38,625 nucleotides of DNA from Actinomycetota bacterium (GTDB lineage Bacteria; Actinomycetota; Acidimicrobiia; Acidimicrobiales; RAAP-2). Below are positions 1 through 38,625 of the stretch, piece after piece (the first letter of the stretch is position 1; each line of letters opens with the position of its first letter). The DNA is taken from contig JAJPJV010000024.1 in assembly GCA_021324045.1 (NCBI GenBank), positions 1 to 38,625 of the forward strand, read 5' to 3'. The position numbers and the translations under genes were made by a program. A model generated the notes under the pieces. The model worked only from the letters and a program-made list of their open reading frames with translations. It was not told the DNA's origin and made no database searches.

Positions 1-112
1 CCCGATCATCTCGGGGCCAACACCACGACCGGTGGATGGTCACGGCCCTCACCAGGAAATACTTGACAGGGCCGCGCTCAGGTGCCTATTCGCGCGGCCT
101 CTTAGGAGCTTC
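1..112. other. Region downstream of proB, no supported gene
   Basis: This stretch lies 3' of proB at the window edge. I see no convincing reading frame; in many genomes proA follows proB, but the frames here do not resemble the start of ProA. A short GTG-initiated minus-strand frame runs off the left edge and cannot be judged. Confidence 0.4.
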
Positions 113-120
113 TCAGCTCC
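105..120 (-). terminator. Small hairpin at the proB stop codon
   Basis: A perfect 6-bp inverted repeat (GGAGCT/AGCTCC) closes a four-base GAGA loop on the minus strand, with the proB TGA inside it. There is no T tract, so this is at best a weak or factor-dependent terminator or an mRNA 3' stabiliser. Confidence 0.25.
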
Positions 121-1201
121 CGAGGATCACGAGATCATCGCGGTGGATGAGCTCGGCGGGCAGGTCCGAGGGGAGGTCCGCGGTCCGGCGCCCGAGCCAT
201 TGCGTCGCGCGCCGGGACCCGTAGCGCACGAGCCCCTTGGCGAACACCGAACCATCAGGCCCCGCGACCTCGACCGCCTCATCCTCTGCGAAGTCACCGC
301 GGACGGCGATCACCCCGGAGGGCAGCAGGGAACGTCCCGACTCGACGAGCGCCCGACGGGCGCCGTCGTCGACCGTCACGGTTCCAGAAGCCGGCAACGC
401 AAAGGCGATCCACAGCTTCCGGGCAGGCAGCCGCTGGTGGCGAGCGCGGATGACTGTCCCTGGCGCACCGGCACGCTCGACGACGGCAGGCACGATTCCC
501 ACCGCACGCGCATCGGCGATCACCGTCTCCACGCCGGACCACGAGGCGATCTTGGCAGCGGCCAGCTTCGAGGCCATCCCTCCGCTTCCGACGGACGAGC
601 CGGGACCGCCGGCAATTGCCTCAAGACGGTGGTCGATGTCGATCACCTCTTCGATGAGCGACGCTTCCGCAAAGAAGCGAGGGTCGGCACTGAGCAGCCC
701 GGGCGCATCGGTGAGCAGCACGAGAGTCCTCGCCCCAACGAGGTGCGCGACGAGCGCAGCCAACCGATCGTTGTCACCAAAACGGATCTCTTCGTCTGCG
801 ACCGCGTCGTTCTCGTTCACGATCGGAACGACCCCCAGATCAAGAAGCTGGAACAGCGTTCCCCGAGCATGCAGGTACTGCTGACGATGGGCGAAGTCCA
901 GCGGGGCCAGGAGGACCTGCCCGGCGAGCAACCCGTGCCGGGCAAACCCGTCCTGCCAGCTGCGCATGAGCCGTTGCTGGCCGACTGCCGAAGCCGCCTG
1001 CAGAACCGCAAGGTCGGTCGGGCGCGGATCGCCACCCCCGAGCGCCGACCAACCGGCGGCAATCGCACCGGAGCTCACGACGACAATCCGGTGCCCCGCC
1101 CTCCGACACCGAGCGATGTCGCCGCAGATCCGCTCGATCAATGCATCGTTGGTCGTGCCGTCGGCGCCGGTGACCGAAGATGAGCCGAGCTTGACGACCA
1201 C
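113..1201 (-). CDS. proB: Glutamate 5-kinase
   Basis: ProB phosphorylates L-glutamate to gamma-glutamyl phosphate, the first committed step of proline synthesis, in the cytoplasm. The 362-residue product has an N-terminal amino-acid kinase fold beginning VVVKLGSSSVT, the internal VPIVNENDAV and FGDNDRLAALVA motifs, the GSGGMASKLAAAKIA segment of the family, and a C-terminal PUA-like domain of about 80 residues. The GTG at 1201 was chosen because the conserved domain begins at once and a GAGGTGG-like ribosome site lies just upstream. The open frame extends further back without conservation. The gene lies 76 bases after obg in the same direction, and the obg-proB order is common in bacteria. 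proA is not in the window. Confidence 0.95.
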   Translation of the reverse strand: MVVKLGSSSVTGADGTTNDALIERICGDIARCRRAGHRIVVVSSGAIAAGWSALGGGDPRPTDLAVLQAASAVGQQRLMRSWQDGFARHGLLAGQVLLAPLDFAHRQQYLHARGTLFQLLDLGVVPIVNENDAVADEEIRFGDNDRLAALVAHLVGARTLVLLTDAPGLLSADPRFFAEASLIEEVIDIDHRLEAIAGGPGSSVGSGGMASKLAAAKIASWSGVETVIADARAVGIVPAVVERAGAPGTVIRARHQRLPARKLWIAFALPASGTVTVDDGARRALVESGRSLLPSGVIAVRGDFAEDEAVEVAGPDGSVFAKGLVRYGSRRATQWLGRRTADLPSDLPAELIHRDDLVILGS

Positions 1202-1277
1202 GACGTCACCACCTCGAGTCTCACCTTCGTGCGTGACCGGGCCCGGCCTGTTCAAGCGAGCCTCCACCGCGCGTCGC

Positions 1278-2642
1278 TCAACGTGCTGGCACCACGGCGT
1301 CGTCACCAGGGGCGGATCCGTTCCTCGCCGATCGGTACCAGGTAAAGGAAAGGTCACCGACCCGCACTTCGTCGCCGTCGCTCGCGCCGGCCCGAGCCAG
1401 GAGGCGGTCGACGCCCAGACGACGAAGTCGCTCGAGCGCTTCCTCCATGGCATCGGGATCAGTGACATCCGAGAACCCCACCGCGCGCCTCGCGGGGCGC
1501 CCGAGGATCTCCCATGTCCCCTGCTCTCGCCGTTCAACATGGATTCCTTCGGGAACCGGCCGGTGCACCACCACCTCGGTGCTCCCCGCGGCGAACGCTT
1601 CCTGCAGCCGCGAGGCCCTCACGAGCTCTGCGAGCTGCCGAAGCAGGCCCTGGACGCCCTCCCCGGTCACTGCGGAAATGACGGCGTCAAACGAGGGATA
1701 GTCCGGCGCGTCGAGGACGCGGTCGCCAGCGGTCGCCAGCGGGCGTGCTTCGCCAGAAGGACCCCTGCCCAGCAGGTCCGACTTGGTCCCGACAATGAGG
1801 CGGGGACGCTCCAACAGCTCCGGTCGGTAACGACCCAGCTCGTGGGTCAACACACGCACCTGCTCCGCCGCGCTCTGGCCAACCGTCCCTGCCAGATCGA
1901 CCAAAACGACCAGCACTCGCGCGCGCTCGACGTGACGGAGGAAGCGATCCCCCAACCCCCTGCCCTCTGCGGCCCCCTCGATGAGCCCGGGAACGTCCGC
2001 GACCACCAGGTCGACCTCGTCCTCGTCCTTCCCGACCCGCACGACCCCAAGATGCGGTTCGAGGGTCGTGAAGGGGTAGTCAGCGATCTTGGGCTTGGCA
2101 GCCGAGATCGTCGAGATCAATGTGGACTTGCCGACGTTGGGAAAGCCCACCAGGGCAACATCAGCGACCAACTTCAGCTCAAGGCGGAACCACCGCTCCT
2201 CTCCTCGCTCGCCTTGCTCGGCGAAGGCCGGCGCGCGGCGCCGATTCGACAAGAAGCGAGCGTTCCCCATGCCACCGGCCCCGCCACGGGCCGCCAGCCA
2301 TCGGTCACCGGCGTGGGACAGGTCACAGAGCACGCTCCCATCGCGATCTCGGACAACCGTGCCGACGGGAACCGGCACCTCGAGGTCCGCCCCCTTCGCA
2401 CCGTGCTTGCGCTTTCCCGACCCGTGGCCACCATCGGCGGCCCGGCGGAAGGGGTGATCGCGAAATGCGAGCAACGAGGACTGATCAACCCTGGCAACGA
2501 GCCAGACATCTCCCCCCCGTCCACCATCCCCGCCGTCAGGACCGCCACGTGCCACATGAGCTTCCCGGCGGAACGAGACCGCGCCAGCGCCTCCGTCCCC
2601 CCCTCGAGCATGAAGCTGCGCTTCGTCGACGAAGCTGCTCAG
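1278..2642 (-). CDS. obg: Obg/CgtA GTPase, apparent CTG start
   Basis: Obg is a ribosome-associated GTPase needed for late 50S assembly and stress control. From the proposed start the product has 454 residues: a glycine-rich Obg fold (about 1-160) starting SSFVDEAQLHARGG, then a GTPase domain with GFPNVGKS (166-173), DVPG (216-219), TKSD and SAVTGEG motifs, and a C-terminal OCT domain. No ATG, GTG or TTG lies in frame between the rpmA stop and the conserved FVDEA motif. The only near-cognate codon is CTG at 2642-2640, which gives the usual family N terminus. The nearest ordinary in-frame starts lie inside rpmA and would add a low-complexity extension of 35 or more residues. Coupling to rpmA, which ends 10 bases upstream, may help initiation. 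Identity is certain; the start is not. Confidence 0.95.
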   Translation of the reverse strand: MSSFVDEAQLHARGGDGGAGAVSFRREAHVARGGPDGGDGGRGGDVWLVARVDQSSLLAFRDHPFRRAADGGHGSGKRKHGAKGADLEVPVPVGTVVRDRDGSVLCDLSHAGDRWLAARGGAGGMGNARFLSNRRRAPAFAEQGERGEERWFRLELKLVADVALVGFPNVGKSTLISTISAAKPKIADYPFTTLEPHLGVVRVGKDEDEVDLVVADVPGLIEGAAEGRGLGDRFLRHVERARVLVVLVDLAGTVGQSAAEQVRVLTHELGRYRPELLERPRLIVGTKSDLLGRGPSGEARPLATAGDRVLDAPDYPSFDAVISAVTGEGVQGLLRQLAELVRASRLQEAFAAGSTEVVVHRPVPEGIHVERREQGTWEILGRPARRAVGFSDVTDPDAMEEALERLRRLGVDRLLARAGASDGDEVRVGDLSFTWYRSARNGSAPGDDAVVPAR

Positions 2643-2652
2643 CGATGACCGC

Positions 2653-2904
2653 TCAGCGCGGGAGGACGTCGACGAGCTTGCGCCCTTTGCGCGAGCCGAA
2701 CTTGACGACCCCTTCGGTGAGGGCGAACAGCGTGTCATCCCCGCCGCGCCCGACGTTGGTGCCCGGGTGGAAACGCGTGCCACGCTGGCGGACGAGGATC
2801 GTCCCGGCTCGCACCGTCGTCCCGTCGAAGGTCTTCACCCCCAGCCGCTGAGCTCTGGAGTCGCGTCCGTTTCGAGTTGAGCCGCCACCTTTGGTCTTCG
2901 ACAC
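2653..2904 (-). CDS. rpmA: 50S ribosomal protein L27
   Basis: This 83-residue protein is a typical bacterial L27, a component of the large subunit near the peptidyl-transferase centre. It starts [24 protein letters not shown] and carries the [26 protein letters not shown] core that defines the family. The start codon is GTG, with an AGGAGA ribosome site about eight bases upstream. It sits between rplU and obg, the near-universal rplU-rpmA-obg order, which implies co-transcription. It has no N-terminal cleavage extension of the Firmicutes type. Confidence 0.97.
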
Positions 2905-2985
2905 GACCGATGCTCTCCTGTGGTGTCCGTGGATTCCCTACGAGTGGATTGCCGATGAGTGGATCGACCAAGTGATTGGTCCACC

Positions 2986-3291
2986 TCAACCGATGCCAGT
3001 GATCTCGACCTCTGTGTAGCGCTGCCGGTGGCCCCAGCGACGCCGCTGGTTGGTCTTGGGCTTGTAGGTCATCGCCCGAACCTTGGCTCCGAGGCGCTGC
3101 GCAACGACAGAACCGGTGACCGAGATCTGCGCCAGTTCCTCCGGGGTGGCCATCACACGATCACCGTCTACCAGGAGCACCGGGTCGAAGCGAACCTCCT
3201 CGCCGACGCGCGCACTGAGACGATCGACCCAGACCCGCTGACCCTCCTGTACACGCTCCTGCCTGCCGCCACAGCGGATCACCGCATACAC
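2986..3291 (-). CDS. rplU: 50S ribosomal protein L21
   Basis: This 101-residue protein is L21, an rRNA-binding large-subunit protein. It begins MYAVIRCGGRQERVQEGQRVWVDRL and ends with the family's KPKTNQRRRWGHRQRYTEVEITGI signature. The start is GTG at 3291. It lies 81 bases upstream of rpmA and 61 bases downstream of the RNase E/G gene. In many actinobacteria rne, rplU, rpmA and obg are adjacent, which supports the assignment and suggests one transcription unit. Confidence 0.97.
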   Translation of the reverse strand: MYAVIRCGGRQERVQEGQRVWVDRLSARVGEEVRFDPVLLVDGDRVMATPEELAQISVTGSVVAQRLGAKVRAMTYKPKTNQRRRWGHRQRYTEVEITGIG

Positions 3292-3352
3292 GGCCCCAGT
3301 CTACTCGACCGAGACGAAGCATCCCCAAGTGCGGCCATCTGGCTCTTGTCGC

Positions 3353-5173
3353 TTAGAGCAAAGACCGGTCGAGCACGATCCCACGCCCGTTGCACACTTC
3401 GCACACGGTCGACAGCGACTCGATGAGTCCTTCGGAGACACGCTTGCGGGTCATCTCCACGACGCCAAGCTCCGAGATATCCAAGACCTGGGTCCGCGTC
3501 TTGTCGCGAGCGAGCGCTGCACGCAGCGCCGCGGAGACTCGCTCGCGATTCTCTTTGACCTCCATGTCGATGAAATCGATGACGATGATCCCTCCGATGT
3601 CGCGGAGCCGGAGCTGGCGCGCCACCTCTTCGGCCGCCTCGAGGTTGTTGCGGTAGACGGTCTCTTCGAGATTCGTCCTGCCCACGTTCTTGCCGGTGTT
3701 CACGTCGATCACGGTCAGCGCCTCTGTGCGCTCGATGATCAACGACCCACCGGATGGGAGCCAAACCTTGCGGTCGAGCGCTTTATGGAGCTGCTCGTGG
3801 ACGTGGTAGCGATCGAAGATGGGGAGCGGCTCCACAGAGGTGTCGTAGAACTCCACCCGATCGGCGAGGTCCGGGCTCACCTCGTTGACGTAGGAACGCA
3901 CCTCCTCGTAGAGGACAGGGTCGTCGATCGTCACCGCCCGGTATTCGGGGCTCAGCTCCTCGCGCAGGATGCGGACTGCCAGGTCCGGCTCTCGGTACAA
4001 CAAGCGCGGCCGATCCGAGGCCCTCGCCGCCGCTTCGATCGCGGCCCAACGCTCCAACAGCGTGTTGACGTCCCGGCGTAGCTCGTCAGCGGATGCCCCC
4101 TCGGCCGCGGTCCGGACGATCAACCCGTGCCCGGGCGGCTTGACCTGGTCGATGATCCTGCGGAGACGGCGACGTTCGTTGTCGCCGAGGCGCTTCGAGA
4201 TGCCGAATGCACTGCTGTTGGGCACAAGGACGGCGAAACGACCCGGCAGGGACACCTCTTGTGTGAGCCTCGCACCCTTTGCGCCGATCGGGTTCTTGGT
4301 GACCTGGACGACGATGGACTGGCCGGGCCGCAGCACGTCTTCGATACGGGGTTGACTGCTCGCTGCGCTTGCCTGGTCCAAGTCGTGGCGGTCGTAGCGA
4401 ACATCCCCGCGGTAGAGCACGGCGTTCTTGGGCACGCCGATGTCCACAAAGGCCGCCTCCATGCCTGGGAGGACGTTTTGGACCCTCCCGGAATAGATGT
4501 TCCCGTCGATCTGGGACACCTCGTCGGAGGTACGCGAGACGTAGTGCTCCACCAACGTCCGACCCTCGAGGATGGCGATCTGGGTGGCGTGGGGACGGAC
4601 GTGCACGTACATGGAATACCGTCCGAGTGACTTGCCGCGCCGTTCGCGTGCTGCGCGCCGACGACCACGCGAGGTACGCCGCGGCGTCGTGGGCGCTGTG
4701 GCCTCGTCGGTGCCGCTGGAATCCTCGAGGGCAGTTTCGATGACGGCGGGCGCCGTGAACGGCTCGGTCTCGAGGTCGTGCGTAGGAGCAACCGGCTCCG
4801 GGCGCACCCCATTGGCTGCGACAGATGGCGTCACAAGACTTCCCGAAGCGGCGGGAGGCGGTCGGCGAACCGGAGCAGGACGGGTATCGCCAATACGAGG
4901 CTTGGGCGGTGGCGCTGGTGCCCGAGGGGTTTGGGCCGCCGCTTCGGACTCGGAACCACCGACCAAAACGGTCAGTGGTGCTGCAGTGGCCTGACGTTCC
5001 TGCCCGGCCGCCGGATCACCACGAGGATCAGGTCGTGCATTCGGGCGATCCGGCTTGCTTCGACGATCCTCGGGCACCGAGCGGTCGAGCCGGTCGATAT
5101 CGGGAACTCGGCGCCCGGTGGGTTCGACCCTCTCGGCCGCCTCGGCCGGACGACCATTCTTCGATTCCGCCAT
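3353..5173 (-). CDS. rne: Ribonuclease E/G family endoribonuclease
   Basis: This is a single-strand-specific endoribonuclease of the RNase E/G family, acting in mRNA decay and rRNA maturation. The 606-residue product has a Pro/Arg/Ala-rich, probably disordered N-terminal region (about 1-185), then the catalytic core. The core includes the S1 RNA-binding segment (IDGNIYSGRVQNVLPGMEAAFVDIG), the DNase I-like catalytic region with VIDVNTGK (Asp near 490) and IVIDFIDM (Asp near 533), and the Zn-link CxxC (Cys591, Cys594) just before the C terminus. It lacks the long C-terminal scaffold of proteobacterial RNase E. The extension lies N-terminally, as in many actinobacterial homologues. The ATG follows a GGAGGGACC ribosome site. 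rne or rng cannot be separated with certainty. Confidence 0.93.
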   Translation of the reverse strand: MAESKNGRPAEAAERVEPTGRRVPDIDRLDRSVPEDRRSKPDRPNARPDPRGDPAAGQERQATAAPLTVLVGGSESEAAAQTPRAPAPPPKPRIGDTRPAPVRRPPPAASGSLVTPSVAANGVRPEPVAPTHDLETEPFTAPAVIETALEDSSGTDEATAPTTPRRTSRGRRRAARERRGKSLGRYSMYVHVRPHATQIAILEGRTLVEHYVSRTSDEVSQIDGNIYSGRVQNVLPGMEAAFVDIGVPKNAVLYRGDVRYDRHDLDQASAASSQPRIEDVLRPGQSIVVQVTKNPIGAKGARLTQEVSLPGRFAVLVPNSSAFGISKRLGDNERRRLRRIIDQVKPPGHGLIVRTAAEGASADELRRDVNTLLERWAAIEAAARASDRPRLLYREPDLAVRILREELSPEYRAVTIDDPVLYEEVRSYVNEVSPDLADRVEFYDTSVEPLPIFDRYHVHEQLHKALDRKVWLPSGGSLIIERTEALTVIDVNTGKNVGRTNLEETVYRNNLEAAEEVARQLRLRDIGGIIVIDFIDMEVKENRERVSAALRAALARDKTRTQVLDISELGVVEMTRKRVSEGLIESLSTVCEVCNGRGIVLDRSLL

Positions 5174-5197
5174 GAGGGAGGTCCCTCCTTGAAAAAC

Positions 5198-6019
5198 TCA
5201 CGACGCACGCCCCTCGGCATGCGGAGCGTGAAACGAGTCTTCGGCGCGGCCCGTCATGGCTAAAGGGTCACACCGGATCCCGTCACGCTCGATCCACTGT
5301 TGCGTCCTGCAGGCCCGAACCAGGGTCAGATCGGCTCCAAGCCTCTGTACCAGCTCCGCGACCCGCAGGCCACGCGGCTGGGTGGCAAGCTCAGCGTGCA
5401 GGCGGCATCGTGCAACCTTCTGCCCGGGCACGTCGTCGACGGCTCCCAAAACGGTCAAAGCCCGCACCGAAGGACGGAGATCACCGTCGGCCTGGAGACC
5501 ATTGCGTTCACGCCGCAGGACGGCACTCCGAGCATCGAGCAGGTCCTCGACTCTCGTTGCCAGCTCCTCTGCGGGCACGCCGAGCACCTCCAGCTCCCAG
5601 GAACACGATGTTACCGCCTGTTGCAAAGAATCAACGCCATCTCCCAGCTTGCCGACGGCGAGCACGTCCACCCCCTGTGGGAGCAGAGGGGACAGCCGGC
5701 CGGGAAGCGCTGCCACGCATCCGGCCGGTGACCAGGGCCGTTGTTCGTCGGCCGACGTCTCGGACTGCTCACCATCGGGCCGATCGGGGGTTCCCTCCTC
5801 TTCGGCCAGATGCACGTCGAGGTACTCTGCGACAGACTCGCATCCGGTCGGCAAGGCGTAGCCAAAGCTGAGCAACGGGCGCGGCGAAAAGCCCTTCGAC
5901 CAGGCCACCGGAAGCCCACTGCGCCGCAGCGCCCGCTCCCACATCCGCGCCACGTCGCGATGACTGGTGAAGCGGACCTTTCCCAGCTTGGCGTAGCGGA
6001 ACCGCAGGGTGGTCGTCAT
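5198..6019 (-). CDS. DUF2344 / TIGR03936 radical-SAM-linked protein
   Basis: The 273-residue product begins MTTTLRFRYAKLGKVRFTSHRDVARMWERALRR and continues with LPVAWSKGFSPRPLLSFGYALPTGCES, the hallmark of the TIGR03936/DUF2344 family. This family is encoded beside, or fused to, TIGR03960 radical SAM proteins. Its biochemical function is not established, although proximity to RNase E/G and ribosomal genes suggests an RNA-related role. The ATG overlaps the stop of the upstream radical SAM gene as ATGA, so the two are translationally coupled. The open frame extends upstream to 6256, but that part is a shadow of the radical SAM gene. Confidence 0.9.
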   Translation of the reverse strand: MTTTLRFRYAKLGKVRFTSHRDVARMWERALRRSGLPVAWSKGFSPRPLLSFGYALPTGCESVAEYLDVHLAEEEGTPDRPDGEQSETSADEQRPWSPAGCVAALPGRLSPLLPQGVDVLAVGKLGDGVDSLQQAVTSCSWELEVLGVPAEELATRVEDLLDARSAVLRRERNGLQADGDLRPSVRALTVLGAVDDVPGQKVARCRLHAELATQPRGLRVAELVQRLGADLTLVRACRTQQWIERDGIRCDPLAMTGRAEDSFHAPHAEGRAS

Positions 6020-7953
6020 CGGCCCAACACGCGGACCGGCACTCGATCGCCGCAGGAAAGGTCCTGGCCGGTCCCCTGACTCCCGCCAGCGGGCGGAACC
6101 GGCGAGGCGACCACGTGCTCGAGCGCGCCGCTGGTGCAGGCACCGCAGTCGTAGCACGGCGTCCACCGACAATCTTCCACGACCGCCTCGTTCAAGGAGT
6201 CCTGGTAATCGGACCACAGAAAGTCCCGATGAAGGCCCGCTGAGATGTGGTCCCACGCGAGGACCTCATCCCGGTCTCGACTGCGATGAACCACGTCGTC
6301 GAGACAGAGGCCTTCAGCGGCCAGCGCGTCCAGCCACAGTCGGAGATCGAACCGCTCGGACCACTCCTGGAAGGTCCCGCCCGCGCGCCAGACCCGCTCG
6401 ATCACTGCTCCGACTCGCCGGTCCCCCCGACTGACGAGGCCTTCGACCGCCGTTGCCTCCGGATCATGCCAGCGCAGCGTCAGCCCACGCACCCCACGGC
6501 AGGCTCGACGCAGGAGGTCGATCTTCCGGCGGAGCTCCCCGATGGTGTCCTGGCCATGCCACTGGAACGGCGTCTGGGGCTTGGGCACGACCCCCCCGAC
6601 CGAGACCGTCACCGTTGGCGACCGGTGGTAGCGGCGACCGATCTCGACGCAGCGCTTGGCGAGGACTGCAATACCGATCACGTCTTCGTCTCGTTCCGTC
6701 GGCAAGCCGATCAGGAAGTAGAGCTTGACCCGACGCCAACCCTGGCTGAATGCGGCATCGACGGCGCCATAGAGATCCTCCTCACGGATCAACTTGTTGA
6801 TCACGCGGCGCATTCGCCAGGTGCCGCCCTCGGGTGCGAAGGTGAGCCCCGTACGTCGTACGCGGCTGATCTCCGCCGCTGTCCCTACAGTGAAGGCATC
6901 CACCCGCAAGCTGGGCAGACTCACCGCGACGTGCTCGCCATGCTGGGGATCGGAGATGATCCGCCTCACGGTGTCCTCGATGCCCGAGAAATCAGCCGTC
7001 GACAACGAGGTCAGCGCCACCTCGTCGTAACCGGTCCGCTCCAGACCGGACTGCACCATCGTGAACACCTGCTCGGCCGGACGTTCGCGCACTGGACGAG
7101 TGATCATCCCCGCCTGGCAGAAGCGGCAGCCACGTGTACACCCTCGGAAGACCTCGACGTTGAGCCGGTCGTGGACAACCTCGATCAATGGAACCAGCTG
7201 CTGGCGCGGATACGGCCAATCGGCAAGGTCCGCCACTGTGCGCTTGCTCACGGTGGCGGGCACGTCGGGCAACCGGGGAGAGACGCCGAGGAGGCGCCCG
7301 TTGGCGAAGTGAGCCTCATAGAGGCTCGGGACGTACACCCCTTCGATCTCGGCGAGGGAGCGCAGCACCGCCGCCCGATCCGACCACCGCTCATCCGTTC
7401 CGCGATGCGCTGCCAATGTCTCGTTGATCTCGCCGACGACCTCCTCGCCGTCACCGATCGCGAACGCATCGATGAACTCTGCAAGCGGCTCAGGATTGAA
7501 CGCGCAATGCCCACCGGCAATGACAATCGGGTCCCCCGCTGCCCGCTCGCTCGCACGCACGGCCATGCCCGCCAGGTCGATCAGGTTGAGCACGTTGGTG
7601 TACACCAACTCCGCGGAGAGATTGAAGGCAATGACGTCGAAGGCACGAGCGGGGAGATGGTTCTCCAAGGAGAACAGCGGAAGGCCCGCCCCCCGGAGCG
7701 CCGCTTCCATGTCGACCCAGGGGGCGTAGGCGCGCTCGGCGAGGGAATCAGGGCGCTCGTTGAGCAGCTCGTAAAGGATCTGGAGACCCTGATTGGGCAA
7801 TCCAATCTCGTAGGTGTCCGGGTAGACCAGTAACCATGACACCCGACCAGGATCGTGAACCGGAGATCTGGCTCCCAGCTCACCGCCTACGTAGCGACCG
7901 GGCGTACTGACCCCGTCGAGCAACGGCTCGATGCTCGACCATAACGAGTCCAT
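6016..7953 (-). CDS. TIGR03960-family B12-binding-type radical SAM protein
   Basis: The 645-residue protein has an N-terminal cobalamin-binding-like region (about 35-190, with IGLPNQGLQILYELLN and IVIAGGHCAFNPEPL). A radical SAM core follows, with the cluster motif CTRGCRFCQ (Cys272, Cys276, Cys279) and FAPEGGTWRMRRVINK further on. A C-terminal Cys motif (CRWTPCYDCGAC) may bind metal or a second cluster. It matches the TIGR03960 family, whose substrate is unknown and which pairs with TIGR03936 as seen here. GGAGG lies just before the ATG. It is the first gene after a 418-bp gap from mreD, so it may start its own transcript running through the DUF2344 gene and perhaps rne. The family call is secure; the reaction is unknown. 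Confidence 0.92.
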   Translation of the reverse strand: MDSLWSSIEPLLDGVSTPGRYVGGELGARSPVHDPGRVSWLLVYPDTYEIGLPNQGLQILYELLNERPDSLAERAYAPWVDMEAALRGAGLPLFSLENHLPARAFDVIAFNLSAELVYTNVLNLIDLAGMAVRASERAAGDPIVIAGGHCAFNPEPLAEFIDAFAIGDGEEVVGEINETLAAHRGTDERWSDRAAVLRSLAEIEGVYVPSLYEAHFANGRLLGVSPRLPDVPATVSKRTVADLADWPYPRQQLVPLIEVVHDRLNVEVFRGCTRGCRFCQAGMITRPVRERPAEQVFTMVQSGLERTGYDEVALTSLSTADFSGIEDTVRRIISDPQHGEHVAVSLPSLRVDAFTVGTAAEISRVRRTGLTFAPEGGTWRMRRVINKLIREEDLYGAVDAAFSQGWRRVKLYFLIGLPTERDEDVIGIAVLAKRCVEIGRRYHRSPTVTVSVGGVVPKPQTPFQWHGQDTIGELRRKIDLLRRACRGVRGLTLRWHDPEATAVEGLVSRGDRRVGAVIERVWRAGGTFQEWSERFDLRLWLDALAAEGLCLDDVVHRSRDRDEVLAWDHISAGLHRDFLWSDYQDSLNEAVVEDCRWTPCYDCGACTSGALEHVVASPVPPAGGSQGTGQDLSCGDRVPVRVLGR

Positions 7954-8371
7954 GCCACCTCCGAGTCTAAGGCCCCTCGACGGCTCCCGAGTCCAACGGG
8001 AACCAGCGGCTTGGCCGTTGCCCCACGTGATTGCCAGGCGGTAAGCACGGGCTCCTGACGAACGGTTCCGGGCGAGACGAGTCCGTCCCGCTGGCGATCG
8101 CTTGCGGCTACCCGGGCCACACGGTGCGCTTGGCGACCGACGGCGACGGTCGCCAAGCGCCGAGGCTCAAGAGCCTCCTCGCCCCATCCTCGCAGCACCA
8201 CGGCTGGTGAATGGCGAGGAACGGTGCCGACGCGCCACCGGTCACAGCGGAGGGCGGTCTCCTGGACCCGGTCGTGGCCGGCCGAGCACCGATCGAGACC
8301 CAGCTGTCGAGAGCGAAAAGCTGCTCACCGGCGAGCGTGGGGCTTGCTGACCAATCGGCAGTCTGGGTCGA
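7954..8371. other. 418-bp intergenic region between mreD and the radical SAM gene
   Basis: No reading frame here looks real; the short open frames on both strands show no recognisable motif. The region carries one strong 14-bp inverted repeat (8126-8160) and the ribosome site of the radical SAM gene. In many rod-shaped bacteria PBP2 (mrdA) and rodA follow mreD, but neither is present and I see no remnant of them. Confidence 0.5.
8126..8160 (-). terminator. Strong 14-bp perfect hairpin after mreD
   Basis: GCGCTTGGCGACCG (8126-8139) and its exact complement (8147-8160) flank a seven-base loop. The stem would be very stable in RNA. It lies about 210 bases beyond the mreD stop. There is no T tract on either strand, so it is not a classical intrinsic terminator. 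It may be a factor-dependent terminator, an mRNA 3' end or a protein-binding palindrome. Confidence 0.45.
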
Positions 8372-8914
8372 TCACGCCTGGTCACCGCCGACGATTGCTG
8401 ATCGCCACGGTGACCGGTCTCGACTGCTCGCCCAACTGAGCACCCGCCGCAGGGGGAGTGAGACCACGGCGTTGGAGACCCCGACCACACCCACGATCGA
8501 CGCCAGGTCGGCCTTCAACATCTGCTGCTGGCCCACGATCGCGCCGAGCGCGGCCTCGAACACCACCGATATCGCACTCCCTACGAGCGCCACCATCGGA
8601 GTGAGCAGGACCGGGTTCGCTTCGAATCCCGCGTCGGTGACAAGCCCTGCGAGGCACCCTGTCACGCTCCCGACGAGCGCCGTCAGGCCGAAGGGTGTGG
8701 GAAGGAGCAGGTCCGCACCGATCCCGACGACGAAGCCGACCATCGCTCCCTTACGCGCTCCCATGACGAGCCCTGCCACCAGCGGAACGCCGAGCACGAG
8801 GTCAGGATGCGCGCCAGCGATGCGAAGATTCAGGCACACTGTGAATTGCAGGATCACGACGGCCACCAGGACGAGCAGCGTGCGCACGACCTCGCGCGGG
8901 GTGACACCGTTCAT
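8372..8914 (-). CDS. mreD: Rod shape-determining membrane protein MreD
   Basis: MreD is the small integral membrane partner of MreC and MreB in the elongation complex that guides lateral cell-wall synthesis. The 180-residue product is almost entirely hydrophobic, with about five membrane segments. Family features include LQFTVCLNLRIAGAHPDLVLGVPLVAGL near the N terminus and GFVVGIGADLLLPTPFGLTALVGSVTG. The ATG overlaps the mreC stop as ATGA, showing tight coupling. Sequence conservation in this family is low, so position after mreC and topology carry much of the assignment. Confidence 0.88.
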   Translation of the reverse strand: MNGVTPREVVRTLLVLVAVVILQFTVCLNLRIAGAHPDLVLGVPLVAGLVMGARKGAMVGFVVGIGADLLLPTPFGLTALVGSVTGCLAGLVTDAGFEANPVLLTPMVALVGSAISVVFEAALGAIVGQQQMLKADLASIVGVVGVSNAVVSLPLRRVLSWASSRDRSPWRSAIVGGDQA

Positions 8915-9747
8915 GTCGGTGGCTCCCAGAGCACAACGCTCACATAGGCCAGGTGGTCAAGGTTGGCGATCGGCTTCGCGCTCACCGAGAGCTGCACCGA
9001 GCCGCGTCTGATCGAGCTGACCTTTGCGACAGGGAGCCCTGGTGGGAAGGTCGCTCCCGCGAGCCCATTTGTAAAGAGTATCTCGCCCCGTCGGATGGGG
9101 TCGTTCGCACTCACGAAGCTCACCGTGAGATCACGGCGTAGCCCTTCACCGTTGGCGACGCCATAGTAGGGGGACGCCTTCTGGCCAAACTGCACGCCGA
9201 CCGATGATGAGGGATCAGTGATGAGCTGAACCGTTGCCGTCGTATGGCTCGCCTGGGTCACCTGCCCGATGAGGCCCCCGGACGCGACCACCGGCATCCC
9301 CACATCGACGCCGTTGTCGCGTCCTTTGTCGATGATGATGTCCGCCTCGAAATTGGAGGGCGCCAGTTCGATCGTGCGCGCAGTCACCGTACGGTAGGCA
9401 CTGACGAAGGGGAGTCCCTGTACGCTCGCGGTCTCACGGTGCCGGTCGCTTTGATACTGCATGGCGGCGATCTCCTCGTTGAGCCGTCCCACCATGGCTT
9501 GCAAGTTTTGGTTCTCTTGTTGCAGTGCGCCGTAGTGGACGGCTCCGGCGAGAAAGTCACCGATGGGATTGAAGATTCCGTTGACTGCACCCGCGAGCGG
9601 CGAAAACACGTCGTGAGCGACCGATCGCAGTCCCGAGGTCAGCGAGTGCGTGCTGGTACGGAGATCGATCGTGATCAATGCGATCGATACGACGACCAAC
9701 GCGATCAACGTCGTGAGCGTTCGGCGAGATCGCCTCGGCCTGGGCAT
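8911..9747 (-). CDS. mreC: Cell shape-determining protein MreC
   Basis: MreC is a bitopic protein that links MreB filaments to the wall synthases outside the membrane. The 278-residue product has a basic N terminus, a single membrane anchor (about 12-27, LTTLIALVVVSIALIT), a coiled-coil stretch (about 75-100, LQQENQNLQAMVGRLNEEIA) and two beta-rich MreC domains. The latter include DNGVDVGMPVVASGGLIGQVTQA and DPSSSVGVQF, both typical of the family. It starts 23 bases after mreB and overlaps mreD, so mreBCD form one operon. Confidence 0.93.
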   Translation of the reverse strand: MPRPRRSRRTLTTLIALVVVSIALITIDLRTSTHSLTSGLRSVAHDVFSPLAGAVNGIFNPIGDFLAGAVHYGALQQENQNLQAMVGRLNEEIAAMQYQSDRHRETASVQGLPFVSAYRTVTARTIELAPSNFEADIIIDKGRDNGVDVGMPVVASGGLIGQVTQASHTTATVQLITDPSSSVGVQFGQKASPYYGVANGEGLRRDLTVSFVSANDPIRRGEILFTNGLAGATFPPGLPVAKVSSIRRGSVQLSVSAKPIANLDHLAYVSVVLWEPPT

Positions 9748-9769
9748 GCCCGAGCCGTCGACCCTCCGC

Positions 9770-10801
9770 TCAGCGTGACGAGGACGTGATCAGGACTTGC
9801 TTGAGCGCTTCGAACTCCTCAAGGCACTGACCACTGCCGACAGCGACGCAGGTCAACGGATCACGCGCTACGACGATCGGCATCCCGGTCTCCTGCTCGA
9901 GGCGGGAATCTAAGCCGTGGAGCTGGGCACCGCCGCCGGTCAGAACGATGCCTTGTTCCATGATGTCGGCTGCGAGCTCAGGCGGCGTCTTGTCGAGTGT
10001 CGCCTTCACGGCGTCGATGATCGCGGCCACCGGCTCCTCGATCGCATGGCGGATGTCCTCGGTGGAAACCACGACGGTCTTCGGGAGGCCGGTCAAGAGG
10101 TCCCGGCCCCGGATCTCGGCATGGAGCTCCTCCTCCAGTGGGTACGCGGACCCCAAGGCAATCTTGATCTCTTCAGCCGTTCGCTCGCCCAGAGCCAGGC
10201 TGAACTCCTTCTTCACGAAGGAGACGATTGCCTCGTCGAGCTCGTCGCCGCCGATGCGGACGGACTGGCTGGTGACAATGCCACCGAGAGAGATCACAGC
10301 CACCTCGGTCGTTCCCCCCCCGATATCGACCACCATGTTCCCGGTGGGCTCGTGAACCGGAAGTCCTGCTCCGATGGCGGCAGCCATCGGCTCTTCGATG
10401 ATGTAGGCCTTCCGTGCTCCCGCATACTCGGCAGCCTCAATGACCGCACGCTGCTCGACGCCGGTAATGCCCGACGGGACGCAGATCACCATCCGGGGCT
10501 TGGCAAAACGGCGTTGATGGACGCGATGGATGAAATAGCGCAACATTCGCTCACAGATCTCAAAGTCGGCGATGACGCCATCCTTGAGCGGGCGAATGGC
10601 CTGGATGTTGCTCGGAGTACGACCGATCATCCGCTTCGCCTCGGCGCCGACCGCGAGCGGGCGGCCGTCTCGGACGTCCACCGCGACCACGGAGGGCTCG
10701 TTCAGGATGATCCCACGACCCCGCACGTAGACCAGCGTGTTGGCTGTCCCAAGGTCCACTGCCATATCGCGGCCCAACAGAAACAGGCGGTTGTCGGCCA
10801 T
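9770..10801 (-). CDS. mreB: Rod shape-determining protein MreB
   Basis: MreB is the bacterial actin homologue that organises lateral wall growth. The 343-residue product carries the actin-fold signatures: phosphate 1 at [14 protein letters not shown], the connecting segments around [17 protein letters not shown], phosphate 2 at [16 protein letters not shown], and the adenosine motif [15 protein letters not shown] chose the ATG at 10801 because GGGGAG lies about nine bases before it and the length then matches the family. The open frame reaches an upstream start at 10837. Its presence suggests rod-shaped cells or a sporulation role as in Streptomyces. Confidence 0.96.
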
Positions 10802-10916
10802 GAGCGATTGCTCCCCTCGAACGGGCTCGTACGGCACCCCTCGTCAGTTGCTCCGCAAGAGGCTATGGGATCAGATGATGCGACACAAGAGCAGGCCGAG
10901 AACTCCTTCGATGTAA

Positions 10917-11366
10917 TTATCTCCGTGTCGTTTTTCCTTCGATCCCTTCGAGCAACGGTTGTTGGCGATCGGGGAAGAACAGGGCAATCTCCCGCTCGGC
11001 GGACTCCTCGGAGTCCGAACCGTGGACCAGGTTCTCGGTGACGACGGTCCCGAAGTCCCCACGGATCGTCCCCGGAGCAGCATCCCGGGGATCGGTGGAC
11101 CCAATCAGGGAACGAACGATCCCAACTGTGTCGTCGGGGCCCTCCACAATCATGACCATCGCCGGGGACCTGGTGATGAACTCGATCAGTTCCGGGAAGA
11201 AGGGCTTCGAGCGGTGTTCGGCGTAGTGCTGCTCGGCGACCGCGACCGGCACGGTACGCAGCTCAGCAGCGCCAAGCCGCAAGCCCTTGCGCTCAAAGCG
11301 GCTGATGATCTCCCCGATGAGCCCGCGCTCGACCGCGTCGGGCTTGATGATGACCAAGGTACGCAC
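10917..11366 (-). CDS. ndk: Nucleoside diphosphate kinase
   Basis: Ndk transfers the gamma phosphate between nucleoside tri- and diphosphates through a phosphohistidine. The product is 149 residues from the GTG at 11366, starting [20 protein letters not shown], which matches the family N terminus. The catalytic histidine is His115 in [17 protein letters not shown]. The open frame extends upstream to 11402, but those residues are not conserved. It lies between folC and mreB; folC-ndk is a common actinobacterial neighbour pair. Confidence 0.96.
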
Positions 11367-11466
11367 GAGTCGCTCAATATAGAGGCCGAGCGGAGACCAC
11401 ACCGAGGCTGGGAAGGGCAGGCCCCGCCCACGATGCTCGGCCGACTGCGAGATTCCGAGTCAACGT

Positions 11467-12822
11467 CTACTGGGATGGTCGGGGATCATGCCTGGCGCGC
11501 TCCGATCCAAGCAGGATCTCGCGAGCCTCGGTCACGACGTAGAGCGAACCGGCCACGAGGAGCATCCCGTCGTCACCGACCATTGGCTCGGCGAGGGCAA
11601 GGGCATCGCCGACCGATCCCCCGACAATGGCCCGCACCCCGAGGGCTCGGGCAGCTTCGGCGACATCGGTGGCAGTCAGCGCCCGCGGTGAATCAGGTGC
11701 GCAGGTGACCACTGTGTCGAGGCCCGCCACCCCCAAGGCAGCCACCATGGCGAGCGGATCCCTGCCGCGAAGCATCCCGATGACCGCAACTCGGGGTCCG
11801 TCGACGCTGAATTCTTCGGCAAGTGCACGCGCGAGCGCCTCCATCCCCGCAACGTTGTGCGCACCGTCAACGACAGTGAGGGGATGCCGGCCGAGCACTT
11901 CGATACGGCCTGGTACCTGGACCTGGGCGAAGGCCTCCTCCACGACGCCAGGATCGAGGGGCCGGTCGAAGAAGGCCTCCACGGCAGCCAGTGCTGTTGC
12001 AGCATTGCGCCCCTGATGCGGGCCATGCAGCGGGACCAACACGTCAGGATAGTGGCCTCCCGGCGTGCGCAAGGTAACGAGACGGCCGCCGACCGCCACT
12101 CGGTTCTCCGTGCAATCGAAGTCGCGTCCAGCGACCCAGAGATCGGCAGCCCCTGCCGCCTCGGCCCGACCGCGAATGACCTCCACCAACCCCGGGTCCC
12201 GCTCACCGATCACCACGCGGCTCCCGGCCTTCACAATCCCGCTCTTGTCAGCCGCGATGCCTTCGAGCGTCGGTCCCAGCACCTCGGTGTGGTCATAGCT
12301 GATGTTGGTGATCACCGCCACCGTGGCATCCACGATGTTGGTCGCGTCCCATGTTCCTCCCAGCCCGACCTCGATGACCGCAGCGTCGACCGCCTCATCG
12401 GAAAACCAGGCGAAGGCGGCCGCCGTGAGGAGCTCGAACCGAGTCAGTCGCTCCGACACGAGCGCTTCGATGTCGGCAAGCGAACCCAACAAGTCGGCGA
12501 ACGCCGTGTCTCCGATTGGATCACCCCGAATCGCCAACCGCTCATTGACCGACGAGAGATTTGGGCTTGTGTAGGTGCCGACAGAAAGCCCCATCGCTGC
12601 GAGCAGTGCAGTCGCCATGGCCGCGGTCGAACCCTTGCCGTTGGTTCCGGTGAGGTGCAGTACTGGGTACGTGCGTTGGGGATCGCCAAGGAGGGTTGCG
12701 ATCTCACGCATGCGGTCGAGCGTGGGCACTGCCCGGCGATCCGGCATCGCTGACTCGAGGTTGATGTGCCCGTCGAGCCATCGGAGGGCCTCTTCAAGCG
12801 ATTGGAAGCGACGCCGAGCCAT
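11467..12822 (-). CDS. folC: Folylpolyglutamate synthase / dihydrofolate synthase
   Basis: FolC adds glutamate to dihydropteroate and/or reduced folates, trapping the cofactor in the cell. The 451-residue product is a Mur-ligase-type ATPase with the P-loop LHLTGTNGKGSTAAM, the SYDHTEVLGPTLEGIAADKSGIVK motif (catalytic loop and carbamylated-Lys region), the HGPHQGRNAATALAA segment and the C-terminal VVDGAHNVAGMEALA. I took the ATG at 12822 (MARRRFQSLEEAL); an in-frame TTG at 12846 is an alternative. Whether it is mono- or bifunctional cannot be read from the sequence. It lies about 50 bases after clpX. Confidence 0.94.
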   Translation of the reverse strand: MARRRFQSLEEALRWLDGHINLESAMPDRRAVPTLDRMREIATLLGDPQRTYPVLHLTGTNGKGSTAAMATALLAAMGLSVGTYTSPNLSSVNERLAIRGDPIGDTAFADLLGSLADIEALVSERLTRFELLTAAAFAWFSDEAVDAAVIEVGLGGTWDATNIVDATVAVITNISYDHTEVLGPTLEGIAADKSGIVKAGSRVVIGERDPGLVEVIRGRAEAAGAADLWVAGRDFDCTENRVAVGGRLVTLRTPGGHYPDVLVPLHGPHQGRNAATALAAVEAFFDRPLDPGVVEEAFAQVQVPGRIEVLGRHPLTVVDGAHNVAGMEALARALAEEFSVDGPRVAVIGMLRGRDPLAMVAALGVAGLDTVVTCAPDSPRALTATDVAEAARALGVRAIVGGSVGDALALAEPMVGDDGMLLVAGSLYVVTEAREILLGSERARHDPRPSQ

Positions 12823-12874
12823 TCCGAAGCACCCAGGTAGACCCAAACAGGCAAAAAGAACCCAGCGTACGTTC

Positions 12875-14146
12875 CTACGAGGCTGCTCGACGGCTCCGGC
12901 TGGCCTTCATCGGCCGGTCTTCGACAGGGACCAATGTGGGATTGACCCGGTCCAGGACAACCGCACGGTCGACCACGCACTTACCAACGTCGTTGCGTCC
13001 GGGGAGGTCATACATGACCTCGAGGAGGACCTCCTCCAGGATGGCCCGAAGGCCTCGCGCACCGGTACCGCGAAGGAGCGCTTGCTCGGCGACTGCTTCG
13101 AGGGCATCGTCGGTGATCTCGAGCTCCACGCCATCGAGTTCGAACGTCCGCTTGTACTGCTTGGTCAGAGCGTTCTTTGGTTCGACGAGGATCCGGATGA
13201 GGGCATCTTTGTACAGCTGGGAAACAGCACCCATTACTGGGAGCCGCCCGATGAATTCAGGGATCAGCCCGAACTTGATCAGGTCTTCAGGAAGGACTCG
13301 CCGCAGAATCTCTGCGTCATCACGTGGCTCACGCGACACCTCGGCGCGGAAGCCGATCCCCTTGCGCCCGATTCGGTTCTCGATGATCTTGTCGAGCCCG
13401 GCAAAGGCTCCTCCGCAAATGAACAAAATATTGGTGGTGTCGATCTGGATGAATTCCTGGTGCGGGTGCTTCCTTCCACCCTGAGGGGGAACCGATGCCG
13501 TCGTTCCTTCGAGGATCTTGAGGAGCGCCTGCTGGACACCCTCGCCCGAAACGTCACGGGTGATGGAGGGGTTCTCGCTCTTCCGAGCGATCTTGTCAAT
13601 CTCGTCGATATAGATGATCCCGGTCTCCGCGCGTTTCACGTCGTAATCAGCTGCCTGAATGAGCTTGAGCAAGATGTTCTCGACGTCTTCGCCCACGTAG
13701 CCAGCCTCGGTAAGCGCGGTGGCATCTGCAATGGCAAAGGGGACGTTGAGCATCCGTGCCAGGGTTTGGGCAAGCAAAGTCTTGCCACATCCAGTGGGCC
13801 CGAGCAGCAAGATGTTCGACTTCGCCAACTCGACGTCATCATCGTTGCGAGGGGCCTGAATTCGCTTGTAGTGGTTGTAAACGGCTACCGAGAGAATCTT
13901 CTTGGCATGTTCTTGACCAACGACGTAGTCATTGAGGAAATTGAAGATCTCTCGAGGCTTGGGGAGCTCGTCAAAGCTGAGCTCAGTGGTATCGGTGAGC
14001 TCCTCGGCGATGATGTCGTTGCACAGATCGATGCATTCATCGCAGATGTAGACACCAGGACCTGCGATGAGCTTCTTTACCTGCTTCTGCGACTTTCCGC
14101 AGAAGCTGCACTTGACGAGGTCACCCCCTTCACCGAACTTCGCCAC
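12875..14146 (-). CDS. clpX: ATP-dependent Clp protease ATPase subunit ClpX
   Basis: ClpX unfolds tagged substrates and threads them into ClpP. The 423-residue product has the N-terminal C4 zinc domain (Cys13, Cys16, Cys35, Cys38), Walker A GPTGCGKT (116-123), Walker B in [14 protein letters not shown], the sensor region and a C-terminal [21 protein letters not shown] segment. The usual pore loop and ClpP-docking IGF-like loop fall in the central part. The start is GTG with AGGGGAGA upstream. It is 47 bases after clpP, so ClpXP is encoded as a unit. Confidence 0.97.
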
Positions 14147-14193
14147 GGTGCTCGTCTCCCCTCTGGCTCAAGTCGTGCTCCGCTCACCAACGG

Positions 14194-14862
14194 CTACGCC
14201 GCGCCAACCGCTTCGAGGGGTGTGGACTCCCTCGACGTGATGACCTCGTCGACAATGCCGTAATTGACGGCCTCTTCTGCGGTCATCACGAAGTCGCGAT
14301 CGGTATCCCTTGCCACCTTTTCAATTGGTTGCCCGGTATCAGCCGCGAGCATATGGTTCAGCAGATCACGCATACGCAGGATCTCCTTCGCCTGCAGCTC
14401 AATGTCGCTGGCCTGGCCTTCCACGCCACCGTACGGCTGGTGCAGGAGAATGCGAGCATGAGGTAGCGCGAAACGCTTGCCCTTGGCCCCCGCAGCCAGG
14501 AGCACTGCTGCAGCCGACGCAGCTTGGCCAAAGCAGAACGTGGAGACATCGGGCTTGAGGAACTTCATCGTGTCGTAAATCGCGAAGAGTGCCGTGATGT
14601 CGCCACCCGGGGAGTTGATGTAAAGGTGGATCTCCTTGTCCGGATCCTCCGACTCGAGGAAGAGCAGCTGGGCACAGACGAGGTTCGCCACCGTGTCGTC
14701 GATCGGTGTGCCAAGGAAGATGATCCGCTCTCGCAGGAGCCTCGAGTACAGATCGTAGGCTCGCTCACCGCGATTGGAAGACTCGACAACGGTGGGGACC
14801 AAGTAATTGCTTGCCCGGTAGTTATGTCCCCGCAAAACGCCCGCGCTCCAGAGCGGAGTCAT
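14194..14862 (-). CDS. clpP: ATP-dependent Clp protease proteolytic subunit
   Basis: ClpP forms the barrel-shaped serine protease that partners ClpX or ClpC. The 222-residue product contains the catalytic triad Ser116 ([15 protein letters not shown]), His141 ([11 protein letters not shown]) and Asp190 (RDTDRD), with the usual spacing. The segment before residue 20 may be a propeptide. The ATG overlaps the tig stop as ATGA. Many actinobacteria have two adjacent paralogues, clpP1 and clpP2. Here one copy fills the space between tig and clpX, and it looks most like the clpP2 type by recollection of motifs. A second copy elsewhere in the genome cannot be excluded. Confidence 0.96.
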
Positions 14863-16340
14863 TCGATTCCCTCTTCTACTGTCTGGTCGGCGTTCACCTG
14901 AACGGCCACGGGCTCCTCCGACGTCTCTGGGCGTCCTAAGCTGCTTTGTTCTCGGCTTTGTGGCTCGGGCTCGGTTCGCTCGGCTGCCTCCTCCGCCGAC
15001 TCTTTGCTCTGGTCAATACGCAATCGTTCTCGCGGGACCGCATTACCCTCCGGATCGACCAACTCGACGTGATCGAGCAGCCATGCGAGCGCCTTGGCCT
15101 TCCGCCTCTCTGAGCGTACCGCGGCGATCCTGCCGTCGCGTTCGAGCTGGCGCCGCACTCGATTGACGCTGATGTTGAGACGATCGGCGACCGCTTCAAC
15201 CTCGGCATCAACCTCTTCGTCACCGACCTCGATCCCTTCAGCGGAGGCCAGGGCGCGTAATGCCAGGTCGGCCTTCACAGCCCGGGCAGCCTGGACCCGC
15301 ACGTCTGCCACGAACTCCTCTGCTGTCTTACCGGATGCCGCGAGCACCTGTTCGAAGGATATCTTCTGTTCCTCGAGCTGGTGACCGAAGTGATGGAGGC
15401 GTTCTGCGAGCTCGTCCTCCACGAGGACCTCCGGAACCTCGCCGTCATCGACCAGGTCCACGAGCGCGCCCAGCGCGTTCTCTCGCAGGGCGAGCTGCGC
15501 CTGGACGATTTTCATGCGCTCCAGTCGCTGGCGAATGTCAACGCGCAGCTCCTCGACCGTCTGGAACTCCGAACTCGCTGCTGCCCATGCATCAGTCAGG
15601 TCAGGAAGGTGTTTCTCCTGGACCTGCTTGACGAGCACCCGATACGCCACATCGAGGGTCTCCTCCCGATCACCTCGCATCCGAGGAGCTGGGGCATGAA
15701 AGGTGAGGACGTCGCCAACCTTGGCCCCGCGTAACACGCGATCGAGCTCGGGGGTCACTGCCTCGCTCCCGACCTCATAGAGCAGGTCGTCAACCCCAAC
15801 CACCTCGCTGCCATCAGGAGCGGTCCCGTGCAGGTTGATCGTGACGTTGTCCTTGTCGATCACCGGCCGGTCGACTGCCACCAGCTCTCCCTCCTGCTCA
15901 CGCAAGCGGTCGATCTGGGCATCGACCTCTGCGTCGGTCACGGCAATGCTTGGGACGGTGACCCGGAGGCCCGCATAGCCGGGGATACCGACGATGGGGC
16001 GTACCTGCACGATCGCGTCGAACGCGAGGGCGCCACTTTCCTTTCCTGCCGTGATGTCGATCTCTGGAGGGGCGATCGGGTCGAGCGCCGCGTCGATCAC
16101 CGCCCGGGCATAGAAATCCGGGAGCGCCTGGCGCAATGCCTCGCCCCGAAGCGCCGTCGCACCGCCAAGACGCGCCTCGAGTACGCGACGTGGGACCTTT
16201 CCAGGGCGAAAACCTGGGACTCTCGTCTGGCGACTGAGCTTACGCACCGTCTCGTCAAGGACACGATCAACCTCTACGGCATCGACCTCGACGGAGAGTC
16301 GGACCCGGCTGCCCTCGATCGGCTTCGCGGTGGCCCTCAT
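14859..16340 (-). CDS. tig: Trigger factor, ribosome-associated chaperone
   Basis: Trigger factor binds nascent chains at the ribosome exit tunnel. The 493-residue product has an N-terminal ribosome-binding domain with the signature [19 protein letters not shown] (about 41-59), a PPIase (FKBP-like) domain around 150-245, and a helical C-terminal chaperone domain. A Glu/Ser/Gln-rich acidic tail of about 45 residues follows, longer than in many homologues. It heads the tig-clpP-clpX unit, whose genes are joined by ATGA overlap or short gaps. The leader upstream (16341-16440) holds an 8-bp inverted repeat. Confidence 0.96.
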
Positions 16341-16379
16341 AGCGGAGCACTAACTCTAATCGGAGGGTCGCGCCGAACC

Positions 16380-16438
16380 TGGCACTTGGCGACCGACGCC
16401 CGGGGATTGTGGCGAAGCGCTCGTCCCGAGAAGTGCCA
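16380..16438 (-). promoter_or_regulatory. Inverted repeat in the tig leader or promoter region
   Basis: TGGCACTT (16380-16387) and AAGTGCCA (16431-16438) form a perfect 8-bp inverted repeat separated by 43 bases, 40-100 bases upstream of the tig ATG. It could fold as a 5' leader stem or act as a regulator site. I find no clear HrcA (CIRCE), HspR or ClgR box here, and the promoter itself is not obvious. Confidence 0.25.
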
Positions 16439-16543
16439 CGCGCCACAACCAGCAACGGGCGCTCCCCCTACCAGGCAGCCGATCGGCGTCCTGAGGCACG
16501 ATGTTCCAGCACCGATCCCAGCCACCCGTAGGATACGGGCCAC

Positions 16544-16616
16544 CGGGGAGTGGCGCAGTCGGTAGCGCGCCTGCTTTGGGGGCAGGAGGCCGGGGGTTCA
16601 AGTCCCCCCTCCCCGA
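16544..16616 (+). tRNA. tRNA-Pro (anticodon UGG)
   Basis: A complete cloverleaf can be folded. The acceptor stem is CGGGGAG (16544-16550) with CTCCCCG (16609-16615). The D arm lies around GCGCAGTCGGTAGCGC, the anticodon stem CCTGC/GCAGG encloses TTTGGGG (anticodon TGG), and the T arm is GGGGG-TTCAAGT-CCCCC. The discriminator is A. The 3' CCA is not encoded, since ACCC follows. It stands alone between the divergent tig and the plus-strand small gene. Confidence 0.97.
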
Positions 16617-16673
16617 CCCCCGACACAAGACGGCGTGCGCCAGCGACAGACCCGGAAGGAGTGCTTGGAGACG

Positions 16674-16856
16674 ATGGCAGGCGTGAAGCTGGAGCTCTCG
16701 GAGGCACAGGCGGCTGAGTTGCGGAGGGTGCTCGCGGAGGTCCTCGGTGACCTAAGTCACGAGATTGCCGCTACCGACAATCCGGGAGTCCGGACCAACC
16801 TCGTCGAACGGCGACATTTGCTCCAACAGGTTGCGGAGTCCCTCGGGAGCCCATAG
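16674..16856 (+). CDS. Small conserved-type hypothetical protein
   Basis: A 60-residue acidic, probably helical protein: MAGVKLELSEAQAAELRRVL, then EVLGDLSHEIAATDNP and ERRHLLQQVAESLG. The pattern (helix, DLSxEIAxTDNP, then an RR-containing helix) recalls small uncharacterised actinobacterial proteins; this is recognition by memory, not a search. I chose the ATG at 16674 because GGAG and AAGGAG lie just before it and the conserved-looking part starts there. The frame also opens upstream near 16635. No function can be assigned. It follows tRNA-Pro and converges on the DedA gene. Confidence 0.65.
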   Translation: MAGVKLELSEAQAAELRRVLAEVLGDLSHEIAATDNPGVRTNLVERRHLLQQVAESLGSP

Positions 16857-16873
16857 CTGAGACCTGGAGATCG

Positions 16874-16886
16874 AACCCTTCGGGTT
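16874..16886. terminator. Short hairpin between convergent genes
   Basis: AACCC-TTC-GGGTT forms a 5-bp perfect stem in the 34 bases between the stops of the 60-residue gene and dedA. It may serve both strands, but it is short and has no T tract. Confidence 0.25.
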
Positions 16887-16890
16887 GCAG

Positions 16891-17532
16891 TCAACGCCGC
16901 ACCGCTTCGTTGTCGAGCGATCCTGGATAGGCGGCTTCGGCCCGTTCGGTGAGCCGCCCCAAATGACGGCGCAGCAATGCGAACGCGACCACGATCACCG
17001 CGAGCGCCACGACCCCGAGGCCGATATTGAGCGCGAGCGATAGATGCTCAAGGGTCGTTCCAGCCGCGTAGGAAACCCCTGTGAAGATGCCGGACCACAG
17101 GATCCCCCCGATGGCATTGGCCAGGAGGAAGGTTCGCCAGCGCATCCGACTGGTCCCTGCCAGGAAGGCTGCATAGGTCCGGAGGATCGCGACGAACCGT
17201 CCGAACAGCACAACCCTTGCGCCATAGCGGTCGAAGATGTATCGGGCGACCTTGATCTTCTTCTGATCAAGTCTCAGGTAGTGACCGAATCGCCGCAGGA
17301 GGCGGTAGCCACCGAGATCGCCAATCCAGTACCCGATGTTGTCGCCGACGATCGCCGCCGCCGCGGCGACGACGAAGAGCAACCATGGGGATAGATGATG
17401 CGATGTGCCTGCGTAGGTACCGGCGGCGATGAGCGCCGTCTCTCCGGGCAACGGGACCCCAAGGCTTTCCGCTGCGACGAGCGCGAAGACCGCCCAATAA
17501 CCGGAAGTGGCGACGAGATTGTCGACGTTCAC
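16891..17532 (-). CDS. DedA-family (SNARE-associated/VTT) membrane protein
   Basis: DedA proteins are polytopic inner-membrane proteins implicated in lipid carrier recycling and membrane homeostasis. The 213-residue product has the family features: ESLGVPLPGETALIAAG near residue 25, IVGDNIGYWIGDLGG near 65, and FGRFVAILRTYAAFLAGTSRM near 110. These are followed by two C-terminal membrane helices and a basic tail. The GTG start at 17532 lies inside the first unit of a 20-bp tandem repeat, with no good ribosome site at normal spacing. No better in-frame start is present upstream before a stop. It is the last gene of a minus-strand group after the potassium channel. Confidence 0.9.
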   Translation of the reverse strand: MNVDNLVATSGYWAVFALVAAESLGVPLPGETALIAAGTYAGTSHHLSPWLLFVVAAAAAIVGDNIGYWIGDLGGYRLLRRFGHYLRLDQKKIKVARYIFDRYGARVVLFGRFVAILRTYAAFLAGTSRMRWRTFLLANAIGGILWSGIFTGVSYAAGTTLEHLSLALNIGLGVVALAVIVVAFALLRRHLGRLTERAEAAYPGSLDNEAVRR

Positions 17533-17584
17533 CCTGCAGGGACCGTGCTCACCCTGCAGGGACCGTGCTCACCCTGCAGGGACC
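17530..17584. repeat. 20-bp tandem repeat with CCCTGCAGGG palindromes
   Basis: The unit ACCCTGCAGGGACCGTGCTC is repeated exactly twice (17531-17550, 17551-17570) and followed by 14 bases of a third copy. Each copy holds the 10-bp palindrome CCCTGCAGGG (17532, 17552 and 17572), so the palindromes lie on the same DNA face at about two helical turns. The array covers the dedA start and the DNA just upstream of it. Confidence 0.9.
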
Positions 17585-17641
17585 TTCGACGGTGGGGGAC
17601 ATTGCGACCTCGGATCCCGAGTCTCTCCTGGCGATGAACAA

Positions 17642-18730
17642 TCACCCTCGACGGCTCCCCGTCCGCTGTTGTCCTGGGTAGCCGACTGAGCCGACGGAAA
17701 CGAACTCGCCGAGGGTCTTAAGCTGCCCAGCGGTGCCGACACTGATCAGGACATCCCCTTCCTCGATGACGAGCTCCGGAGACGGGTTCGTGACAAACGT
17801 CCCATCTGCTCGCCGGACGGCAAGGACCAGGGCACCGGTTTTGTCGCGGACCTGGGCAGAGCGGAGGCTCTCACCCACCAAGCCTGAGCCTGCAGGGACC
17901 TGCTGCTCCTCGAGCCGAAATTCGAACGTCCGGTCATGCATCACGACATCAATGAAGTCGACGACGTGAGGCTGCGTGACGAATGACGCCATCCGGTCGC
18001 CTCCAAGCTTCTGGGGATTCACCACTCGGTCGGCTCCTGCTCGGAGCAGCTTGGGCTCCGAGGACTCGCTTCGAGCGCGCGCGATGATCTGTAAGTCGGG
18101 GCGGAGCGAACGGCATGCGACGGTGACGTAGAGGTTGTCGCCGTCTGTGTCGAGGGCTGCCACCAACGTGGCAGCCCTCTCGATCCCTGCGGCGAGGAGC
18201 GTCTGGTCGTCGGTCACGTCTCCGACGACGCTCGGATACGGAAGGGCACGTACGCGCTCCTCATTGCGGTCGATGATCACGATCGGGCAACGCGAGGCCG
18301 ACAGGAAATGGGCGACGGCCCGACCGACCCGGCCCCATCCGCAGATCACCACATGGCCGGACATGGCCGCGATGTCGCGTTCCATTCGGTGCCTCCTTAC
18401 TCGCTCGCGCATGTGTCCCTCGATCAGGACCTCGAGCACCGCAGAAAAGGTGTACAGGGCCGTTCCCACGCCGACGAGGATCAACACGATCGTGAATCCC
18501 TTGGTGGCCGCGTTCAACGGGCGCCGCGACTCGAAGCCAACCGTCGTGATCGTGACAACGGTCCTGTAGATCGCGTCGAGAAGGCCGGCCCCAAGGGCCA
18601 GGTACCCCACCGTCCCTGCCACCATAACGAAGGCAAGCACGATCAAGCCGATCCTGACCCTTCGGAACGGGTTTTCCACCAGGGCAATCTTGCCCCACGA
18701 CCGAGCTGCGCCGAGACAGCATCTGGCCAC
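17642..18730 (-). CDS. Two-TM potassium channel with RCK (TrkA-N/TrkA-C) domains
   Basis: This resembles MthK-type channels: two membrane helices, a pore loop and a cytoplasmic RCK ring gating by ligand. In the 362-residue frame TM1 lies near 27-47, the selectivity filter TTVGF at 62-66, and TM2 near 78-104. An RCK-N Rossmann domain follows, with VVICGWGRVGRAV (Gly131-x-Gly133-xx-Gly136), and then an RCK-C domain ending before a basic Gly/Arg tail. The start is unsure. GTG at 18730 opens the frame, but GTG at 18679 (starting VENPFRRVRIG) would fit the family better. A Trk-type uptake role is less likely because the pore is in the same chain. Confidence 0.92.
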   Translation of the reverse strand: MARCCLGAARSWGKIALVENPFRRVRIGLIVLAFVMVAGTVGYLALGAGLLDAIYRTVVTITTVGFESRRPLNAATKGFTIVLILVGVGTALYTFSAVLEVLIEGHMRERVRRHRMERDIAAMSGHVVICGWGRVGRAVAHFLSASRCPIVIIDRNEERVRALPYPSVVGDVTDDQTLLAAGIERAATLVAALDTDGDNLYVTVACRSLRPDLQIIARARSESSEPKLLRAGADRVVNPQKLGGDRMASFVTQPHVVDFIDVVMHDRTFEFRLEEQQVPAGSGLVGESLRSAQVRDKTGALVLAVRRADGTFVTNPSPELVIEEGDVLISVGTAGQLKTLGEFVSVGSVGYPGQQRTGSRRG

Positions 18731-18787
18731 CAGCCGGGATCACGAGCTCTCGGGATGGCCGTCACGATCCGGCCCCTTCTCGGAGGC

Positions 18788-18805
18788 GTATCCCCTGGTG
18801 GATAC
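18788..18805 (-). terminator. Hairpin after the LLM-class gene
   Basis: GTATCC (18788-18793) and GGATAC (18800-18805) form a perfect 6-bp stem around six bases, 30-47 bases beyond the stop of the F420-dependent enzyme and before the channel gene. It may end or attenuate transcription between the two. It has no T tract. Confidence 0.3.
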
Positions 18806-18834
18806 CGAGTTACTGTGCCTCGGTCTGGACTGCG

Positions 18835-19779
18835 CTAATGGTTTGGTTCACCGACCGAACCTGAGCTGGATCGCGTGGAGCTCACCTCGCGCAACGCAGG
18901 CGCCAGAGCCCGCCATTGGTCGATCGGTACCGCACGGCGCTGGTCCGAGAGCGCCTGGATCGCGACGTGGGTTGCACCATGGTCGAGCTGTGCACGGACT
19001 CGTTCAGCAATCTGGTCGACCGTGCCCCACGCGACCAAAGCGTCGACCAGACGATCACTCCCGCCCCCGTCGACATCCTCCTCCTGGTAGCCCATATGAA
19101 GGAGTGCCTTGCGGTAGTTGGGCAGCGGGAGGTACACGGACATATGGCCCCGTGCGACTCGCCGGGCTTCGCCGGGATCCGACTCGATGAGCACCGCCTG
19201 CTCCGGACAGAGCAGGCGGTCAGGACCGATGATCTCCCTCGCGAACGCCGTGTGCTCAACGGGCATGAAATACGGATGGGCACCGTCGGTCATGGCTGCG
19301 GCGAGCCTGAGCATTGCCGGCCGGAGGGCACCAAGGACCCGTCGAAGCGGTGTGGTCGGTCGTTGGGCCGTGAACGGTGAGGCGTCCATCGCTTCGAGGT
19401 AGCGGCGCATGTGCTCAACCGGCCGAGTGAAGGCATGCCCTCGCAGATCCTCGACGAGGTGACGGTGGCTCACGCCCAGCCCGATCAACGTCCGTTCCGG
19501 AAAGGCTTCGGTCAAGGTTTTCGATGCCTCGACCATCGCCACGGCGTCCCGCGCCCAGATATTGGCGATGCCCGTCGCCCCGACGATCGTCCTCGTCCCC
19601 GAAAGGAGCAGCGCCAAGTGGACGAAGGGGTCCCGGCCGGCGATCTCGGGCAGCCAGATGGCACCATAACCCAGCTCCTCGAGTTCGGCGGCAAGCTCGA
19701 CCGCCTGGGACGCCGGGACGAAGTCGAGCGCCTCGGTCCAGATGCCCACAGGCGAGAGGGTGAACGGGGAGTTCGTCAT
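18835..19779 (-). CDS. F420-dependent LLM-class oxidoreductase, TIGR03620-like
   Basis: The 314-residue product is a luciferase-like (LLM) TIM-barrel protein, probably using coenzyme F420. It starts MTNSPFTLSPVGIWTEALDF and shows GYGAIWLPEIAGRDPFVHLALLLSGTR and VGATGIANIWARDAVAMVEA, which fit the TIGR03620 (MSMEG_4141-like) group of mycobacteria and relatives. The substrate is unknown. The ATG at 19779 overlaps the stop of the small membrane gene as ATGA, so the upstream open frame to 19923 is a shadow. F420 use is inferred from the family; the cofactor site is not proven by sequence alone. Confidence 0.88.
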   Translation of the reverse strand: MTNSPFTLSPVGIWTEALDFVPASQAVELAAELEELGYGAIWLPEIAGRDPFVHLALLLSGTRTIVGATGIANIWARDAVAMVEASKTLTEAFPERTLIGLGVSHRHLVEDLRGHAFTRPVEHMRRYLEAMDASPFTAQRPTTPLRRVLGALRPAMLRLAAAMTDGAHPYFMPVEHTAFAREIIGPDRLLCPEQAVLIESDPGEARRVARGHMSVYLPLPNYRKALLHMGYQEEDVDGGGSDRLVDALVAWGTVDQIAERVRAQLDHGATHVAIQALSDQRRAVPIDQWRALAPALREVSSTRSSSGSVGEPNH

Positions 19780-19976
19780 TGCGTCTGCGATCCAGCGACT
19801 GCCCGAGTCGCTGGCGCAACGGCGAGCCAGAGTCCAGTCGTCATGGTCATCGACGTACGGTATCCGAAGGGACGGATTCCGACATCTCCGCTCACCAAGC
19901 CGCCGAAGCGCATGAGGAGCCACGCGGCGAGGAAGAATGTCGGACCGGCGGCGATGAGCATGAAGAACGGAGACAT
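19776..19976 (-). CDS. Small two-helix membrane protein coupled to the LLM gene
   Basis: A 66-residue product beginning MSPFFMLIAAGPTFFLAAWLL. It has two hydrophobic segments (about 3-22 and 43-60) joined by a polar loop with SGDVGIRPFGYRTSMTMT. GGAG followed by eight A residues lies upstream, and a GTG directly before the ATG (19979) could also start it. The stop overlaps the ATG of the F420-dependent enzyme, which strongly suggests translation as a pair. I recall no named family; it could be a membrane partner or anchor for the oxidoreductase, but that is inference from coupling only. Confidence 0.7.
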   Translation of the reverse strand: MSPFFMLIAAGPTFFLAAWLLMRFGGLVSGDVGIRPFGYRTSMTMTTGLWLAVAPATRAVAGSQTQ

Positions 19977-20175
19977 CACAATTTTTTTTCTCCTCGACGA
20001 ACCCGAGCGCGCGATCGTTCCCCGGACCGGGCGCCTTGCCACTCCGTCTCGGGTTTCAGCGCTTGGGCCGGCTTCCTTCGGTGCCGGGTGCAAAACGTGA
20101 GAGCATCGGCGCCGTGCACGGAGATCCAGTAGAGCACGGACGCCGGTGAGGCGGGAATCCGAAGGACGTAGCGGC

Positions 20176-20901
20176 GTGCGCCAGCGCTCGATCGCGATCC
20201 TGACCGCGATGGACCTGGAAGCAGATGCGCTGTGCGACCGGCTCGAAGCGGTGGAATGGAGCGCCCCTGTGGGCATTCGCCTTGCGCGTGGCTCCCTGGG
20301 CGAAACCGAGGTGCTCCTGGCGATCAGCGGCATAGGGAAGGTCGCTGCAGCCCTGGCGTGCCAGTACCTCTGCGACCGGCATGCGCCCGACGCAATCGTG
20401 ATGGCCGGGCTCGCTGGCGGTCTTCGATCCTCACCAGCGGTCGGCGCCCTGGTCGTCGGCACCGCAGCGGCGCACCACGATTTCGACGCGCGACCGCTTA
20501 CCCAGGCACCAGGTATCCTGCCCCACCTCGGGCTCTCTGCGATCCCCAGCGATGCCGACCTCTTCACGAGTCTCAAATGGGCCTGTGACCAGGCAGTCGC
20601 TGCGAGGGAACAATCAATACCCATCTTCCAGGGCCTCATCGTCTCGGGCGATCGGATCATCGACGCGGCATCCGAGCGCGACGCGATCTGTCGCATCTAT
20701 CCAGAAGCGCTCTGCGTCGACATGGAGACCGCTGCGGTCGGCCAGGTTGCCCACCAGAACGCCATACCTTGGGCCGCAGTTCGAATGATCTCCGACGCCG
20801 CCGACGAATCCGTCGCAGTCGAAGAGATCGTGAGCTTCGGGCATGAGGTCGCCAGCGAGGTGCTGGCCGACGTCGTAGTGCGCCTCGCCGCGCGCCTCTG
20901 A
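20176..20901 (+). CDS. mtnN: 5'-methylthioadenosine/S-adenosylhomocysteine nucleosidase-like protein
   Basis: The enzyme class cleaves the N-glycosidic bond of MTA and SAH, releasing adenine, and so recycles products of SAM-dependent reactions. The 241-residue product has a purine-phosphorylase fold with SIAILTAMDLEADAL at the N terminus, GIGKVAAALACQYL, the base-binding region ending in VDMETAAVGQVA (the catalytic-pocket Met-Glu), and RMISDAADES with the general-acid Asp. The GTG at 20176 is preferred because AAGGA lies nine bases upstream; an in-frame GTG at 20146 lacks such a site. It opens the plus-strand methionine and one-carbon cluster. Other nucleoside phosphorylase relatives are possible. 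Confidence 0.85.
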   Translation: MRQRSIAILTAMDLEADALCDRLEAVEWSAPVGIRLARGSLGETEVLLAISGIGKVAAALACQYLCDRHAPDAIVMAGLAGGLRSSPAVGALVVGTAAAHHDFDARPLTQAPGILPHLGLSAIPSDADLFTSLKWACDQAVAAREQSIPIFQGLIVSGDRIIDAASERDAICRIYPEALCVDMETAAVGQVAHQNAIPWAAVRMISDAADESVAVEEIVSFGHEVASEVLADVVVRLAARL

Positions 20902-20907
20902 CCAGCC

Positions 20908-21345
20908 GTGCCGACGCTCGACGTCCGCGAGAGCTGGACCCGTGCAGCTGCGGCCCCCACCATGGTCCTGGCTACGGTCTCCTCGGATGGATCACCTCAC
21001 TTGGTTCCGATCTGCTCGGTCATCATTGGCCAATGCGTGTACTTCGCGATCGACGAGATCAAGCCGAAGGCGACACAACGCCTCGTACGCCTGGGCAACA
21101 TCGAGGCGGAACCCAGGGTGAGTGTGCTCGCGTCGCACTACGAAGACGACTGGAGCAGACTCTGGTGGGTTCGGGTCGACGGCGTCGCCCACGAAGTCCA
21201 GCAGGACCAGCGGTCAATGGCGCTCGATGCGCTCGCACGCAAGTACCCCCAATACGCCCGGCACCCTCCCACCGGCCCGGTCGTCGAGATCGTCGCCACG
21301 GCGATTCGGGGCTGGTGTGCGTCGGTGGACGCTGGGGCAGCGTGA
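20908..21345 (+). CDS. Rv1155-like PPOX-class F420/flavin-binding protein
   Basis: The 145-residue product is a split-barrel protein of the pyridoxamine 5'-phosphate oxidase superfamily. It begins RESWTRAAAAPTMVLATVSSDGSPHLVPICSVIIG and has a central YFAIDEIKPKATQRLVRLGNIEAEPRVSVLASHYEDDWSRLWWVRVDG segment. This pattern matches TIGR03668, the Rv1155-like F420-associated group. The start is GTG, six bases after the mtnN stop. Substrate and reaction are not known. A second F420-linked family in the window supports F420 use by this organism. Confidence 0.88.
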   Translation: MPTLDVRESWTRAAAAPTMVLATVSSDGSPHLVPICSVIIGQCVYFAIDEIKPKATQRLVRLGNIEAEPRVSVLASHYEDDWSRLWWVRVDGVAHEVQQDQRSMALDALARKYPQYARHPPTGPVVEIVATAIRGWCASVDAGAA

Positions 21346-21384
21346 GACGCCCTCGGACGACCGTAGTGTGTTCGAGTGATCCTG

Positions 21385-21476
21385 TTGACCCCTCGACCGA
21401 GTTGACCCTGCCCGACGCTGACCCTCCGACCACGTTGACCTCCTTGAGCCAATTGCCATCGCCGATGACGTTGACC
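21385..21476 (+). repeat. Cluster of TTGACC motifs before gcvT
   Basis: TTGACC occurs at 21385, 21402, 21435 and 21471, with a near copy CTGACC at 21418, giving spacings close to 16-17 bases or twice that. The cluster lies between the split-barrel gene and the gcvT ATG and runs into the first gcvT codons. It could be a regulator array, a set of -35-like elements, or a low-complexity leader encoding Thr/Leu/Pro if gcvT starts earlier. Confidence 0.5.
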
Positions 21477-22592
21477 CCACCAACCAAGTCACCTCTTCAC
21501 GCCCTCCACGCCGAAGCAGGGGCCCGGTTCACCGATTTCGCCGGCTGGACCTTGCCTCTTCGATTCTCCGGCGAGCTGTTCGAGCATCGGCGAACACGCG
21601 CAGAAGCCGGGTTGTTCGACCTCTGCCACATGGCCCAGTTCGACGTCATCGGCCCGAAGGGGCTTGCAGCACTCGACACGGCGGTCGTCGGTGACATGGG
21701 AAGCTTGGCGGTCGGCCGAGCCCGCTACACGATGCTGTGCAACGAGTCTGGCGGGATCCTCGACGACCTCGTCGTCTACCGTCTGACCTCGGAGCACGTC
21801 AGGATCATCGGGAACGCAACGAATCACGACGTCGTCCGCGAAGCGCTCCTGACGCGAGTGGGCTCGGCGGCACGGGTCACCGATGCCGGGGTGGAATGGA
21901 CGCTGGTGGCGCTCCAAGGCCCGGCAGCCGAACGAATCCTCGCCCACGCAGCCCCGGGCACGGAGGCAATCCGACGCTTCGGCGTCGCTCCTGCCACGAT
22001 TGCCGGCGTGCGTTGTTGGGTCGCCCGCACCGGCTACACGGGAGAGGACGGCTTCGAGATCATGGTGGGGCGCTCCGAAGTGGAAGCCATCTGGAAAACA
22101 CTGCTCGAACCGGTCGACTCCACGATCGCGATACCAGTCGGGTTGGCCGCGCGTGATTCACTGCGTCTCGAGGCAGCCCTCCCGCTGTATGGCAACGAGC
22201 TGACACTTGAGCTGACGCCCTTTGACGCCGGTTTCGGCCATCTCGTACGCCTCGAGAAACCCGCCTTCGTCGGACGGGAAGCCCTCGCCGCACGGGCGGG
22301 CCGCCCGGACCAGGTGCGCTTGATCGGCCTAGTGGGCGAGACCAGCAGGAGCGCACGCCATGGGCATCTGCTCTACGCGGACCCTCAACAGCCTACGAGG
22401 GCAGTCGGCCACGTCACCAGCGGCGCACCTTCACCCACCCTTGGCCACCCGATCGCCATGGCCTATGTGGAAATCTCAAGTGCCGTGGTCGGCAACCTCC
22501 TGTGGGCTGATGTTCGAGGCCGACTGGAGCCAGAACGGATCGTCAGCCTTCCCTTCTACCGCCGCAACCAACCCAAAGGACGGCCATCCTGA
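21465..22592 (+). CDS. gcvT: Glycine cleavage system T protein (aminomethyltransferase)
   Basis: GcvT moves the aminomethyl carbon of glycine from the lipoyl H protein to THF, giving 5,10-methylene-THF and ammonia. The 375-residue product starts [32 protein letters not shown] and contains [39 protein letters not shown], the folate-site Asp region, [13 protein letters not shown] and [21 protein letters not shown]. The ATG at 21465 gives a standard N terminus. An earlier in-frame GTG at 21366 would add a Thr/Pro-rich stretch. The stop overlaps the gcvP ATG as TGATG. gcvH is absent here. Confidence 0.95.
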
Positions 22593-25531
22593 TGCCCGCG
22601 GCTCCCTTCGCTCCGAGCGCGCACGGCGCCCCAGCTCCGGCGGGCCCCGAAGCCTTCGCTTCGCGCCATATCGGTCCGGACCGGGACGACGTCGCCAAGA
22701 TGCTTGCGTTCATCGGCTATGGATCGCTCGACGAGCTGATCGACGACGCACTACCGCCAAGCATTCGCGACACGGATCCACTCGATCTTCCGCCCGCACG
22801 CAACGAAACCGCCCTGGCCGCCGAGCTTCGAACGATCGCCGCCGGCAATCGCCGACTCGTCTCCATGATCGGTTGCGGCTACTACGACACCTCGATGCCG
22901 GCGGTGATCCGTCGAAACGTCCTCGAGAACCCGGCCTGGTACTCGGCCTACACCCCCTACCAGCCCGAGATTTCCCAGGGACGGCTCGAGGCACTCTTTG
23001 TCTTTCAGACGATGGTCTCGAGTCTTACGGGCCTGCCGATCGCGAATGCGTCCCTCCTCGACGAGGCGACTGCCGCGGCAGAAGCCATGGCGATGTGCCA
23101 CCGGCTCCGAGCTGACCGCCGTCGATTCCTCGTCGACGGCGAGCTCTTCCCCCAAACTGCTGCCGTACTTCGAACCCGCGCCGAACCACTCGGCATCGAC
23201 CTCGAGCCCTTCGACATATCGGCTCCGATCCCTGAGGACGCTCTCGGCGTGCTCATCCAGAACCCCGGGGTGAGCGGCCTCCTGCGGGACGTCCGAGGAG
23301 CGATCGACGAGGCACATGCAAAGGGCGCGCTCGTCGTCATGGCGACCGACCTTCTGGCGCTCACATTGCTGCGCCCACCTGGTGAAGAAGGGGCCGACAT
23401 CGCGGTAGGCAGCGCTCAGCGTTTCGGACTGCCGCTCGCCTATGGCGGTCCTCACGCGGGCTTCATCGCCGTCCGTTCGGAGCTCCTTCGCTCGCTCCCT
23501 GGACGGCTTGTCGGCGCTTCTCGTGACGTCGCGGGCAACCCCGCGTACCAACTCGCCCTTCAGGCCCGTGAACAGCACATTCGGCGTGAGCGCGCGACGA
23601 GCAACATCTGCACTGCACAAGCCTTGCCGGCCGTACTAGCAGCGATGTACGCCGTGTGGCACGGTGGCGAGGGGCTCCGGACGATCGGCGAGCGAGTCCA
23701 CTGGCATGCGGTGCTGCTCGCAAAAGCGCTCGTCGATCGGGGCAAGGAAGTGCTCCACGATCACTTCTTTGACACGATTCAAATTCGCCTCAACGGGCTC
23801 GCTCGGCGATGTGTCGAGGCCGCCGCCGCCTCGGGGATCAATGTTCGCTATGTCGACAACGACACGGTCGGGGTCAGCTGTGACGAGCTGACCGAGATCG
23901 AGCACCTCGCGGCAGTGATCGGAAGCGTGGAGCTGGTATCAGGAAGCAACGGTAACTCCGGACGCGGCCACCACCGCCAGGTTGACAATGACGCGCCTCA
24001 AGCCAAGCATGGCCGGCGCATCGTCGAAGAACTGGTCGCAACGGGAAACACGCTCCAGGTGGACGGAGTCATCCCCGAAGCCCTGCGGCGACACAGCCCC
24101 TTCCTCGAACAGCATTTCTTCCACGGACGTCGCTCGGAAGCAGAGATGACGCGCTACCTGCGTCGCTTGTCCGATCGTGATCTCTCCCTCGATCGGACGA
24201 TGATCCCGCTCGGATCGTGCACCATGAAGTTGAACGCAGCTGCCGAGCTGGAGCCCATCAGTTGGCCTGAGTTCGCGGGCATCCATCCCTTGTCCCCCCC
24301 TGACCAAGCCTTGGGATACCGCCGGATCATCGAGGATCTCGAACACTGGCTGGCCGAGCTCACCGGCTATGACGCTGTCTCCCTACAGCCCAACGCTGGG
24401 TCGCAGGGTGAGCTTGCGGGGCTACTCGCCATCCGTGCGTACCATCGGTCCCGGGGCGAGGGTCAGCGCGACGTCTGTCTCGTTCCGTCCTCGGCGCACG
24501 GTACGAATCCGGCGTCTGCCCGGCTGGCCGGGATGACCGTCGTCGTCGTGGCCTGTGATGCCGATGGCAGTATCGATCTCGCCGACCTCGAGGAAAAAGT
24601 TCATCATCACAGGGACCGGCTCGCCGCGCTCATGGTGACCTACCCGTCGACCCACGGCATCTATGAGGAGACCATGAGCAGCGTTGCCGATATCGTCCAT
24701 CGAGCCGGAGGCCAGGTGTACTTGGACGGGGCGAACCTCAACGCACTCATCGGCCTCGCGCGGCCGGGTCGTTTCGGCGCGGATGTCTCCCATCTGAACC
24801 TGCACAAGACGTTCGCCATCCCCCACGGTGGAGGGGGTCCGGGCGTAGGTCCGATCGCTGCACGGAAACACCTCGCGCCATTTCTCCCCGGCAAAGAACG
24901 CGGCGGGCCGGTCGCCGCGGCCCGGTACGGCTCGGCCGGGATCCTTCCGGTGACCTGGGCCTACATCATGCTGATGGGACCCGACGGTTTGGCAGAGGCC
25001 ACCAAGATTGCCGTCCTTTCTGCCAACTACGTCGCTCGCCGTCTCGCGCCGTTCTATCCGCTGCTCTTTCGCGGACGGAACGGGCTGGTGGCGCACGAAT
25101 GCGTGATCGACGTACGACCGCTCACACAAGGAACAGGCATCACAGCCCTAGACATTGCCAAGCGGCTGATCGACTACGGTTTCCACGCCCCGACCATGAG
25201 CTTCCCGGTCCCCGGCACCCTCATGATCGAACCGACCGAGTCGGAGGATCTCGACGAGCTCGAACGTTTCTGCCGCGCCATGGAACAGATCCGTGGGGAG
25301 ATTCGCCACATCGAAAACGGCGAGTGGCCGCGCGACGACAACCCACTCGTGAATGCACCGCACACCGTCGAAGAGCTCGTCGGCGAGTGGCATCACCCCT
25401 ATAGCCGCGAAATCGCCGCCTACCCGGACCCCGCGCTGCGCTCTGCAGCTGGAGCCAACCGCTACTGGCCGCCGGTCAAGCGGGTCGACCAGACCTTCGG
25501 AGACCGCAACCCCGTCTGCACCTGCCCATGA
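22592..25531 (+). CDS. gcvP: Glycine dehydrogenase (decarboxylating), GcvP
   Basis: GcvP is the PLP-dependent P protein that decarboxylates glycine and loads the aminomethyl group on lipoyl-GcvH. The 979-residue product is the fused, single-chain form. The N-terminal half has [20 protein letters not shown] and the [21 protein letters not shown] motif; the C-terminal half has [16 protein letters not shown] and [12 protein letters not shown]. The PLP lysine is Lys739 in [17 protein letters not shown]. It ends with the typical [10 protein letters not shown]. It overlaps gcvT by one base and the MetF-like gene by four bases (ATGA), so all three are coupled. Confidence 0.97.
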
Positions 25532-26382
25532 CCACACGTCGAGCCGATCCCGAAAAGGAAGAGGCGAGGTCACGATTCCACGATGCTTCGCCACCCCAGG
25601 CCACCTCACCATTCGAGATCATCTGCGAGATCGAAGCCGCGACCAAGCCAAACTTCGACGTGATCCACGAGCAGGTCGCCACTATGGCTGAAGTTGCCTC
25701 GTCATTCCTGGTCCCCGACAACCATCTCGGCCGCGCAACGATCTCGAGCCTTGCCGTGGCCCGCGAGATCTCGCTCGCTGGTGCACAACCGATTGTTTGT
25801 CTGAACAGTCGGGACCGGAATCGTCTGGGCTTCCAACGAGATCTGCTGACCGCTGCTGCGTACGGAATCGAACGACTGCTGCTCGTCTATGGCGACCGGG
25901 GTCCCGCAGACCTCCCGAGTGGGTTGAACGTCCAGCGAATGCTCGAAGAGCTCCGGGGCTTCGGGGCTTCTTCACGCTTTGATGGTCACCGCTTCCGCGT
26001 GGGTGTCACCACCCGCTTAACTCCCGTGCCTTCTTGGAAGCTCGAGGCCGACTCACTCTTCGTGCAGGCCTCCTTCAATCCCCAAGCGTTGCTGGACTGG
26101 CGCGCTGCAACGAAATTTGACGGGCCCGTGTACGCCGGCGTCATCGTGTTGACGAGCGAGCAAATGGCCAAAGGCCTCATGGCGGCCACCGGTCAGATCG
26201 TGGTCCCTCCCGACCTGCTTCGCCGGCTTCGCCAGAACCCGATGGCCGGGGTGGACGTCGCCTGTGAGCTCATCGCGCAGATCAAGGGCAGCCGTGCATT
26301 CGACGGCGTGCACTTGACCCCCGTGACCCGGTCCCGCGAAGTTGCAGCAAGGCTCCGATCGAAAGATGGACCAGCAAGGTGA
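25528..26382 (+). CDS. Divergent MetF-like 5,10-methylene-THF reductase
   Basis: The 284-residue product resembles MTHFR TIM-barrel proteins. It has [16 protein letters not shown] at the N terminus (the EIE matches the catalytic-Glu region), [49 protein letters not shown] (flavin-binding region, with VYGD in place of the usual LRGD or TGD), and [17 protein letters not shown] at the end. The classical FFPPKT and TYGAGGS-type motifs are absent. It overlaps gcvP and precedes metH by 12 bases, so reduction of methylene-THF to methyl-THF is the logical role. Reductant and partner subunits cannot be read from the sequence. Confidence 0.8.
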
Positions 26383-26394
26383 CTTGGGAAGCAA

Positions 26395-29300
26395 GTGCCC
26401 GACACGCGAGACCTCGGGAGCACGAGACGCGTGGGTGAGATGGAACCGCGCAGCAGTGCATTCCTCCAGGCTGTCCACCAGCGCGTCGTCGTCTTCGATG
26501 GCGCCATGGGCACGAGCCTGCAGTCGGCAGGACTCAACGCCGACGATTTCGGCGGACCGGCGCTCGAAGGGTGCAACGAGATCCTCGTTCAAACCCGTCC
26601 TGACGCCGTGTCCACGATTCACGCCGCTTTTCTCGAGGCCGGGGTCGATGCCATCGAAACCAACACCTTCGGAGCCTTTTCCGTCGTGCTCGAGGAGTAC
26701 GGCCTGGAGGACCGGGCGTACGAGCTGAACCGAACCGCGGCACGGCTCGCGGTCGACACCGCCCGATCCTTCGAGACCGGTGAAGAACTGCGTTGGGTCG
26801 CGGGGTCGATCGGACCGGGCACGAAGTCGCCGACTTTGGGGGCCGTCTCCTTCGCGTCGCTTCGTGACGCTTATGAGGTTCAGGCGCGAGGCCTCCTCGA
26901 CGGTGGCGTCGACGTCTTGCTCATCGAAACCGCGTTCGACCTTTTGCAACTCAAGGCAGCGGTGATCGGTTGCCGTAAGGCGATGGCGGCCACCGGGCGT
27001 CTCGTCGCGCTTCAGGTACAAGTGACGATCGAGTTGACGGGAAGAATGCTGCTGGGCTCGGAGATCGGTGCAGCGCTCTGCACGCTCGACGCATTGCACC
27101 CCGATGTGATCGGCATCAACTGCGCCACAGGTCCGGTGGAGATGGGCGAGCACTTGCGCTACCTCTCCCAGCACAGCCGCAAGCCGATCTCCTGCCTTCC
27201 CAACGCGGGGCTCCCCAAGGTCGTCGACGGTGCAATGCATTACGACCTGACTCCCGCCGAGCTCGCTGGCTTCCATCGCCGCTTCGTGACCGAGCTCGGC
27301 ATCTCGGTGATCGGCGGCTGCTGTGGGACGACAGCGGAGCACCTCCGTGCCGTAGTCGAAGCCTGCCGACACCTTGAGCCAGCGAAACGAACGATCACCC
27401 ATGAGCCAGGCGCGGCTTCCCTGTACAACCATGTGCCGTTTCGTCAGGACACCAGCTTCCTGGCAATCGGTGAGCGAACCAACGCCAACGGCTCTCTCCG
27501 ATTCCGCGAAGCGATGCTCGCCAAAGATTACGAGACCTGTGTCAATATCGCTAAGGAACAGGCCCGGGAGGGCAGCCACCTTCTCGACCTTTGCGTCGAC
27601 TATACGGGCACCGATGGCGTCGCTGACATGGACGAGCTAGCCGGTCGACTTGCCACCCAGTCAAGCCTGCCGCTCGTCTTGGACTCGACTGAAGCTCCAG
27701 TGATTGAATCGGGGCTCCAACGCATCGGTGGCAGGCCGGTCATCAACTCGGTCAATCTTGAGGAGGGTGATGGACCGGGCACGCGCCTCGACTCATTCTT
27801 GCGGCTCGCTCGCGAGTACGGCGCCGCCGTGATCTGCACGTGCATCGACGCCGACGGCCAGGCTCGGACAGCCGAGTGGAAGCTGCGAGCCGCTAAGTCC
27901 ATCGTGAACCTGGCCATCGACCGTTACGGGTTGGAACCGAGCGACCTCCTGATCGACCCGCTCGTCCTACCGATCACCACCGGAATGGAGGAAAGCCGCC
28001 GCGACGGTCTCGAGACCCTCGAGGCAATCAGGCTGATCAAGGAGGAACTGCCCGGAACATCGACGGTCATCGGGCTCTCCAACATCTCCTTCGGACTCAA
28101 AGCATCCGCCCGCCATTTGCTCAACACGATCTTTCTCTCCGAGGCGCTCGCTGCCGGTCTCGATGCGGCCATCCTGCATGCGGGCCGCATCCTCCCGCTG
28201 AACCGGATTGACGATCGCGTGGCAGAGGTTGCCCGAGACCTCATCTATAACCGCAAGAGGGATGGCTACGACCCTCTGCAGGAGTTTCTCGTGCTCGTCG
28301 AAGGGGCGAACCCTGCCTCCGTCGAGCGCGAAGACCGGAGCAACTGGAGCATAGAGCAACGGCTCGCGCAGCGAATCATCGATGGCGACAGGGATGGCAT
28401 CGAGGCCGAGCTCGAGGAAGCACTCGCAAGTGGGTTCAGCGCCTTGGCCATTGTCAATGACATCTTGCTGGCGGGAATGAAGATCGTCGGTGAGCGATTC
28501 GGCTCTGGAGAGATGCAGCTCCCCTTCGTTCTGCAATCAGCCGAGACGATGAAAGCCGCCGTCTCTTACCTTGAGCCCCGTATGGAGCGCTCAGGTGAGC
28601 GAGGAAAGGGGCGCATCGTGTTGGCAACCGTTCGAGGCGACGTCCATGACATTGGCAAGAACCTCGTCGATATCATTCTCACCAATAACGGGTACGAGGT
28701 CTACAACCTCGGCACAAAGGTCGCGATTAGCGAAATGATCGAGAAGGCCCAGGAGGTCGGCGCGGACGCGATCGGCATGAGCGGCCTCTTGGTCAAGTCG
28801 ACCCTCGTGATGCGCGAGAACCTCGAAGAGCTCAACCATCGAGGCCTCGCCGAGTCCATGCCAGTCCTGCTCGGAGGGGCTGCGTTGACCCGTACCTATG
28901 TTGAGCGTGATCTTCGCCAGGTGTACAAGGGACGTTTGTTCTATGGCCGTGACGCCTTCGAGGGTCTCCACACAATGGACCAGCTGATGGAGCTCAAAAG
29001 ATCGGGGCGCAATGATCCCGACTTCGGCCGAGCCCCAGGGGGCCGAAACCTCCCTCCGCGCCGGCCGCGCTCGACGGGCGAGAAAGATACGGCGAATCCC
29101 CCTCGACGATCGCCCGAGGTCGCCGTCGACAACCCAGTCTTCACCCCACCGTTCATTGGGTCACGAGTGGCAAAAGGCATCGCGGTCGACGAGGTGGCGA
29201 CCTACCTCAACGAAACGGCGCTGTTCAGGAACCAGTGGGGCTTTCGCCCCGAGCGCGGCGAGTCCGACGATTCGTTCAAAACGCGTGTTCGTCCGGTCCT

Positions 29301-29925
29301 GCGGGAGCAGCTGGACAGAGCGATCGCTGCAAACGTGCTCTTGCCCATGGTCGTCTGGGGCTACTTCCCGGCCAACGGGGATGGAGACGACCTCGTGATC
29401 TGGGCTGATGAACGTCGTCAGACCGAAAAAGCGCGTTTCCACTTCCCCCGCCAGAGCGAAGCTCCTTGGCTCTGCATCGCGGACTTCTTCCGTCCAAAGG
29501 ACTCCGGCGAGCTTGACTTCGCCGCCTTCCACATCGTCACCATGGGCCCGCGGGTCAGCGACGCAACACGAAAACTTTTCGCGGAAAATAAGTACCGCGA
29601 CTATCTCATGCTCCATGGACTGGGCGTTGAGATGGCAGAGGCCCTTGCCGAGTACTGGCATCGCCGGATCCGCGAGGAATGGGGCTTCGCCCATGAAGAC
29701 GGCCCCACACTCACCGGGCTATTCCGCCAGCAGTACCGGGGTGGGCGTTACTCGTTTGGGTACCCTGCATGCCCCGACCTCTCGGACAACGCAACCGTGG
29801 CCCGACTCCTGGGCGCAGACCGAATCGAAGTCACAGTGAGCGAGGAGTACCAGTTCCACCCCGAACAGACCACCGCCGCTCTGATCTGCCATCATCCACG
29901 CGCGAAGTACTTCGTTGCGCGATGA
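26395..29925 (+). CDS. metH: Cobalamin-dependent methionine synthase
   Basis: MetH transfers the methyl of 5-methyl-THF through cobalamin to homocysteine. The 1176-residue product has all four modules. They are the homocysteine domain with zinc ligands Cys243 (INCATG) and Cys309-Cys310 (GGCCGTT); the pterin-binding domain (about 350-600, FLAIGERTNANGSLRF); the cap and B12 domain with DVHDIG (749-754, ligand His751); and the AdoMet reactivation domain (about 920-1176) with RGGRYSFGYPACP near 1115. A Pro/Arg-rich linker of about 45 residues joins the last two. GTG at 26395 opens the frame; the ATG at 26440 (MEPRSSAFLQAV) is an alternative start closer to the conserved part. Confidence 0.97.
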   Translation: MPDTRDLGSTRRVGEMEPRSSAFLQAVHQRVVVFDGAMGTSLQSAGLNADDFGGPALEGCNEILVQTRPDAVSTIHAAFLEAGVDAIETNTFGAFSVVLEEYGLEDRAYELNRTAARLAVDTARSFETGEELRWVAGSIGPGTKSPTLGAVSFASLRDAYEVQARGLLDGGVDVLLIETAFDLLQLKAAVIGCRKAMAATGRLVALQVQVTIELTGRMLLGSEIGAALCTLDALHPDVIGINCATGPVEMGEHLRYLSQHSRKPISCLPNAGLPKVVDGAMHYDLTPAELAGFHRRFVTELGISVIGGCCGTTAEHLRAVVEACRHLEPAKRTITHEPGAASLYNHVPFRQDTSFLAIGERTNANGSLRFREAMLAKDYETCVNIAKEQAREGSHLLDLCVDYTGTDGVADMDELAGRLATQSSLPLVLDSTEAPVIESGLQRIGGRPVINSVNLEEGDGPGTRLDSFLRLAREYGAAVICTCIDADGQARTAEWKLRAAKSIVNLAIDRYGLEPSDLLIDPLVLPITTGMEESRRDGLETLEAIRLIKEELPGTSTVIGLSNISFGLKASARHLLNTIFLSEALAAGLDAAILHAGRILPLNRIDDRVAEVARDLIYNRKRDGYDPLQEFLVLVEGANPASVEREDRSNWSIEQRLAQRIIDGDRDGIEAELEEALASGFSALAIVNDILLAGMKIVGERFGSGEMQLPFVLQSAETMKAAVSYLEPRMERSGERGKGRIVLATVRGDVHDIGKNLVDIILTNNGYEVYNLGTKVAISEMIEKAQEVGADAIGMSGLLVKSTLVMRENLEELNHRGLAESMPVLLGGAALTRTYVERDLRQVYKGRLFYGRDAFEGLHTMDQLMELKRSGRNDPDFGRAPGGRNLPPRRPRSTGEKDTANPPRRSPEVAVDNPVFTPPFIGSRVAKGIAVDEVATYLNETALFRNQWGFRPERGESDDSFKTRVRPVLREQLDRAIAANVLLPMVVWGYFPANGDGDDLVIWADERRQTEKARFHFPRQSEAPWLCIADFFRPKDSGELDFAAFHIVTMGPRVSDATRKLFAENKYRDYLMLHGLGVEMAEALAEYWHRRIREEWGFAHEDGPTLTGLFRQQYRGGRYSFGYPACPDLSDNATVARLLGADRIEVTVSEEYQFHPEQTTAALICHHPRAKYFVAR

Positions 29926-29931
29926 CCCGCA

Positions 29932-29949
29932 GCCCGTTACCGAACGGGC
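29932..29949 (+). terminator. Hairpin after metH
   Basis: GCCCGTT-ACCG-AACGGGC forms a perfect 7-bp stem with a four-base loop, starting seven bases after the metH stop. Its position fits the end of the methionine cluster, although no T tract follows. Confidence 0.4.
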
Positions 29950-30027
29950 ATGACCAACGGTCAATAACCAACTGGCCCCAGGCTGCCCCGTTACGATACG
30001 GATCGGCGCGAGACCAAAGGGGGAAAC

Positions 30028-31884
30028 ATGTCGACAGTGACGCCAATGCCGTCGAGAGGATTATGGCATCGGGTGCAGTTGGCGCTGATCCGCCGACGAC
30101 TGGACCGCTATCCCTCTACCGCTCCCCGCTACGCGTACCTAGGGATCGTAGTCCTGATCGCGATCTCGCTTTATTACATCTACTGGGAGGAAGGTGCCAC
30201 ACTTCCCCTCCTCCTCCCCTACTACCACATGTCATTCCACTACTTCTTGGTGTTGGTAACAATTTCGAACGCCATCGGGGCATTCGCTGCCGGCGCTGCG
30301 GGCCTGTCCGACAAAGTCGGTCGCGTCAACATGGCACTGTTCGGCACCCTCTCCATCGGGCTCCTCCAACTCGTGGCGATCCCGAACATCAGCTCCAAGC
30401 TTGGCTTCGCGTTCGCCTACAGCGCCATCGGCATCGTAGAGGGCCTCGTGCTGGTGGTCACGCCGGCACTGATGCGCGACTTCTCTCCTCAAATCGGAAG
30501 AGCATCAGCGATGGGGTTCTGGACCCTCGGCCCGGTGCTCGGGTTTCTTGCCGCCTCCCTCGTTGCCACCCACACGCTGCCTCACCTCCATCCCTGGCAG
30601 GACCAGTTCGTCATCTCTGGCATCACCGCCATTGTGATCTTCGCGATCGGCTTCTTCGGTCTGCGCGAGCTCTCTCCGCAGTTACGTGCTCAGCTCATGG
30701 TCACCGAGCGCGAGCGCGCCCTGGTTGAGGCACGTGCACGAGGCATTGACTTCGAGGCCACGATCCGCAAGCCACTCCAATCGGTCTTGCACCTCGACCT
30801 GATCTTGTCATCCATCGGCATCTCGGTGTTCTTGCTGATCTATTACGCAGCCGTCACCATCTTCACGATCTATTGGGTGTTGGTGTTCGGCCAGACGACT
30901 GCGAATGCCAACGGAATCAACGTCTGGTTCGCTGCCTGCAACGCCGGTGCCGTCGTGGTGACCGGCATCATCTCGGACGCATTGCATGTCCGAAAGCCCT
31001 TCATGCTCATCGGGACGGCGGGAGCCATCGCGATGACCATCATCCTGTTGAGCAGAACGAGCTTCCCGCACACGGGTTACTACACGCACGTGATCATCGT
31101 GAGCCTGTTGGGCGCCAGCATTGGTATCGCCTATACCCCTTGGCTCGCCGCCTTCACAGAGCGGATCGAGGACCGCCATCCAGCGCTCGTGGCGACCGGC
31201 CTCGGCCTGTGGGGGTGGATCCTCCGCATGGTGGTGGCAGTTTCGTTCCTCGTGATCCCCTACGTGATCACAACGGCAACCATCGCCGTCGACAACCAAG
31301 CGGCTGCGACGAGTCTCCAGGCCCTCCAAGCGGCCCAACCCTACTTCCCGACAGCAACCAAGCCCCTACCGCCGCCCATGCCCGCCACCGTTCGTGCTGG
31401 CCTCGAAGCCGTCGGGTCTCCAGGACGGGCCGCGGTCGTGTTCCTTCGTGACTACCCAGCGAATTACGCGGCGACGCACAATTTTGCCCTCGCGCAGGTA
31501 AGGACCGCCTTGGAACATCCCTCCCTCACGGGTCAGCTCACCGCTCTCCAGAGCTTCGTCCCGTTGGCCGCGCGCATCCGTGCAGGCCAGCACGTCAGCC
31601 CGGCTGCGATCGCCGGGGTCGGAAGATCTTCTCCAGTCCTCGCCACTCTGCTACGCGCCGAAGCGCAGCTCGTCCCGGCCCAGAAGGCCGCACCTGATGA
31701 GTGGCGCCGCTGGTGGTGGGTGTGTGTTGCTGGACAGATCATCTTCTTGCTGCTCATCTTTGCGATGCGCGGGCGTTGGAGTCCAAGGGCAGCCCGCCGT
31801 GACCTGACCGAGCACGAGCGGATGGTAGAGATCGAACTCGCCAAATTGCGCCAGGAGGGCACGCTGCTCGAACAGGCAAGCTGA
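30028..31884 (+). CDS. MFS transporter with large loop before the last helix
   Basis: The 618-residue protein has twelve hydrophobic segments and the MFS loop motif between TM2 and TM3 (GLSDKVGRVNMALFG). A central cytoplasmic stretch (about 225-255) follows TM6, and a second DxxxxRKP-like turn (SDALHVRKPFML) follows TM8. Between TM11 (about 395-415) and TM12 (about 562-580) lies a polar, Ala/Pro-rich insertion of about 140 residues, predicted to be extracytoplasmic. The C-terminal tail is charged. A strong GGGGGA ribosome site precedes the ATG. The substrate is unknown. The gene stands alone between metH and the SRAP gene, which starts eight bases after its stop. Confidence 0.88.
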   Translation: MSTVTPMPSRGLWHRVQLALIRRRLDRYPSTAPRYAYLGIVVLIAISLYYIYWEEGATLPLLLPYYHMSFHYFLVLVTISNAIGAFAAGAAGLSDKVGRVNMALFGTLSIGLLQLVAIPNISSKLGFAFAYSAIGIVEGLVLVVTPALMRDFSPQIGRASAMGFWTLGPVLGFLAASLVATHTLPHLHPWQDQFVISGITAIVIFAIGFFGLRELSPQLRAQLMVTERERALVEARARGIDFEATIRKPLQSVLHLDLILSSIGISVFLLIYYAAVTIFTIYWVLVFGQTTANANGINVWFAACNAGAVVVTGIISDALHVRKPFMLIGTAGAIAMTIILLSRTSFPHTGYYTHVIIVSLLGASIGIAYTPWLAAFTERIEDRHPALVATGLGLWGWILRMVVAVSFLVIPYVITTATIAVDNQAAATSLQALQAAQPYFPTATKPLPPPMPATVRAGLEAVGSPGRAAVVFLRDYPANYAATHNFALAQVRTALEHPSLTGQLTALQSFVPLAARIRAGQHVSPAAIAGVGRSSPVLATLLRAEAQLVPAQKAAPDEWRRWWWVCVAGQIIFLLLIFAMRGRWSPRAARRDLTEHERMVEIELAKLRQEGTLLEQAS

Positions 31885-31892
31885 GCGTCGCG

Positions 31893-32597
31893 ATGTGTGG
31901 ACGATTCTCGCTGTCTTCTTCGGTGGCAGATGTCGCTCGGCAGTTCGGCGTCGACGAGATCTGTGTCGACGAGCTGCCACCGCGTTGGAATGTCGCGCCC
32001 ACCCAACCCGTATACGCGGTCATAACCTCACCAGGAGACACCTCGCGGCAGCTTCACAGTCCCCGCTGGGGTCTCTACGCACACCGCGTGATCAACCTTC
32101 GCCAGGAGACCGTGCGCCGGAGAAGATCCTTCCAAGCACGGCGTTGTCTCATCCCTGCCAACGGCTTCTACGAGTGGCACCAGCACAATCCCTACTACTT
32201 CCGCTCCGCTCGCTCTGGTTCGGCGTTGCTGGGGTTGGCCGGCGTGTGGGAGGGCGACTCGTCTGACCGGCCAGAAAGCTGCGCCATCCTGACGACACGT
32301 CCAAATCGCGTTGTGGCGCCCGTTCACGACCGGATGCCAGCAATCGTCGCCCCAGAGCTGTGGGAGATCTGGCTTGCTCCGGAGCCGCTCGAACCAGAAG
32401 AGGCGGATGCGATCCTGAGCCCAGCCCCCGAAGCATCGCTCGTCACGTGGCGGGTGGGCACGCTGGTGAACAGTCCCCGGCGCGAAGGACCTGAACTCGT
32501 CGCCCCCCTAGAAGAAATCGATGATCCATCCTTTCCGGGATTCGAGCTCGGCCCCGAGCATCTCGAGCCACCAGGAGCTGGTCGATTCTCAAGGTGA
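31893..32597 (+). CDS. SRAP-domain abasic-site processing protein (YedK/HMCES family)
   Basis: SRAP proteins form a covalent thiazolidine link with abasic sites in single-stranded DNA, through the N-terminal Cys2 after Met removal. The 234-residue product starts MCGRFSLSSSV and keeps the active-site set: Asn68, Arg70 and Glu72 in INLRQETV, Glu94 in IPANGFYEW, and His145 in PVHDRMP. NLRQET replaces the common NARAET. The segment between PRWGL and IN is shorter than usual, only about five residues. The ATG lies eight bases after the MFS stop. It converges with the imuA-imuB-dnaE2 cassette, which fits a DNA-damage role. Confidence 0.92.
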   Translation: MCGRFSLSSSVADVARQFGVDEICVDELPPRWNVAPTQPVYAVITSPGDTSRQLHSPRWGLYAHRVINLRQETVRRRRSFQARRCLIPANGFYEWHQHNPYYFRSARSGSALLGLAGVWEGDSSDRPESCAILTTRPNRVVAPVHDRMPAIVAPELWEIWLAPEPLEPEEADAILSPAPEASLVTWRVGTLVNSPRREGPELVAPLEEIDDPSFPGFELGPEHLEPPGAGRFSR

Positions 32598-32901
32598 GGA
32601 CGGGCCCCTCCGATGCATCTGCGATCCCATCTAGCTCTTGTCGCCTGGTCCCTCACGTCGGGTGTGCCCTGCTGGCCCGCCTGGTCTGCATCCGGTATTG
32701 ATGTTGCCCCCACTCCAGGTCACCAGCCGCGGCTGCGCTTCCGACGCTGGAGGGCTGTTTGCCATAGTGGTCGGCAGGAGTCGTCTCGGTAACGAATTGC
32801 CTTCCTGAGAATCGCCGGACCCCCAAGGCGGAGACCTCGACGAAAAACACCCGTGCGCGTTCGATAGAGGCCCGAAGGCAACGAGCAAAGACCAGAGCGA
32901 C
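32598..32901. other. 304-bp gap between SRAP gene and dnaE2
   Basis: This is the space between two convergent genes. Short open frames exist on the minus strand (for example 32653-32850), but none shows a recognisable motif or ribosome site. I see no terminator with a T tract and no repeat. Confidence 0.5.
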
Positions 32902-35900
32902 TCAATGGAAGTCCCGGGCCTTCGTCGAAGTGGCCAAGGCGAGAGGCTCGATGCGTTGAGCGACCACGTTGACGACGCCGTCGGCCGACTCCAGGATCCC
33001 ACGCACGAGCATGGCCGAGGCGGATCGGGCGACACGGCGGTGACGCGACCAGACGCCTTTCGGGCACACCACGTTCACCATCCCCGTCTCGTCCTCAAGA
33101 TTGACGAAGGTGATTCCTCGAGCCGTCTCGGGCCGCTGCCGGTGAGTGACCACGCCAGCAACTGTGACCCGACTTCCTGAAGCCAAGGCATCCAACCGGG
33201 CGGCCGGGGTCACACCAAGCTGATCGAGCGACTCCCTGACGAGCTCGGTGAGGGAGGAATCAACAGCGATCCCGGTCGCCCACAAATCTGCAACCAGCTC
33301 CTCGGTTGTATCCATCGCCGGAAGCAGCGGAGCGTCGGTGCCGACGACAATACCCGGCAGCGTGTCTTCGCCCACCCGAGCGAGCGCCCCGAGCGCCCAC
33401 AACGCTCGGCGACGATCCCCTTGCCCCCCAGAAGAATTGGCGGTGCCCTCTCGAAGCGAACTGGTAGCACCAGCCATGGCAAGAGCCTCCAACTGAACCG
33501 ATGAGAGACCGCTTCGCCGGGCAAGATCCTCGAGATCTCGATAGGGCTGCGCAGCGACGAGGCGCTCAGCAGCTTCGTTACCGATAGATCGGATCGACGA
33601 CAACCCCAAGCGGATCGCCGGAGATCCGTTTGGTGCATCGCTATCGATGGGTTCGAGCCGTGCCATAACGCTACTGCGGTTCACATCTGGTCTCCGAACA
33701 ACCACGCCATGACGGCGGGCATCTGCCACCAGCGTTCGTGGTGCCCAAAAGCCCATTGGCTGAGAGTTGAGGAGGCCTGTGAAGAAGGCAGCCGGATAAT
33801 GCACTTTCAGCCAGGCGGAGACATAGACGAGATAGGCGAAGGAGGCCGCGTGGGATTCTGGGAAACCGAAATTGGAGAAGGCGGCCATTTGAGAGAAGAT
33901 CTCATCGGCAAAGGGCCCGGTGATCCCTCGCTCTGCCATCCCCGCATAGAACTTGCTGCGCAGGGCCTCCATGCGCTGCACGGAACGTTTCGACCCCATC
34001 GCTTGCCGGAGCTGGTCAGCATCTGCCGGGCTGAACCCGGCCACATCGATGGCCATCTGCATCAGCTGCTCCTGGAAGATCGGAACGCCAAGCGTCCGTT
34101 CGAGGCAAGGAACGAGCAGGGGGTGGGGATAGGTCACCTCCTCTCGACCGTTGCGACGCCTGAGGTAGGGGTGGACCGATCCTCCTTGGATCGGTCCCGG
34201 ACGGATCAATGCCACCCCGACGACGAGGTCATAAAAACAGCTCGGCTTGAGCCGGGGAAGCGTCCCCATCTGGGCACGGCTCTCCACCTGGAAAACGCCA
34301 ACGGTATCTGCGCTGCACAGAAGTTCGTACACGGCGGGTTCCTGAGGAATTGTTGCCAAGTCAATCACTTCCCCGTGATACTCGGCGATGAGGTCGATAC
34401 TGCGATGGAGTGCTTCGAGCATTCCCAAACCGAGCAAGTCGAACTTCACCAACCCGACGGCTGCGCAATCTTCCTTGTCCCATTGGAGCACACTGCGGCC
34501 CGGCGCCGTTGCCCATTCGACTGGACATACCTCGATCACGGGTCGATCGCAGATGACCATGCCGCCGGAATGGACACCAAGGTGCCTCGGGAACCCTTGA
34601 ATCCTGTTTGCCAGTTCGAGCACGGGCTGCGGGATGTCATTGTCTGTTTCTACTTCAGGCTCAAGTTGGCGCGTCCATGCGTCGATCGTCCCTGTGGCGT
34701 AGCCGAACGCCCTGGCCGCGTCACGAACCGCGGAGCGAGGTCGATAAGTGATGACGTCCGCCACCTGGGCAGCATAAAACCGGCCATAGCGTTCATAGAC
34801 GTACTGGATGACTTCTTCCCTACGCCCACTCTCGATGTCGACGTCGATATCTGGAGGACCATCACGCGCTGGTGACAAGAATCGCTCGAACAACAGTCCG
34901 AGCCTCACCGCATCGGCATTGGTGATGCCAAGGGCGTAGCACACTGCAGAGTTGGCCGCGGATCCTCGACCTTGGCAGAGGATGTCGCGCCGACGACAGA
35001 ACTGCACGATGTCCCAGACGATGAGGAAGTAGCCAGAGAAGCCCAACGTCTCGATCACCTCAAGCTCGTGATCGAGCCGAGCCCAGGCGCCGGGAACGGT
35101 CTCGTCTTCTCGAGGCCCATAGCGTGCGAGCGCCCCCTGCGAAACCAGCTGCCGGAGATAGCTCATCTCGTCGTAGCCAGAAGGGACCGGAAACGGCGGA
35201 AGGCCCGGTGCAACCAACTGGAGATCGAAGGCAAGTTCCTCGCCCAGCTCCGCGGCTCGCTCGACCACTCCGGGATATCGGGCGAAGCGGCGAGCTTGCT
35301 CGCTTCCAGAGCGGAGGTATGCACTCGGGCTAACGGACAGCCACCCATCCATGTCGTCAAGGGAACGACGTGCCCGAATCGCCGCCATTGCCGTCGCCAA
35401 TCGATAACCCGCTGGAGTGGCGTAGTGGGCGTTGGTCGTCGCCACCAGGTCGACTCCCCTCGACACCGCAAGAGCAGCCAAGGCGTCATTGCGCGCTGAG
35501 TCCAGGGGTTCATCGTGATGCCACAGCTCCACCGCCACGTTGTCCCTTCCGAAGCACTCGACGAGCTCGTCGAGCGCACGCCCTGCAGCCTGGGGCCCTT
35601 CGGTGAGGAGCGCCTTCGGGACCGTCCCTTTCCGACATCCGGTGAGCACCAGCCAGTTCCCAGAATGCGCTGCCGCCAGCTGCTCGAAAGAGAATGCCGG
35701 TGCACCCTTGCCTGCACCAAAGAGATGCGCCTCGGCGATCGCGCGGCTGAGTCGGCGATACCCCTCTGGACCTCGAGCGAGGACGACCAGATGCGATCCC
35801 TCTGGATCGGCGATGCCGTTTTGACGGCGAGTCAACCCCAAAGTCAGTTCGGCTCCGAACACCGTCGGGATCCCACTCGCGCGAGCTGCCTCGGCGAAGC

Positions 35901-36048
35901 GAACGGCACCGTAGAGCCCGTTGTGGTCGGTCAGCGCCAGCGCCACCAGGCCCAACCGGGTGGCTTCTCCAACCAGCTCATCCGGATGGGAAGCGCCATC
36001 GAGGAAGCTGAAGTTCGAATGGGCGTGCAGCTCCGCGTACCTCGTCAT
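32902..36048 (-). CDS. dnaE2: Error-prone DNA polymerase DnaE2
   Basis: DnaE2 (ImuC) is the catalytic C-family polymerase of the SOS mutasome, used to copy past lesions. The 1048-residue product begins MTRYAELHAHSNFSFLDGASHPDELV (PHP domain). It has GFSGYFLIVWDIVQFCRRRDILCQGRGSAANS, the catalytic DIDVD motif near residue 400, and VGVHSGGMVI. The C terminus carries a helix-hairpin-helix region and an OB fold (RVTVAGVVTHRQRPETARGITFVNLEDETG). That pattern, its length and the imuA/imuB neighbours separate it from the replicative DnaE1. It starts 60 bases after imuB in the same direction. Confidence 0.95.
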   Translation of the reverse strand: MTRYAELHAHSNFSFLDGASHPDELVGEATRLGLVALALTDHNGLYGAVRFAEAARASGIPTVFGAELTLGLTRRQNGIADPEGSHLVVLARGPEGYRRLSRAIAEAHLFGAGKGAPAFSFEQLAAAHSGNWLVLTGCRKGTVPKALLTEGPQAAGRALDELVECFGRDNVAVELWHHDEPLDSARNDALAALAVSRGVDLVATTNAHYATPAGYRLATAMAAIRARRSLDDMDGWLSVSPSAYLRSGSEQARRFARYPGVVERAAELGEELAFDLQLVAPGLPPFPVPSGYDEMSYLRQLVSQGALARYGPREDETVPGAWARLDHELEVIETLGFSGYFLIVWDIVQFCRRRDILCQGRGSAANSAVCYALGITNADAVRLGLLFERFLSPARDGPPDIDVDIESGRREEVIQYVYERYGRFYAAQVADVITYRPRSAVRDAARAFGYATGTIDAWTRQLEPEVETDNDIPQPVLELANRIQGFPRHLGVHSGGMVICDRPVIEVCPVEWATAPGRSVLQWDKEDCAAVGLVKFDLLGLGMLEALHRSIDLIAEYHGEVIDLATIPQEPAVYELLCSADTVGVFQVESRAQMGTLPRLKPSCFYDLVVGVALIRPGPIQGGSVHPYLRRRNGREEVTYPHPLLVPCLERTLGVPIFQEQLMQMAIDVAGFSPADADQLRQAMGSKRSVQRMEALRSKFYAGMAERGITGPFADEIFSQMAAFSNFGFPESHAASFAYLVYVSAWLKVHYPAAFFTGLLNSQPMGFWAPRTLVADARRHGVVVRRPDVNRSSVMARLEPIDSDAPNGSPAIRLGLSSIRSIGNEAAERLVAAQPYRDLEDLARRSGLSSVQLEALAMAGATSSLREGTANSSGGQGDRRRALWALGALARVGEDTLPGIVVGTDAPLLPAMDTTEELVADLWATGIAVDSSLTELVRESLDQLGVTPAARLDALASGSRVTVAGVVTHRQRPETARGITFVNLEDETGMVNVVCPKGVWSRHRRVARSASAMLVRGILESADGVVNVVAQRIEPLALATSTKARDFH

Positions 36049-36108
36049 CTCGATTCATCAGCTCAGGTGGTTACTCGATCAACCAGTTGCAGGTAGCCAT
36101 TCGTTCAA

Positions 36109-37683
36109 TCAGTCGTAGGTGGCCTCGACCCACCATCGATCCCCTTCGAGGAAGCAGAGATGGGCGCTGCCCCCATCGATCATCACCTGGAACCAAGCTC
36201 GACGCCGCCGTGATGGCGGGTCCCACCACCGCTCGTCGCTCAACCATGGGCCGGCCCAGGCAACGATGGCAGCTGGTGATCCTCCGGCAATCGATACCGT
36301 CGAAGGCGACGCCGTCAGCCTTCCGCGCGAGCTCACTCCGACCGCCTCACCCGCAGGACCACGCATTTGGGCCGGTAAGGGGTCCGGATACACCAATGCC
36401 GGTGCAGGAACCGGATGACGACCAGGCCAAGGGCAGGCGTCCGGCTCGCCTTCGTGATCCTCTCCCCATGGCACAAGGACCGCCCGTTGCAGCGGTGCAC
36501 GTCCTCCGCGAAGTGCTCCGGTGAAAACCTTGCCCGGTCCAAGCAGGGCGAAGAGACGCCCTACCCCTCGAGCCGCTCGGTGGTCGACATCCGTAGCGGC
36601 ATGTTCTGCATCTCCGAATGCGAGCTGACGACCGCCAGCGGGTGCGACCTCACTGGCTTCCAGTCGCAGGAAAACAATCCCCCCGCTTGGCGCCCATCCG
36701 TGCAGTTGCCAGCGCAACCGCTCGACGATTCCCTCGACACAAAAGCGGTCCCGCACCCGCCAGCGACGCTCTCGGTGCTCAGCATGCTCGCTCCTGAGCT
36801 CGATGCAAAGCTGTGTACATACCAGCCTCTGTTGATCGAGTCGAGAGAGGAGCTCCTCAGCAGCCATCTTCCCTACAGCAACGACACGATCAACGCGGTC
36901 AACTGCTGGATCGAGCTCGATCGCCGTACTGAACTTCTCTGGGGGTGGCGTGAAGCGAACCAGCTCGTCATCGAGACCTCGCGCCAATCGGTGTGCCGCG
37001 GCGGCATCTGGCCCGAATCTGGCTAGCACCGAAGCGGCAGGCAGAGCGGCAAAGGCACCCAGGGTGTGGATTCCCAGGCGACTGAGGAGCTCGGCCAGCG
37101 CCGGACGCCTGAGCACCGAAAGCGGGTAAGGAGCCAGGAAGGATGCCGTTGCCTCTCTGGGAACGATCGCCTTGCGCCTTGCTGCCAAGGTCGCCGCAAA
37201 GAGCCCTTCGGCGATCCCAACCCCTACCTCCATCGGGAAGGGCAGCGCGGAGCTGGCCACCTCTGCCACCCGTTGGCAGAGGGCCGGCTCACCACCGAAG
37301 TACCGCTCGGCTCTTCGAACATCCAGCGCACAGAGCCCTGGCCGACTCACCTCGATCGCAGGAACCAACGTTGCAATCGCTGCGACGACCGGCTCGAAGG
37401 CCCGAGCTTCTTGTACAGGGTCGCGCGCCCTGACCACCAGGCCCGGGCACCGGCTTTGCGCTTCTCGTCGCCGTAGGCCTATCCTCACCCCCTCCCGACG
37501 AGCCGCTGCCGAACAAGCCATCACCTGGTTGCCCGAGGTCACGGCCACCGGTACCTCCGGAGGCATCCCGAGGGCGACGACGGGCCAGTCAGGACACCAG
37601 GCCACTAGCACGCGTCTGGACCCGCCCATCACTCGACGTTCTCCCCTGGCCATGGGACTCCAGAGCTCCCGCCCTACGGGCAT
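36109..37683 (-). CDS. imuB: ImuB, Y-family polymerase-like mutasome protein
   Basis: ImuB is a Y-family homologue without polymerase activity that links DnaE2 and ImuA to the beta clamp. The 524-residue product begins its conserved part at RRVLVAWCPDWPVVALGM and has the Y-family palm region with GLCALDVRRAERYFGG, where the usual acidic SIDE-type motif is lost. Fingers and little-finger domains (LSRLGIHTLGAFAALP, then ELDPAVDRVDRV) and a long C-terminal region follow. A QLAF segment at about residue 360 (GGRQLAFGD) could be a clamp-binding motif. The ATG at 37683 follows the imuA stop by three bases; starts at 37653, 37632 or 37629 are also possible. Confidence 0.92.
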   Translation of the reverse strand: MPVGRELWSPMARGERRVMGGSRRVLVAWCPDWPVVALGMPPEVPVAVTSGNQVMACSAAARREGVRIGLRRREAQSRCPGLVVRARDPVQEARAFEPVVAAIATLVPAIEVSRPGLCALDVRRAERYFGGEPALCQRVAEVASSALPFPMEVGVGIAEGLFAATLAARRKAIVPREATASFLAPYPLSVLRRPALAELLSRLGIHTLGAFAALPAASVLARFGPDAAAAHRLARGLDDELVRFTPPPEKFSTAIELDPAVDRVDRVVAVGKMAAEELLSRLDQQRLVCTQLCIELRSEHAEHRERRWRVRDRFCVEGIVERLRWQLHGWAPSGGIVFLRLEASEVAPAGGRQLAFGDAEHAATDVDHRAARGVGRLFALLGPGKVFTGALRGGRAPLQRAVLVPWGEDHEGEPDACPWPGRHPVPAPALVYPDPLPAQMRGPAGEAVGVSSRGRLTASPSTVSIAGGSPAAIVAWAGPWLSDERWWDPPSRRRRAWFQVMIDGGSAHLCFLEGDRWWVEATYD

Positions 37684-37686
37684 CGG

Positions 37687-38439
37687 TCATGTCGCAAGAG
37701 GGGATACCGCCCGTCGCGAAGCACCCTTGCAGAACTTCATCGTTTCTCCCCTCAAAGCACCGTCGGGGCCGGGAAGCCACGCGGTGGCATGCCGCTCCCG
37801 GGCTGCAGCCCGCCGCCCAGATGAGCGAATCGTCACGCGACGGCGTACAAGGGTCCCGACACCAGCACTCAGTCCCTCCCAGCCCTCGGTCTCCACTTCC
37901 AATCGCAGATCCGGGGGCTCGGGCCAGTGCTCACCGACCACGAGAACAGAGCCGCTCTGCCGTGCCCGGCTTGCCAGACGACGGGCATCAGCAGGCCGGC
38001 AACGGCCTGGCGTGCCCAATGATCCCTGCATTCCTTGGAACGAGCGCAACGAGGTCAACGAAGGGGGGCTCGATGGCCAGGTAGAACCCGGCGGGCAGAG
38101 AACTACCAGGTCAAGAGCATCGAGCAACGTGGCGGTGACCTCCAACCAGCTTCGACCCGGCCGAGGGACGAGGACCAGATGATCGAGGCGAATCCCAAAG
38201 CCCGCAGCCGATTCGATGCCCACCGCGGGCACTCCGATGAGCGCAGCCCACGATCCAGCCTCTACAGGGTGGGCAAGCAAGGCATAGACCAGGGACGTCG
38301 ATCCCGAAGCGCCAGTGACCACGACGACGCTGCCACGACGGATCCCCCCCTCTGGGAACAACCCAGCGAGCACCGGGTGGACCTGGAGGACCTCTTCGCT
38401 GGCGATCCGAGGTACGAGAGGAGACACGGCTCCAAGCAT
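37687..38439 (-). CDS. imuA: ImuA-like RecA-related mutasome protein
   Basis: ImuA proteins are RecA-like accessory factors of the DnaE2-ImuB mutasome. The 250-residue product has VLAGLFPEGGIRRGSVVVVTGASGSTSLVYALL, a P-loop-like region in which the Walker A Lys is replaced (GASGSTS), suggesting weak or absent ATP hydrolysis. A WAALIGVPAVGIESAAGFGI segment and LDALDLVVLCPP (Walker B-like) follow. It ends three bases before the imuB ATG. The ATG at 38439 lies directly behind the SOS palindrome, so the mRNA may be leaderless; the GTG at 38427 is an alternative start. Assignment rests on fold motifs and the operon. Confidence 0.85.
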   Translation of the reverse strand: MLGAVSPLVPRIASEEVLQVHPVLAGLFPEGGIRRGSVVVVTGASGSTSLVYALLAHPVEAGSWAALIGVPAVGIESAAGFGIRLDHLVLVPRPGRSWLEVTATLLDALDLVVLCPPGSTWPSSPPSLTSLRSFQGMQGSLGTPGRCRPADARRLASRARQSGSVLVVGEHWPEPPDLRLEVETEGWEGLSAGVGTLVRRRVTIRSSGRRAAARERHATAWLPGPDGALRGETMKFCKGASRRAVSPLAT

Positions 38440-38441
38440 AA

Positions 38442-38457
38442 GCGAACATATGTTCGC
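38442..38457. promoter_or_regulatory. LexA (SOS) box
   Basis: GCGAACATATGTTCGC is a perfect 16-bp palindrome matching the Gram-positive and actinobacterial LexA consensus CGAAC-N4-GTTCG. It ends two bases before the imuA ATG and would place imuA-imuB-dnaE2 under DNA-damage control. A possible -10 element, TATGCT, follows on the minus strand (38440-38435), so the box would fill the promoter spacer. Confidence 0.93.
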
Positions 38458-38516
38458 CTACCACTCGGAGCCGTCCCGGAAAGGGCGACTCGTCACACCC
38501 CATGAGCCCCAGCCCG

Positions 38517-38625
38517 CTATTCGGAGAAGGCCCCCTCCAAGGCAGCGAAAGGCTGCGGAGCCCCGAGAAGGAATCCCTGAGCCCCATCACAGCGAACCTC
38601 GCGCAGGACGGCGAGCTCTGCTTCA
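38517..38625 (-). CDS. EAL-domain protein, C-terminal fragment at the window edge
   Basis: The visible 35 residues read EAELAVLREVRCDGAQGFLL and then GAPQPFAALEGAFSE before a TAG stop. This matches the C terminus of EAL domains, where LRxLGCDxxQGYxxxxP is typical; these are cyclic-di-GMP phosphodiesterases or their degenerate relatives. The rest of the gene lies beyond the right edge, so catalytic residues and other domains (such as GGDEF or PAS) cannot be judged. Its stop lies 77 bases upstream of imuA in the same direction. Confidence 0.8.
   Translation of the reverse strand, partial: EAELAVLREVRCDGAQGFLLGAPQPFAALEGAFSE

Follow-up and report, generated by a model that had tools for sequence, protein, structure and literature searches.

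LexA boxes in the predicted promoter spacer of a putatively leaderless imuA' operon and across presumed start codons of SOS genes in Acidimicrobiia

The SOS mutasome operon

The window (the whole stretch of DNA that was analysed, 38,625 nucleotides) carries imuA', imuB and dnaE2 consecutively on the minus strand (Table 1), the gene set of the SOS mutasome. ImuA' matches NCBIfam NF058630 (150.6 bits, cut-off 65) and no Pfam family at E 0.001; ImuB matches Pfam IMS (49.9 bits, cut-off 23.2) and is not DNA polymerase IV, the models of which score far under their cut-offs. DnaE2 matches the error-prone polymerase model NF004225 (1428.7 bits, cut-off 939), with PHP, NTPase, finger, HHH and OB domains, and is distinguished from DnaE1 by the alpha-subunit equivalog NF004226, which stays under its cut-off (721.6 vs 1002). 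From what we know of its family, ImuB is presumably catalytically dead. The complete operon proposed in the initial annotation, with gaps of 3 (imuA'/imuB) and 60 bases (imuB/dnaE2) between the called ORFs, is borne out by coordinates and family models alike, the start of imuB being uncertain because homology in 46 related loci begins at residues 4-25 of the called ORF, mostly at 24; starting at an internal ATG (37629), imuB may lie 57 rather than 3 bases from imuA'.

Table 1. Predicted genes and regulatory features of the imuA' locus, in window coordinates
Feature	Position	Strand	Remarks
imuA', longest in-frame ORF	38439-37687	-	begins at ATG 38439
imuA' from the preferred start GTG 38427	37687..38427	-	246 aa; predicted leaderless; NF058630; start by comparison
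imuB	36109..37683	-	Y-family polymerase relative; Pfam IMS; true start may be ATG 37629
dnaE2	32902..36048	-	error-prone DNA polymerase III alpha subunit; NF004225
Predicted LexA operator	38442..38457	-	perfect 16-bp palindrome GCGAACATATGTTCGC; core GAACATATGTTC at 38444-38455
Predicted -10, TATGCT	38435..38440	-	includes ATG 38439; same register as TACACT, TACGCT, TACCCT or GATACT after the box in relatives
Weak -35 candidate, GTGGTA	38459..38464	-	18 nt before the -10; read by eye
Alternative imuA' start ATG, judged unlikely	38437..38439	-	in frame, +4 after the core

By family models the three proteins are those of the imuA'-imuB-dnaE2 mutasome, which in Mycobacterium tuberculosis comprises Rv3395c, Rv3394c and dnaE2 and likewise has an SOS box upstream. 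In mycobacteria dnaE2 is separate from imuA'-imuB, whereas here all three genes form one run, with a putative leaderless start at a GTG. The run itself was dropped as a diagnostic feature because contiguity differs between relatives: in a set of 46 loci from named organisms, whose species are partly shared with the 76-locus sample described below and which were not sorted by layout, 40 were compared: dnaE2 begins at most 300 nt past the point where the ImuB match ends in 15 of them, more than 300 nt past it in 16, and was not seen within 3 kb in 9, 4 of which offer under 3 kb of sequence there. The operon of the window is an ordinary, well-supported SOS mutagenesis operon of an Acidimicrobiia-type actinobacterium.

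Predicted promoter and start codon of imuA'

The sequence confirms a perfect 16-bp palindrome two bases ahead of ATG 38439. Its flanking C and G match the LexA consensus of Streptomyces venezuelae (PMC9380542), the outer t and a of which are g and c here; the motif there is tCGAAC-N4-GNNCGa, of the same class as the box of the window, and its targets include recA, lexA, dnaE2 and ruvC (PMC9380542). TATGCT follows the box, then 7 nt and GTG 38427, at +16 after the core. The -35 candidate has counterparts 17-18 nt before the -10 in close relatives (TTGGAA, GTGGAA or TTAGAA) and as TTGAC or TTGCC in others; a scan for sigma-70 consensus promoters returned none at this site. Only 170 bases of contig precede the box core, so that an upstream promoter or a co-transcribed gene would be out of view.

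The N-terminus of ImuA' is poorly conserved among relatives and protein alignment alone therefore cannot fix its start, for which we compared how box, -10 and start codon are spaced. Matches were found in 76 of the 81 genomes searched (5 had none), and 75 of these yielded the sample of 76 loci; left out were G059 (matching only in its C-terminal half), the first of two G080 loci (it lacks DNA upstream; the second took its place) and a duplicate G070 locus. In 40 loci the presumed start codon lies inside the box (see below). The other 36 include 34 with a perfect box, 31 with an open in-frame ATG or GTG at +11 to +16 and 30 that combine such a start with a -10-like hexamer; this hexamer begins 0-3 nt past the core in 31 of the 34 perfect-box loci, and an ATG or GTG at +11 to +17 is in the imuA' frame in 32 of 33 cases. 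The named-organism loci are similar: a perfect box in 45 of 46, a start at +11 to +16 in 40, start and hexamer together in 31, a hexamer 0-3 nt past the core in 31 of the 45, and ATG or GTG at +11 to +17 in frame in 40 of 43. The gap between -10 and start is 6-9 nt in all but one of 31 spacer-type loci, a leaderless-gene spacing that leaves no space for a ribosome site and that the window shares. At the closest loci the first codons read GTG AGC, GTG AGT or GTG CGC, and in the window GTG TCT, making serine the second residue in several.

In some loci the layout is less clear. In-frame ATG or GTG triplets occur both in the box and at +11 to +17 in 20 of the 45 named-organism and 5 of the 34 other perfect-box loci, where it is the -10 that has to indicate the start because there are two in-frame candidates. 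By frame, the box triplets of the named-organism loci number 20 in frame and 11 and 5 in the other two, and all 20 are accompanied by a start at +11 to +17, as expected where this lies 18 nt further on. The script left five layouts unclear (G000, G002, G063, G075 and G053): G000 fell outside it, its range ending one codon before the GTG, and was included in the +11 to +16 comparison; G002 lacks a box within 320 nt; the box of G053 contains an in-frame ATG, but it is followed by GATACT and there is no start at +12. The imuA' box of G080 has one mismatch.

We hypothesize, with a probability of about 0.85, that the LexA box occupies the promoter spacer and that transcription starts at or next to GTG 38427 to give a leaderless imuA' mRNA. 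LexA would bind 38442-38457, filling 16 of the 18 nt between the -35 (38464-38459) and the -10 (38440-38435), and would thereby block RNA polymerase; once DNA damage removes LexA, transcription would begin some 7-8 nt past the -10, at or beside GTG 38427, from which, by comparison with relatives, the message would be translated with no Shine-Dalgarno site. The register that box, -10 and start keep in relatives supports the promoter with a LexA spacer that was first suggested from this sequence alone, and of the two leaderless starts then proposed it favours the GTG, the starts of relatives at +11 to +16 arguing against the ATG. In that register, with the start 11-16 nt past the core, ATG 38439 would belong to the -10, and imuA' probably starts at GTG 38427; the claim that the box abuts the start codon is probably wrong, a chance product of the ORF call.

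Translation of a leaderless mRNA from ATG 38439 would instead use TATGTT inside the box (38450-38445), 5 nt before the ATG, as the -10, so that LexA would cover the -10 itself. We consider this unlikely: the ATG does give the longest in-frame call, but TATGTT recurs in only 9 of the 34 and 10 of the 45 perfect-box loci of the two sets, among all of which the window alone has an in-frame ATG or GTG at +4; the 5-nt gap is below the spacing of 30 of 31 spacer-layout loci, and a -10-like hexamer after the box with a start at +11 to +16 is common in relatives. A leadered mRNA, made from a promoter upstream with the box acting as a roadblock, appears slightly less likely still. Its ribosome site for GTG 38427 would be GGAG at 38433-38430, and Actinomadura loci do seem leadered, having a purine-rich site and, some 35-38 nt past the box, a GTG; only two bases separate GGAG from the GTG, however, closer than a ribosome site normally lies, GGAG is missing at that place from the closest loci (L016-L019, L058 and L093), and the -10 after the box keeps its conserved register. 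The presence of the core GAACN4GTTC is not in itself significant, since shuffling predicts 0.61 copies and the window has one; what gives the box significance is its position and conservation. It is thus most improbable that the palindrome arose by chance and that LexA does not control the operon, even if most of the genome's 52 sites (38 for the reversed pattern) may be chance: a perfect core lies upstream of imuA' in 74 of the 76 loci (75 genomes, own included), and lexA, recA and ruvC of the same genome also have boxes.

Presumed start codons inside LexA boxes

While the spacer layout is that of imuA' in the window's own clade, a second layout, in which the -10 precedes the box and the presumed start codon falls within it, is found at ruvC in 77 of 78 genomes compared, own included; G079 has no ruvC box in place. 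The pattern reads TAnnnT - C - GAACNN[A/G]TGTTC - GTN..., with a 12-bp dyad; the second codon encodes Phe in 76 of 77, 11 of the 77 boxes have one mismatch, and the box codon lies further upstream in G054 (by 10 codons) and G069 (by 16). In a scan of the phylum, in which denominators count genomes with or without ruvC, 25 of 38 genomes of the class match, against 5 of 358 outside it, and those only at two mismatches. At imuA', the same layout occurs in 40 of the 76 loci, all in the window's family, with ATG TTC in 40 of 40 and 7-9 nt from -10 to start in 40 of 40; 31 of the 40 have another in-frame ATG, GTG or TTG between the box and the matched core. The imuA' box of the window also contains an ATG, which is out of frame, and so does not have this layout; its genome uses both, spacer at imuA' and start-in-box at ruvC. 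In a quick ImuB tree (60 rows, one of 61 being too short, many partial, and the outgroup not clean), the start-in-box clade also takes in G056, a spacer-layout genome from another family, and the unassigned G002, which makes two the smallest number of layout changes.

These comparisons make it likely, in our view, that across most of the class the ruvC operator is built around the start codon, and that the same holds at imuA' in most of the window's family. A single 12-bp dyad would then serve as LexA site, as the presumed start of transcription and as codons 1 and 2. If so, (i) repressor binding would constrain a protein N-terminus; (ii) in this large and little-studied class the operator would reveal the start codons of some SOS genes, and annotated N-termini could be checked; and (iii) the class would be a natural test of how the same bases can serve both as repressor site and as leaderless start codon. 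With one regulator and two layouts at one gene, the shift of the operator relative to the -10 could be placed on a tree.

While the mutasome operon itself is of an already known type, a start codon inside the LexA operator, as predicted here, appears to be new. Among the matches listed in a search of open-access titles and abstract openings, none reports a LexA box that contains a start codon. Several known systems come close. In the accessible part of the S. venezuelae study, the boxes of recA, lexA, dnaE2, ruvC and alkB begin 20-162 bases before the predicted start, not across it, that of ruvC beginning at -23 (PMC9380542). The lexA of M. tuberculosis is an SOS gene with a leaderless message, its start codon being the transcription start (PMC2897130), but it is another gene, and the start codon is not described as lying in the SOS box in the part of that paper available. 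In Deinococcus deserti, ruvB is leaderless, with its transcription start at +1 and a 17-bp RDRM motif from -35 (PMC5552922); as here, a damage-response repressor motif lies over the promoter of a leaderless gene, but repressor (DdrO) and motif are different and the motif, going by these positions, stops short of the start codon. The acuR operon of Rhodobacter sphaeroides has an operator near a transcript that begins at the ATG (PMC3017554); its repressor is of the TetR family, promoter and operator lie upstream of the ATG, and the text at hand does not say that the operator holds the ATG.

Other LexA-linked genes of the genome

The genome encodes its own LexA (216 bits, cut-off 111) and RecA; two boxes lie upstream of lexA and one upstream of recA. 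The core of the recA box ends 133 nt before the called GTG, so that recA would be leadered and not a start-adjacent case. We considered lexA as a third gene with its start in the box, its own box GAACAGATGTTC holding an in-frame ATG, but relatives disagree: of 69 perfect boxes near lexA (30 relatives and own), only 3 hold an in-frame ATG or GTG, none of these has a -10 in the start-in-box place, and 1 of the 69 resembles the spacer layout. The gene was used as a negative control for the start-in-box layout. Examination of 50 of the 52 boxes of the genome in both orientations found three with an adjoining -10, a start in register and an ORF of at least 60 aa: those of imuA', ruvC and a radical SAM gene of the Rv2578c family. 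The last has TATAAT and a GTG at +14, its family match being under the cut-offs of the family's models.

The imuA' promoter and start codon

The imuA'-imuB-dnaE2 operon and its SOS control are already known. The initial annotation described here a run of the three genes with gaps of 3 bases (imuA'/imuB) and 60 bases (imuB/dnaE2), and this is borne out, for the genes as called, by their coordinates and by family models for all three. The operon belongs to a genome of 2.75 Mb in 52 contigs, one of which (C2) is the entire window, and the nearest relatives of its ImuB come from Acidimicrobiaceae and other Acidimicrobiia metagenome assemblies. The perfect LexA palindrome that had been claimed before imuA' is present as GCGAACATATGTTCGC, with core GAACN4GTTC. 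Chance would give 0.61 cores in the window, close to the one present, and the genome has 52 cores against 38 for the reversed pattern; core count aside, the imuA' box is real because of its position and company: a genome search found one LexA and one RecA gene with boxes upstream of each, and 74 of 76 imuA' loci, drawn from 75 genomes of the same family and order with the window's own included, have a perfect core upstream of the gene. The imuA' core is the window's only perfect one; alongside, a SOS response associated peptidase (SRAP) gene converges on dnaE2, 8 bases after an MFS transporter gene.

Features of the operon and of other genes discussed (window positions unless a locus is named)
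Feature	Position	Strand	Remark
LexA box	38442-38457		upstream of imuA'
Predicted -10, TATGCT	38440-38435	minus	then 7 nt, then GTG 38427
imuA'	38439 or 38427 to 37687	minus	NF058630 family model
imuB	37683-36109	minus	Pfam IMS
dnaE2	36048-32902	minus	NF004225 family model
SRAP gene	31893-32597	plus	Pfam PF02586
MFS transporter gene	30028-31884		
Radical SAM gene with intein, Rv2578c family	L062 11-2005 (contig C10)	minus	below cut-offs of its models
Two LexA boxes	L063 1995-2040 (contig C10)		34 nt apart
NrdR-like ORF	L063 2743-3213		recognised by eye

The start codon was compared across the 36 of the 76 loci that have no start in the box, the window included. Among the 34 of these with a perfect box, an in-frame open ATG or GTG lies 11-16 nt past the box in 31, a -10-like hexamer begins 0-3 nt past it in 31, and both occur together in 30; at +11 to +17 from the core, ATG or GTG triplets are in the imuA' frame 32 times and in another frame once. 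In a separate set of 46 loci, partly from the same species and with layouts unsorted, 45 have a perfect box, 40 a start after it and 31 a start plus a -10-like hexamer, with 40 in the imuA' frame at +11 to +17 versus 3. The window fits this register with GTG 38427 as the predicted imuA' start, and its nearest relatives have the same arrangement (box-GCTACACTCCGCGC-GTG-AGT, box-GCTACCCTCTCTGGGG-GTG-AGC). The mRNA had been proposed to start near ATG 38439 or this GTG: the conserved register favors the GTG, while the ATG would be part of the -10 and has no in-frame ATG or GTG at its offset in any other of the 34 and 45 perfect-box loci. The same register supports the earlier proposal that the LexA box is the promoter spacer of imuA' and that its mRNA is, most simply, leaderless; there is no room for a ribosome site between the box with its predicted -10 and the GTG, as had been noted for the space between box and ATG. 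Judged from sequence, the window's operon is a regular member of this spacer layout. The -35 is the weak point of the spacer-promoter reading: the window's candidate is GTGGTA, its close relatives have TTGGAA or the like and others have TTGAC or TTGCC, and a consensus promoter scan upstream of the window's imuA' returned no promoter.

Predicted start codons inside the LexA box

The other 40 loci come from 39 genomes, all of the window's family, and have the imuA' ATG within the box itself (GAACNN-ATG-TTC), without exception in frame. These loci have no in-frame ATG or GTG at +11 to +17, and a TAnnnT ends 7-9 nt before the ATG. In-box ATG or GTG codons in the 34 other perfect-box loci are spread over the three frames as by chance (6, 8, 8); in the 46-locus set 20 of 36 are in frame, but all 20 loci also have a start at +11 to +17, so that the -10 after the box decides the layout there. 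Between the box and the matched protein core, 9 of the 40 loci have no other in-frame ATG, GTG or TTG and 31 have at least one. All 40 proteins (loci among L089-L111 and L193-L228) begin Met-Phe, with TTC as codon 2; the operator would fix codon 2.

ruvC was examined in relatives because the genome's own box at position 47948 of contig C20 contains the ruvC ATG. An in-frame start lies in the ruvC box in 77 of the 78 genomes with a match (81 sampled): ATG in 49 and GTG in 28, the box being perfect in 66 and carrying one mismatch in 11. TAnnnT ends 7 nt before the start codon in 61 and 8-10 nt before it in 16, and codon 2 is TTC in 74, TTT in two and TAC in one. The conserved RuvC start (VLGIDPG or near) follows the box codon at the usual place in 75; in G054 (L148) and G069 (L128) the box codon is displaced upstream by 10 and 16 codons, apparently by N-terminal extensions. 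No other in-frame start separates box codon and core in 44 of the 77, and 24 also lack one upstream in the open frame, within the fetched DNA. When 396 genomes of the phylum were scanned for box, start and RuvC N-terminus (two mismatches allowed; genomes counted whether or not they carry ruvC), this arrangement turned up in 9/9 genomes of the window's family, 10/21 others of the order, 6/8 others of the class and 5/358 outside it, all five at two mismatches. Ten of the 11 misses in the order are one family, that of G054, perhaps missed for the same reason, a start moved upstream.

Other LexA boxes of the genome

Among 50 of the genome's 52 boxes, taken in both orientations with ORFs of at least 60 aa, either layout occurs only at imuA', ruvC and one further gene. 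This third gene, the radical SAM gene, has the same LexA core sequence as imuA', immediately followed by TATAAT and, 6 nt later, by GTG at +14, making it a candidate second leaderless SOS gene of the spacer type. lexA was rejected as a start-in-box case: 69 boxes near this gene in 30 relatives and the window's genome gave none of this type and one of the spacer type. In contig C10, the paired boxes have lexA on one side and a divergent gene for a LysM-domain protein on the other, a pair that resembles the lexA/cell-division-inhibitor pair of other actinobacteria; the NrdR-like ORF is next.

Proposed mechanism and layout changes

Genes, boxes, register, frames and distribution are direct observations. 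In the mechanism that we propose, LexA would bind the box at the imuA' promoter and occlude it until released through RecA; transcription would then begin at the first codon, and translation would proceed without a ribosome site. Leaderless ATG and GTG starts are described as common in mycobacteria (PMC4633059) and the start codon of M. tuberculosis lexA as its transcription start (PMC2897130), so none of these steps would be exotic for an actinobacterium. A full-text literature search returned, among the matches listed, no description of a start codon lying within a LexA box, and we therefore offer the start-in-operator layout as new. In Streptomyces venezuelae the ruvC box has a listed position of -23 relative to the start codon (PMC9380542), whereas here it lies around that codon.

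In a quick ImuB tree of 60 sequences, the six family members with the spacer layout, the window's genome included, form one clade (SH-aLRT 97), and the 38 start-in-box rows fall in another (99), which also takes in one genome with the spacer layout from a different family and one that is unassigned; two layout changes would suffice to explain this tree. One imuA' locus (L211, genome G053) has a -10-like GATACT after the box, ATC where its relatives have the start ATG and an in-frame ATG within the box, a possible intermediate between the two layouts.
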